From the NCBI GenBank assembly GCA_016278515.1, contig JADQBR010000059.1, positions 1 through 47,811 on the forward strand: DNA of 47,811 nt. Reading direction: 5' to 3'. The notes below the pieces were generated by a model, which was given only the letters and a program-made list of their open reading frames with translations, had not been told where the DNA came from and searched no databases. The position numbers and the translations under genes are program-made. Shown here piece after piece: positions 1 through 47,811 of this stretch (positions are counted from its first letter, which is position 1; each line of letters opens with the position of its first letter). This DNA is from Bacillota bacterium (GTDB lineage: Bacteria; Bacillota; JADQBR01).

Positions 1-43
1 TGGGTTTGAATTTCCAAGTGTACTCGTTGCTTGTTTTGTTTCA

Positions 44-472
44 TGACACACACCAAAATTTTCACAATTATTCAATCAGTATTTAATAAATCAGTTTATA
101 GATAAGAATGAAAATGAATATATAAAATTGCAACTAACCAAGCATGATAAAGAATTTTATGATAAGTTAATTCGAAAAGAAGCAACTTCTAGTAAAAACC
201 ATAATATTTATACAAATTACAGATATTTTTATGAACAAATTAAAAGCAAAGACGTTAATATCGATGCTTTATATGATGGGATTGCTAAATTAATGATAGT
301 TGACGTTTCACTAGTAAGAGCACAAGATGACCACAGCTTATTTTTGAAAGCCTTAACTCAACAGGGGCTAAACTAACGGAAGCCGATTTAATAAGAAACT
401 ATTTGTTAATGGATTTAAATACTCCATTTCAAAACCGAATATATAATGAATATTGGTTTGAAATAGAGACGC
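44..472 (+). pseudogene. DUF262 (GmrSD-type) fragment, frameshifted
   Basis: Remnant of a DUF262 protein, the nuclease/NTPase family that includes type IV restriction GmrS/GmrD. The first frame (open from about 44; a TTG at 128 begins an 82-codon ORF) reads KLQLTKHDKEFYDKL, the usual segment after the DUF262 core. Near 329-333 the homology jumps to another frame, which reads PQLIFESLNSTG and then LTEADLIRNYLLM, the diagnostic LNSTG...LTxADLIRN motif, followed by RIYNEYWFEIE, after which similarity is lost at about 472. In the first frame translation runs on out of frame to a stop at 374-376. The N-terminal half lies outside the window or is lost, and a TGA precedes the open part. It is therefore a non-functional fragment, next to a Fic gene in what looks like decayed defence or toxin DNA. 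The family call is confident; the original subtype is not. Confidence 0.75.
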
Positions 473-501
473 CCCAGCGGGTAGAAGCACTTGTTTATCT
501 T

Positions 502-633
502 CTAATGGCTTGTTTCTCCTTTCAGCTCGTCGGTACGCTCATATTCGCCCCACATAACCTTTGAGGTAGTGTCATAGTTAATATTTCTGACAGCAATCCC
601 ATATTCAATAAAGATTACCGACTTTTTGTTCGA
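502..633 (-). other. coding-like remnant overlapping the end of fic
   Basis: Between the DUF262 remnant and the Fic stop codon, the minus strand holds an open frame without its own start. It reads VIFIEYGIAVRNINYDTTSK and then VMWGEYERTDELKGETSH before a stop at 502-504. The composition looks like protein, but I do not recognise it. It may be the tail of a deleted gene brought against the 3' end of fic. No ribosome site is visible. Confidence 0.25.
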
Positions 634-1876
634 CCTTCATGTTACTGGCGAGTTCTTTTGTATCATGAACTTCATAGTAGAATTTCTTACCAACTTTTGT
701 TTTTTTAAAGATATTTAGCTCATATAGTTCATTTAGGTCAGTCCGTGCAGTTTCGTAGGCGACTTTAAATTTCTTTTGATATTGGGCAATAGAAAAACGT
801 TTGTTTGATTTTGTCGAAAATAAAATAGCTTTATATTGCCGTCTTGTCAAAGATATTCTTTTGAACTGAAGAAACTTCTTTACTAATTGGCGTTTATATT
901 CTTTATCAAAGTCCTGTAAAATCATGGTAATTGAGTTAATAATCATTTGTGCATAGAAGTTAATAAAGTAAGTTAAATCACTATCGTAGTCTTCTGTATC
1001 TTTGATTGCCTTATAATATTTTCTTTTTTCTTCTTGAACTACTGTTGATATAGAGAAAAATTTAAAAAAGTTATAACCTTTTTGAAGAAGATACATATAA
1101 GAAATAGCCCTTGCTGTTCGCCCGTTACCATCAAAGAATGGATGAATATATACAAAATAAAAATGAATCACGCAGGCCTTAATTATTGGATGCAACAAGT
1201 CATTATCATTATTAATAAAGCCTACTAGCTCATCCATTAGTGACTGAACATATAGATGCGAAGGGGCTTGATAAACGACATTTTGAGTGTTGTAGTCCCA
1301 AACAAGAACGGAGTCATCTCTATATTTATCAACTTCATCTTCTTTTTCTAAGGTATTATGAACAACTTTCCTGTATATCAATAAAATCATTTCTTCATTT
1401 AAAGGTTTATCGAGGTTTTCAAGAATAAAATCCAATGCTTTATAGTTATTAATAATCATTTGTTCGCTTTTATTTGTAGGAGCAATCTTTTTTGTTATCA
1501 TTTCTTTGGTTCTCTTTCTAGTTGAGAAAGCACCTTCTATAACACTTGAGTTGAAAGCCTCGTCTATTAGGGCATTTAAAATGACATTATTTTTAAATTT
1601 CTCATCAATTTGTTCAAAGAAATGTAGTTGAGCTTCTCTCTCTATTATATTCAAATTCTCTTTTAGATTATCGGTTAGTACGAACCAAAAGTTTCTGTTG
1701 CTTTGGTCTTTTAATGGTACCGTAATACTTCTGTCTTTTCTATGTTGAAGAAGTATTGGCCAGAAACTCTCTATTGTTAAAGGAGTTTTAATGCGGTACA
1801 TGACTTCTTTTTTGTTCAGGTAAAGCTTTTCCGTAAAGTCATGTAAATAACCTTTAATCTTTTCATCAGAAGTCAT
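605..1876 (-). CDS. Fic family protein (AMP transferase), class II
   Basis: Fic proteins transfer AMP (or other NMPs) from a nucleotide to hydroxyl groups of target proteins; many are toxins or stress modulators. The 423-residue protein has the full catalytic motif HPFFDGNGRTAR (His near residue 245), so it should be active. An inhibitory helix motif SSVIEG (S-x-x-x-E-G) lies N-terminal to the Fic core near residue 110, making it a self-inhibited class II enzyme with no separate antitoxin; none is visible beside it. The C-terminal roughly 100 residues resemble a winged-helix domain, as in the larger Fic-wHTH proteins. The ATG at 1876 has a strong GGAGGTG site 6 bases upstream; an in-frame ATG at 1912 has none. 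The promoter region contains a run of 11-bp tandem repeats. Confidence 0.88.
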   Translation of the reverse strand: MTSDEKIKGYLHDFTEKLYLNKKEVMYRIKTPLTIESFWPILLQHRKDRSITVPLKDQSNRNFWFVLTDNLKENLNIIEREAQLHFFEQIDEKFKNNVILNALIDEAFNSSVIEGAFSTRKRTKEMITKKIAPTNKSEQMIINNYKALDFILENLDKPLNEEMILLIYRKVVHNTLEKEDEVDKYRDDSVLVWDYNTQNVVYQAPSHLYVQSLMDELVGFINNDNDLLHPIIKACVIHFYFVYIHPFFDGNGRTARAISYMYLLQKGYNFFKFFSISTVVQEEKRKYYKAIKDTEDYDSDLTYFINFYAQMIINSITMILQDFDKEYKRQLVKKFLQFKRISLTRRQYKAILFSTKSNKRFSIAQYQKKFKVAYETARTDLNELYELNIFKKTKVGKKFYYEVHDTKELASNMKVEQKVGNLY

Positions 1877-1920
1877 GTTGTTCACCTCCATTAAATATCG
1901 TAACCAATTCATTCATAGTT

Positions 1921-1993
1921 AATACTGGTTAAATACTGGTTACTTACTATTTTAATACTATTTTAATACTATTTTAATACTATTTTAATACTA
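1921..1993. repeat. 11-bp tandem repeat array upstream of fic
   Basis: Two copies of aatactggtta (1921-1942) are followed by four perfect copies of tactattttaa (1945-1988) and a partial fifth copy. The 11-bp period is about one turn of the helix, and the array lies 45-115 bp upstream of the chosen fic start, where its promoter should be. Such an array can change copy number by slippage or serve as a phased operator. Confidence 0.9.
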
Positions 1994-2173
1994 ATTTATT
2001 ACTAAGTCCATAGGAACTTATAAAAGAGTGGCTTTAAGTTTTTATACTCTGATATATATTTTTGCTCAAACTGAACTTTGTGCATGGATATATTGCGGTG
2101 AAACCATATTTGAAATGTAATATGAGCTATTAACATCCAATATTAATATAAAAAAGGAAGGAGTTGTTATTTT

Positions 2174-2230
2174 ATGTTAAACAATAGTACGGTAGAGATT
2201 GTAATTAATGGGGAGGTAGATACAAAATAA
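2174..2230 (+). CDS. possible 18-residue peptide
   Basis: An ATG with a good upstream site (AAGGAAGGAG) opens an 18-codon frame, MLNNSTVEIVINGEVDTK. Its 3' half pairs with sequence just past the stop (ggggaggt with acctcccc-like bases near 2247-2254), so the stop codon sits in the loop of a hairpin. No homology recognised. It could be a leader peptide or a fragment; nothing downstream on this strand is an obvious target. Confidence 0.25.
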   Translation: MLNNSTVEIVINGEVDTK

Positions 2231-2363
2231 TCTGTTATACTAACCTCCCATAACTAAAAAAAGATAAATCAAACTAATTTCCTAAAATGACTGATGTGAC
2301 ATGGCCCCTACGAAACAAACTGCAATAGGCAATTCGGTAGTATTTGCTTAAGGGAAAAAACTT

Positions 2364-2400
2364 AAGGTAAGACCCCCTTTGTTTTTGGGGGTCTTACCTT
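2364..2400. terminator. perfect 14-bp hairpin, terminator-like
   Basis: Arms 2364-2377 (aaggtaagaccccc) and 2387-2400 are perfectly complementary around a 9-base T-rich loop. There is no clear T tract after the stem, so termination is likely but not certain. It is the strongest structure in the gene-free stretch 2231-2568; the rest of that stretch shows no gene. Confidence 0.55.
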
Positions 2401-2417
2401 TGTGCAAGTGTGCAAAA

Positions 2418-2442
2418 GAAGGGACAAGGGGACAGGTGACGC
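2418..2442. repeat. REP-like GGGACA...GGGGACAGGTGAC motif
   Basis: The sequence gggacaaggggacaggtgac resembles the GGGACAGG-type short repeats scattered in some clostridial genomes near REP-associated transposases. A truncated gene of that transposase type occurs at 10004. There is only one copy here, so the assignment rests on resemblance. Confidence 0.3.
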
Positions 2443-2492
2443 AATACCTAAATTATCCATCCCGGATTCCAAAATAGTAATTTTAACATATG

Positions 2493-2532
2493 AAAAAACA
2501 CCTACTCTAAAATTCATGGGTAGGTATTTTTG
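2493..2532 (-). terminator. terminator of the 2569-3006 gene
   Basis: On the minus strand, a stem built from cctacc and ggtagg-type arms (2500-2505 with 2520-2525) is followed by a run of six T. It lies 37 bases after the stop codon of the minus-strand gene. Confidence 0.7.
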
Positions 2533-2568
2533 AATAGGCAAGGCAAATTGATGCTACTAAATTAGACC

Positions 2569-3006
2569 TTAAGGAAACACTTGACCTTGAAGTATTACCT
2601 CGCCTATACGGTCAGATCCTAATTGAGGTCTGATTTCAGCGTTTATAGTAGGTAATGTTCCACCGAAATCCAACAAAGTTGTGCCTACCCAGTTCTGATT
2701 ATCCACTGTGGGTATTAAAGGTAATGTGGCTAATGGTTCAAGGGAATCTGGAACTGTTAGAGTAGCCACATAGCTATCGTAGGGACCGAAGGTATCTGGT
2801 TCCGGTAGGTTAATGCCTAAGATAGTAACACGCTGAATTGGGGGGGTAAATCCAGTTATTTCAAAGACGGAAGCTCCTGCTATAAAAAGTTGCTCAGCAG
2901 GTCCCGTGGGATATAAAGGCTTAGTTTCAATAAAAACCTGATTTGTATTATTATCTTCTTGACTTGCAGTAACATTTAGTGCCGGCCATTTAGTAATGGT
3001 TACCAT
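2569..3006 (-). CDS. hypothetical beta-rich protein, 145 residues
   Basis: Not recognised. The predicted 145-residue protein has no signal peptide, membrane helix or cysteine. It is rich in Thr, Pro, Val, Ile and Leu with short alternating stretches (VTILGINLPEPDTFGPYDSY), suggesting a beta-sandwich or a structural/surface protein. It begins MVTITKWPALNVTASQ. The ATG at 3006 has GGAGG 8 bases upstream; a GTG at 3015 is in frame but lies inside the spacer. It is a single-gene unit with its own terminator. Spore-coat or exosporium proteins can look like this, but nothing in the sequence proves it. Confidence 0.6.
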   Translation of the reverse strand: MVTITKWPALNVTASQEDNNTNQVFIETKPLYPTGPAEQLFIAGASVFEITGFTPPIQRVTILGINLPEPDTFGPYDSYVATLTVPDSLEPLATLPLIPTVDNQNWVGTTLLDFGGTLPTINAEIRPQLGSDRIGEVILQGQVFP

Positions 3007-3403
3007 AGTGTACACCTCCTCTGCTTTTAGATATTATATAGTACGCAGTATATTGAAAGCCTGTGCGGAAAAAGGGGAGATATTGTCGAGAAATTTCTCG
3101 TACAAATAAAATAAACCTTCTTTTTACGGCTTACCTTAGAAGTCAAATAAATGTTAAGGCAGTTTTGGCTTTATTCTGGTTGGAAGGAATCTCGGGAACC
3201 TTCTAGAATGCTTGATATTGGTGCTTGAGGATGCATAATTATGGCTACCGTCTTTTTTGTTTGTTAGGAGGAAGGCTAAAGTCTTGCATAATACCGGTAC
3301 TCGCTATCATCAGGAGATTAAAGATTACGGAAAAAAGCTTAGGCGCTAACTGAATATTTCTAGATAATTGAGAGTTTTAAAAATGGGGAGAAGAGGATGC
3401 GTA
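3007..3403. other. intergenic region with a 14-bp palindrome and a possible coding scrap
   Basis: About 400 bases with no firm gene. A perfect palindrome cgagaaatttctcg lies near 3079-3092. At about 3287-3349 the plus strand reads HNTGTRYHQEIKDYGKKLRR to a stop. This follows an AGGAGG site and a TTG at rather long spacing, and may be a gene scrap. The nudC promoter is presumably here, but I cannot place it. Confidence 0.35.
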
Positions 3404-4222
3404 GTGTTTTTTGAATCAGGATTTAGTTGCCAAGATGAAGGGGATGCTCCGGAATATTTCTTGTTGTTTAAAGAGGATAAAATCCTTGCTTTGGAAGATA
3501 AAGGTCAATTTTTTTTGCCGGATGTCGATTTAAATAAATTGAACATAAGGCTTGTCCGTAAGCAATACCTTGGGCGACTGAATAGTCGTTCTTGTTATGC
3601 TGGGGAACTTGCATTAGATACAGTCGCGCCGGAAGGTATGTTATTTTGCGACTTAAGGCCTTTACTCGGACAAATTCAAGATGATTTTTTTATATTAGCC
3701 GGCAAAGCTTATCAAATTTTGCATTGGGATCGTACCCACCAATATTGTAGTCGGTGTGGAGCACATACAGAAAATAAAATTGATGAAAGGGCTAAAATTT
3801 GTCCATCCTGTGGCTTAATAAATTATCCTAGGATTTCCCCGGCAATCATTGTAGCTATTATTAGGGATAACCAAATATTGCTAGCTCAGGGGAGGCGGTT
3901 TAAGACTAACTTCTATAGTGTTTTAGCTGGTTTTGTAGAACCGGGAGAAACTTTTGAAGAGTGCGTACAAAGGGAGGTGGGAGAAGAAGTAAACCTCAAG
4001 GTTAAAAACATTAAATATTTTGGCAGCCAGCCTTGGCCCTTTCCGGATTCTCTAATGGTAGGTTTTACCGCTGAGTACGACAGTGGGGACATAAATATTG
4101 ATAAAAGAGAATTATTGAATGCTGGTTGGTTTACTGTCGAACAACTTCCGTTGCTTCCTAGCAGTGGAAGTATAGCGCGGTGTTTAATAGATTGGTTTAT
4201 ACAGACAACATCTCATAAATGA
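3404..4222 (+). CDS. nudC: NADH pyrophosphatase, Nudix family
   Basis: Hydrolyses NADH to NMNH and AMP; in E. coli NudC also removes NAD caps from RNA. Evidence: a four-cysteine zinc ribbon (CSRCG and CPSCG about 18 residues apart) in the middle; the linking NYPRISPAIIVAI segment; a complete Nudix box with GFVEPGE, then REVGEEV; and the SQPWPFP signature that marks this subfamily. Length (272-284 residues) fits. Start is uncertain: the frame is open from a TTG at 3368 and an ATG at 3383, but only the GTG at 3404 has a well-spaced site (GAGG 7 bases upstream). It is monocistronic with a terminator at 4291. Confidence 0.92.
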   Translation: MFFESGFSCQDEGDAPEYFLLFKEDKILALEDKGQFFLPDVDLNKLNIRLVRKQYLGRLNSRSCYAGELALDTVAPEGMLFCDLRPLLGQIQDDFFILAGKAYQILHWDRTHQYCSRCGAHTENKIDERAKICPSCGLINYPRISPAIIVAIIRDNQILLAQGRRFKTNFYSVLAGFVEPGETFEECVQREVGEEVNLKVKNIKYFGSQPWPFPDSLMVGFTAEYDSGDINIDKRELLNAGWFTVEQLPLLPSSGSIARCLIDWFIQTTSHK

Positions 4223-4290
4223 TTGTAATTCTGGTATATGTTCTCACATATGGTTATGTCGACCATGGTTCTTTATAGTAATAGCAACGT

Positions 4291-4324
4291 AAGGTCTTGA
4301 AAATTCAAGGCCTTTTATTATTTT
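4291..4324 (+). terminator. nudC terminator
   Basis: Stem of aaggtcttg and caaggcctt (4291-4299 with 4306-4314, G-T pairs included), followed by tttattatttt. Sits 70 bases after the nudC stop. Confidence 0.75.
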
Positions 4325-4398
4325 GGGGTTTATCTTTAGGCTGTGTAAAGGTGCGTCAGTAAAATTAGTCTAGAGTAGACATGTTATGTAAGGCTAAC

Positions 4399-4452
4399 TT
4401 GACATCGGAATATTAATGATGTAAAATAAACTTAACGTAAAGTAAACTTAAC
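4399..4452 (+). promoter_or_regulatory. promoter with direct-repeat operator for the HTH gene
   Basis: TTGACA (4399-4404), 17-bp spacer, TAAAAT (4422-4427). Immediately downstream the 10-mer taaacttaac occurs twice, at 4427-4436 and 4443-4452, 16 bp apart, overlapping the end of the -10 box and the start site. This is a likely binding site for the small HTH protein encoded next, giving self-repression. Confidence 0.7.
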
Positions 4453-4479
4453 AATAGATTGAAAAGGAGGAAATGCATA

Positions 4480-4698
4480 TTGCTAAATAAAGTAAAGGAA
4501 TTTAGAGATAAAGCCAATATCACCCAAGAGCAATTAGCGAAGAAACTTAGGGTTTCGCGACAGACTATTATTTCTATTGAAGCTGGACGGTACAATCCGT
4601 CATTGATACTAGCATTTAAAATATCTAAGGTTTTTTGTAAGCAGATAGAAGATATCTTCATTTTTTCAGAATTGGAAGGAGAGGTTAAGGATGAATAA
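4480..4698 (+). CDS. XRE-family HTH regulator (YgzD/YozG-like), 72 residues
   Basis: Small Cro/C1-type DNA-binding protein made of one helix-turn-helix domain: NITQEQLAKKLRVSRQTI is the HTH and IEAGRYNPSLILAFKISKVF completes the fold. It ends shortly after IEDIF, as usual for this group. The TTG at 4480 lies 9 bases after AAAGGAGG; a TTG at 4459 is upstream of that site. The downstream membrane-protein gene overlaps by 8 bases, a pairing common in Firmicutes, where the regulator represses the pair. Probably autoregulated through the 16-bp-spaced direct repeats at its promoter. Confidence 0.88.
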   Translation: MLNKVKEFRDKANITQEQLAKKLRVSRQTIISIEAGRYNPSLILAFKISKVFCKQIEDIFIFSELEGEVKDE

Positions 4699-5080
4699 TT
4701 CATTTGTAAAAGAGTTAGTTATTACCAACTATTTATTTATTGGGCTCTTTGGGATTATCATTATAGTTAGTAATTTATTTTATGGCGGCACGGTAGAAAC
4801 TTGGAGCAAGTCAATTGGTTTGCTAATAGTTTTGGCCTTGGCTTTGGTCCTCAAGGTTAAAAGGATTAAAGCCACTACACAGAAGCTAGATGAGCGGTTA
4901 CAAATTATCACTTACCGTGCGGTAAGCATTGGGTTTTATTTAATGTTAGGTGCTATATTTTGGTTTTACACTAAAGAAATGGTTATTGAAGGTCAAGTTT
5001 CTACAAGAACGATTGTTGAACTGCTTGCGGGTGTGGTAGGTTATTTGGGAGGTTTTCTGGTTCTAAATAAGCGATATTAA
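4691..5080 (+). CDS. small four-helix membrane protein, partner of the HTH regulator
   Basis: A 129-residue integral membrane protein with about four hydrophobic helices: roughly residues 11-30, 41-56, 75-95 and 105-124. A charged DERLQ segment lies between the second and third. It resembles the DUF2178/DUF3796-type proteins found beside small XRE regulators; the exact family is not certain. It is translationally coupled to the upstream regulator (ATG inside its 3' end, site AAGGAGAGG). No catalytic motif. Function unknown; perhaps a membrane sensor or immunity-type protein. Confidence 0.7.
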   Translation: MNNSFVKELVITNYLFIGLFGIIIIVSNLFYGGTVETWSKSIGLLIVLALALVLKVKRIKATTQKLDERLQIITYRAVSIGFYLMLGAIFWFYTKEMVIEGQVSTRTIVELLAGVVGYLGGFLVLNKRY

Positions 5081-5105
5081 TTTTATTATAAGCTATGTAC
5101 GTAAC

Positions 5106-6398
5106 TTACTTGGAATTACTATGGGACCAGATTACGACGGGGATAAGCAATAGTGAAAGAATGCCGCCGGCCAGTGAGAGTATTGTATAACTGGAATGAG
5201 CTACGACCATACCAGATAGTGCTCCCCCCGATGCTCCACTTAAAGCAATTAAGACATCAACAGAACCTTGCATCTTAGCGCGAGTGGACGGATTAGTTGC
5301 ATCCACGATGAGCGCTGTGCCGCTAATCAAACCGAAGTTCCAACCAAGCCCAAGCAGAGCGAGGGCGATAGTGAGTACCAGCATAGAGTCAGTAGGTGCT
5401 ACAGCAGCCAGAATACCCGCAGCAAGTAGAGTTGCCCCGGAAGCGATTGTCATTATAGTACGGCCCAACTTGTCAACAAGGATACCGGTAACGAGGGATG
5501 GCAGGTACATTGCACCGATATGGATGCCAATTATCTGTCCTATCTCACTTAAACCATGCCCGTGGTGCTGCATATGTACAGGCGTCATGGTCATAAGTGC
5601 AACCATGACAATTTGGGTTAGAACCATTATTGTGGCTCCAACAACTATTCCTCGTTTGTTTATTGCTAGTGTATTGGAATCCGTATCTGAAAAATGACTC
5701 TCGTTAGTTTTCTGCACATCTGCAATTGCTTTTGCAACGATGAGGGGATCTGGACGAAGTAAAGCTAGTAGCACTAAACCAGCTAGTATGAAGGCTGCTG
5801 CTGCAAGAATGAACGGACCAGCTAGAGCAGGGATTCTGATGGATGTGGCGAATCGTCCCATTACATCAACCAAGTTTGGACCTGCAACAGCGCCGAATGT
5901 AGTTGATACCATAGCGATACTGATTGCTGTTGCTCGCTGTGTAGAATCTGCTAAGTCTGTACCTGCATAGCGTGCTTGTAAGTTTGTAGCGGTGCCGGCA
6001 CCATAAATAAGTAATGAAACAAAAAGAAGTAGGATGTTATTAGTTACTGCTGAGATTACTACTCCCGTCGCGCCAATACCGCCAGCCAAGAAGCCTGTTA
6101 CTAGTCCTAATCGGCGTCCATAACGTTGGGTGAGCCGCCCTACAAGTAGTGCTGCCCCAGCAGAACCCAGAGTAAACAACGCAACTGGAACCCCCGCGAA
6201 ACTATCGGTACCTAGCATGTCCTGAGCAAGAAGTGCCCCGACGGTTACGCCTGCTGCAAGTCCTGCGCCACCGAAAATCTGTGAAATTACAACGATAATC
6301 AAGGTGCGTTTATATAGTCCTCGTTGCTTTTCTGGGGAATCAATGTAACTCTGTAACCAAGCTGGTTGGTTTTCTGAAATGTCAGGTTTATGCGACAT
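5106..6398 (-). CDS. MFS transporter (drug-efflux-like), 430 residues
   Basis: Twelve-helix major facilitator. After a hydrophilic N-terminus (about 27 residues), hydrophobic helices alternate with short loops. The conserved loop between helices 2 and 3 reads GRLTQRYGRRLGL, matching the MFS motif A pattern; the equivalent loop in the second half is GILVDKLGRTIM. A central loop of about 30 residues separates the halves. Substrate cannot be read from sequence; YttB-like exporters of Bacillus look similar. The start follows an AAAGGGCGG site 8 bases upstream. It is transcribed from the minus-strand promoter at 6517-6545 through a leader holding a short reading frame. The gene is visibly more GC-rich than its neighbours, which may indicate transfer. 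Confidence 0.85.
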   Translation of the reverse strand: MSHKPDISENQPAWLQSYIDSPEKQRGLYKRTLIIVVISQIFGGAGLAAGVTVGALLAQDMLGTDSFAGVPVALFTLGSAGAALLVGRLTQRYGRRLGLVTGFLAGGIGATGVVISAVTNNILLLFVSLLIYGAGTATNLQARYAGTDLADSTQRATAISIAMVSTTFGAVAGPNLVDVMGRFATSIRIPALAGPFILAAAAFILAGLVLLALLRPDPLIVAKAIADVQKTNESHFSDTDSNTLAINKRGIVVGATIMVLTQIVMVALMTMTPVHMQHHGHGLSEIGQIIGIHIGAMYLPSLVTGILVDKLGRTIMTIASGATLLAAGILAAVAPTDSMLVLTIALALLGLGWNFGLISGTALIVDATNPSTRAKMQGSVDVLIALSGASGGALSGMVVAHSSYTILSLAGGILSLLLIPVVIWSHSNSK

Positions 6399-6414
6399 AA
6401 CTCAACCGCCCTTT

Positions 6415-6486
6415 CTAAATACTTTTCTCTAGACGAAAAGCAATAAAGCCAATTTTTCTTTCTTGTTCTTGAATAGGGAGAGACAT
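6415..6486 (-). CDS. possible 23-residue leader peptide of the MFS gene
   Basis: Within the 5' untranslated region, an ATG just after AGAGGA starts MSLPIQEQERKIGFIAFRLEKSI, stopping at 6415-6417, next to the ribosome site of the exporter gene (17 bases before its ATG). A small hairpin (cttttc/gaaaag, 6420-6438) lies at the end of the frame. The arrangement resembles translational attenuation of resistance genes. The spacing of AGAGGA to the ATG is short, so translation is not assured. Confidence 0.35.
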   Translation of the reverse strand: MSLPIQEQERKIGFIAFRLEKSI

Positions 6487-6516
6487 TCCTCTAAAGCATG
6501 AGCGTATAACAGCTAA

Positions 6517-6545
6517 ATTATAGTAGTAAAATAGTTTATGGTCAA
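6517..6545 (-). promoter_or_regulatory. promoter of the MFS gene
   Basis: Read on the minus strand: TTGACC, 17 bases, TATAAT. A near-consensus sigma-A promoter about 110 bases upstream of the exporter start codon. Confidence 0.75.
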
Positions 6546-6591
6546 CCTTGTTCTTACACTCAAACCCTTAAAACTTTATAAAAGTTTATAA

Positions 6592-6650
6592 AAACCGCTG
6601 CAGCCGTTAGACTCGCGATGAAGTGTATCAAAATTGACGCGGTTTTTTTA
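6592..6650 (+). terminator. terminator-like hairpin with a long loop
   Basis: aaaccgc (6592-6598) and gcggttt (6639-6645) can pair, followed directly by a T tract, but the loop is about 40 bases. No gene ends just upstream on this strand, so it may be part of a leader before the response regulator rather than an ordinary terminator. Confidence 0.35.
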
Positions 6651-6654
6651 TATA

Positions 6655-6869
6655 GACTTTAATGTTATAAAGTTATCTTCCACTCTTTATCAAACTTCAA
6701 TTCAATTTACATTTGTTTCTTTAAAATGAATCTTAAATGAAATGAGGTTAAACGGGAAAAATATAATATTATATTCGCTACGATGTACAGCATGATAAAA
6801 GAGGTCTTATAAGAGGAACATGTCCTGTTTGCAATAAGAATTTAAAACCGTCTTGAAGGGGGAAATAGA
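6655..6869 (+). other. region upstream of the first two-component system
   Basis: AT-rich; the promoter for the response regulator should be here (tataatatta-like sequence near 6762-6775). On the plus strand a frame without a start codon, ending at about 6855, contains RGTCPVCNKNLKPS, a CxxC zinc-knuckle-like scrap, probably leftover coding DNA. No other feature seen. Confidence 0.3.
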
Positions 6870-7559
6870 ATGAAGCATTTTCTACTCGTCGAGGATGAAC
6901 AGATTTTAGCCAAAAATATTGCTTTTTTTCTAGAACGAGAGGGCTATCAAGTAGATATAGAATATGACGGAGAATCGGGATGGGCATCATACATATCAAA
7001 AGCATATGATCTTATTTTATTAGATTGGACCTTACCAAAGAAAGACGGTTTAGAACTTTGTAAAGAAATACGAAAGGAATCAAATGTTCCCATTATGATG
7101 CTTACTGCTAAAAGTGAAATTTTAGATAAGATAATCGGCTTAGAGTTGGGTGCAGATGATTATATCGTTAAACCGTTTGACCAACGAGAATTACTGGCTA
7201 GAATTCATGCTTTATTAAGAAGAAATGAAACTACGAGTAATAAACAATTTGTGGAGCATTGGCTTCAATATGAGGGACTTAAATTGGACCGCGAAAAGCT
7301 GCTTGTCTTCTTTGGAGAACAATCTGTAGCTCTGACAGCCAATGAGTATAAATTAATGGAAATCTTAATGAAGAAGCCGGATAATGTCTATTCACGTGAA
7401 TTTATATATGAACAGATTTGGGACGGTTTATTAGAGTATAGTGAACGAACAGTCGATGTCACTATCAGTCGCTTACGGAAAAAATTAATGGAGCTATCTG
7501 GTAAGAAATATTTTCATGCAGTAAGAGGGATGGGTTACCGTTTTGGAGGAAAGTCATGA
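6870..7559 (+). CDS. OmpR/PhoB-family response regulator
   Basis: A 229-residue two-domain DNA-binding regulator. The receiver (residues 1-115) has the acidic pair in LLVEDE, the phosphorylated Asp in LILLDWTLPKKDG (about residue 52), the Thr in MMLTAK and the Lys in IVKPFD, all intact. The C-terminal winged helix contains LTANEYKLMEILM, RTVDVTISRLRKKL and the final VRGMGYRF hairpin. A strong GAAGGGGG site precedes the ATG. The kinase gene follows with a 4-base ATGA overlap. The pair and the lipoprotein after it look Bacillus-like; target genes are not evident, but the lipoprotein is the natural candidate. Confidence 0.93.
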   Translation: MKHFLLVEDEQILAKNIAFFLEREGYQVDIEYDGESGWASYISKAYDLILLDWTLPKKDGLELCKEIRKESNVPIMMLTAKSEILDKIIGLELGADDYIVKPFDQRELLARIHALLRRNETTSNKQFVEHWLQYEGLKLDREKLLVFFGEQSVALTANEYKLMEILMKKPDNVYSREFIYEQIWDGLLEYSERTVDVTISRLRKKLMELSGKKYFHAVRGMGYRFGGKS

Positions 7560-8920
7560 AAATCCAATATCAATTGTGGTTGATTTTTTCCGGCTTATTT
7601 ATTGTTGTCAGTCTTACTGTATATATGGTTGTGTCAAACACGTATGAACAACGTTTACAAGCGGGGTATGAGCAAATATCCATCGCTCAAGGCTCTGCCA
7701 TTCTTGACCAATTGGAAGACACATACCCTTATTCACCCAACCGTAGTATCGGTTACCTTCGGACATACAGTGAACAGCTAAACAGCAGATTGATTATGTT
7801 GGACCACGATAAAAAAGTTTACGCAGACAGTTTTCAGCAACTCAAGCCAGACACAACATTAGATCTGGATATATTAGATCAAGATACTGTTCCGGGCTCT
7901 CGCTTTTCCGAAACAGAATTTTTTGCCTATGTTCAATATACCCTACTCCCATTTCAGACGATAGAAAGGGAAGGCTATTTATTAATGGTTCAAGAAGCTG
8001 ACGAACTTTACGCTGAATTAAAATCCTTTCAATATTGGATGGTTCAAACGCTGCTTATCGCGGTTTCGGTTTTCTTTTTTATTTCATATTTTGTTTCGTC
8101 CTGGTTTTCAAAACCAATCCGTCAGATTATTTTTCATTTAAAAAAAATAACGCCGCAAAAACGTACTTTCTCCTTGAAATATCAGCGGCGTGATGAGATT
8201 AAAGAATTAATTGATACCACACAAAAGATGGTTGAAGAGTTAAACCTATATGATGAAAGGCAACGAAGATTTTTGAGCACTTCCTCACATGAATTAAAAA
8301 CTCCTTTGGCAACCATGCAGCTAATCCTTGAGAATCTGCCATATGTACGTGAGGATGAAGAGACATATCGTGAATTTGTACAAGACCTATCGTTCCAGGT
8401 CCAAAAAATGAAACACATGGCTGAACAGTTATTACAAATTAACCGTATATGGGATAGAAACCTCCAAAAAACGACACTGAATGCTCGAGATATACAGAAT
8501 TATCTCCTACGGTCCTTTCAACATATTGCCCAAAACAAACAAATAGTCCTAGAATTTGAAATTGAGCCGGTTAATTTATATGTCGATCGAGCATTGTTTC
8601 TGCGCGGGCTGGATAACCTGGTTTCCAATGCTATTCGCTATTCTCCCCAAGGTCAATCCGTAAACATTACCATTAAAAGTGATAAAGAACAAGATAAGAT
8701 CAGTGTATGTGATCAAGGGATTGGTATTTCACCAGAAAATCTTCCGCATATTTTTGAGCCTTTTTACCGTTCCAATGATGCGACGGCATGGAATCAAGAA
8801 GGCAGTGGTTTAGGCTTAACCATTGTCAAGCAAATGGTTGAAATGCACAACGGGAGGATCGACATTGAAACAGTGCAAAATCAAGGAACATGCATTCATT
8901 TATTTTTACCAAAAGCTTAA
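7556..8920 (+). CDS. membrane sensor histidine kinase, partner of the 6870 regulator
   Basis: A 454-residue HK. Transmembrane helix 1 is about residues 7-27, then an extracytoplasmic domain of about 130 residues with no cysteines, helix 2 at about 162-182 and a HAMP-like linker. The HisKA segment STSSHELKTPLATMQ carries the phospho-accepting His (about residue 246). HATPase_c follows with the N box (NLVSNAIRYSP), G1 (CDQGIGIS), F box (FEPFYRS) and G2 (GSGLGLTIVKQM). Every catalytic box is present, so it should be active. ATGA overlap with the response regulator implies coupled translation. The signal is unknown. Confidence 0.93.
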   Translation: MKIQYQLWLIFSGLFIVVSLTVYMVVSNTYEQRLQAGYEQISIAQGSAILDQLEDTYPYSPNRSIGYLRTYSEQLNSRLIMLDHDKKVYADSFQQLKPDTTLDLDILDQDTVPGSRFSETEFFAYVQYTLLPFQTIEREGYLLMVQEADELYAELKSFQYWMVQTLLIAVSVFFFISYFVSSWFSKPIRQIIFHLKKITPQKRTFSLKYQRRDEIKELIDTTQKMVEELNLYDERQRRFLSTSSHELKTPLATMQLILENLPYVREDEETYREFVQDLSFQVQKMKHMAEQLLQINRIWDRNLQKTTLNARDIQNYLLRSFQHIAQNKQIVLEFEIEPVNLYVDRALFLRGLDNLVSNAIRYSPQGQSVNITIKSDKEQDKISVCDQGIGISPENLPHIFEPFYRSNDATAWNQEGSGLGLTIVKQMVEMHNGRIDIETVQNQGTCIHLFLPKA

Positions 8921-9059
8921 AGTAACAAAAATGTTACATTTCATAAATTTCTATGATACAAAAGAGGTTTAATATTATAGGTAAGCTAGCTTAATAACTT
9001 AAGCAAGTACGAAGTAAGGTTATCTCTATATCTTACCTAAAACTTACGAGGAGGTTATC

Positions 9060-9947
9060 ATGATGAAGAAAAAAATGTTGGCTCTTATGATGATTATGTT
9101 GGTCAGCTTCGCTATCTTATCCGCTTGCGGTAAAGATATCCCTGACCCTGATGCAACGAATTTATCTCCAACACCTGACAAAAAGAATGAAACACATCAA
9201 GTCGTACTCTATTTCGCTGATAATGATTTAATGAATACTTATCGTATTAAAAAAGAGGTTAATGTAAGAAAAGAAGATCAGGTGGCAAAGGCAGCACTAG
9301 AAGCTTGGATTAACGGACCTGGACACGAAGAATTAACAGGGCTAATCCAGTCAGACGTGATCGTCGAATATGTTGAAGAAGTTGATGGAATCGCACATGT
9401 GAGTTTTTCCAAAGAGATTAAGGAAAGCAACCTTGGTTCAAGCGGTGAATTAATGTTTGCTGAACAGATTGCTATGATTATGCAGCAATTCGGATTTGAT
9501 CAGACGCAAATATTAGTGGAAGGTGAAATTGGCGAAACGTTACTTGGGCATCTGTATACCGGTGAGCCAATCGTAGCAAAGGATCCTGACAGTTACCTAT
9601 GGGTCGATGAAAAAGAATCCAGTGAGATTGTATTGCAAAATGTAGCTTTCCGAATCTATGAACCGTCTCCAAACACTGAAGTGAAAGATCGTATCATTGT
9701 AAGAGGATTAGCACGAGTTTATGAAGGGACTATATTATATGAATTTGAAGACGGACACTTTATTCTAGATGAAGGGTTCACAACAGCTACTGAAGGTGCC
9801 CCCGGATGGGGAGAATTTGAGATTATCATTGAACTTGATGACTTAGATGTAGCTAACTATTCAGGTACGGTGATTCTCTTCGAAGAAAGTGCCAAAGACG
9901 GATCTAGAATTAATGAGCTGCAAATTCCTGTCAAGGTTACGAAGTAA
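9060..9947 (+). CDS. lipoprotein with GerMN and Gmad2 domains
   Basis: Secreted lipoprotein: a hydrophobic signal ends in the lipobox LSAC (Cys near residue 22), so it is anchored on the outer face of the membrane. Residues about 45-165 form a GerMN domain (VVLYFADNDLMNTY ... AALEAWINGP ... VIVEYVEEVDGIAHVSFS), found in GerM, which acts in sporulation and germination. Residues about 190-290 form a Gmad2 Ig-like domain (SPNTEVKDRIIVRGLARVYEG ... GEFEIIIELDD). It follows the two-component pair by 140 bases with its own site GAGGAGG; either ATG (9060 or 9063) could be the start. It probably binds cell wall or takes part in envelope sensing, perhaps as the target or accessory of the adjacent kinase. 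Confidence 0.85.
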   Translation: MMKKKMLALMMIMLVSFAILSACGKDIPDPDATNLSPTPDKKNETHQVVLYFADNDLMNTYRIKKEVNVRKEDQVAKAALEAWINGPGHEELTGLIQSDVIVEYVEEVDGIAHVSFSKEIKESNLGSSGELMFAEQIAMIMQQFGFDQTQILVEGEIGETLLGHLYTGEPIVAKDPDSYLWVDEKESSEIVLQNVAFRIYEPSPNTEVKDRIIVRGLARVYEGTILYEFEDGHFILDEGFTTATEGAPGWGEFEIIIELDDLDVANYSGTVILFEESAKDGSRINELQIPVKVTK

Positions 9948-10003
9948 ATGGGTCACGCTTGAATTATTCACTAATTATGTTAACATTAACCGGGTGATAA
10001 ATA

Positions 10004-10087
10004 ATGGCGAGAAAACCACGGATTCATTATCCAGGAGCCCTATACCATGTAATGGTATGGGGCAAAATTTTGTCAACAAAAGCTTAA
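10004..10087 (+). pseudogene. truncated REP-associated tyrosine (Y1) transposase
   Basis: ATG opens MARKPRIHYPGALYHVMVWG and stops after 27 codons. MARKPRxxxPGxxYHVxxRG is the typical N-terminus of REP-associated Y1 (IS200-like) transposases, whose HUH motif and catalytic Tyr lie further on and are absent here. It is a 5' remnant only. Confidence 0.8.
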
Positions 10088-10178
10088 TATACCGTTATCA
10101 ATGATATCAAAAATAAAGCCAGGTATGAGCAATGGAATAGAGTATGTTCAGGAAAATGCCCAGAGGGAAGAATTCCTC

Positions 10179-10256
10179 TGTAACATTTAGTAACATTTTC
10201 GAAAAGTATTTTAAAGGCTTAGTAAAAGATTGGTAACATTCCTATATTATCATAAT
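10179..10256 (+). promoter_or_regulatory. shared regulon promoter, copy A (before the 10744 two-component system)
   Basis: TGTAACA at 10179 and a second TAACA at 10191 (10-bp repeat), then ATTTTCG, an A/T-rich segment, TAAAAG, GTAACATTCCT and a TATTATCATAAT stretch as -10. It aligns over about 75 bp with the elements at 13167, 17373 and 18113; this copy is the most divergent near the -10. No TTGACA-like -35 is present, as expected for an activator-dependent promoter. Confidence 0.7.
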
Positions 10257-10388
10257 TTCCATATGAGTGGGTAAGAAGGGTGAATTTAGAAAAAAGGAGC
10301 TATAACAAACAACAAGGGCTTAATCGTAAGTTTCGCTAATTGGAAGGAGTTACATATTACAGTAATTAATCCAAAACTGGTAAAGATT

Positions 10389-10628
10389 ATGAATAAGATG
10401 ACAGCGAGAAAAACATATAAACCAAGAAGTGACGGGATGAACCCTCAAAAAGCACGGGTGAGGTTCGTATCCTATGATAGGAGGGTGGGTGCGGCCGGAC
10501 ATAAGTTCTCCCTACAATTTACCGACCTTATTGTTACAGGGTTTATAAAAATATTCCAGTTGAAATTGGCTAACAAGTATGATTACATGGGGGTTAGTAA
10601 GGAGATCGCCCTGCTGAGGTTAACTTAA
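10389..10628 (+). CDS. doubtful hypothetical ORF, 79 residues
   Basis: An open frame between the copy A promoter and the response regulator. It reads MNKMTARKTYKPRSDGMNPQ at the start, is basic and has no recognised domain. The ATG at 10389 lacks a good ribosome site; the frame is open further upstream to near 10302 without a conventional start. The 9948-10743 stretch otherwise holds only the Y1 remnant and promoter copy A. It may simply be leader sequence of the two-component operon. Confidence 0.25.
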   Translation: MNKMTARKTYKPRSDGMNPQKARVRFVSYDRRVGAAGHKFSLQFTDLIVTGFIKIFQLKLANKYDYMGVSKEIALLRLT

Positions 10629-10743
10629 GGTGAGATCAGGATGGAGATATCAGGTAAACAAAAAGCTACCAGATGCGCAAGGAAATGTTTTTGAGTTTTC
10701 TCGCGTCTACTAATATGGGAAATAGGTTGCGGAGGGGGAAATA

Positions 10744-11454
10744 ATGCCGTATTTGGGCAAAGTTTTGCTAGTTGATGACGACCAAAACGTACTCGAACTG
10801 GTCAAGCTATATGGTGAAAGGGAAGGTTTAGATGTCATCGGGATCGACGACGGCGAATTGGTACTGCCCGCATTCGATCGGGAAAATCCTGACGTGGTAA
10901 TATTGGATATCATGCTTCCGGGTAAGGACGGGCTTACTCTGTGTCGGAATTTAAGAGAGATTCGCATGGTTCCTATTATTATGCTTACGGCCAAAGGAGA
11001 GGAAGCCGATCGTGTTTTGGGACTGGAAATGGGAGCTGATGACTACGTCTCCAAACCTTTCAGCCCCAGGGAACTGGTTGCCAGAATTAAAGCGCTGCTG
11101 CGGCGTACGCAAAAATTTGATGCGAATACGAATTGGAAGCTGACATATCCGGGATTGGAAATCTCTGCCGACACCAGGAAGGTGTTGGTTGAGGGCGTAG
11201 AAACAGAAGTTACTCCCAGGGAATTCGATTTACTTTATTATCTTGCCCAGAATCCCCGGCGGGTTTTTACCAGGGAAAGTCTGCTGACCGGCGTCTGGGG
11301 ATATGATTACTTCGGTGACCAGCGTACGGTGGATGTTCACATTCGCAGGCTTAGGACAAAGCTGGCGCCGTTGTCTCATGAATACGTAACGACGATTTGG
11401 GGCGTGGGATACCAGTTTACACCTCCTGTCGCGGGGGGAGAGACCCAATCGTGA
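10744..11454 (+). CDS. PhoB/PhoP/ResD-type response regulator
   Basis: A 236-residue OmpR-family regulator. The receiver has the acidic pair in LLVDDDQN, the phospho-acceptor Asp in VVILDIMLPGKDG (about residue 55), Thr in IMLTAKGEEADRVLGLEMGA and Lys in VSKPFSP. The winged helix carries VTPREFDLLYYLA, the recognition segment RTVDVHIRRLRTKL and the terminal WGVGYQF. GGAGGGGG precedes the ATG. It lies downstream of one of four near-identical promoters and is the best candidate for the activator that binds their TAACA repeats, since OmpR-family proteins bind tandem half-sites about 10-11 bp apart. The kinase gene follows 25 bases later. Confidence 0.93.
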   Translation: MPYLGKVLLVDDDQNVLELVKLYGEREGLDVIGIDDGELVLPAFDRENPDVVILDIMLPGKDGLTLCRNLREIRMVPIIMLTAKGEEADRVLGLEMGADDYVSKPFSPRELVARIKALLRRTQKFDANTNWKLTYPGLEISADTRKVLVEGVETEVTPREFDLLYYLAQNPRRVFTRESLLTGVWGYDYFGDQRTVDVHIRRLRTKLAPLSHEYVTTIWGVGYQFTPPVAGGETQS

Positions 11455-11479
11455 ACACCTATTTACGGGAGTGGAGGGC

Positions 11480-13029
11480 ATGAATAAGTTTCAAAGGATA
11501 ATCAGCGTCGCGCGCGGCTACTGGCATATTGTAAATCGCTTGCTACGGGAGCAATTAAATAAAAATATTTATACCAGGATTCTTTTTACCAATGTGATAG
11601 CATTTGTTTCGTTCTGGTTGGCCTGATTATATTTACCAGTTTTGCAATGAGGCAAGCAACTAATGATCAGGCTCAAAAGGATTTATTGCGCAAGGCCAAG
11701 AGGGTAAACTATGCATTGCTTCAGCAAACAGATGGGGAGTTATGGTACCCAATTTCGGATCAAAAAAGTGATCAAGCTCAAGACAGACAGGATTTGCTAA
11801 AATTTCTGGCTGATGTTTTTGATGCCAGGATTACGGTTTTTGATAAGGAAGCAATCATCGTTGGCACTTCGGCGGAGCAAGAAGTGGTGCCCGGTGATAA
11901 GGTGGAAACGGAAAAATATGTCGAGTTGATTATCAACGGCGAAACTGTTGCTGACAGGGCGTTAGATGGGGAAACAGGTCAGCTTGCCTTTATCGCTGCT
12001 GTTCCCATGGGGAACAACAAAGATGCCATTGAAAATGGTATTTTACTGGAAGCGAAGCGATCCAGTTTCGATCTAACTTTTAATATACTGCGATCGTACC
12101 TGGCAATCGGGGGAATGATTATGTTTGTGATTATTATTATTATTTCCATCTACCTAGCCATGTATATTTCCAGGTCAATTTCCCGTCTAACCACTACCGT
12201 GGCCGATATTAACAGCGGGAACTACTCTATCATGAGCATGGATGAGCATCCACTGGATGAAATCAAAGGTCTGAGCGGTCAACTCAATAAATTAGGGGTG
12301 AAACAGCAGAAAATACAGGAAGAAAGCCAGAAGGTGGAAGAAGAAAGAGTTCGGCTATTTGCGGAAATATCACATGAGTTACGCACTCCTTTGACCGCTG
12401 TTCAGGGCTTCGTTGAGGCTATCCGTGACGGCGTAGTACAGGACGAAGCTTTACAGGATAGGTATTTGGAGACGATTCACACTCAAACGATTCATATCAC
12501 TAGGCTGGTAGATGATATCTTGGCATTAAGCCGCCTGGAAAGCGGAAATATCACCGTGGAAAAACGGCCCGTGGACTTGATTGCTCTCTCACAAGGTGTA
12601 GTTATGTCCATGGAGGGTCTGGCAAAGGGTAAGAATACTTCGATCCTGTTTGAGAAAAAAACAGAGAATGCAACCCTGATTGGGGACGTTGACCGTATGG
12701 AACAGATTATTAGGAATCTGCTGAAAAATGCCATCAGGGCGACAGATAACGGTGCCATCAGGGTTGGTGTGGAGAGTCGCCATGGTAAAGTGGTACTAAC
12801 CATTGAGGATAATGGCGTCGGCATATCCCCCGACGATTTGCCGCATATTTGGGATCGGTTTTACCGGGTGAAAAACCAGCGTGGTAGTAACCTGCAGGAA
12901 AAAGGGACTGGTTTAGGTCTGGTGATTGTGAAAAAGCTGGTTCAATTGCAGGACGGTAAGGTCGATGTTACAAGTGAGTTAGGGAAGGGAACCGTTTTTC
13001 GCATCAGTTTTCCAGCTTTTGCCCAGTAA
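11480..13029 (+). CDS. sensor histidine kinase, apparent frameshift in helix 1
   Basis: Partner of the 10744 regulator. The natural start (ATG 11480, GGGAG 8 bases upstream) gives MNKFQRIISVARGYWHIVNR and the beginning of a membrane helix (LFTNVIAFVSFW), then hits TGA at about 11624. The rest of the helix (VLVGLIIFTSFAMRQ) continues in the next frame, which stays open to 13029 (ATG at 11647). One missing base near 11612-11623 explains it. The remainder is complete: an extracytoplasmic domain of about 135 residues, helix 2 (MIMFVIIIIISIYLAMYI), HAMP, HisKA (FAEISHELRTPLTA, His accepts phosphate), N box (NLLKNAIRA), G1 (DNGVGIS) and G2 (GTGLGLVIVKKL). It is either a sequencing error, a recent mutation or a product that starts internally. 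Confidence 0.85.
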
Positions 13030-13096
13030 TAGAAATTGCCCGACTAAAAAGCCGGGAGCCATATTTTCTTATAAAAGCAAACTCATTTTCACTGTT

Positions 13097-13136
13097 AACA
13101 GCTACCGGCTATTATTGGGCCGGTAGCTGTTATTTT
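13097..13136 (+). terminator. terminator of the second two-component operon
   Basis: Perfect 13-bp arms aacagctaccggc (13097-13109) and its complement (13119-13131) with a 9-base loop, followed by attttat. It separates the kinase from the PGA operon. Confidence 0.85.
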
Positions 13137-13166
13137 ATGTTCAGTCACTACATCAAAAATTTATCT

Positions 13167-13243
13167 TGTAACATCACTTAACATTTCTGCAATACATTTT
13201 CAAAATCTTGCAAAAGACAGTTCATATTTCTTCAGTATAATGA
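13167..13243 (+). promoter_or_regulatory. shared regulon promoter, copy B (before the PGA operon)
   Basis: TGTAACA at 13167, then TTAACATTT (TAACA 10 bp after the first), a segment containing ATTTTCAAAATC, GCAAAAG, TTCATATTTC and TATAAT at 13236-13241, exactly 69 bp after the element start. The -35 position (about 13213-13218) has no TTGACA. Confidence 0.85.
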
Positions 13244-13267
13244 CCTATGAAATGAGGTGTGATTAAA

Positions 13268-13360
13268 TTGTCCCGGAGGTGGTGGCGGTTTAAGAAACGG
13301 AATAGAAACTGGCATAACCTGACAGCAAGATATGGCCAACCTTTTCTTGAATTAATTTAA
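13268..13360 (+). CDS. possible 30-residue basic, Trp-rich peptide
   Basis: A TTG 8 bases after GAGGTG, only about 26 bases from the -10 box of promoter copy B, starts MSRRWWRFKKRNRNWHNLTA and runs 30 codons. It is strongly basic with three Trp in the first 15 residues. It would be the first gene of the PGA operon. Short frames also follow copies C (TTG 17468, 41 codons, overlapping the next gene) and D (GTG 18203, 13 codons). It could be a real small protein, a leader peptide or chance. Confidence 0.35.
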   Translation: MSRRWWRFKKRNRNWHNLTARYGQPFLELI

Positions 13361-13391
13361 TGTTTGGCAGCTAAGCGAGGAGAGGATAATT

Positions 13392-14564
13392 CTGCAGTTT
13401 GCTATATTACTTATTATTTTTGTGTTAGTGTTAGGTGTTTATGAACAAATAAAACATAATAAAAACTTAAATTCTATCAGTTGTAGAATTAACGTAAACG
13501 GTACCAGAGGTAAATCAACTGTAACGCGACTAATTACAGGTATCTTAATGGAAGCAGGGGTTAAGGTTGTTGGGAAAACTACGGGAACCAGCGCGAGAAT
13601 TATGTATTGGAATAAAGAAGAAGAACCAATCAAACGAGGCCGGCTAGGTCCAAATATTATTGAACAAAAAACTGTCATTAATAAGGTTGCTAAGCTTGAC
13701 CCAGCGGCATTTGTAACAGAGTGTATGGCGGTAAATCCTGATTACCAAATTACTTTTCAGGAGAAGCTTGTAAAAGCAAATATGGGAGTTATTGTTAATG
13801 TTCGTGAAGATCATATGGATGTCTGTGGGCCGACATTAGACTTTATTGCAGAGTCCTTTACGGCCACAATTCCAAGAAACGGAACTCTTATTGTTAGTGA
13901 TAGTAAATATAATGATTATTTTACTCAAGAAGCAAAGAAAAAAAACTGCCAGATACTTATTGCGGATGATACAGAAATCCCCGATGGTTATCTTGAAAAA
14001 TTTAGATTTATAGTGTTTCCAGAAAATGTTGCTATTGCACTGGCTGCTGCTAGAGCATTAAACATTGACAAAGATACTGCGTTGAGGGGAATGCTAAACG
14101 CTAATCCTGATCCGGGAGCCTTAATGATACATCCATTAGATAACAACCGAACATATTTTGTCAATAGCTTTGCTGCCAATGACCCAAATTCAACACTAAT
14201 GATTTGGGATCACATAACAACCATTGGTTATCCAACAGAAAACCGTATGGTAATTGTAAATTGCAGGCCTGATAGAATTGACAGAACATTACAGTTTGCA
14301 GAAGAGGTCTTGCCAAATATGAATATTGATATTCTCGTTGCAATGGGTGAGAAAGTTAAGCCAATTACTGAAGGAGTCAATACTAACAAAATATCTCCGA
14401 GGAGATATATAAATGCTGAAGGTTTATCACCACATGAGGTTCATAAAAAAATTAAGAATGACTGTATAAACAGAGTAATTTTTGGTGTTGGCAACATTCA
14501 CGGCGGGGGGGAGGAATTGGTTGAACTATTAATTCACGAAAAATTGTATCTAGAAACGGCTTAA
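13392..14564 (+). CDS. pgsB: poly-gamma-glutamate synthase, ATP-dependent ligase subunit
   Basis: PgsB/CapB joins glutamates through gamma-amide bonds using ATP, at the membrane with PgsC. The P-loop is NGTRGKST (about residue 31), followed by VTRLITGILMEAG as in all PgsB proteins; KTTGTSARIMYW, AAFVTECMAV, NVREDHMDVCG and the HGGGEELVE end also match a Mur-ligase-like enzyme. The annotated frame from GTG 13422 would lose the N-terminal membrane anchor that PgsB needs. The frame continues upstream (LQFAILLIIFVLVLGVYEQ) to a CTG at 13392, 6 bases after GAGGAGAGG, so I favour this non-standard start, giving 390 residues. First main gene of the operon under promoter copy B. Confidence 0.92.
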   Translation: MQFAILLIIFVLVLGVYEQIKHNKNLNSISCRINVNGTRGKSTVTRLITGILMEAGVKVVGKTTGTSARIMYWNKEEEPIKRGRLGPNIIEQKTVINKVAKLDPAAFVTECMAVNPDYQITFQEKLVKANMGVIVNVREDHMDVCGPTLDFIAESFTATIPRNGTLIVSDSKYNDYFTQEAKKKNCQILIADDTEIPDGYLEKFRFIVFPENVAIALAAARALNIDKDTALRGMLNANPDPGALMIHPLDNNRTYFVNSFAANDPNSTLMIWDHITTIGYPTENRMVIVNCRPDRIDRTLQFAEEVLPNMNIDILVAMGEKVKPITEGVNTNKISPRRYINAEGLSPHEVHKKIKNDCINRVIFGVGNIHGGGEELVELLIHEKLYLETA

Positions 14565-14640
14565 GTGCCACAGTTGCTTTCTAAATCTTAAATTTGAAAT
14601 AAAAAGATTTCAGTAAATAATATTAAAGGAGCTAACAAGG

Positions 14641-15093
14641 TTGGTACTTACGGATATTAATACAGTTATTATTTTGGGTGTAATTCTCAGCTTGTTATTT
14701 ACAGAACTTACAGGATTTTTACCTGCTGGTCTAGTTGTACCTGGATATTTAGTTTTACTTATAAATCTGCCCCAAGCTATATTTCTAACATTCTTAATTA
14801 GCCTGTTGACTTATATAATAGTTCAGTTTGGTGTGGGTAAAGTTACAATTCTATACGGCAAAAGAAAATTTGCAGCCATGATAACAGTAGGAATAGTGTT
14901 ACAGTTTGTATTGCGTGCAATATTACCACTTGATTATGGAAATGTCTCTGAGTTGGCGGCAGTTGGTATTATTGTACCAGGATTATTAGCAAACACAATT
15001 CAGCGTCAAGGTTTAGCAACAACATTTTTCAGCACCGGATTGTTGACTGCAGTGACATATGGAAGCGCACTACTGTTACATGTCAAAATATAA
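14641..15093 (+). CDS. pgsC: poly-gamma-glutamate biosynthesis membrane protein
   Basis: PgsC/CapC is the small membrane subunit that forms the PGA synthase with PgsB. This 150-residue protein has about five hydrophobic helices and the family sequences SLLFTELTGFLPAGLVVPGY near the N-terminus and ILYGKRKFAAM in the middle, as in Bacillus PgsC (149 residues). TTG start, AAGGAG 9 bases upstream. Follows pgsB by 76 bases; no pgsA/capA follows. Confidence 0.93.
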   Translation: MVLTDINTVIILGVILSLLFTELTGFLPAGLVVPGYLVLLINLPQAIFLTFLISLLTYIIVQFGVGKVTILYGKRKFAAMITVGIVLQFVLRAILPLDYGNVSELAAVGIIVPGLLANTIQRQGLATTFFSTGLLTAVTYGSALLLHVKI

Positions 15094-15108
15094 GAAAGGA
15101 GGTGTAAA

Positions 15109-15342
15109 ATGAAAGCTTTTTACGGGCTAATACAAAACATACACTACAGGAACACATCGGGTGCTATCCTAAAAGACAGTCAGAATGAAGTTCTTGCGGG
15201 TTTTAATGTATTAACTTTCAAAGAAAAGTGCCTGTATCTTATTAAGATCAGCAAGAGAAATACAAGCTATCAAGCACTTGTGTTAATGGGATTAACTCTA
15301 ATGATTATTGCTATGGATTATCTGGTTTCTTTGGCTATTTAA
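15109..15342 (+). CDS. small membrane protein in the PGA operon, 77 residues
   Basis: Fifteen bases after pgsC, with the strong site AAAGGAGGTG before the ATG. The first 50 residues are soluble and basic (LTFKEKCLYLIKISKRNTSY) and residues about 54-76 form one membrane helix (ALVLMGLTLMIIAMDYLVSL). I do not recognise the family. Its place and size recall PgsE/CapE, the short fourth subunit of Bacillus PGA synthases, but there is no sequence match I can point to. Likely a synthase accessory subunit. Confidence 0.7.
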   Translation: MKAFYGLIQNIHYRNTSGAILKDSQNEVLAGFNVLTFKEKCLYLIKISKRNTSYQALVLMGLTLMIIAMDYLVSLAI

Positions 15343-15360
15343 GAAGGGGGTAAAATAAGT

Positions 15361-16206
15361 ATGAAAAAAGAATTTATTAAAATTCTAGCTTTTGTTCTAT
15401 TATTTACATTTGGTGGTGCTTTAAGCGTATATGCATTCACAACAGGTTCAGGTTATAGTAGTTTTAATGAACTATTTGCATCCGAAGACGCTGCAGATTA
15501 TACAATTAAAACTACTGATATCGGAAGTGATACAACAATTTTAGCTTTACACGGAGGCGGTATTGAAAGAGGTACTTCAGAATTAGTTGAAGCATTGAAT
15601 GGGTACGGTAAATATAACACTTATTTATTTGAAGGACGAAAAACAACAGATAATCAAAGTCTGTTTTTAAGGGCTATCAAATTTGATGAACCTAAAGCTG
15701 TGAGTTTAGTTAAAGATTCTGATTACACTGTTTCTGTTATTGGCGCGGCAGGTGATGATGAAGTCACATATATTGGCGGCCAAAATAAGCTGCTGGCAGA
15801 ATTGCTCAAATTACATCTTATTAACAAAGGATATCGTGTCCAAACTCTAAGCCTTCCCGATCGCATTGCCGGGGTTATGGACAGTAATATAGTCAATAAG
15901 AATAAAGAATTCAGCGGAGGTTATCAGCTGGGCGGTGTTCAGATAGCTGTTTCAAAGGGTTTGAGAGATAAGTTTGTAGCTGATCCTAATGTCTTAAATG
16001 ATTATGCAGATTCTATCAATGCAGCACTAACCAAAAGCTGGCCTGTAGCAGCTTCCGCCTTGGAGAACAAGCATGATAAAAATGTAGAAAAGTTTTTTGA
16101 AAAGTTATTTAGTAAGCATAATTTTAACAAAAAAGTAGACAAAATAATCAAGAAGGGTGCAAATACGCCCAAGGGATTACTGAAAAACATTGAAGCTACC
16201 GATTAA
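15361..16206 (+). CDS. secreted PGA-hydrolase-family protein, catalytic residues lost
   Basis: Belongs to the poly-gamma-glutamate hydrolase family (DUF867; phage PghP, YmaC/YjqB relatives), zinc peptidases related to carboxypeptidases. A signal or anchor helix (residues 7-26) places it outside the membrane. Residue 64 His and 69 Glu in LALHGGGIERGTSE keep the first zinc motif. Compared with the intact paralogue at 16380, three conserved positions changed: Phe102 for His, Ile127 for His (SVIGAAG instead of SIHGASG) and Ala196 for Glu (QIAVS instead of QLEIS). A lysine-rich tail of about 55 residues follows the domain and is absent from the paralogue. Last gene of the PGA operon, where pgsA usually lies. 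I infer a polymer-binding or export role rather than hydrolysis. Confidence 0.82.
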   Translation: MKKEFIKILAFVLLFTFGGALSVYAFTTGSGYSSFNELFASEDAADYTIKTTDIGSDTTILALHGGGIERGTSELVEALNGYGKYNTYLFEGRKTTDNQSLFLRAIKFDEPKAVSLVKDSDYTVSVIGAAGDDEVTYIGGQNKLLAELLKLHLINKGYRVQTLSLPDRIAGVMDSNIVNKNKEFSGGYQLGGVQIAVSKGLRDKFVADPNVLNDYADSINAALTKSWPVAASALENKHDKNVEKFFEKLFSKHNFNKKVDKIIKKGANTPKGLLKNIEATD

Positions 16207-16228
16207 TAGAAAATACAAATAAAGCTGT

Positions 16229-16288
16229 CATAAACGATGTAAACCTTCCCAAGTATAATCAATCGATGGGAGGTTTACATCGTTTATG
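16229..16288. repeat. 18-bp perfect inverted repeat between convergent genes
   Basis: cataaacgatgtaaacct (16229-16246) and its exact complement (16271-16288), loop 24 bases, with further pairing (tccc/ggga) inside. No T tract on either strand. It may still end transcription of the PGA operon, or be a remnant of a small mobile element. Confidence 0.85.
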
Positions 16289-16300
16289 GGTTTAATAGGC

Positions 16301-16327
16301 AAAAAAAGAGAGCTATCTAGTAGCTCT
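16301..16327 (-). terminator. terminator of the minus-strand PGA hydrolase gene
   Basis: Read on the minus strand: stem agagcta/tagctct followed by a run of T (16301-16307). About 55 bases after the stop codon at 16380. Confidence 0.85.
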
Positions 16328-16379
16328 GCTGTTACATATTATATTGGTTTACACCAAGATTTTTATACTTCCGTAAATT

Positions 16380-17060
16380 CTATTGAGTACTGTTGACTGC
16401 TTCACTGATTGCGAGAACATATCTTTCCAAACTATCGTCGTCACTCGATAAAAACTGTGTCCTTAAGCCCGCTGATATTTCTAACTGTACTCCCATTCCG
16501 TTCATATTCTTATTAGCTATGTTGTCTGGCGATACCCCAGCCAGATTTTTTGGAGCATCTAACACGGTAAAACCATAGTTAGTCAGAGCTTCTTTTATTC
16601 TCTTTCCTAATGCAGTGTCCAGGCCTCCGATATAGGTGAATTCTTCTGAACCGGAAGCCCCGTGGATTGACAAAGTTGTTTCAGATTCCGAAACCATTTC
16701 CAATGCAGTTGGTTCATCGAATTTGTTTGAAGTAGTATGCAATTTTAAATTACCTTTGCTTTTTAAACCTAGGAATGAATAGTAGTTGTAATTATTATGG
16801 GAAGATAAGGCATAAGCTAATTCAGTAGTCCCTTTTTCAATTTTTCCTCCATGAATTGCAGTAACTATAACATGAGAATCTGTCACGTTAGTTTCAATTT
16901 TATAGTCGATATTTTTTACTTCATTTGAATTTAATTCTACGAAATTGTTATAAATGTCACCAGTAGCTGCAGCAGATGACGGACTAAACATAAAAACTGT
17001 CAGGCAGCAAAAACCAATAATGCGTTTAAAACTTAAAGAACTAAATTTCTTTATAATCAT
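16380..17060 (-). CDS. secreted poly-gamma-glutamate hydrolase (PghP/DUF867 family)
   Basis: A 226-residue zinc-dependent PGA hydrolase that should cut gamma-glutamyl bonds outside the cell. Signal peptide about residues 1-32 (FCCLTVFMFSPSSAAA). The family motifs are complete: AIHGGKIEKGTTE (His70, Glu75), LHTTSNKFDEP (His108), LSIHGASGSEEFTYIGG (His133) and GVQLEISAGLR (Glu194). It is monocistronic and convergent with the PGA operon, so it probably trims or recycles the polymer made next door. The ATG at 17060 has only a weak site (GTGAG); a TTG at 17069 is also in frame. No copy of the shared promoter was found on its side. Confidence 0.87.
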   Translation of the reverse strand: MIIKKFSSLSFKRIIGFCCLTVFMFSPSSAAATGDIYNNFVELNSNEVKNIDYKIETNVTDSHVIVTAIHGGKIEKGTTELAYALSSHNNYNYYSFLGLKSKGNLKLHTTSNKFDEPTALEMVSESETTLSIHGASGSEEFTYIGGLDTALGKRIKEALTNYGFTVLDAPKNLAGVSPDNIANKNMNGMGVQLEISAGLRTQFLSSDDDSLERYVLAISEAVNSTQ

Positions 17061-17149
17061 AATTAACAACTCACTTTTTGATAAACGTTAAAATTTTTAT
17101 TTAGCTTCCTCGCAGACGCTATAAAATTGTTTTTCCACCGCAGATTGAC

Positions 17150-17287
17150 CTAAACCGCACGGACGTGTTTTTCATGCAGATGTTGCTTGAGCCAGCGGTA
17201 GCGGTATAATTTCCCGTTTCTTCGGCACTCATGGAGAAAATTGACATCACAATTGTAACAGGGTAGCCCATTCTTGTCAAATACCGC
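17150..17287 (-). other. short coding-like remnant with Cys/His pattern
   Basis: On the minus strand a frame of about 45 codons without a start reads AVFDKNGLPCYNCDVNFLHE and then RYRWLKQHLHEKH before a stop at 17150-17152. The spacing of Cys and His suggests a zinc-binding piece of a transposase-like protein. The rest of 17061-17549 holds promoter copy C and nothing else I can name. Confidence 0.25.
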
Positions 17288-17372
17288 TCAAGTATAGGTT
17301 CCTTAGTTGTAAAATTTCTTCGGTAGAGCTATTATGCGGCTAACTTCAATGGCTACCTTCATGTTCCATTCA

Positions 17373-17449
17373 TGTAACATGTGTTCACATTTTCGAAACA
17401 AAAATTAAATATCTGGCAATATCCGTTTAATATTCCTTCGGTATAATTA
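17373..17449 (+). promoter_or_regulatory. shared regulon promoter, copy C (before the Spo0F-like gene)
   Basis: TGTAACAT at 17373, TTCACATTTTCG 10 bp later, then ATCTGGCAA, TTTAATATTCCTTCGG and TATAAT at 17442-17447, again 69 bp after the element start. It is followed by ACCTACGAAAGGAG, which matches copy B in position. Confidence 0.85.
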
Positions 17450-17549
17450 CCTACGAAAGGAGAGCGATTGAAATCTCTTAGGGGAAAAATATTATTTTCT
17501 TTGGGCGCTGAAGGATATGTTTTAAAATCTAAGCTAAGGAGGACTTCTG

Positions 17550-17981
17550 ATGTCCGAATACATATTAATAGTGGCCGATCAACTTCCGTTTAGACGTGTG
17601 ATGCAAGAAGTATTATTTGAGGCAGGGTATATGGCAAGATCGGCAGCGAATGGGTGGGAATGTTTAAGGATTGTCAGATCCGTCGACAAACCGTTCTTGA
17701 TTCTTTTGGACTACTACATGTCTAACATGACAGGTATCGAAGTGTTATCGTTACTAAGGAAAGATGAGGCTACCCGGGAAATACCGGTCATAATGGTATA
17801 CACCAAGGAAAACATAGAAGAAACAGCTAAATATTACGGTGCCAGTGCGGCACTTAGCAAACCTATTATTCTTAACGTTTTAATAAGAGAAATCCAAGAT
17901 GCTACCAGTAAGTGGTCGCGGAGGAAATTGATAAAACAGATTAACACTATCGACTTGCACTCTGGGATTAAAAGGTTGTAA
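17550..17981 (+). CDS. single-domain receiver (Spo0F-like) with a changed acidic pair
   Basis: A stand-alone receiver of 143 residues with no output domain, as in Spo0F: ILIVADQLPFRRVMQEVLFE parallels Spo0F's ILIVDDQ segment. The phosphorylated Asp is in ILLDYYMSNMTG (about residue 54), Thr in IMVYTKEN and Lys in LSKPI, all kept. The first of the two metal-binding acids is Ala (VADQ for VDDQ), which should weaken Mg2+ binding and phosphorylation. A basic tail of about 25 residues (SKWSRRKLIKQINTIDLHSG) follows the fold. Strong site AAGGAGG before the ATG. Expressed from promoter copy C. It may act as a phosphorelay carrier or a sink for the adjacent kinase. Confidence 0.85.
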   Translation: MSEYILIVADQLPFRRVMQEVLFEAGYMARSAANGWECLRIVRSVDKPFLILLDYYMSNMTGIEVLSLLRKDEATREIPVIMVYTKENIEETAKYYGASAALSKPIILNVLIREIQDATSKWSRRKLIKQINTIDLHSGIKRL

Positions 17982-18112
17982 GGGAAATACACAAAAAAGT
18001 AAGGCAGGAAGCTAGCCTAACCTAGCAGGTGGTTTTGCATATTTACTACCAGCAGTTACCGGCAGTTATTATACGGGAAATGTTTTTTTATGTCTTCAAT
18101 GACTGCTTGCCT

Positions 18113-18189
18113 TGCAACAACTATTAACATTTTCGTAAAACATTTTTAAGATCTGGCAAAAGCCAGTTAATATTCCTCCGATATAATGA
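18113..18189 (+). promoter_or_regulatory. shared regulon promoter, copy D (before the acidic lipoprotein)
   Basis: TGCAACA at 18113, TTAACATTTTCG 10 bp later, ATTTTTAAGATCTGGCAAAAG, GTTAATATTCCT and TATAAT at 18182-18187, the same 69-bp distance as copies B and C. GAGCTAAGAAAGG follows. Confidence 0.85.
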
Positions 18190-18316
18190 GCTAAGAAAGG
18201 GGGTGGTAGAAGCTTGTGGGAAGGGTCGTATGCTTTGTAAATAAAAGGGTTAAGGGCAGCAACTAAATATATGGTTAAGACGGTAACCAAAAAGCTTATG
18301 AAAGGAGAAAACAAAC

Positions 18317-18757
18317 ATGAGTAAAAACAAAAAGTTCATGGTAATACTGGCAATTTTCATGTTAGGTGCTATTTTATTGACCGGATGTGGAGGCGACGCT
18401 GGGGAAGAAACTGAGCTAGATTGGGGGGGCGAGGAAAGCGATTTCACAGCTCCTGCCGATGAAAAGGAAGTAGATGAAGAAGAAACCGCTCCTGTCGACG
18501 AAGAGGCAACTGCGGAGGACCAGGCTACTATCACTGCTAGCGCTACGTTAAAGGCGGTCGAAGTCGATGCCGGTACTATTACGATAGTTGACCAAAGTGG
18601 TGATGAACTGGTACTTAAGGTCTCCGAGAATAGCAAGATGCTGTTAGGAGAATCCCTTTCAACTCTTGCCGAGTTAGCTACTGTAATTGATTCCGAGGTT
18701 GACATAGAGTACCATGCTGAAACCAAAACCGTGATGGCTATAAGTATCGAAGACTAG
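18317..18757 (+). CDS. acidic lipoprotein with a small C-terminal beta domain
   Basis: A 146-residue lipoprotein: signal with lipobox LLTGC (Cys at 24), then an acidic linker of about 45 residues (EEETAPVDEEATAEDQ and similar), then about 65 residues of alternating strands (TITIVDQSGDELVLKVSENSKM, then VDIEYHAETKTVMAISIE). The C-terminal part resembles the small OB/DUF5666-like folds seen in clostridial lipoproteins; the match is by pattern only. Strong AAAGGAG site. Controlled by promoter copy D, so it is a surface target of the same regulon. Function unknown. Confidence 0.75.
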   Translation: MSKNKKFMVILAIFMLGAILLTGCGGDAGEETELDWGGEESDFTAPADEKEVDEEETAPVDEEATAEDQATITASATLKAVEVDAGTITIVDQSGDELVLKVSENSKMLLGESLSTLAELATVIDSEVDIEYHAETKTVMAISIED

Positions 18758-18849
18758 AACACGAAATTGCTTAAAACTGCAAGGCGGAACCTCACGCTAC
18801 TACTGACGAAGACGAAGAACTGAATAATAACTGTTACCAGTTTTGACGT

Positions 18850-18888
18850 GCCTGGCACGGGAAATAGATTCCCGGTGCCGGGCGTTTC
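18850..18888 (+). terminator. terminator after the acidic lipoprotein gene
   Basis: GC-rich stem gcctggcacgggaa with ttcccggtgccgggc (one bulge), loop 5 bases, then gtttctc. About 90 bases after the stop codon. Confidence 0.7.
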
Positions 18889-18956
18889 TCATTCATGCCT
18901 GACCCCGTTGTTTTGACTTTGTTTTGCCAAAATATCCGGTATAGTTAATAACGAGG

Positions 18957-18995
18957 GAGAAATTACTTCTTTTTGAAGGGGTAATTTCTCTTTTT
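18957..18995 (+). terminator. second terminator upstream of the hydrogenase operon
   Basis: Perfect 10-bp arms gagaaattac (18957-18966) and gtaatttctc (18981-18990) followed by five T. It insulates the hydrogenase promoter from upstream transcription. Confidence 0.8.
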
Positions 18996-19021
18996 GGTTA
19001 TTTATAGTCGGTTTTAACCGT

Positions 19022-19049
19022 TTGTAAAGCTTAACCAGTGTGATACAAT
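19022..19049 (+). promoter_or_regulatory. likely promoter of the hydrogenase operon
   Basis: TTGTAA (19022-19027), 16-bp spacer, TACAAT (19044-19049), about 70 bases before the hyfB start. Fair match to sigma-A consensus. Confidence 0.6.
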
Positions 19050-19119
19050 AGCTAGTATGCATTAATTCAAATATGCAAAACTTTGAATATTTATAAGTAC
19101 TTAAGGGAGGCTTCTTAAG

Positions 19120-21135
19120 GTGGAGTCAGCACAGATGATGTTAATGGGTATAAGTTTTTTAGGAATTGGTGCTGTTAGTGGTTTATTATTGGGTAGAAAA
19201 AGTAGGTTAAATAAGGAACTGCCTCTAATTATGGCAGGAGTGGGCAACGGGTTCTTTTTGACAATAGCTCTTAAAAGTTTACTGCTAGGCGTACAGGTTG
19301 AGTTACTATTGCCAACAGGACTTCCTTTCGGCCCCTTTATTTTAGTAATTGATAAACTAGCAGCTTTTTTTGTACTCTTGACCTCTCTAATGGGCTTATT
19401 GGTTAGCCTTTATTCTTGGGGTTATCTGGAGGGGTTGCGTGAAAAACATAATTTAGGCTATGTGGGTTTTTTGTATAATTTATTTCTTTTATCAATGTTC
19501 CTGGTGATTACTATAGCTAATGGATTTTGGTTTTTAGTGGTTTGGGAGGTCATGTCGGTAGCATCTTTGATGCTGGTGTTGGTTGAACACCAGCTTAAGG
19601 AAGTGCGCCAAGCAGGTTTTATTTACGGAGTAATGACTCATTTTGGTACAGCCTTTATCATTGTTGCTTTTATGATTCTCTTTATTCAGGCAGGAACCTT
19701 TGATTTTTCAAGTTTTAGAGCCATTAGCCAGAATCTTGACCTAAAAGTAGCCGGAATGGTCTTTGTGGCTAGTACTATTGGCTTTAGTACAAAAGCAGGG
19801 GTAATTCCCCTGCATGTCTGGCTGCCCCGGGCCCATCCAGCTGCACCCAGTAATATTTCAGCTTTAATGTCCGGAGTCATGGTTAAAACGGCTATCTATG
19901 GGATGCTGCGATTTTATTTTGACCTGTTACCTACTGGTCCGTCATGGTGGGGAATAAGCTTGATCTTTATAGGAATTGTATCAGCACTATTAGGAGTAAT
20001 TTATACAATTGTTCAACGGGATATAAAGAAACTTTTGGCTTACAGTACAGTGGAAAATATGGGGATATTATTTACCGCAATTGGACTAGCCCTTTTTTTT
20101 AGTGCACAGGGGCTAGATAGTTGGGCAGTCTTTGCCATGGTCGCAGTTTTTTATCACGCCCTTAATCACGCTGTTTTTAAAGGGCTGCTTTTTATGGGTG
20201 CAGGTTCTGTTTTACACGTTACCCATACCAAGGACATGGAAAAGTTAGGTGGATTAATTCATAAGATGCCTTATACATCGCTGTTTATGTTGGTAGGGGT
20301 ACTGGCAGTAATGGCTCTGCCACCCCTCAACGGTTTCATCGGTGAGTGGCTGCTGTTCCAAGCATTACTCGGTTTAAGCTGGAATAGTTTAGGTGCCGTT
20401 AGCTATGTTGCTGGGCCAATTTTGATAACAATCCTTGCTTTAACCGGGGGATTGGTTTTGGCTAGTTTTGTACGGATGTATGGCATTACTTTTTTAGCGT
20501 TACCGCGTAGTCCCGAGGCCAGAGATGCTGTGGAAGTACCCGGAACTATGACTTCAAGTATGGGTTTTTGCGCCGCTATTTGTATATTGTTGGGAATATT
20601 TCCTGTTGTTGTAGTGAGGATACTGTCTGGAATTAGTTTAGCGCTAATCGGAGGCCAAAATATGACTTCAGGAAACTTGCTTGAGCAGTTGACGATGACT
20701 ACCGGGCAGATTTATCCACTTGTAATATGGGCTTCACTTATTTTGCTTGTTCCGGTCATCGTAATTGTTACTAGGTTGCTGGGCGGTAAAACTATTAGGC
20801 GAAGAGCAGAAACTTGGTCGTGTGGAGTTTCAGCAAATCACTCTATGGAATATACAGGTACTGCTTTTGCCGAACCTCTCAGGATTATTTTTGCTCGGGT
20901 GTTACAACCCCAACGAGAGGTTTCGCCTAACGGTTCTAGGGTCCCCTATTTCTCCAATGGTCTACGTTACCGGGAAAAAGTAGTATCAGTCGTTGAAATT
21001 TACTTATACCGCCCTGTGATGAGTATTTTCTATCAAACATGTAAATATGTACGGTGGATGCAAACAGGGAATCTTCATACTTATTTGACTTATATGTTTA
21101 TTACTCTGGTGTTAGTTTTGTTGTTTGCCAGATAG
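19120..21135 (+). CDS. hyfB: hydrogenase-4 component B-like proton-pumping subunit
   Basis: A 671-residue NuoL/MrpA-type antiporter-like membrane subunit of a group 4 NiFe hydrogenase, about 15-16 helices. Key features: GFWFLVVWEVMSVASLMLV, with the Glu of helix 5; the Lys-containing STIGFSTKAGVIPLHVWLPRAHPAAPSN segment, diagnostic of this superfamily; IKKLLAYSTVENMG; and FYHALNHAVFKGLLFMGAG. These form the charged axis for proton or sodium movement. The soluble region near residue 550-630 and a final helix resemble HyfB/HycC. GTG start with AGGGAGG 9 bases upstream. First gene of a six-gene operon with tight spacing. Confidence 0.92.
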   Translation: MESAQMMLMGISFLGIGAVSGLLLGRKSRLNKELPLIMAGVGNGFFLTIALKSLLLGVQVELLLPTGLPFGPFILVIDKLAAFFVLLTSLMGLLVSLYSWGYLEGLREKHNLGYVGFLYNLFLLSMFLVITIANGFWFLVVWEVMSVASLMLVLVEHQLKEVRQAGFIYGVMTHFGTAFIIVAFMILFIQAGTFDFSSFRAISQNLDLKVAGMVFVASTIGFSTKAGVIPLHVWLPRAHPAAPSNISALMSGVMVKTAIYGMLRFYFDLLPTGPSWWGISLIFIGIVSALLGVIYTIVQRDIKKLLAYSTVENMGILFTAIGLALFFSAQGLDSWAVFAMVAVFYHALNHAVFKGLLFMGAGSVLHVTHTKDMEKLGGLIHKMPYTSLFMLVGVLAVMALPPLNGFIGEWLLFQALLGLSWNSLGAVSYVAGPILITILALTGGLVLASFVRMYGITFLALPRSPEARDAVEVPGTMTSSMGFCAAICILLGIFPVVVVRILSGISLALIGGQNMTSGNLLEQLTMTTGQIYPLVIWASLILLVPVIVIVTRLLGGKTIRRRAETWSCGVSANHSMEYTGTAFAEPLRIIFARVLQPQREVSPNGSRVPYFSNGLRYREKVVSVVEIYLYRPVMSIFYQTCKYVRWMQTGNLHTYLTYMFITLVLVLLFAR

Positions 21136-21148
21136 GAGGATTTAGCTA

Positions 21149-22099
21149 ATGAATACGGTATTGACTGCGGTTTTGCAGGTTATCTTATTGCTGGTTTTAG
21201 CCCCCTTGGTTACAGGTGTTATAAAAAAGATCAAGGCACATTTGCAGTGTCGTATGGGGGCAGGAATTTTTCAGGTTTACTATGATATTGGCAAACACAT
21301 GAAAAAGGAAACGGTTATAGCAAACTCTGCATCTTGGATTTACATTGTTTCGCCATATCTCGTCTTTTCCACTTTAATCACTGCTACTATGCTGCTGCCG
21401 GTAATTACAAAGGCACCTTTAAGTTTTACCGGGAATATATTTGTCCTAATCTACTTGCTAGCTTTAGGGCGGGTAATGATGACTCTAGCTGCATTAGAAA
21501 GTGGAAGTGCCTTTGGCGGTATGGGTAGCAGCCGCGAAGTATCTTTAGCGGCTTTAGCTGAACCTAGTCTAATATTGGCATTAGTTGCCTTGGCAATCAG
21601 TGGCGGCTCCACAAATCTTAGTACTATTATGGCGAATTTAGCTCTTCAGGGAATAGGGCTCTTAAATCCGTCTCATTTTTTGGCCATTGCAGCACTTTTA
21701 ATAGTAATAATTGCCGAAGTAGGTAGAATTCCTGTGGATAATCCGGATACTCATTTAGAGTTGACCATGATCCATGAAGGGATGCTGCTGGAGTATTCCG
21801 GTAAGGGATTGGCCTTGATGATTTGGGATGCATCTATCAAACAATTACTAATGCTTACTTTATTCGTCAATCTGTTTTTACCATGGGGAATGGCATTGGC
21901 AGGAGGCTGGCTGCGGGTTCTTATAGCATTATTACTATATCTATTAAAAATATTGATTTTGTCAGCTGTTTTAGCTCTGATTGAAAGCAGTTATGCTAAA
22001 ATGCGGCTTTTCAAGGTACCGGGCTTACTGGCTACCAGTTTAGCGTTAGCATTCTTAACCATATTATCTCAGCTGATTTTGAGGGGGGCAGGCAAGTGA
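21149..22099 (+). CDS. hyfC: hydrogenase-4 component C-like (NuoH family) membrane subunit
   Basis: A 316-residue protein with about eight helices, homologous to HycD/HyfC/EchB and complex I NuoH, which links the catalytic arm to the membrane arm. Evidence: PLVTGVIKKIKAHLQCRMG near the N-terminus, ALGRVMMTLAALESGSAFGGMGSSRE with its conserved Glu, and EVGRIPVDNPDTHLELTMIHEGMLLEYSG, the characteristic quinone-loop-like segment of HyfC. GAGG site 7 bases ahead of the ATG. The end overlaps the next gene by 4 bases. Confidence 0.93.
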   Translation: MNTVLTAVLQVILLLVLAPLVTGVIKKIKAHLQCRMGAGIFQVYYDIGKHMKKETVIANSASWIYIVSPYLVFSTLITATMLLPVITKAPLSFTGNIFVLIYLLALGRVMMTLAALESGSAFGGMGSSREVSLAALAEPSLILALVALAISGGSTNLSTIMANLALQGIGLLNPSHFLAIAALLIVIIAEVGRIPVDNPDTHLELTMIHEGMLLEYSGKGLALMIWDASIKQLLMLTLFVNLFLPWGMALAGGWLRVLIALLLYLLKILILSAVLALIESSYAKMRLFKVPGLLATSLALAFLTILSQLILRGAGK

Positions 22100-22728
22100 A
22101 TATCTTATTTTCGCTGACTTTAATTAATGCTTTTTTGCTGGTGGGGGGCAAGCGAATAGATTATGTCATTTGGTTGGTGGCACTCCAAGGGTTTTTATTG
22201 GCGCTAATCAGCACTGTTTTCGGTTTTCAAACAGGGAATAATTTTTTATACGCTGGTGCTTTTTTGGTCTTGGTGGTAAAAGGCTTAATAGTTCCAACGG
22301 CCTTGTTCTATATAGTAAGAAAGATTAAAGTTCCTAAGGAGATAGACCTCGTTTTTCGCCCTAATATATTATTCTTAATAGCTGCAGGGTTAGTGTTATT
22401 GTCATACTGGGTAGTATCTCCAGAAATTTTACCCAGTGATTTGGCAGCCAAGATAGGTTTACCGGTGGCCCTGTCTCTGTTATTAATTGGTCTTTTAATC
22501 ATGGTTACTCGGAAACTGGCTCTCAGCCAGTTAATTGGCTTGCTAGTTATGGAGAACGGTTTATATATGGCGGCAATGACTGCTACCCATGGAATGCCAT
22601 TGATGATAGAGCTAGGAGTCTTTTTTGATTTACTAGTTGCGGTTTTAATTATGGGCCTATTTCTTTTTCATATTGACAAGACCTTCGGTAGTATTAATAC
22701 AGATAAATTGACGAGCTTGAAGGGATGA
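22096..22728 (+). CDS. hyfE: hydrogenase-4 component E-like (NuoK-related) membrane subunit
   Basis: A 210-residue, largely hydrophobic protein of about seven helices. The second half contains LIGLLVMENGLYMAAMTATHGMP, the NuoK-like helix with its conserved Glu, followed by IELGVFFDLLVAVLIMGLFLFHI. This combination is typical of HyfE, which in these hydrogenases takes the place of NuoK. GTG start overlapping hyfC by 4 bases (GTGA), and 4-base overlap with hyfF: a translationally coupled run. Confidence 0.9.
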   Translation: MNILFSLTLINAFLLVGGKRIDYVIWLVALQGFLLALISTVFGFQTGNNFLYAGAFLVLVVKGLIVPTALFYIVRKIKVPKEIDLVFRPNILFLIAAGLVLLSYWVVSPEILPSDLAAKIGLPVALSLLLIGLLIMVTRKLALSQLIGLLVMENGLYMAAMTATHGMPLMIELGVFFDLLVAVLIMGLFLFHIDKTFGSINTDKLTSLKG

Positions 22729-24203
22729 GGCAGATGGTTACTTTATTGGCGTTATTTACTCCTTTGATTACGGCCATCAGCTGTTATTTGATAGGCAGGC
22801 CGGCATTACGAAATTGGTTTACCATCGTAGGGGTAATAATTACTTTTGGCTCAAGCTTGACAGTGGCTGGGCAAATATTAACAGGACAAGCGCTAACGAC
22901 AATGGGCGGTTGGCTATACATTGATGCCCTAAGTGCATATTTGTTGGTTATTATCGCTTTAATTGGGATGATGGCAGCTCTTTATTCAATCAATTATATG
23001 CAGCATGAGGTTGACATAGGGATAATTGGACCGTCTCAATTAGCTAGCTATTACTTATTCTTCCATCTATTTATCTTTACCATGATTATGACAGTGATGG
23101 CTAATAACCTGGGACTCTTATGGATAGGCATTGAGGCTACAACTTTAACTTCAGCAATGTTAGTAGGTTTCTACAGGCAGAAAAGCTCCTTAGAGGCGGC
23201 CTGGAAATACATCATTCTCTGCACAGTGGGGATTGCTTTTGCACTATTAGGGGTTATCTTAACCTATTATGCCGCAGGTCAGATCGAGAGTGAGAGTGCC
23301 CGCACTTTAGAATGGACTTTTTTGCTGGCCAACAAACAGCAGTTAGATCCTCAGGTACTGAAACTAGCTTTTATCTTTATTTTAGTAGGATTTGGGACAA
23401 AAGCCGGACTGGCACCTTTACACCACTGGCTGCCTGATGCCCATAGTCAGGCACCTTCTCCTGTCAGCGCTGTCTTATCGGGAGTCCTTTTGAATTGTGC
23501 TCTCTATGGTGTGATTAGGTATCATCTGCTATTATCCCAGGCAATTGGCAGCCAGTTTTCCGGTAACTTACTATTAGTTTTCGGTCTTGTCTCAATGGCC
23601 GTTGCAGTACCTTTTATCTATCTACAATATGACCTGAAAAGGTTATTAGCTTATTCTAGTGTGGAACACATGGGCATCATTGCGGTCGGAATTGGTTTAG
23701 GTGGTAAATTGGGTTTATACGGGGCCAGTTTGCATTTTTTAAACCATGCCGTAGCTAAATCATTGCTATTTTTTACGGCAGGCTCCATCACTCAACATTA
23801 TGGTACTAGGCAAATAGCCCGTATCAGGGGTGCCATAACAGCCTTACCCATTTCTGGGGTGCTGCTCTTTGTCGGAAGTTTAGCAATTACGGGGGTTCCT
23901 CCCTTCAACGTCTTTGTCAGCGAGTTTAGTATTATCAGTGGCGGCTTTGCTCAGGGGAGATATGTAGCGAGCGGATTGTTTTTGCTCTTTATTTCTTTAA
24001 TCTTTGCAGGCTTCATGTATCATGTATTGCGGATGGTCTTGGGCACCAAACCTAAAAATTTAGCGATTGGTCGTGAAAATTGGCTAAGTGTAACGGCTAT
24101 GGGGATTCCTTTAGTATTAATCTTGGTATTAGGACTATACATTCCATCCTTATTAGATAATATGTTAAGCGAAGTTCTGGTGGTATTAAGGGGAGGTAAG
24201 TAA
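22725..24203 (+). CDS. hyfF: hydrogenase-4 component F-like proton-pumping subunit
   Basis: A 492-residue NuoN/NuoM-type subunit with about 14 helices. Typical segments: GLLWIGIEATTLTSAMLVGFY (Glu in helix 5), FGTKAGLAPLHHWLPDAHSQ then APSPVSAVLSGVLLN, LKRLLAYSSVEHMGIIAVG, and FLNHAVAKSLLFFTAGSI. Second antiporter-like module beside HyfB, so the complex should have two ion-translocating subunits and conserve energy. Overlaps hyfE by 4 bases and is one base from hyfG. Confidence 0.92.
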   Translation: MRQMVTLLALFTPLITAISCYLIGRPALRNWFTIVGVIITFGSSLTVAGQILTGQALTTMGGWLYIDALSAYLLVIIALIGMMAALYSINYMQHEVDIGIIGPSQLASYYLFFHLFIFTMIMTVMANNLGLLWIGIEATTLTSAMLVGFYRQKSSLEAAWKYIILCTVGIAFALLGVILTYYAAGQIESESARTLEWTFLLANKQQLDPQVLKLAFIFILVGFGTKAGLAPLHHWLPDAHSQAPSPVSAVLSGVLLNCALYGVIRYHLLLSQAIGSQFSGNLLLVFGLVSMAVAVPFIYLQYDLKRLLAYSSVEHMGIIAVGIGLGGKLGLYGASLHFLNHAVAKSLLFFTAGSITQHYGTRQIARIRGAITALPISGVLLFVGSLAITGVPPFNVFVSEFSIISGGFAQGRYVASGLFLLFISLIFAGFMYHVLRMVLGTKPKNLAIGRENWLSVTAMGIPLVLILVLGLYIPSLLDNMLSEVLVVLRGGK

Positions 24204-24204
24204 A

Positions 24205-25794
24205 ATGGCAGCAAAAGAACCGGATCTTATTCAGTTATTATTGCAGGAATTTAGCCAGCAGACTAAATTTATGGGAGCTAAAGCTGGTAATGAATACTAT
24301 TTAGAAGTATCCAAAGAAGCTCTACCGGAGGTGAGCAGCTATCTGGTTAAGCATCTGCGAGCTTCCCTGGCTACTATGATTGGAAATGACGAACGCAGTA
24401 TTAATGGCAGTTTCCGCCTATACTATTATTTTGCCGTTGAGTATGAAGAAATCTTTATAGTTCTAACCAGTGCCATAAATCCTGTTGAACCGGCTTTTCC
24501 TTCCATCACGCCATTAGTGCCGTCTGCCCAATGGTATGAACGAGAAGTGCAAGATATGTTTGGGTTAAAGCCTGTCGGCCATCCTGACCCTAGGCGGCTA
24601 GTCCTTCATCATGATTGGCCCCAAGGAACCCATCCTCTCCGTAAGGATTTTAATCTAGATTCCTTAGAAAAGCTGCCGTCATCTGACTATCCTTTTGGTG
24701 AAATAGACGGAACGGGACCTTTTTATGTACCGGTGGGGCCAATTCACGCCGGTATAATTGAGCCGGGACATTTTAGATTTAGTGTAGCTGGGGAAACTAT
24801 TCTAAATTTAGAAGCTAGGTTGTTTTATGCCCATCGGGGTGTGGAGAAACTGGCGGAAGGCGGTAGCCTGGAAGCAGGTTTGAACCTGGCTGAGCGGGTC
24901 TGCGGTACCTGTGCCTTTTCCCATAGTGTCTCTTTTTGTCAAGCTATTGAGCGTGCAGCCAATGTCCAGATACCCGAGAGAGCCTTATTTGTCCGAACAA
25001 TATTACTAGAAATGGAACGCTTATATAACCATATTGGCGATGTTGGGAATATCTGTGCTGGAGTAGGGCTTGCTTTAGGAACCAGCCATGGTAACCGCAT
25101 TAAGGAAGCGATTCTACAGTTAAACCAAGATTTGACCGGCAGCCGTTTTTTAAGAGGGATTAATGCTATGGGTGGTCTAAAGAAGGATATTTCTGATCAG
25201 CAGCTTGCTGCATTAAAGACTAAATTGGAGCAATTAGCTGGCGACTTTACTGATTTAGCAGAAATTTTACTGGAGCATGATTCTTTGATTCAGAGGTTGA
25301 GGGGTACAGGGAGGCTATCTTTAGTAGCTGTGGAAGATTTAGGGGTAGTTGGACCCTCGGCCAGAGCTTCAGGCTGTATCAAGGATTGGCGTAAAGTATT
25401 CCCTCATGGAGTGTATGGACAGCTGGAATTTGAGGTAGCTGGAGAAACATCAGGGGATGTACTGGCCCGACTTAAAGTGCGTGTCAATGAGGTGAAAACT
25501 TCTTTTGATTTGATATTCCAATTGGTTTCCCAGATCCCTGCTGGCGCCATAGTGCAACCTGTGGGAGAGTTAGTTCCTTATCAAGCGGCTCTTGGGTGGA
25601 GTGAATCGGCTCGTGGCAATAACTTGCATTGGGTAATGATTGGCCCGGGTAATAATATTTTCCGCTATCGCATTCGTTCTGCTTCTTACTGTAATTGGCC
25701 GGCTGTACCTTTAGCTGTTCAGGGAGATATTATACCGGATTTTCCTCTAATTAATAAAAGTTTTGAGTTATGCTATGCTTGCACAGATCGATAG
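24205..25794 (+). CDS. hyfG: group 4 NiFe hydrogenase large subunit (HycE/HyfG-like)
   Basis: Catalytic subunit, 529 residues. Residues 1-150 are a NuoC-like domain (AQWYEREVQDMFGLKPVGHP, then HPLRKDF). The rest is the NuoD/NiFe large-subunit fold: IEPGHFRFSVAGETI, YAHRGVEKLAEG, the first Ni ligand motif RVCGTCAFSHS, and the second pair at the very end (CYAC in FELCYACTDR). All four Ni-binding cysteines are present, so it is a hydrogenase, not a complex I relative. The usual DP before the last CxxC is EL. The protein stops right after CTDR, without the C-terminal extension that a HycI-type protease removes in many NiFe enzymes. Confidence 0.93.
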   Translation: MAAKEPDLIQLLLQEFSQQTKFMGAKAGNEYYLEVSKEALPEVSSYLVKHLRASLATMIGNDERSINGSFRLYYYFAVEYEEIFIVLTSAINPVEPAFPSITPLVPSAQWYEREVQDMFGLKPVGHPDPRRLVLHHDWPQGTHPLRKDFNLDSLEKLPSSDYPFGEIDGTGPFYVPVGPIHAGIIEPGHFRFSVAGETILNLEARLFYAHRGVEKLAEGGSLEAGLNLAERVCGTCAFSHSVSFCQAIERAANVQIPERALFVRTILLEMERLYNHIGDVGNICAGVGLALGTSHGNRIKEAILQLNQDLTGSRFLRGINAMGGLKKDISDQQLAALKTKLEQLAGDFTDLAEILLEHDSLIQRLRGTGRLSLVAVEDLGVVGPSARASGCIKDWRKVFPHGVYGQLEFEVAGETSGDVLARLKVRVNEVKTSFDLIFQLVSQIPAGAIVQPVGELVPYQAALGWSESARGNNLHWVMIGPGNNIFRYRIRSASYCNWPAVPLAVQGDIIPDFPLINKSFELCYACTDR

Positions 25795-25822
25795 AAGTAA
25801 TGGACTAAAAGGAGCGAAGATT

Positions 25823-26293
25823 ATGTTAGGTATTTTAATGAAGTCATGGCGGGTTGGAATAGTGACTAGAAATCAACAGGCCAAAAATAGAAAATTTGGG
25901 CGTTCATGGCATATTCGCCATGTGGATTGCGGATCTTGCAACGGTTGTGACTGGGAGATGAATGCTCTGTTAAATCCTATTTACGACTTGCAACGCTATG
26001 GTTTGGATTTTGTAGCCTCACCCCGGCATGCCGATATTCTGATGGTAACCGGATCTGTCACTAAACATTTGCAGGTTGCTCTGAAGAAAACCTTTGATGC
26101 GACTCCGGCTCCAAAAATAGTGATTGCTTTGGGAGACTGTGCGTCTAATGGCGGCATTTTTAAAGACAGCTACGCTACTTTGGGTGGGGTGGATAAGGTT
26201 ATTCCAGTTAGCATAAAGATTCCCGGCTGTCCACCATCCCCACAGGAGATATTGGACGTATTACTGGCGCAGTTACAGAAAAAAGTAGTGTGA
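25823..26293 (+). CDS. hyfI: group 4 NiFe hydrogenase small subunit (HycG/HyfI-like)
   Basis: A 156-residue electron-transfer subunit, NuoB family, holding the proximal [4Fe-4S] cluster. Ligands visible: CGSC..C region (HVDCGSCNGCDWEMNAL), Cys in ALGDCASNGG, and IPGCPPSPQEI. I place the start at ATG 25823, which has AAAGGAG 8 bases upstream, rather than at the ATG 25763 inside hyfG. Last catalytic gene of the operon. No ferredoxin-like HyfA or HyfH/NuoI-type subunit is encoded in the operon, so the electron partner must come from elsewhere. Confidence 0.92.
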   Translation: MLGILMKSWRVGIVTRNQQAKNRKFGRSWHIRHVDCGSCNGCDWEMNALLNPIYDLQRYGLDFVASPRHADILMVTGSVTKHLQVALKKTFDATPAPKIVIALGDCASNGGIFKDSYATLGGVDKVIPVSIKIPGCPPSPQEILDVLLAQLQKKVV

Positions 26294-26350
26294 CCAGGGA
26301 TATTATGGTAAACTGGTGGTAGCAAAACCACTAGCTAGGAGGTTAATAAT

Positions 26351-26698
26351 TTGCAAAGGGAATTATTTCAATTTGAAGCTGATTTCTTTAAGGCACTATC
26401 TCACCCCATTCGCATTGGCATTTTAGAAAACCTCCGTTTAGGAGATAGGAATGTAAATGAGTTGTGTCAGCTATTAAGTTTAGAAGGCTCAGCAGTAAGT
26501 CAACAATTAGCCGTGTTAAGGGCAAAAAATATAGTAGTTGGTATTAAGGAAGGGACAAAGGTTACTTATTCGGTCAGGGATCCGCTTATTTTTCAGCTAT
26601 TAGATGGTGCTCGACAAATCTTTGATAATCACTTAGCCGAAACCCTATCACAGTGGCAGGAAATCAAACAGGAAATTAGTAAGACCAGGGGTGAATAA
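26351..26698 (+). CDS. ArsR-family winged-helix regulator
   Basis: A 115-residue dimeric repressor type: ADFFKALSHPIRIGILENL, then NVNELCQLLSLEGSAVSQQLAVL (recognition helix) and the GIKEGTKVTYSV wing. The CxC metal motif of ArsR/SmtB (ELCVCDL) is not present; a single Cys is in the equivalent helix (ELCQLL), so thiol or redox sensing is possible and classic metal sensing is unlikely. TTG start with AGGAGG 9 bases upstream. An inverted repeat gtggt/accac (26316-26331) lies just before it. Fifty-seven bases after hyfI, so it could regulate the hydrogenase operon. Confidence 0.87.
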   Translation: MQRELFQFEADFFKALSHPIRIGILENLRLGDRNVNELCQLLSLEGSAVSQQLAVLRAKNIVVGIKEGTKVTYSVRDPLIFQLLDGARQIFDNHLAETLSQWQEIKQEISKTRGE

Positions 26699-26714
26699 TA
26701 CCTCTGGTCTTTTA
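26682..26714 (+). terminator. terminator after the arsR-type gene
   Basis: agaccaggggt (26682-26692) pairs with acctctggtct (26700-26710), followed by tttt. The stem overlaps the last codons and stop, a compact end to the hydrogenase region. Confidence 0.85.
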
Positions 26715-26784
26715 ATGAAATGCAGCCGTTAATATGGCATAAACCAGAGGTAGGGAAAACAAGTTTTATATCCAAAACTATGGG

Positions 26785-27762
26785 GTGATGACAATTAAAA
26801 AAGTAGTTATTTTAACAACCGGTGGTACAGTTGCCAGCATGTACAATCAAAAGACTGGTCTATTAACATCGGGTAAGCTTGAAGGGGAAAAACTGGTAGA
26901 GATGTGTAACCTGCCTGATGACATTGAACTAACGGTTGAATCAGTTTGTCAGGTGTCCAGTACAGCCATGGACTTCGAAACGGTAATTAAGCTAATGAAT
27001 AGGATTAAAGAGATATTCGAAGATGATTCGGTAAGTGGGGTTGTTGTTACGCATGGTAGTGTCACATTAGAAGAAACGGCTTACTTCTTGGGCATAACTA
27101 TAGCTGACAGCAGGCCCGTGGTAGTGACCGGATCACAGCGAGGGCCATTGGAGCTAGGAACTGATGCACTACTTAACATTAGGCAGGCTGTTTTGGTAGC
27201 TGCTGAGGATAATTGCCGGAAAATGGGTACAATAGTTGTTTTTAATGAAAAAATATTTCCGGCTCGTCATGTGAAAAAAGTACACGCTTACAATGTCAAT
27301 GGGTTTGACTCACCTGGGTTTGGTTATTTTGGTTATGTAGATAGGGATGAGGTATACATTTACCAAAAACCTGTCAGAAGGGAAACCTACCAGTTAAAAG
27401 AACCTATCCCTATAGTAGATATAGTTAAGTTTGGCTTAGGTTCAGACGGCAGGTTTATTCAACATGCAATAGACAGTGGGGCTAAAGGTATTGTTTTGGA
27501 GGCGGGCGGCAGGGGGCATGCCCCCCGGGAGTCAGTCGGGATTATTGACCAGGCGTTAGAGGAAGGGATCAAGGTAGTACTGACCACCTCCTGCTTGGAA
27601 GGGCAGGTCTACCCGGTTTATGATTATGTTGGCGGCACTGCCGATTTGGAAAAACGCGGGGTAATCCTTGGTAAGGACTATGACAGTAAGAAGGCACGGA
27701 TAAAACTTAGTGTACTTTTAGCAACAGGCATAGAAACTATTGAAGAGAAATTTAAGAATTAG
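26785..27762 (+). CDS. asparaginase-family protein with altered catalytic motif
   Basis: Member of the bacterial asparaginase/glutaminase fold (325 residues, cytoplasmic, no signal peptide). The first motif is normal: ILTTGGTVAS with the nucleophilic Thr. The second motif, usually THGTDTLEET, reads THGSVTLEET: Thr to Ser and the substrate-binding Asp to Val. The Lys region (RHVKKVHAYNVNGFDSPGFG) is kept. The protein may therefore have weak or different activity, such as another amide or a D-amino acid substrate. The start is unclear: GTG 26785 and ATG 26788 sit directly on the GGGG site. It is a single-gene unit closed by a two-way terminator. Confidence 0.85.
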   Translation: MMTIKKVVILTTGGTVASMYNQKTGLLTSGKLEGEKLVEMCNLPDDIELTVESVCQVSSTAMDFETVIKLMNRIKEIFEDDSVSGVVVTHGSVTLEETAYFLGITIADSRPVVVTGSQRGPLELGTDALLNIRQAVLVAAEDNCRKMGTIVVFNEKIFPARHVKKVHAYNVNGFDSPGFGYFGYVDRDEVYIYQKPVRRETYQLKEPIPIVDIVKFGLGSDGRFIQHAIDSGAKGIVLEAGGRGHAPRESVGIIDQALEEGIKVVLTTSCLEGQVYPVYDYVGGTADLEKRGVILGKDYDSKKARIKLSVLLATGIETIEEKFKN

Positions 27763-27787
27763 CTAGACACAAGTAGGTTAACTCTTT

Positions 27788-27826
27788 AAATCCCTGGTCT
27801 TTCATTCTTTCACCAGGGATTTCTTG
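27788..27826. terminator. two-way terminator between asparaginase-like gene and ung
   Basis: aaatccctggt (27788-27798) and accagggattt (27812-27822) with T runs on both strands serve the two convergent genes. Confidence 0.85.
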
Positions 27827-27843
27827 TACGCTTTTTTCAATTT

Positions 27844-28518
27844 CTATATATTTTCAATTTGCCAGTCAATAGGTTCCTTACCTATTGAGATAAGGAAATT
27901 ATTAGCTTTAGAAAAAGGTTTGCTTCCGAAGAAACCTCTATGTGCAGATAGTGGGCTGGGATGAACAGATTTTATAATGTAATGTCTAGAATTCTTTATT
28001 ATATTTAGTTTAGATTGAGCATTTCTCCCCCATAATATGAAAACAATAGGCTCTGCTCTATTATTTAATGAATGAATTATCTTATCCGTAAAGTGTTCCC
28101 AACCTATGTTTTTATGAGAATTTGCTTGGCCTGCTCTCACTGTTAATACAGTATTGAGAAGCATAACCCCTTGGTCAGCCCATTTTTTTAAATAACCATT
28201 ATTGGGAACATAACAGCCTAAATCACTATTTAGTTCTTTATAGATATTCATAAGAGAAGGAGGTGTTGGTACTTCTGGTTTTACGGAAAAGCTCAAACCA
28301 TGGGCCTGATTAGGACCATGATATGGGTCTTGGCCTAATATAACCACTTTTACACCCTTAAACTCTGCATAGTGTATAGCATTAAATATATCATACATAT
28401 TTGGATAAATAGTTTTTGTCCTATATTCATTAATCAAAAACTTTCTAAGTTTCAAGTAGTAATCTCTTTCAAATTCATCGTCTAATAAATTTTGCCAATC
28501 ATTTTTTAGTATTTGCAT
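27844..28518 (-). CDS. ung: uracil-DNA glycosylase
   Basis: Family 1 UDG, removes uracil from DNA in base-excision repair. The 224 residues include the catalytic [18 protein letters not shown] (Asp activates water), the VPTPPSL segment, [19 protein letters not shown] with the uracil-binding region, and the DNA-intercalating [11 protein letters not shown]. Length and motifs are standard. ATG with GGGGGG 8 bases upstream. Monocistronic. Confidence 0.97.
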
Positions 28519-28596
28519 GTCAATCCCCCCAATAAATTATAACAAAAAAACTGAGGGAAAGTCATTAAAATCAGGTTATGGAGATGCATTTATGAT

Positions 28597-28640
28597 AAAA
28601 ACACCCCAAAGCTGTGAGTTCCAAACTCCAGCAGGGGTGT
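28597..28640 (-). terminator. terminator of the UbiB-like operon
   Basis: On the minus strand acacccc pairs with ggggtgt around a partly paired loop (cagc/gctg), followed by tttta. Lies 30 bases after the last gene of the operon. Confidence 0.75.
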
Positions 28641-28670
28641 AGGGAGGTTGCTTTATTAATTAGGTAGATA

Positions 28671-28916
28671 TTACTTGCAGTCGTGATTTTTCTTATGCAT
28701 TTCAACAAACTTCTCATGAATTTTTTTAAAATGGTCGTGAGGGCCAAACTGGATCCCTGCTTTAGAGGCTTTCTTTTTATAATCTACAAAGGCTAATAGG
28801 GCTTCCAGCTTTTTCTTTAAATCTTCTTTATCACCTTTAAATTCCAGTGCGAAACCCGCATCGGTCTCTTTTAGCTCAACCTCAGCGTCCATAAAGATTT
28901 CCTTGAATGCAAACAT
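28671..28916 (-). CDS. small His/Lys-rich protein, 81 residues
   Basis: Not recognised. Hydrophilic, with an early acidic part (MDAEVELKETDAGFALEFKG), a helical Lys/Glu middle (KEDLKKKLEALLAFVDYKKK) and a His-rich end (GPHDHFKKIHEKFVEMHKKN) finishing in HDCK; five His and a Cys in the last 25 residues could bind metal. Excellent AAAGGAGGTG site before the ATG at 28916. Third gene of the operon with the redoxin-like and UbiB-like genes, 15 bases after the latter. Confidence 0.7.
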   Translation of the reverse strand: MFAFKEIFMDAEVELKETDAGFALEFKGDKEDLKKKLEALLAFVDYKKKASKAGIQFGPHDHFKKIHEKFVEMHKKNHDCK

Positions 28917-28931
28917 GAATTCACCTCCTTT

Positions 28932-30596
28932 CTACGGATGAAATTTAGGTTTTGCAAATCCTGGCGGCGGAGCATTATCCTCTTCCTTGTGCCTTGCAAT
29001 CCGGCGACGGTTAATTCTTTTTGGCGGTCGTTTAGCAAAAAGACTAATAAATAATATCCCGCCAAATAGCAGCATTGCCATCCAGCCCATTTCTGCACCG
29101 GGCTTGTCCGCTGCATGAAGAATAGCAGCGATTAAACCGCTACCTACGGCAAGTATGGCCCAGATAATACCGTTCAGCAATTTCTGTAAATTGGCTAGCT
29201 GGTCCGTTTGGTTCTCTCCCAGACTTCTAAGTTCTTTTTCTAATCCAACCACATGCCGAGGGATATCATAAAATTCTCGCAATCTGATCAAAACCGCTTT
29301 AAGGTTAAAGGCTTCTTTGCCCCAAGTAAAACCGGCGTTTTTATTTTCACTGCCGCCAATACCCAGGGATTCAGTGACTGATTTCATGAAATTAAAGTCG
29401 TTGTCCAGTCCGTAGCATACCCCCATTAATGTAGAAAAAGTCTTACCTAGGAAGAGTACATTGGCCGGAAGCTGAAAGGGCTGAGAATAAAGAAAGCCTC
29501 GTACTTCTTCGGCCATTTCCTGCCCCTCTCCCATATCTTTTACCGCATTCAACAAAAATTCCATAGCCTCTTCCAACTGGCCCCGCTCTACCCCTGCACG
29601 GACAAATCCCAATTTTTCAAGTGCAAGGGAAAACTGCCTGCTGTCACTTGCTATTAATGCCGCCATCAATTGAAAAAATTCCTGTTTTTGACCGGCGCTA
29701 ATACTGCTTACCATGCCAAAGTCCAGTAGTATCAACTGCCCTTTAGAGTTGACCAAAATATTTCCGGGATGAGGGTCTGCATGAAAGAACTCTGTCTCCA
29801 TCACTTGGTGCCAGAATACCTCGAAAAGCCGCCCGCTTAATTTATTCCTATCAATTTCCCAAGAGGAGAGAGTATTATATTCGTTTACCTTGACGCCCTC
29901 CATATATTCCATGGTCAATACGCGTCTTGAGGTAAAGTCCCAGTAAATCTTTGGCACCAATACGTCATCAAAAACGACCAACTCCTGGGCCAGTCTCTGG
30001 GCATTCTGGCCTTCCCCCTTTAGGTCCAATTCTCTTTTGGTAGTATGTTCAAACTCCTTAAATATGGAAAGAAGGTCATACTCCCTGCCCCAACGAGTAT
30101 ACCGCCTGGCTGCTTCTGTTACCCACCGCAGTGCCAAAAGGTCAGTACTAACTAGTCGATCTATATTGGGCTTTAGCACCTTTACAGCTACCACATTTCC
30201 ATCAGGCAGTATCGCTTTGTGCACCTGTCCCAATGAAGCCGAGGCTAGGGGTTCTTTTTGCAGCGTTAACCCAGTGGCCCCCAATTCCGCTGCTATAATC
30301 CCCTCGATTTCAGAAAAACTAGCAGCAGACGCAGCATCCTGGAGGTCGGAAAGTTCCTTAGTGTACTCCTCCGGAAGGACATCCACATGTACACTGATAA
30401 ATTGCCCCAGCTTTATCAAAAGGCCGCCTAATTGGTCAGCCTTTTTGCGGAAACGTTTTGCCTGGGAAGTATAAACTGCTCGGTAGTCACTTTCCGTAAC
30501 TCGCCGGCGTCGCACTTTCTTCTTAATCCGTAGGGCTACAAAGTCTTTAAAAAAGCTGCCAAAAAGCATCAATACAGCAACAAAGCGTTTTACCAT
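28932..30596 (-). CDS. AarF/UbiB (ABC1) family atypical kinase
   Basis: About 554 residues. Kinase-like core: the family-specific KLGQF (KxGQ) segment near residue 50, VAVKVLKPNI with the ATP-site Lys, FHADPHPGNILV catalytic loop and LLDFGMV metal motif. The C-terminus has two membrane helices (AILAVGSGLIAAIL; WMAMLLFGGILFISLFA) and a basic tail, as in UbiB/COQ8 proteins, which support quinone or lipid metabolism. In an organism with no visible ubiquinone genes the role is open. I take ATG 30596, 5 bases after the upstream stop; ATG 30635 would overlap that gene. Confidence 0.88.
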   Translation of the reverse strand: MVKRFVAVLMLFGSFFKDFVALRIKKKVRRRRVTESDYRAVYTSQAKRFRKKADQLGGLLIKLGQFISVHVDVLPEEYTKELSDLQDAASAASFSEIEGIIAAELGATGLTLQKEPLASASLGQVHKAILPDGNVVAVKVLKPNIDRLVSTDLLALRWVTEAARRYTRWGREYDLLSIFKEFEHTTKRELDLKGEGQNAQRLAQELVVFDDVLVPKIYWDFTSRRVLTMEYMEGVKVNEYNTLSSWEIDRNKLSGRLFEVFWHQVMETEFFHADPHPGNILVNSKGQLILLDFGMVSSISAGQKQEFFQLMAALIASDSRQFSLALEKLGFVRAGVERGQLEEAMEFLLNAVKDMGEGQEMAEEVRGFLYSQPFQLPANVLFLGKTFSTLMGVCYGLDNDFNFMKSVTESLGIGGSENKNAGFTWGKEAFNLKAVLIRLREFYDIPRHVVGLEKELRSLGENQTDQLANLQKLLNGIIWAILAVGSGLIAAILHAADKPGAEMGWMAMLLFGGILFISLFAKRPPKRINRRRIARHKEEDNAPPPGFAKPKFHP

Positions 30597-30603
30597 TAAT
30601 AAT

Positions 30604-31089
30604 CTATTGACCTTCACAGCGATCACATCTCTCATCCCATAGAGTATTTATAATACCGTCAACATCCAACATGTTATGTCCCGCCTCAAAACAGCGAAGG
30701 TCTTCAACTAGACCATCCCTGTTCAGCCACGCCGCCGCCTCACGAACCTTGGGACTATAATCCGTATCCCCCGCTAATTTAAGTCCAAGCTCATCACTCA
30801 ACTTAAGTTGGTAATCGCTGACTAAGGGGAAAGTGATATTCAAAGACAGGGACAAAAAGTTTAAGGCAAATATATTCTCCGGGCATACGCCCACCGGCAA
30901 ATAATCTAGTTCCTTTAAATCCTCCAGGCGGGCCTGGGTTTGACATAGATTTACCACACTATTGGGTTCAAATGCAAAAGCAAAAAATATCAACAGTACC
31001 TTATGCTGTGACAGTTGATCCCTGAGTATCAAGTTTCCGCCAATCGTACTGGGTATTCTCTTTGTTATGATTTCCTTGGTTAATCTCAT
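30604..31089 (-). CDS. peroxiredoxin-like (thioredoxin-fold) protein
   Basis: A 161-residue thioredoxin-fold protein of the AhpC/TSA type. The segment VLLIFFAFAFEPNSVVNLCQ places a Cys where the peroxidatic Cys sits, but the Thr three residues before it (PxxxTxxC) is Val. The following VGVCPENIFALNFLSLSLNI then TFPLVSDYQLKLSDELGL match the family. It ends in CDRCEGQ, a CxxC tail. So a thiol oxidoreductase is likely; full peroxidase activity is less so. The ATG at 31089 has AAGGAGG 7 bases upstream; the frame extends to 31146 without a site. First gene of the operon. Confidence 0.72.
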   Translation of the reverse strand: MRLTKEIITKRIPSTIGGNLILRDQLSQHKVLLIFFAFAFEPNSVVNLCQTQARLEDLKELDYLPVGVCPENIFALNFLSLSLNITFPLVSDYQLKLSDELGLKLAGDTDYSPKVREAAAWLNRDGLVEDLRCFEAGHNMLDVDGIINTLWDERCDRCEGQ

Positions 31090-31236
31090 TAAATACCTCC
31101 TTATGTTGCAATACCTATGCAGCAATAGTATAGTATTAGTAAACATAATTTTATTATACTTAACATTATCATACCAGTAAATGTTCTTCCTATCAATATA
31201 ATTTTAATATTACTAAACTTATTTCGGAGGTAAATT

Positions 31237-31800
31237 ATGACTGTTGGACAAAGAATTAAGGAGAAGAGAAAGGAAATGAAATTGACGATTCCAAAACTGG
31301 CGGAATCAACCGGCCTTTCCCGCGGATTTATCAGCCAAGTAGAAAACGATAAAGCCTCGCTTTCCTTGGGAAGCCTGCAAAAGATCTCCCTGGCCTTGGA
31401 AACTCCAGTTAAGCTCTTAATAGGTGAGGAAGGCTTTACCCCGGAAGTAATAAAAAAAGAAGCCCGGCCCAAAATTAGAATTGGAACCGAGCCCGATATA
31501 GAGATTCTTTCCACCCCATTTGGCCGCAAGCTACAGGTAATGCAGGCAGTGCTTCCTCCAGGCTACCAGGCAGGCAACTGTGCTCATACCCATGAGGGCG
31601 AAGAATGGATTCTGGTCATGAATGGAAAAGTAAAAGTAACACAGGGGGATTTTACGGCAATACTTGGAGAGGGAGACAGCATCCATTTAGACGGTACCAA
31701 GCCTCATTTATGTCAAAATGCTTCCGACCAACCTACAACTATTATTGTGGCTGTTACCCCACCGGCAATGATACCAGTATCAAAAATAGAACAGAAATAA
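31237..31800 (+). CDS. XRE-family regulator with cupin domain
   Basis: A 187-residue HTH-cupin regulator. N-terminal HTH_3 (GQRIKEKRKEMKLTIPKLAE then STGLSRGFISQVENDKASLS). C-terminal cupin_2 of about 75 residues (LPPGYQAGNCAHTHEGEEWI ... MNGKVKVTQGDFTAILGEGD then HLDGTKPHLCQNASD) with the His and Glu typical of a small-ligand or metal pocket. Related proteins control amine, amino-acid or antibiotic-related genes. Strong GGAGG before the ATG. Divergent from the redoxin-UbiB operon (147 bases apart), which it may regulate. Has its own terminator. Confidence 0.9.
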   Translation: MTVGQRIKEKRKEMKLTIPKLAESTGLSRGFISQVENDKASLSLGSLQKISLALETPVKLLIGEEGFTPEVIKKEARPKIRIGTEPDIEILSTPFGRKLQVMQAVLPPGYQAGNCAHTHEGEEWILVMNGKVKVTQGDFTAILGEGDSIHLDGTKPHLCQNASDQPTTIIVAVTPPAMIPVSKIEQK

Positions 31801-31835
31801 CTATAAAACCAATTCACCAAAACTGAATCAACATA

Positions 31836-31882
31836 AAGATAGCCGGAAGGATTATCAGCTTCTCGGCTATCTTAATGTTTTT
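31836..31882 (+). terminator. terminator of the XRE-cupin gene
   Basis: agatagccg (31837-31845) pairs with cggctatct (31864-31872), with extra internal pairing, then taatgttttt. Confidence 0.75.
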
Positions 31883-32098
31883 AGTTCTGGATTTTTTCTA
31901 TACTTGTTAGAACAAGCTGGCCATCATTGTTTTCAAAGTAGGAGAAAAATACTTGGTCATCTGTTTCGAGTTCTTCATAATGAAGGTCCCCATTTCAACC
32001 TTTTCGTTATTAACTGATTGAGAGTCTTCACCGCAGCCAAAAGTAAAGAACATCAATAATAAACTCATACCAACTAAAATAAGTTTTGATTTTTGCAT
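31881..32098 (-). pseudogene. small lipoprotein gene, frameshifted at a G run
   Basis: ATG at 32098 (AAGGAG 7 bases upstream) opens a lipoprotein signal with lipobox FTFGC (Cys 22). The frame as read ends at 31907 after 63 residues with an odd basic tail. From the run GGGG (about 31988-31991), the next frame reads GDLHYEELETDDQVFFSYFE and then NNDGQLVLTSIEKIQN to a stop at 31881-31883. This looks far more like a real C-terminus: acidic, beta-forming, with LVLTSIEKI as in small OB-like lipoprotein domains. Five G instead of four would restore one 72-residue protein. Either a slippage mutation, phase variation or a sequencing error. Confidence 0.6.
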
Positions 32099-32366
32099 AA
32101 CTATTCTCCTTTTCTCTTGTTTTGCTTTTAGTTATATAGACGTTATGGAAAGAAGCCAGGTTCCTAGTAAGAAAAAGAGATATTTTTATGGTAATAATAC
32201 AGAAAGAATGATCTTTCTGCAATGGTTAGGGAAAGAATGTCTAGCCTGGTTAAAACACATACCATTAGCAGGGATATTTTGTTAACTTGTAGAACATAAA
32301 GTTATGTTAAACGTCAATTTAAAATTGACATTAGTAAATCCTATCCATCAAGAGAGGGGTGAAGAT

Positions 32367-32993
32367 ATGAATTCATTTAAAAACATTTATTGTGTCGGTC
32401 GAAATTATATTCCACATGCAAAAGAACTGAAAAATCCTGTTCCTTCGTCACCATTTTTCTTTAGCAAGCCTACTCATGCATTGGTGGAGGCTAACGGACA
32501 GGAGATTACGCTGCCGGGGGACCGTGGAACTATTCATTTTGAGGTTGAACTGGTTATCCGAATAGATAAGCCCTATAAAAAAGGATTAGAGGTGGATGAA
32601 CTGGTTGGCGGCATGGCCGTAGGAATTGATTTTACTTTGAGGGATATTCAAAACGAACTGAAGAAAAAAGGCTACCCTTGGTTAATAGCCAAAGGCTTTC
32701 CTAACTCAGCCGTACTAAGTAATTTTATAGAGTTCCCGGGGATTGAAGAATGTAAAAAGGTAGATTTTGCTCTTTTAAAGAATGGACAGCAGGTCCAGAT
32801 TGGCAATATTAAAGATATGGTTTTTGATTTACAAACTATCATAGACTTTTCGGCAGAGCACTTTGGCCTAGGAAAAGGTGACATAATATTTACTGGCACT
32901 CCTGAAGGAGTAGGGCCGGTATCAGATGGTGACCACTTATCTTTACTATTAGGCGAACAAGTATTAGGTGATTGTATAATCAAGTTATCTTAG
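32367..32993 (+). CDS. fumarylacetoacetate hydrolase (FAH) family protein
   Basis: A 208-residue FAH-fold enzyme; members hydrolyse C-C bonds of diketo acids or decarboxylate oxaloacetate. Visible: CVGRNYIPHAKEL, PFFFSKPTHALVEA, the metal-binding acids in HFEVELVIRI and GIDFTLRDIQ, a Lys in WLIAKGFPNSA, and GDIIFTGTPEGVGPVSDGD. The chosen ATG at 32367 has GAGGGGTG upstream; the frame starts earlier at 32304 without a site. Single gene; no pathway neighbours tell the substrate. Confidence 0.88.
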   Translation: MNSFKNIYCVGRNYIPHAKELKNPVPSSPFFFSKPTHALVEANGQEITLPGDRGTIHFEVELVIRIDKPYKKGLEVDELVGGMAVGIDFTLRDIQNELKKKGYPWLIAKGFPNSAVLSNFIEFPGIEECKKVDFALLKNGQQVQIGNIKDMVFDLQTIIDFSAEHFGLGKGDIIFTGTPEGVGPVSDGDHLSLLLGEQVLGDCIIKLS

Positions 32994-33024
32994 CAACCTC
33001 TAAAAATGAAAAAATATCGACAGA

Positions 33025-33483
33025 CTATTTACATACGTCTACCCAGCTGCCGCCTGTTAACTCTTCTAATTGATTTATACTCACTTTTACAGCCGAGTTT
33101 TTAGAACCGGCGGCAGGGTAAACATATTCAAATTGCTTCAGTGACAAGTCTAAATATATGTCTAGTGGTTCGTTCAGTCCAAAAGGGCAGACGCCCCCAA
33201 TAGGATGTCCGGTTACGGCTGATACTTCTTCCGAGTTTAACATTTTCGCTTTGGTCTTAAAGTAATCCTTATATCTTCTATTGTCAATTCTAGCATCGCC
33301 TTTAGTCACAAGCAGTATATTCCTGTCTTTCAATTTTAGCGCCATGGTTTTGGCAATAAGTTCAGGCTCAACTCCTAGGGCATTAGCAGCCAGTTGCACG
33401 GTTGCAGTACTTTCCTCAAATTCAATAATATCATTAACCTGGCCTTTATCTTGAAAAAACCTTCGAACACTATCAGCACTCAT
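33025..33483 (-). CDS. YbaK/ProX-type aminoacyl-tRNA deacylase
   Basis: A 152-residue stand-alone tRNA-editing protein of the YbaK/EbsC/YeaK family, which hydrolyses wrongly charged tRNAs such as Cys- or Ala-tRNA(Pro). Evidence: KTMALKLKDRNILLVTKGDA with the conserved Lys, then GHPIGGVCPFGLNEPLDIYL (the GxxxPFG segment) and AAGSKNSAVKVSINQLEEL. AAGAGGTG site before the ATG. Distinct from the second YbaK-type gene at 41734, which is of the Cys-tRNA(Pro) deacylase type. Confidence 0.87.
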   Translation of the reverse strand: MSADSVRRFFQDKGQVNDIIEFEESTATVQLAANALGVEPELIAKTMALKLKDRNILLVTKGDARIDNRRYKDYFKTKAKMLNSEEVSAVTGHPIGGVCPFGLNEPLDIYLDLSLKQFEYVYPAAGSKNSAVKVSINQLEELTGGSWVDVCK

Positions 33484-33585
33484 GGTCGGTCACCTCTTGT
33501 AATAGATAATTGTAAGTTTGCTTTTCAGTAATATATTACCATGTTGTAAAAATTAAGACAAATAGAATAAAAGTTGGTGATAAGT

Positions 33586-34383
33586 ATGAAGGTGGGAGTA
33601 GTTCAAATGTCGCCGGTTTTTGGGGACATTAAGGCCAATGTTAAAAGAACTGTTGAACTGATAGATAAAACTGATGCAGATTTGCTGGTGCTGCCTGAGC
33701 TATTTAATACTGGCTACCAGTTTGTTGACAAGCAGGAATTGGTGGAATTGGCGGAAGAAATCCCTAATGGTTATACATGCAAAGAATTATATCAAGTTGC
33801 CCAAAAAAAGGACTGCTTTATTGTTGCGGGTTTGGCTGAAAAGGATGGAGACAATTTTTATAACTCTGCAGTATTAATTGGTCCCCAAGGATTTGTCGGG
33901 CTTTATCGAAAGGCCCATCTTTTTTATGAAGAAAAACTTATTTTTACACCGGGGGATTTACCGTTTCCCGTTTTTGACATAGGTAAAGCCAAGATAGGTT
34001 TAATGGTCTGCTTTGACTGGGTATTTCCGGAGGTAAGTCGTATTTTAGCTTTAAAAGGTGCGCAGATAATCTGTCAACCGGCAAATTTGGTGCTGCCTTT
34101 TTGCCAAAGAACCATGGTTAGTCGGTCTATTGAAAATAGGTGTTTCTCTATTACTTGCAACCGGGTTGGGTCCGAGAAACGAAAAGAGGAAGCACTGAAA
34201 TTCACTGGAATGAGTCAGGTTGCTAGCCCTAAAGGTGAAATCTTGCTGCAGTTGGAAGAAGCTGGCGAGTACAGTAAGGCTGTAACAATAGACCCAACGC
34301 TAGCAGGCGACAAATATATAACAAAACATAATCATGTACTTGCGGATAGAAGAACAGATTTATTTGAAGAATTATTACGATAG
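33586..34383 (+). CDS. nitrilase-superfamily carbon-nitrogen hydrolase
   Basis: A 265-residue amidase/nitrilase-fold enzyme with the full Glu-Lys-Cys triad: LLVLPELFNTGY (Glu), LYRKAHLFYEEK (Lys) and IGLMVCFDWVFPEVSR (Cys). It resembles omega-amidase and N-carbamoyl-amine hydrolase branches; the substrate is not evident. The ATG at 33586 follows GGTGAT; the frame is open from TTG 33574. Followed after 41 bases by a flavin reductase-like gene, perhaps one transcript. Confidence 0.9.
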   Translation: MKVGVVQMSPVFGDIKANVKRTVELIDKTDADLLVLPELFNTGYQFVDKQELVELAEEIPNGYTCKELYQVAQKKDCFIVAGLAEKDGDNFYNSAVLIGPQGFVGLYRKAHLFYEEKLIFTPGDLPFPVFDIGKAKIGLMVCFDWVFPEVSRILALKGAQIICQPANLVLPFCQRTMVSRSIENRCFSITCNRVGSEKRKEEALKFTGMSQVASPKGEILLQLEEAGEYSKAVTIDPTLAGDKYITKHNHVLADRRTDLFEELLR

Positions 34384-34424
34384 AATATGCTAATGCAAAA
34401 CATATTATACGAGGGGGATTGCAG

Positions 34425-35006
34425 ATGAAAGTTGTTGCTTTTAACGGCAGCCCGCGCAAAGAGGGAAATACTGCTACAGCAATTAAAATTGTTTTTGAAG
34501 AGTTAGAGAATGCTGGCATAGAAACCGAAATGGTACAACTTGGTGGGAAAAAAGTTTTTGGCTGTTTGGGCTGTAGGAAATGTTTCGAAAATCAAAACAA
34601 CCGTTGTGCTCGGGAAGATGATGAAATGAATGGTTTTATAGCAAAAATGTTTGAGGCAGATGGTGTAATTATTGGGTCACCGACATATTTTAGCAATGTA
34701 AGTACGGAGGTAAAGGCCTTAATTGACCGCTCTGGGTTTGTGGCAAAGGCCAATGGCGGTGTGTTGAAAAGGAAAGTAGGGGCACCGGTTGTATCCGTAA
34801 GGAGAGCAGGTGGCAACTTTGTTTACTCGGCCATTAATTTCTTTTTTGGTATATCTGAGATGATTGTGCCTGCGTCAAATTATTGGAATATGACTTTATC
34901 GCGCGACCCCGGTGATATATTGAAGGATCAAGAGGGAATTGAAACCTTTAGAACTTTGGGACAGAATATGGCATGGCTGCTAGAAAAGGTCCGGGAAGAT
35001 GAGTAA
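34425..35006 (+). CDS. flavodoxin-fold NAD(P)H-dependent FMN reductase-like protein
   Basis: A 193-residue flavoprotein: VVAFNGSPRKEGNTATAIKI is the FMN phosphate-binding loop, and IIGSPTYFSNVSTEVKALID is the second flavin contact. FGCLGCRKCFENQNNRCARE gives a four-Cys cluster typical of the iron-sulfur flavoprotein/FMN-reductase branch of anaerobes. Likely reduces quinones, metals or disulfides, or serves as an electron carrier. ATG 34425 has GAGGGGG upstream. No terminator seen after it; 35007-35249 holds no other gene and no T-box. Confidence 0.87.
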   Translation: MKVVAFNGSPRKEGNTATAIKIVFEELENAGIETEMVQLGGKKVFGCLGCRKCFENQNNRCAREDDEMNGFIAKMFEADGVIIGSPTYFSNVSTEVKALIDRSGFVAKANGGVLKRKVGAPVVSVRRAGGNFVYSAINFFFGISEMIVPASNYWNMTLSRDPGDILKDQEGIETFRTLGQNMAWLLEKVREDE

Positions 35007-35249
35007 GGTTACTAAAGAATACGTAAACTATGACGTTAGCAAGGAAGAAGGAAATTTTTATCTTATCGCGGGGAAATATAGATAGAATAAGGGCAATGCT
35101 AAAATAAACAAAAATAATTATGTCTTTGTTAATATATAATTTACAGCATGAGATAATATAACTATCAGGTCTATAGGAGAACTTGGTCAAAGGCAGTATC
35201 AAAATGGCTAGATTTGCTAGGTAAAAAATTTAAACAAGGGGCATTTCCA

Positions 35250-36644
35250 ATGGAAAAAGTAGTGGTGAGGCAACTGGTAAGAGATACGAAGAGATATATT
35301 AACAAAGAAGTGGAAGTTAACGGATGGGTAAGAAGTAATCGGGATCAAAAATCTTTTGGGTTTGTATCTCTTAATGATGGTACTCACTTTAACACCGTAC
35401 AAGTAGTCTATGAAAAGGATTCGTTAGCAAATTTTGATGAAGTTGCCAAGTTCCGAGTGGGCTCTGCAGTTTCCATTCAAGGGAAATTGGTTGAAACGCC
35501 CCAGGCTAAGCAAGCATTTGAACTAAAAGCGACTCGAATAATTTTATTAGGAGACTCTTCAGAGGACTATCCAATTCAACCTAAAAGACACAGCAAGGAG
35601 TTTTTGAGAGAAGTAGCCCACTTGCGTCCAAGAACAAACTTATTTTCGGCAGTGTTTAGAGTCCGTTCATTACTGGCCTACGCAATACATAAATTTTTTC
35701 AAGAAAAAGGATTTGTCTATGTACATACCCCAATCATAACAGCCAATGATGCAGAAGGTGCAGGTGAGATGTTTAGGGTTACTACGTTAGATCCAAAAGA
35801 ACCACCGCTAAATGAGGATAGAAACGTTGACTTTTCTGAGGATTTTTTTGGCAGGCGAACAAATCTTACGGTCAGCGGTCAATTAGAAGTTGAAGCATTT
35901 GCATTGGCATTTCGAGATGTCTACACTTTTGGCCCTACTTTTAGAGCGGAAAATTCCAATACTGCCAGGCACGCTGCAGAATTTTGGATGATAGAACCGG
36001 AAATAGCCTTTGCGGATTTAAAGGATAATATGAACTTGGCAGAGGATATGGTGAAATATATCATCAGCTATATTTTGAATAATGCCGCGGAAGAAATGGA
36101 GTTTTTTAATAAGTTCGTTGACAAAGGGCTCAAGGATAGGTTAAACAATATAGTAAATTCGGAGTTTGCCCATATAACTTATACAGAAGCTATCGGGATA
36201 TTGGAGGAATCCGGCGAGAAATTTGAATATGCCGTTAAGTGGGGTAATGATTTACAAACGGAGCACGAAAGGTACTTGACTGAGAAAGTATTTAAAAAGC
36301 CCGTTTTTGTAAAAGATTATCCTAAAGATATTAAAGCGTTTTATATGAGAGTAAATGACGATAAAAAGACCGTAGCCGCCATGGACTTATTAGTGCCCGG
36401 CGTAGGGGAGATTATAGGCGGTAGTCAAAGAGAAGAAAGAGCAGATATTTTAGAGCAGCGTATGGCAGCATTAGACATAAACCAAGAGGAACTAAGATGG
36501 TATCTAGATTTAAGAAAGTTCGGCGGAGTGAAACACGCTGGATTTGGTCTAGGCTTTGAAAGAGCGATTATGTATATAACGGGAGTAAGCAATATCAGGG
36601 ATGTTGTGCCGTTTCCACGGACAGTTAACTCTTGTGAATATTAA
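35250..36644 (+). CDS. asnS: asparaginyl-tRNA synthetase
   Basis: Class IIb synthetase, charges tRNA(Asn). 464 residues, the usual length. OB-fold anticodon-binding domain at residues 1-110 ([20 protein letters not shown]); motif 2 in [20 protein letters not shown] with MIEPE after it; motif 3 in [15 protein letters not shown]; ends in the typical [10 protein letters not shown], where Asn-type enzymes differ from Asp-type. The ATG at 35250 has AAGGGG 11 bases upstream; the frame starts at 35214 without support. No T-box leader motif found. Confidence 0.95.
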
Positions 36645-36720
36645 TATGCGTGATCTCTCATGTGATAGAACATGATACGCTCTGCAGAATACAAGTAAAC
36701 TGCTTCAAACAATTTTTATA

Positions 36721-36757
36721 AACCATGCTCTAAAAAACAGGGCATGGTTATCTTTTG
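36721..36757 (+). terminator. asnS terminator
   Basis: aaccatgc (36721-36728) and gcatggtt (36742-36749), loop with ctaaaaaacag, followed by atctttt. Confidence 0.85.
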
Positions 36758-36832
36758 TCTAATTCTTATAATAGTCAATAAGTTAATTGCGGAAGAAAAT
36801 GAAAATGTTTTAAGGGAGAGGGGTATGAATGG

Positions 36833-37615
36833 ATGCAGTTTAGTACATTATTTAGTGGGAGTTCGGGCAATGCTCTATACATAGAAACAGAACAAGGCAG
36901 TCTTTTAGTGGATGCGGGGTTAAGTGGCATAAAAATAGAAAGAGCCTTAAAAAGTATTGGGCGTAGTGTTGATAAATTAGGCGCTATAATGGTCACCCAT
37001 GAACATCGTGACCATACTTGTGGTGTAGGAGTCTTGTCACGCCGTTTTAATTTACCTATCTATGCAACGGAAAATACTTGGGAGGCAATGGAGTGTTCTA
37101 TTGGTAAGATTGCCGGTATAAATGCGATGTGTATCGGGTCGGATGAGCGGTTAATAGTCGGAGATCTACACATAGATGTTTTTTCCACATCCCATGATGC
37201 TGCTGATCCCTGTAGTTTTGTTTTCAGCCAAGGAGAAGAAAGACTTGGGTTACTGACCGATACGGGCTGTCTAACAGAAAGAATGGGGCAGTTTCTCACT
37301 GGCTGCAGAACCTTGATTATTGAGTCTAACCATGATAGAGATATGCTAATAGATGGGCCATATCCATGGCATCTAAAAGAACGAATTAGGGGAAAAAAAG
37401 GGCACTTATCAAATGATGATGCGTCAGACGCCCTTCGACGATTTGCCACCACGGATACATCCCAAGTAGTGTTGGCCCATCTTAGTGCTGAGAATAATCT
37501 GCCTCAACTGGCTTTAAATAATGCAGCGAATGTACTACTGGACATGGGTCTTAAAGATGCAAAACTGTCTTTGGCTCCTAGGTATCAACCGCTGCCCTTG
37601 GCTCAGGTAGGATAG
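36833..37615 (+). CDS. YycJ/WalJ-like MBL-fold metallohydrolase
   Basis: A 260-residue metallo-beta-lactamase-fold exonuclease-like protein. Motifs: FSGSSGNALYI at the N-terminus, the metal site THEHRDHTCG (HxHxDH), TSHDAADPCSF, GLLTDTGCLT (Asp), ESNHD and VLAHLSAENN near the end. In B. subtilis YycJ/WalJ is encoded in the walRK operon and linked to DNA repair or cell-wall control; here it stands alone with no walRK genes around. ATG at 36833 with GGGAGAGGGG upstream. Confidence 0.88.
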   Translation: MQFSTLFSGSSGNALYIETEQGSLLVDAGLSGIKIERALKSIGRSVDKLGAIMVTHEHRDHTCGVGVLSRRFNLPIYATENTWEAMECSIGKIAGINAMCIGSDERLIVGDLHIDVFSTSHDAADPCSFVFSQGEERLGLLTDTGCLTERMGQFLTGCRTLIIESNHDRDMLIDGPYPWHLKERIRGKKGHLSNDDASDALRRFATTDTSQVVLAHLSAENNLPQLALNNAANVLLDMGLKDAKLSLAPRYQPLPLAQVG

Positions 37616-37653
37616 GTTTTTTAAAATAATTCAGATAAGGTGGTATGTACACT

Positions 37654-38211
37654 ATGCAAAGATGCCCTTGGTGCGGTAATGATGAGTTGTATATGAAATA
37701 TCACGATGAAGAGTGGGGCGTTCCAGTACACGATGATATTAAGCATTTCGAGTTTCTCGTTTTGGAGTCTGCCCAAGCAGGTTTGAGCTGGATAACTATT
37801 TTGAAAAAGAGAGAAAACTATCGAAAAGCCTACGATAACTTTGACCCCATTAAGGTAGCAGAGTACAATGAGCAGAAAGTAAACGAATTATTAAACAATC
37901 CCGGTATTGTGCGAAACCGCAGAAAAATTCTTTCCTCAATAAACAATGCCCAAAAGTTTCTTGACATCCAAAAGGAATTTGGTAGTTTTGACACGTACTT
38001 TTGGTCTTTTGTAAATAATGAGCCTATTAAAAACCGATGGAAAGACCTAGCGGAAGTACCTGCTAAGACTGACTTATCGGACAAAATCAGCAAAGACCTG
38101 AAAAAACGGGGTTTTAACTTTATCGGAACAACCATAATATATTCTCATATTCAAGCAGTCGGATTGGTAAACGACCATTTAGTAGATTGCTTTAGATACC
38201 ATCAAGTATAA
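37654..38211 (+). CDS. tag: DNA-3-methyladenine glycosylase I
   Basis: Constitutive Tag enzyme removing 3-methyladenine from alkylated DNA. 185 residues. Starts MQRCPWCGND, then MKYHDEEWGVPVHDD, SAQAGLSWITILKKRENYRK (active-site Glu in the first helix pair) and ends GLVNDHLVDCFRYHQV. The zinc site is complete: an early Cys, His in KYHDEEWG, and His/Cys in the tail. ATG 37654 matches the family N-terminus better than ATG 37645, with AAGGTGG 10 bases upstream. Possibly co-transcribed with the MBL gene 38 bases upstream. Confidence 0.95.
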   Translation: MQRCPWCGNDELYMKYHDEEWGVPVHDDIKHFEFLVLESAQAGLSWITILKKRENYRKAYDNFDPIKVAEYNEQKVNELLNNPGIVRNRRKILSSINNAQKFLDIQKEFGSFDTYFWSFVNNEPIKNRWKDLAEVPAKTDLSDKISKDLKKRGFNFIGTTIIYSHIQAVGLVNDHLVDCFRYHQV

Positions 38212-38219
38212 TTTGCTTT

Positions 38220-38248
38220 CCCTGCTATTTAGCAGGGTTTTATTTTTG
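38220..38248 (+). terminator. tag terminator
   Basis: ccctgct/agcaggg stem (38220-38226 with 38231-38237) followed by ttttattttt. Confidence 0.9.
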
Positions 38249-38263
38249 TTAATTACTTTTCTA

Positions 38264-38330
38264 TTGCAAATTCCCCCGAGGAGATTTATAATAAACACTG
38301 TACTATTAATAATAATACAGTTAATACAGT
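38264..38330 (+). promoter_or_regulatory. promoter and operator of the GntR-ABC operon
   Basis: TTGCAA (38264-38269), 17-bp spacer, TATAAT (38287-38292). From 38297 the palindrome ACTGTA...TACAGT (38297-38302 with 38316-38321) covers the start site; a third TACAGT lies at 38325-38330. This is the expected position for autorepression by the GntR/YtrA-type protein encoded next. Confidence 0.8.
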
Positions 38331-38348
38331 TTAGAGGGGGGGGAAGAA

Positions 38349-38744
38349 ATGTTTGAGTTGGATGTCAGAAGCAGGTTGCCGGTTTATGAACAATTGGTTG
38401 AAAAATTTAAACAGTTGATAATCAGTGAGGTATTAAAAGCAGATGAACAACTGCCGTCTGTACGGGTACTAGCTAAACAACTGACTATTAACCCAAATAC
38501 AATTCAAAAGGCCTATAGAGAACTGGAACGCCAGGGATTCATTTATTCAGTAAAAGGTAAGGGAAGTTTTGCCGCTCCAGCAATTAAATCCGTTAGCAGT
38601 GAGAAATTAGACAGATTAACCGATGAGCTAAAGAAACTTGCTGCGGAAATAATGTATTTGGGTATGCCCAAGGAAGATATCTGCGAAATTCTATCAGAAA
38701 TCGAGCAAATGGTAAAAGGAGGCGATGGTGTTGATACGGATTAG
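38349..38744 (+). CDS. GntR-family regulator, YtrA subfamily
   Basis: A 131-residue regulator with an N-terminal winged helix (SRLPVYEQLVEKFKQLIISE then ADEQLPSVRVLAKQLTINPN then TIQKAYRELERQGFIYSVKG) and a short helical tail, without the large ligand domain of other GntR types. YtrA proteins repress a neighbouring ABC exporter operon and respond to cell-wall antibiotics or similar stress. GGGGGGAAGA before the ATG. Overlaps the ATPase gene, giving a repressor-ATPase-permease operon. Confidence 0.93.
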   Translation: MFELDVRSRLPVYEQLVEKFKQLIISEVLKADEQLPSVRVLAKQLTINPNTIQKAYRELERQGFIYSVKGKGSFAAPAIKSVSSEKLDRLTDELKKLAAEIMYLGMPKEDICEILSEIEQMVKGGDGVDTD

Positions 38745-39630
38745 TGAAGTGAACAAGGCGTTTGCAGAAATTATGGCCTTAAAGAATGTGAATTTAAATG
38801 TTGATAAAGGGTCTATTTATGGTTTAGTGGGCTCTAACGGTGCAGGGAAGACCACTTTGCTGAAGGTTTTGGCTGGAATTTACAAACAGGACAGTGGGGA
38901 AGTTTACATAAAAAATGAAATAGTTTTTGAGAATACCGGCGTTAAGGAAAAAACCGCATTTATTCCTGATACCCTTTATTATTTTTCTCAATATACTATA
39001 AATAATATGGCGCGCTTTTATCAAGGTATCTATCCTAATTGGAATAATGAAAGGTACCAAAGGCTAAATAGTGTTTTTAAGATAGATAGAAATAAGCGAA
39101 TAAACAGCTTGTCAAAAGGTATGCAAAAACAAGTAGCTTTTTGGTTGGCATTATCAACAATGCCGGAGGTAATGATTTTGGATGAACCGGTAGATGGCTT
39201 GGATCCTGTTATGAGGAAAAAGGTAAAGAACTTAATTATTCAAGACGTAGCGGAAAGGGAGATGACTGTATTTATTTCTTCCCATAACCTAAGGGAGTTA
39301 GAAGATATTTGTGATCATATCGGAATACTGCACGAGGGTTCTCTGATTATTCAAAAAGAGCTGGATGATTTAAAGTCGGATGTACATAAAATACAGGTGG
39401 CGTTTAAAGAAACAGCACCCGAGCAGTTATTTGCGGACCAAAATATCCTTTATCAGGAACAAAGGGGAAGCATTGTATTATTAATTGCAAGAGGAGAGAA
39501 AAATAAGATAGTGTCCGATTTCAAGCAATTTGATCCTGTCATTTTAGATGTTTTACCGCTAACATTAGAAGAAATATTTATTTATGAAATGGGGGATGCA
39601 GGCTATGCAATCGAAAACATTATCTTTTAA
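38731..39630 (+). CDS. ABC transporter ATP-binding protein (YtrB-like)
   Basis: About 300 residues. Walker A GLVGSNGAGKTTLLKVL, Q loop region (FIPDTLYYFSQYT), signature LSKGMQKQVAFWLALS (LSxGQ-like with Met for Gly/Gln positions as in this subfamily), Walker B VMILDEPVDGLDPV, switch His in ISSHNLRELE. The C-terminal 70 residues are the accessory domain typical of YtrB/YhcH. Starts: TTG 38731 is 8 bases after AAAGGAGG, better spaced than ATG 38725. It powers the permease encoded next. Confidence 0.93.
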   Translation: MIRISEVNKAFAEIMALKNVNLNVDKGSIYGLVGSNGAGKTTLLKVLAGIYKQDSGEVYIKNEIVFENTGVKEKTAFIPDTLYYFSQYTINNMARFYQGIYPNWNNERYQRLNSVFKIDRNKRINSLSKGMQKQVAFWLALSTMPEVMILDEPVDGLDPVMRKKVKNLIIQDVAEREMTVFISSHNLRELEDICDHIGILHEGSLIIQKELDDLKSDVHKIQVAFKETAPEQLFADQNILYQEQRGSIVLLIARGEKNKIVSDFKQFDPVILDVLPLTLEEIFIYEMGDAGYAIENIIF

Positions 39631-41608
39631 CAAAGGTATTATTTATAATGACCTAAAAAGGTTTGGCTGGATAGGAGCAGTGTATACTTTAATCTTGCTA
39701 TTTACTGTTCCCCTGCAGATATTAATGCAGCTACAGCGAATGGAACGGTTTGACGCTTTGCATAATCCTTTTAGGGATATATTTTTGTTTCGAATGGAAA
39801 TACAAGGGATATTTATGTTGGCGATACCTGTTTTAGCGGCTATTTTCCTTTTTCGTTATTTGCAGGTTAAACAATCGGTAGATATGTATCATGCCTTGCC
39901 CATTAGAAGGGGAAACCTGTATAACAATCATATCCTAGTAGGAACCCTGATTTTAGTGGTGCCGGTGATTATTACGGCGGTTGTTTCATGGCTGTTAAAC
40001 ATAACTTTTAGTTTGGGAAACTACTATACCCTAAAGCATATCTTGATCTGGGTAGGGATCACCTGTTTAATGAATATGTTTGTATTCCTGTTTAGTGTTT
40101 TTATAGGAATAGTTACAGGTAATTCAGTTGTTCAGGGTGTTCTTACTTATATCATTTTACTGTTACCGCTGGGGCTTAGTATGTTGTTACTTTACAACAT
40201 TGATAGCTTGGTATATGGGTTTGCCCAGGATTATTATCTCACCAGTCAGGTGGATAAATACTCGCCCATAACAAGAGTATTTGGGTTAAGAAAACTTATG
40301 CAGCTAACTGAAGTAGTGATCTATTTTGCTGCTGCTGTTGCATCCTATTTTATTGGCAGGGCTTTATACAGCAGGAGGAACTTGGAGGCTGCATCTGAAG
40401 CGATTGCTTTTAAGTCACTGCGGCCTATCTTTAAGTACGGAGTAACATTTTGTACCATGCTGCTTGCAGGTGTCTATTTCTGGAAGACCCAATATAGTTT
40501 ACATTGGATGTTCTTTGGATACCTTGTTGGTTCCTTGTTAGGGTATTTTGTTGCAGAGATTTTGATAACCAAGTCTTTAAGAGTTTTAGGCAGCATTAAA
40601 GGATATCTAGTTTACGCTGTAGTAATAATTTTAGTAACCGTGGGAATTAGCTATGATTTCATTGGTTATGAAAAACATGTACCTCCCCTGGAAAACATAA
40701 ATAACGTATACTTTGGTTACAGTATTTATAACTACAATCGGGCGGGAAATAGTGACAAAATCGGTTTCTATTTTACTAAGGACAATATTGAAAATATACG
40801 AAAATTACATCAGCAACTGGCAAAAAATAGAAATTTGAATGAATTTAATGGTTATGTCACCAGAGATTTGGTATTTGTTTATACTCTAACTGATGGTGAC
40901 AAGGTAAGCAGACAATACTCTATTAGGCAAGAGGATTACGACAGCTATTTTAAACCAATCTATGAATCGAAAGAATATAAGCAGATGCATTACAATCTTC
41001 TAAGTATAGAGCCGGACCAGATTGATAAAATTACAATTAATCCTCAAGGGAATGCCTCTAAAAAGGTTGATATTACTAGTCCTAAAGAAATTAGAGAAGC
41101 GGTTTCAATACTGAAAAAGGAAATCAATAGTGCTAGTTATGGAGAAATGACAAACGATTTGACTGCTTGGGCTGGAATTTCCCTATTGCTGTCTGATGAT
41201 AAAAGAATTGGCCTAGAGTGGAAAAAAGAATACACGGAATTTGAACAATGGTTAAAAGGAAATGGCTATTTAAGTCAAGCAAGGGTAATGCCTGAGGACG
41301 TTGCTTATGTGGTAGTACAGGAAATAGCAAGTAGTGGTACCCTTCGTGCTGAACCAGTTAAGATGCCAGTCGAAACACGAACGGTAGAGGAAGCTTATGA
41401 TGGGAAGCAGATGAAAATTGTAGATAAAGATAAGATTGAAGTATGTTTACGCAATCTTAGTGACCAATGGCGGAAGCAGAGGGATTATATACAGAGGCAA
41501 AAAGATTATATGCTAATATTTTATTCTCAAGATAATCGAGTCATTTTGGAGGGCAGTTATTCCGAAGATACTGTCCCGGATTTTGTATTAAATTATTTTA
41601 ATGATTAG
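39605..41608 (+). CDS. ABC transporter permease with C-terminal soluble domain
   Basis: About 667 residues. The first roughly 360 residues hold ten or so hydrophobic helices (for example VYTLILLFTVPLQILM, IFMLAIPVLAAIFLFRYL, LILVVPVIITAVVSWLLN, VVQGVLTYIILLLPLGLSML). The second half after about residue 370 is hydrophilic (YEKHVPPLENINNVYFGYSI onwards) and probably lies outside the membrane. Domain order suits the large YtrC/DUF6449-type permeases of YtrA operons. ATG 39605 follows GGGGGATGC; it overlaps the ATPase gene by 26 bases. A terminator follows at 41627. Confidence 0.85.
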   Translation: MQSKTLSFNKGIIYNDLKRFGWIGAVYTLILLFTVPLQILMQLQRMERFDALHNPFRDIFLFRMEIQGIFMLAIPVLAAIFLFRYLQVKQSVDMYHALPIRRGNLYNNHILVGTLILVVPVIITAVVSWLLNITFSLGNYYTLKHILIWVGITCLMNMFVFLFSVFIGIVTGNSVVQGVLTYIILLLPLGLSMLLLYNIDSLVYGFAQDYYLTSQVDKYSPITRVFGLRKLMQLTEVVIYFAAAVASYFIGRALYSRRNLEAASEAIAFKSLRPIFKYGVTFCTMLLAGVYFWKTQYSLHWMFFGYLVGSLLGYFVAEILITKSLRVLGSIKGYLVYAVVIILVTVGISYDFIGYEKHVPPLENINNVYFGYSIYNYNRAGNSDKIGFYFTKDNIENIRKLHQQLAKNRNLNEFNGYVTRDLVFVYTLTDGDKVSRQYSIRQEDYDSYFKPIYESKEYKQMHYNLLSIEPDQIDKITINPQGNASKKVDITSPKEIREAVSILKKEINSASYGEMTNDLTAWAGISLLLSDDKRIGLEWKKEYTEFEQWLKGNGYLSQARVMPEDVAYVVVQEIASSGTLRAEPVKMPVETRTVEEAYDGKQMKIVDKDKIEVCLRNLSDQWRKQRDYIQRQKDYMLIFYSQDNRVILEGSYSEDTVPDFVLNYFND

Positions 41609-41626
41609 GTTAATGACAACTGTTTT

Positions 41627-41658
41627 GGCAGTAGGGTTACCGCTCTACTGCCTTTTCC
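41627..41658 (+). terminator. terminator of the GntR-ABC operon
   Basis: ggcagtag (41627-41634) and ctactgcc (41645-41652) with a 10-base loop, then tttt. Confidence 0.85.
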
Positions 41659-41733
41659 ATTCAAAATGCAGGAATATATGGAGGCATTAGTAGAAGATTA
41701 AAGTTGTAAATAGTGACATAAGAGGTGGCGAAA

Positions 41734-42213
41734 ATGGCAAAAACTAAAAAGACTAATGCAATGCGTATTTTGGATAGGGAGAATATAGATTATGAAATGT
41801 TGACTTATGAAAATAATGATGGAAAGATAGACGGTATTTCAGTAGCACATAAAATTGGCAAAGAGTTAGCTCAAGTCTTTAAGACTCTAGTTGCCCAGGG
41901 TAATAGTAAAATAAATTACGTATTTTTAATTCCAGTTGCCGATGAGCTTGATTTAAAGAAGGCGGCTATTGCTGCAGGTGAAAAGAAAGTGGAAATGGTA
42001 CCTGTCAAAGAAATTCTACAGTTAACCGGTTATATCAGAGGCGGGTGTTCACCCATTGGTATGAAAAAAAGTTATGAGACCTTTGTACATTTTACTGCTT
42101 CTGATTTTGACGGGATTGTGGTCAGCGGTGGCAAAATTGGTACTCAAATAGAGCTTGCAGTAACTGATTTAGCTAAGATAGTCAATGCAGAGTTTGTAGA
42201 TTTAACAAAATGA
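41734..42213 (+). CDS. ybaK: Cys-tRNA(Pro) deacylase, YbaK type
   Basis: A 159-residue editing deacylase that removes Cys from tRNA(Pro). Typical start TKKTNAMRILDRENIDYEML, then DGISVAHKIGKELAQVFKTL (matching the Ybak pattern VFKTLV), VFLIPVADELDLKKAAIAAG with the Lys region, YIRGGCSPIGMKK and the final GGKIGTQIELAVTDLAKI. ATG 41734 has AAGAGGTGG upstream. Monocistronic; no terminator clearly seen. Second YbaK-superfamily gene in the window. Confidence 0.92.
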   Translation: MAKTKKTNAMRILDRENIDYEMLTYENNDGKIDGISVAHKIGKELAQVFKTLVAQGNSKINYVFLIPVADELDLKKAAIAAGEKKVEMVPVKEILQLTGYIRGGCSPIGMKKSYETFVHFTASDFDGIVVSGGKIGTQIELAVTDLAKIVNAEFVDLTK

Positions 42214-42430
42214 AACATATTTAAGGCTGATGAGCCCAATATAATTAATAAAAAAGCATATAATAAATATTTCTTTGGATTAGTATGAAATTATAATCCT
42301 TGTTAATCTAGAAACAAAAATATTTTCCTGTAATATACTAAAAGGTATAATATTAGTGGTTTTATCCATACTATAAATAGAAACGGATGTATTCTTTTCC
42401 GTCTGTAACAGAGGTCCGTATAAATATGAT

Positions 42431-42460
42431 TTGCTTTTGTTGCAGGGTTTATGGTATGAT
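42431..42460 (+). promoter_or_regulatory. promoter with long leader before the cold-shock gene
   Basis: TTGCTT (42431-42436), 18-bp spacer, TATGAT (42455-42460). Transcription from here gives a leader of about 120 bases before the cold-shock gene, the usual arrangement for temperature-dependent translation of cspA-type mRNAs. The rest of 42214-42430 is AT-rich without a gene. Confidence 0.65.
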
Positions 42461-42585
42461 AGTTTAAGTTAAAAAGTTTAGAAAACCTAAAACCGATTTT
42501 ACGGCCTCTAGTTTTCATACGTTAGGACGAAAGAAGTTTTCTGGTTTCTGCTTTTTGCCAACAATTTTTAAAGGAGGCCTATAAT

Positions 42586-42783
42586 ATGATAGGTAAAGTA
42601 AAATGGTTTAATGCACAAAAAGGTTTCGGATTTATTGAGCGTGAAAGCGGAGATGACGTATTTGTTCATTTTTCTGCTATTGAAGGAAGCGGTTTCAAGA
42701 GTCTTGAAGAGGGTCAAGAAGTTGAGTTTGATATTACTGACGGCCAAAAGGGACCCCAAGCTACTAACGTAGTACCCTTATAA
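42586..42783 (+). CDS. cold-shock protein (CspA family)
   Basis: A 65-residue single-domain nucleic-acid chaperone: [20 protein letters not shown] contains RNP1 (KGFGFI), and [20 protein letters not shown] contains RNP2 (VFVHF). It keeps RNA unstructured at low temperature. AAAGGAGG before the ATG; long leader and a strong terminator 25 bases after the stop. A DEAD-box RNA helicase gene follows, consistent with a cold-adaptation or RNA-remodelling cluster. Confidence 0.96.
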
Positions 42784-42808
42784 TTCCTAATGGAAAAAGG
42801 TGAATTAG

Positions 42809-42849
42809 AAAGGCATATTCCATAACAGGAATAATGCCTTTTTTTTTGG
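42809..42849 (+). terminator. cold-shock gene terminator
   Basis: aaaggcatattcc (42809-42821) pairs with ggaataatgcctt (42828-42840), one mismatch, followed by eight T or more. Confidence 0.92.
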
Positions 42850-42956
42850 GGATTCTTATACATAGCATCTTTTTTCAGAGAGTGGTGTTCGAAAAATATC
42901 TGCATAAGCCCCTTTCGGACATACATATTATTAAATTAGCAAAGGAGTAAATGATA

Positions 42957-44384
42957 TTGTCTACATTTTTAGAATTAGGCCTTGAGGAAAAGATCCTCAA
43001 AGCCATCAGTAACATGGGATTTGAAGAAACAACACAGATACAGGAACAAACTATCCCATCCGCATTGGAGGGAATAGATCTAATCGGACAGGCCCAAACG
43101 GGAACCGGTAAAACGGCAGCCTATGGCATACCTATCATTCAAAAAATGGAGGTCAACGAGCAGATCAAGGGTTTAGTTCTTGCCCCTACAAGAGAACTGG
43201 CGATTCAGGTTGCAGAAGAGTTAAACCGTATTGGACAATTTAAAGGGATTCGCGCCTTGCCTATTTATGGTGGGCAGGACATCAATCGTCAAATTAGGTC
43301 CTTAAAAAAGCGGCCGCATATTATTGTAGCGACCCCAGGACGTCTTATGGACCACATGAGAAGAAGGACCATTCGGCTTCAATCAATTGAATCAGTAGTT
43401 CTCGATGAGGCGGATGAAATGCTAAATATGGGTTTCAAAGAGGACATAGAGCTGATTTTAAAAGAGATCCCGGAGAATAGACAAACTTTGTTGTTTTCTG
43501 CAACCATACCGAAACCAATTCAATCCTTGGCGGAACGTTTTATGAACAAGCCTAAGTTGTTCAAAATGAAATCCCAGGGAGTGACGGTGCTCAGTACCGA
43601 ACAGGAATACGTTGAAGTACCCGAAAGGCAGAAATTTGATGTATTATGCCGTCTGTTGGATGTGCAGTCTCCAGAATTGGCAATTGTCTTCGGTCGTACA
43701 AAACGCAGGGTGGATGAACTGGCTGAAGCACTGGGCAAGAGAGGTTATGAGGCCGAAGGAATTCATGGTGACCTAAACCAGGCAAAACGTAATACTGTCT
43801 TAAGAGGGTTTAAAGAAGGCAAGGTAGAAGTGCTGGTAGCTACAGATGTGGCAGCGAGGGGATTAGATATTAGCGGAGTAACGCATGTATATAATTTTGA
43901 CATACCTCAAGACCCCGAGGGTTACGTTCACAGAATAGGTCGTACCGGTCGAGCGGGAAAGACGGGGTTGGCCGTTACTTTTGTTACACCGCGAGAAATC
44001 GGTCATTTGAGAACCATAGAAAGGGCCACCAAACGCAAAATAGAAAGAATACCAATCCCGACAGATTCAGAAGCTATGGAGAGGCAACAGCGTCTTGCCG
44101 TCGATAACTTGTTAGAGGTAGTAAATCGGGGGAAGTCTAAGGACTACAAAGTATTAGCAGAGGAATTACTTAATGAGAATGATCCAGTGACGCTAGTTTC
44201 TGCAGCTCTTAAGATGTTAACTAAAGAACCGGATCAGGCAGAAGTGAAGTTGACAGAGGTGCCCTCCTTAAGGGCAAAACATGATGCGCGGGGCGATAGA
44301 AATCGTGGCGGTAAAGGCTATGGAGATAGGCGAAAGAGTGGTAAGGCTAAACACCAATCTTATAATAAGAAACAAAAAAGATAA
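42957..44384 (+). CDS. DEAD-box ATP-dependent RNA helicase
   Basis: 475 residues, CshA/DeaD-like. All helicase motifs: Q motif ([14 protein letters not shown]), I (AQTGTGKT), Ia (PTRELA), GG, Ib (TPGRL), II (DEAD), III (SAT), IV ([13 protein letters not shown]), V ([11 protein letters not shown]), VI ([10 protein letters not shown]). A basic Gly/Lys/Arg tail ([20 protein letters not shown]) binds RNA. The TTG at 42957 is 9 bases from AAAGGAG and fits better than ATG 42951, which is only 3 bases from it. Terminator follows at 44404. Likely works in ribosome assembly and mRNA turnover in the cold with the upstream cold-shock protein. Confidence 0.95.
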
Positions 44385-44403
44385 AGCCTAGAAAGTTGAC
44401 GAA

Positions 44404-44442
44404 AAAGGTTCTTTAGTGAAAACTGGAGAACCTTTAAATATT
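44404..44442 (+). terminator. DEAD-box gene terminator
   Basis: aaaggttct (44404-44412) and agaaccttt (44427-44435), then aaatatt; the T tract is weak. Confidence 0.75.
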
Positions 44443-44490
44443 GTGCTATGGTTTTAATTTGCTTTTATTTAAAAAAAGGGAGATGCCTCT

Positions 44491-44757
44491 ATGCAAAATG
44501 CTGCATTTGCAATAATTGCGGTTAACTTACTTACTATGCTGTTTCTTGGATTGGATAAATGGAAGGCCGTAAAACGGAATTGGCGCATTAGTGAGCAATA
44601 TTTATTGTTCTTTTCCTTTATTGCTCCCGTTGGGGGATTGGTTGGAATTGTATTATTCAACCACAAAACTAAGAAGAAAAAGTTTCGTTATCTGGTTCCG
44701 CTGTTTCTGATAATACATATAGCCATATTTGTATTAATGTTTCTTGGCAGGTTGTGA
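44491..44757 (+). CDS. DUF1294 membrane protein
   Basis: An 88-residue DUF1294 protein: LTMLFLGLDKWKAVKRNWRI then SEQYLLFFSFIAPVGGLVGI then LFNHKTKKKKFRYLVPLFLI match the family (YDKxxA..xxRRIPE-like, GGxxGA..xxFRHKT.K..F). Three helices. DUF1294 is often fused to a cold-shock domain, so its place 1.7 kb after a csp gene and just after an RNA helicase fits a functional link. Function unknown. AAAGGGAG site before the ATG. Confidence 0.9.
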   Translation: MQNAAFAIIAVNLLTMLFLGLDKWKAVKRNWRISEQYLLFFSFIAPVGGLVGIVLFNHKTKKKKFRYLVPLFLIIHIAIFVLMFLGRL

Positions 44758-44835
44758 TTTAAATAATGCAGCACTTGAAGGTGTGAGTCGACTCTTATAG
44801 AATATTAACTGAAAAGCGGAGGAATGGTGATAGTT

Positions 44836-45204
44836 ATGTATCAGACGGCACATATTGGTATACGTGTGGAGGATTTGGAGCAGTCCTTGCAATTTTATAA
44901 AGAAATATTAAATTGTCAAGAACAGTATCGTATTGACGATGGGCGTGTAAAAATCGTATTTTTAAAAAGCGGGCAAAATGTCTTGGAGTTAATCCAATTA
45001 AGAGAAGGTCAGGAAAAAAGATCATCTACCGGTTTTATAGACCATATTGCTTTTAAGGTGGATAACATGGTTGAAGAGGTTAACAGACTGAAAGATAAAG
45101 GAGTGGAATGCATTTCCGAAGCTCCCAGAGACTTTGACGGTGGTAAAATGAAGATTTTCTTTTTTAAGGGTCCGGATGGAGAGATACTTGAATTTGTTGA
45201 GTAG
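44836..45204 (+). CDS. VOC/glyoxalase-family protein
   Basis: A 122-residue single vicinal-oxygen-chelate domain protein: TAHIGIRVEDLEQSLQFYKE, VFLKSGQNVLELIQL, FIDHIAFKVDNMVEEVNRLK and GPDGEILEFVE. Metal ligands appear to be His in TAHIG, Glu in LELI, His in DHIA and the last Glu. Resembles glyoxalase I or methylmalonyl-CoA epimerase; the substrate cannot be chosen. ATG 44836 follows GGTGAT, with GGAGG slightly further upstream; ATG 44824 is also possible. Confidence 0.88.
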   Translation: MYQTAHIGIRVEDLEQSLQFYKEILNCQEQYRIDDGRVKIVFLKSGQNVLELIQLREGQEKRSSTGFIDHIAFKVDNMVEEVNRLKDKGVECISEAPRDFDGGKMKIFFFKGPDGEILEFVE

Positions 45205-45215
45205 ACATTATGCGT

Positions 45216-45256
45216 AATAGCAGTATCCCCAAGCATGGGAATACTGCTATTTTTCT
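45216..45256 (+). terminator. VOC gene terminator
   Basis: atagcagtat (45217-45226) and atactgctat (45241-45250), further ccc/ggg pairing inside, then tttttct. Confidence 0.9.
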
Positions 45257-45392
45257 AAGGTGTATTTTCGGCTTATCGAACTTCCTCTTGAAAAGTGATG
45301 CAATTCACATCGGGGTATTAAAACATTGTGTATAATAAATTTGCGAGACAGATGAAATAAAGAAATGGATTAAATATCAGGGAGTGATGGTG

Positions 45393-45707
45393 ATGGCTCT
45401 TATTAAAGACCCTATTGAGTGGGAAAAAGGAACTATTAAGAAAATGGTTCATATATATTGTAAAAGCCATCATGGTATGCACAATGAGTTATGCTTAGAG
45501 TGCAGTGGATTATTGGAGTACGCAAATAAGAGGCTTGATAAATGCAAATTTGGCAGCAAGAAAGCTACATGTGAAAAATGTCCTGTTCATTGCTATAAAC
45601 CTGAGAAGCGGGAGTATGTTAAGCAAGTAATGCGTTATGCCGGGCCTAAAATGATTTTGAAACACCCTATTGATGCAGTCAGACATATAATTAAGAATAT
45701 TGTATAG
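45393..45707 (+). CDS. YgbA-like nitrous oxide-stimulated promoter family protein
   Basis: A 104-residue cysteine-rich protein of the YgbA_NO family, linked in enterobacteria to nitrosative stress under NsrR control. Family features: MVHIYCKSHHG, LCLECSGLLEYANKRLDKCK, KATCEKCPVHCYKPEKREYV then KQVMRYAGPKMILKHPIDAV. Seven Cys in the sequence suggest a metal or Fe-S site. ATG 45393 has GGGAG 8 bases upstream; the frame starts with GTG 45384. Single gene, followed by the repeat element at 45745. Confidence 0.93.
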   Translation: MALIKDPIEWEKGTIKKMVHIYCKSHHGMHNELCLECSGLLEYANKRLDKCKFGSKKATCEKCPVHCYKPEKREYVKQVMRYAGPKMILKHPIDAVRHIIKNIV

Positions 45708-45744
45708 CTACAGGAAAGAAATAATAATAATTATAAATTGCAGG

Positions 45745-45896
45745 AATTCAACTTGAAAACCGTTAGCAAAACTCTTAGCAACTTGTTGCTCTAGAGTTTT
45801 GGATATGCCCCTTGCGGGTATAGCAAAACTCTTAGCAACTTGTTGCTTTAGAGTTTTGGATATGCTCCCTGCGGGTACCCCAAATTCAAGTTGAAG
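45745..45896. repeat. two tandem 57-bp hairpin repeats enclosed by an inverted repeat
   Basis: Unit 1 is 45764-45820 and unit 2 is 45821-45877; they are adjacent and differ at only a few positions. Each contains a hairpin aaaactcttagcaac with gttgctctagagtttt (45768-45800 in unit 1; loop of 2 bases) and a short ccc..ggg stem. Outside, aattcaacttga (45745-45756) pairs with tcaagttgaa (45886-45895). The whole block folds into one closed structure. Lies between the YgbA-like gene and glnS. Confidence 0.92.
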
Positions 45897-46013
45897 GATA
45901 GTGAGTAATGATGTAGAATTGAGCAGGAAGAATGTGTATATAAATCTATATTTAGGATAGCTTAAATTAATATGAATAATACTATAAATTATGATAAAGT
46001 GAGGGAGTTACAT

Positions 46014-47702
46014 ATGGCAGTAAAAAAACAAGATCCTTCTAATTTTATTGAACATGTTATTAATAAGGATCTAGAAGAGAATAAAAATGACGGTAGGGTT
46101 CATACTAGATTCCCTCCCGAACCTAACGGTTACATACATATCGGACATGCTAAGTCCATTTGTTTAAACTTTGGCATTGCAGAGAATTACCAAGGGTTAT
46201 GTAATTTACGCTTTGATGATACTAACCCTAGTAAGGAAGATGTTGAGTACGTAGATTCCATAAAAGAGGATGTGCGTTGGCTCGGGTATGACTGGGATGA
46301 CCGACTTTACTACGCTTCCGATTATTTTGATAGGCTTTATGATTATGCAGGGCAATTGATACGAAAGGGCCTAGCGTACGTTGATGATTTAAGTCCTGAT
46401 GAAATAAGGGAATACCGGGGTACCTTAACCGAACCTGGCAAAGAAAGTCCCTACCGTAGTCGTTCTGCAGAGGAAAACGCTTTGTTATTTGAAAAGATGA
46501 AGGCTGGTGAGTATAAGGACGGTTCAAAAGTGTTGCGGGCAAAGATTGATATGGCATCGGGTAATCTTAATATGCGAGATCCGGTTTTATACCGTATTCA
46601 ACGGGGAACCCATCACAGAAGCGGAGATAAATGGTGTATTTATCCCATGTATGACTTCGCCCACCCGATTTCTGACGCACTTGAGGGTATAACTCATTCA
46701 ATTTGTACGTTGGAGTTTGAGGATCACCGTCCTTTATATAATTGGATAGTCGAAAATATAGACATTGAAGGAGACAGTAGACCTAAGCAAATAGAGTTTG
46801 CCCGGTTAAATTTAAGTCATACGGTTATGAGTAAACGAAAGTTACGTCAATTAGTTGAAGAAGGGCATGTGCGCGGTTGGAACGATCCTAGGATGCCGAC
46901 AGTATCCGGCTTGCGTAGAAGAGGCTATACACCTGAATCTGTTAAGGACTTTTGCGAACGGATAGGCGTAGCAAAAGGCAACAGTATGGTAGACTTAGCA
47001 TTACTAGAACACTGCATTAGGCAGGACTTAAATAATAATGCACCTCGGGTTATGACTGTCTTGCGTCCATTAAAAATTGTGTTTGAAAATTATCCTGAAG
47101 GTCAAGTTGAAATGTTAGAAGCGGAGAACAACCCTGAAAAACCGGAAACAGGGTCGCGCCAGATTCCATTTTCTAAAGAAATCTACATTGAAAAAGATGA
47201 CTTTCTGGAAGAACCACCAAAAAAATTCTTTCGCTTAGCGCCTGGACGTGAAGTCAGGTTGAAACATGCATATATTATAAAATGTAAGGAAGTAATTAAG
47301 GATGAACAAACCGGTGAGATATTAGAGCTTCGCTGTACCTATGATCCCGAAACAAAAAGTGGTACTAATGCAACCGTTCGAAAAGTAAAAGGAACACTGC
47401 ATTGGGTATCTGCTTCCCATGCAATTGATGCGGAAGTACGTCTATACAATCACCTTTTTGTAAAAGAAAACCCGGAAGAACAAGGGGCAGATTTCAAGGA
47501 TAATCTTAACCCTGATTCGCTGGAGATCCTTCCAGCTTGTAAGGTGGAGTCCAGTCTCAAGAAGGCTGCTGTCAGTAGCCGTTATCAGTTTTTAAGAAAA
47601 GGTTATTTCTGTGTTGACCCGGATACGACGGAAGAAAAACTTGTCTTTAATAGAATTGTTTCGCTTAAGGATACATGGGCTAAGTTGCAGAAGAACAAAT
47701 AG
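46014..47702 (+). CDS. glnS: glutaminyl-tRNA synthetase
   Basis: Class I synthetase, 562 residues. HIGH motif in [15 protein letters not shown]; the distinguishing GlnRS context FRFDDTNP-like ([17 protein letters not shown]); KMSKS loop as [18 protein letters not shown]; anticodon-binding beta-barrels in the last 220 residues ([20 protein letters not shown] onward). Presence of GlnRS means Gln-tRNA can be made directly rather than only by GatCAB. The ATG at 46014 has GAGGGAG 7 bases upstream; an ATG at 45972 does not. An upstream hairpin repeat block lies 118 bases away. Confidence 0.96.
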
Positions 47703-47724
47703 ACATATTAGACCCCTTTTCTCG

Positions 47725-47765
47725 ATGTATAGGAAATTATGGGTTGTGAATAATTTCCTATACAT
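47725..47765 (+). terminator. 15-bp perfect hairpin after glnS
   Basis: atgtataggaaatta (47725-47739) and its exact complement (47751-47765) with an 11-base loop, 22 bases after the glnS stop. A T tract is missing, so it may be a repeat element or a terminator without one. Confidence 0.7.
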
Positions 47766-47774
47766 GGGGGTTGT

Positions 47775-47794
47775 TAAGGGGGTATGCCCCCTTA
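47775..47794 (+). repeat. small GC-rich hairpin at the window end
   Basis: taaggggg (47775-47782) and ccccctta (47787-47794) with a 4-base loop. The window ends in aattataggaggg, which looks like the ribosome site of a further gene outside the window. Confidence 0.6.
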
Positions 47795-47811
47795 TGTCAA
47801 TTATAGGAGGG

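Follow-up and report, generated by a model that had tools for sequence, protein, structure and literature searches.

The closest described relatives of the locus reported here are the PgsBCA/CapBCA synthases of Bacilli and the PGA hydrolases PghP and PghL (YndL) of the family PF05908 (PDB 3a9l, 5onj). PgsA/CapA has been reported variously as essential, as dispensable, as part of the transporter, or as the component that sets the D/L ratio (PMC6029982, PMC5751247). B. subtilis can make PGA without PgsA, although PgsA alters the yield and the D/L ratio (PMC6029982): Sawada et al. report that PgsBC alone produces plentiful, L-rich PGA and PgsBCA D-rich PGA (PMC6029982). On the degradative side, PghL holds its zinc through His41, Glu46 and His102, and alanine mutants of PghP at the equivalents of His41, Glu46, His77, His102 and Glu165 have been reported as damaging. 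Arg171 of PghL clamps a carboxylate of PGA, the R171S exchange abolishes cleavage, and the solved complex contains an all-L hexapeptide (PMC6506827). We found no report of an inactive PGA hydrolase or of a split PgsA in the open-access literature.

The locus lies in a window of 47,811 nucleotides, which is the whole stretch of Bacillota DNA that was analysed (Table 1). A sequence-only reading of this DNA had described pgsB and pgsC followed by a small membrane protein and a secreted protein of the PGA hydrolase family, and all four genes were identified where it had placed them. As in PgsBCA/CapBCA, PgsB and PgsC score above the TIGR04012 and TIGR04011 cut-offs and a PgsA anchor module is present, whereas here the PF09587 ectodomain is missing, the anchor is a gene of its own, and a catalytically dead PF05908 protein stands in the position of the ectodomain. 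We read the locus as a PgsBC-type PGA synthase whose third component consists of the anchor and a non-cutting, PGA-binding outer protein substituting for the CapA ectodomain, with a probability of about 0.58. The start codon of pgsB is a non-standard CTG, assigned from a Shine-Dalgarno sequence and from the TTG start of the orthologues looked at; the first GTG is at 13422. A terminator-like hairpin (13096-13132) separates the two-component system from pgsB. Co-transcription of the four plus-strand genes is likely, because the gaps between them are only 76, 15 and 18 bp.

Table 1. Features of the PGA synthase locus and its surroundings (positions in the window)
Feature	Position	Strand	Basis
Two-component system, upstream of pgsB	10744..13029	+	
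pgsB, PGA synthase amide ligase	13392..14564	+	TIGR04012 equivalog, 525 bits vs cut-off 222.7, E 6e-158
pgsC, membrane subunit	14641..15093	+	TIGR04011 (E 4.5e-40, above cut-off) and PF14102
Stand-alone PgsA N-terminal (anchor) module, 77 aa	15109..15342	+	Profile homology to PgsA N-terminus
Secreted, catalytically dead PF05908 protein, 281 aa	15361..16206	+	PF05908 E 1.5e-44
Codon of Phe102 (PghL His77, substrate and catalysis)	15664..15666	+	Alignment; role from PMC6506827
Codon of Ile127 (PghL His102, zinc ligand)	15739..15741	+	Alignment
Codon of Ala196 (PghL Glu165, equivalent of carboxypeptidase A Glu270)	15946..15948	+	Alignment
Codon of Arg202 (PghL Arg171, anchors PGA carboxylate)	15964..15966	+	Role from PMC6506827
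21-nt inverted repeat between two convergent PF05908 genes	16229..16288	.	Possible bidirectional terminator
Intact PGA hydrolase paralogue (PF05908)	16380..17069	-	Every catalytic residue present

A domain search found no CapA/PgsA domain within the operon, and the 77-aa protein had no family match above any cut-off and no NCBIfam match. It consists of a cytoplasmic LTFKEKCLYLIKISKRNTSYQ segment followed by one C-terminal membrane helix, and its conserved part, LTLKEKCLYLIKISKRNTSYQ plus the helix, is similar to the beginning of true PgsA proteins, e.g., KLSFQEKLLKITKNQKKKTNKH plus helix. A profile HMM was trained on the N-terminal 50 residues of 19 CapA-bearing PgsA proteins, all taken from outside the dead-hydrolase loci, and run on 7,578 ORFs, each 35 aa or longer. 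It matched PgsA proteins, the small proteins encoded next to the dead hydrolases (13/13, with E 5.7e-6 for that of the window) and four small proteins of Bacilli; no unrelated ORF among the 7,578 appeared at E <= 0.2. A single one of 26,000 shuffled small proteins beat the weakest true match, direct comparison of the small protein with the PgsA N-terminus by hhalign gave a probability of 95.6% (E 1.1e-8), and both the reverse search and training on Bacilli only agreed on the homology. Two distant members of the family and G845 have the shortest anchors (about 41-44 aa), which places the additional N-terminal part of the window protein outside the core. The homology bears on the earlier statement that no pgsA/capA is seen. 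That statement holds for the CapA domain, but since the 77-aa protein is a homologue of the N-terminal membrane segment of PgsA, only the CapA ectodomain is missing and PgsA is not wholly absent; at the level of the genome, moreover, one PF09587 protein is encoded on another contig (C136) among housekeeping genes.

Recurrence of this gene order without a linked pgsA had been proposed as a check, and it was found in further Bacillota loci. When about 85,000 species genomes were scanned with the window protein, eight loci came up at 63-73% identity over nearly the full length, in organisms that include Geosporobacter, Anaerosolibacter, Alkaliphilus, Sedimentibacter, Schnuerera, Dethiobacter and Candidatus Formimonas. 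Additional genome searches yielded G351, the two distant members (G426 and G375), G845 and G1015, which brought the near-complete dead-hydrolase orthologues to 14, of which 13 were aligned. The order pgsB-pgsC-small protein-dead hydrolase is present in every locus except L009, which is without pgsC and carries a transposase inside pgsB. The systematic search covered Bacillota, and the cassette is sparse in the phylum (G305, G845 and one broken copy among 397 sampled genomes); it is present in 6 of 198 genomes of the order of Geosporobacter and in 2 of 43 of the class of Formimonas. It is thus scattered among anaerobic Bacillota and is not an accident of one genome. An active, convergent PF05908 hydrolase gene adjoins the cassette in most loci and an orthologous two-component system adjoins 10 of the 14 compared; both usual neighbours set the cassette apart from PgsBCA/CapBCA. 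A PgdS-like NlpC/P60 gene near several orthologous loci, and likewise in G138 (L027), is in turn a feature shared with those systems.

The dead hydrolases are monophyletic (support 100/99). PgsB proteins of their loci also form one clade (100/99), whose sister group is the PgsB of pgsBCA loci (98/91); the two-branch split of the dead protein tree is mirrored in the PgsB tree. The stand-alone anchor could derive from a split of PgsA, or it may never have been fused; the sister-clade topology and the long outgroup branch of the PgsB tree would fit both. An origin of the dead form on mobile elements or phages was rejected: among 72,556 plasmids and 50,697 phage records there was no match above 60% identity and none that covered 80% of the query. 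PF05908 relatives do occur on phages and plasmids, at less than 60% identity to the dead hydrolase; the viral homologues used below came from a broad alignment, and two scans with narrow queries found none.

Gene order and phylogeny together suggest that the dead hydrolase is a partner of PgsBC. It could instead be a surface protein that binds PGA and retains or protects the finished capsule, for instance by masking chains from the active hydrolase, without being a synthase subunit. The window protein has a signal-peptide-like N-terminus, and all 13 dead proteins open with a hydrophobic leader that usually ends in a YA|-type signal-peptidase site. They are secreted and apparently cleaved from the membrane, as a capsule protein might be, and the active hydrolase next door in most loci and the retained PGA-anchoring residues would suit this role as well. 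However, the gene sits strictly behind the anchor gene, with a gap of 18 bp in the window; it is confined to loci without a CapA domain; the two-way split of its clade matches that of PgsB; and in L016 and L109 the dead protein is encoded with no active paralogue seen alongside. We consider a role in the capsule alone unlikely.

The confinement to CapA-less loci is mutual, as no dead-hydrolase locus contains a CapA-domain ORF and none of the CapA-bearing pgs loci examined contains a dead hydrolase. A CapA-family protein encoded elsewhere might nevertheless supply the PgsA function in trans and leave the dead hydrolase as a minor accessory. An unlinked PF09587 protein is indeed encoded in 11 of 12 genomes examined (eight of them with an intact cassette) and in the genome of the window itself. 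Against such a role, two relatives of the same family, with pgsB matches only far below the family cut-off, have PF09587 proteins too, so these proteins are not tied to PGA. The copy in the genome of the window sits among polA, dinB and coaE, and the PgsA N-terminal anchor module is absent from all 17 unlinked CapA-family proteins examined. Supply in trans is accordingly a rather improbable explanation.

The secreted protein is predicted from its active site not to cut PGA. Phe102, Ile127 and Ala196 stand exactly where the sequence-only reading had put them and align with His77, His102 and Glu165 of PghL, the first zinc motif is retained as HGGGIE (H64, E69), and the intact paralogue on the opposite strand keeps all the residues that were lost. 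By family HMM and by fold the window protein belongs to PF05908. At PghL His41, Glu46, His77, His102 and Glu165 it has His, Glu, Phe, Ile and Ala, respectively, so the zinc-ligand set of an active enzyme (His41, Glu46, His102) is incomplete and catalytic Glu165 and His77 are both gone, while Arg171 (as Arg202), Asn73 and Asn151 are kept. Across the aligned orthologues His102 is replaced by Ile or Val in 13/13 and Glu165 by Ala in 13/13. His77, Thr79 and Ser80 are changed to Phe, Lys or Arg, and Ala in 11/13, and all three are kept in the two distant members, G426 and G375. Glu46 is lost in 3/13: it is Ser or Ala in the two distant members and Gln in G351. His41, Asn73, Asn151 and Arg171 are kept throughout (13/13). 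Because the other positions vary between branches, the shared core of the loss is one zinc ligand and the catalytic glutamate. Among intact homologues the catalytic set is kept in all 69, 19/19 cellular and 50/50 viral, although the viral set was seeded on the HGGxIE and LHxTS motifs and is unbiased only for His102, Glu165, Asn151 and Arg171. The claim that the loss is specific is borne out: hydrolase chemistry is gone in every orthologue and kept in intact homologues, and the gene is under selection. A shared core of loss with further changes that differ between branches is what would be expected if selection acts on a property other than catalysis.

A protein that is still an enzyme, with another metal site or with altered chemistry such as the transfer of PGA to the wall, would also be strongly conserved, including most of the loop HGGGIERG, and related fold families contain diverse hydrolases. 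Yet the remaining metal motif varies, with Ser, Ala or Gln for Glu46 in three orthologues, which rules out a surviving alternative metal site, and His77 is lost in eleven and kept in two, so that His41 is the only catalytic residue that stays constant. Changed chemistry is hence improbable, slightly more so than supply in trans. Selection on the gene can be seen directly. The dead hydrolases share a mean identity of 73%, compared with 72% for the active paralogue, and dN/dS in the pairs computed is about 0.22-0.42 for the dead form and 0.16-0.31 for the active one. Purifying selection thus acts on the dead hydrolase with a strength similar to that seen for the active form. A decaying gene or a sequencing artefact, for which one broken cassette (L050) and stops in the C-terminal tail of the L252 orthologue might be cited, is highly improbable and, for the family as a whole, already refuted, since identical positions are lost in 13/13 orthologues from several Bacillota lineages (nine of the 13 being the window protein itself or 63-73% identical to it) and dN/dS is well below 1.

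An AlphaFold2 model of the dead hydrolase, based on an alignment of 47 sequences, reached a pLDDT of 88.9; a run with 9 orthologues only gave 38 and was discarded. The best Foldseek match of the model was the PghL-PGA complex 5onj (TM 0.87 by target, E 1.1e-18, rmsd 2.4, 32% identity), and the PghL-type fold is kept. Compared with PghP/PghL, the dead proteins share the fold, the family score, Arg171, Asn73 and Asn151; they differ by the absence of His102 and Glu165 (13/13) and of His77 (11/13), by an added C-terminal tail, which the model predicts as helices, and by being encoded inside a synthase operon. The tail had been described as lysine-rich. It is so in the window protein (net charge about +5), but the feature is not conserved: the tail charge of the orthologues ranges from -7 to +10, which rules out a conserved polycation, and the tail therefore cannot be a general hook for the polyanion.

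If the anchor and the dead hydrolase do form the third component of the synthase, a simple mechanism can be proposed. PgsB and PgsC would polymerise and export the PGA chain, and the small anchor would dock on PgsB/PgsC. Outside the membrane, the dead hydrolase would grip the chain as it emerges, using Arg202, Asn98 and Asn176 of its former substrate groove, and, lacking a zinc ligand and the catalytic glutamate, would be unable to cut it. In this way the dead hydrolase could guide, retain or shield the chain. Binding of PGA is suggested by the retained groove residues, but the fit of the groove to PGA may have changed, since His77, Thr79 and Ser80 are changed in 11/13. The dead hydrolase may also contact PgsBC or the anchor and may be functionally equivalent to the CapA ectodomain. 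The proposal that it does the job of PgsA is one that we still only infer, because the job of PgsA is itself unsettled and unlinked CapA-family proteins are present in most of the genomes examined. A speculative corollary is that organisms with the dead hydrolase make L-rich PGA. The locus represents a natural experiment in which the anchor was kept and the outer domain was replaced, and it can tell which part of PgsA the synthase needs; that an inactivated PGA hydrolase took its place suggests a chain-handling role for the outer domain. The dead hydrolase is also a candidate non-cutting PGA-binding protein in a small, tractable system, and would be a case of a degrading enzyme turned biosynthetic subunit.

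Two other kinds of PGA synthase locus are without a CapA domain, and because there are three such kinds in all, the outer CapA domain is not universal. The known PgsB-PgsC-TIGR04332 loci (L031-L048) likewise have a different third protein, but TIGR04332 is unrelated to PF05908, their PgsB forms a separate clade and they gave no match to the anchor module; conversely, neither the 77-aa protein nor the PF05908 protein of the window has an NCBIfam match to TIGR04332. The Bacilli loci L153-L156 share with the window a stand-alone anchor behind pgsC, and they have neither a CapA domain nor a dead hydrolase; instead, a gamma-glutamyltranspeptidase-like (CapD-like) gene follows the anchor. With the anchor alone in these loci, the ectodomain may not be needed. 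PgsA could thus be modular, with an anchor that belongs to PgsBC and an exchangeable outer domain (CapA, the dead hydrolase, or no such domain but a CapD-like enzyme); in the present lineage a PGA-degrading enzyme would have been recruited, lost catalysis and become a chain-handling subunit. We give this wider view about even odds. In the PgsB tree the small-anchor/GGT loci group as a single clade nested within that of the pgsBCA loci, so they represent a separate event; one of them, L156, has two neighbouring pgsB genes.

In what appears to be a separate event, the PgsA ectodomain has been lost from four loci of Bacilli (L153, L154, L155, and L156), in which the gene order is pgsB, pgsC, a stand-alone PgsA anchor of 40-56 aa, and a GGT/CapD-like gene, and from which the CapA domain is absent. 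Across the phylum, most of the sampled loci with a PgsB-family gene are of another type, pgsB-pgsC-TIGR04332 (L031-L048). Nothing was found in the open-access literature on the function of its third protein, the name of which denotes a family only.

Several cassettes were damaged or rearranged. At L050 (genome G202), the first ~150 aa of pgsB directly precede the C-terminal 141 aa of the dead hydrolase. Because these two ends abut, a deletion took out what lay between them: the remaining part of pgsB, pgsC and the anchor, and half of the hydrolase gene. There were no matches to PF09587 (CapA) anywhere in G202. The metagenome-assembled locus L009 lacks pgsC, and its anchor and dead hydrolase remain open. 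The duplications in L110 and L014 are partial second anchor copies; in L110 the start of the dead gene is partly duplicated as well.

Features of the loci and of the window
Locus	Feature	Position	Strand	Remark
L050	Broken cassette	6989-7860		
L009	Transposase-like ORF	6096-7690		Inside pgsB
L110	Small tandem duplication	7860-8285		Near anchor gene
L014	Small tandem duplication	7344-7574		Near anchor gene
L153	Stand-alone PgsA anchor	4329-4451	-	Bacilli
L154	Stand-alone PgsA anchor	2168-2338		Bacilli
L155	Stand-alone PgsA anchor	2168-2338		Bacilli
L156	Stand-alone PgsA anchor	2168-2332		Bacilli
Window	Putative pgsB start codon CTG	13392-13394		Good Shine-Dalgarno upstream
Window	Inverted repeat, 21 nt, loop 18 nt	16229-16288		Between convergent dead and intact hydrolase genes

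In the orthologues checked, pgsB starts with TTG rather than the CTG of the window. The upstream histidine kinase gene appears to be frameshifted near its N-terminus (window 11471-11647): a 51-aa ORF from 11471 stops where orthologues run on, and the remainder of the reading frame is open from 11647. This frameshift may disrupt a predicted membrane segment, or it may be an assembly error.
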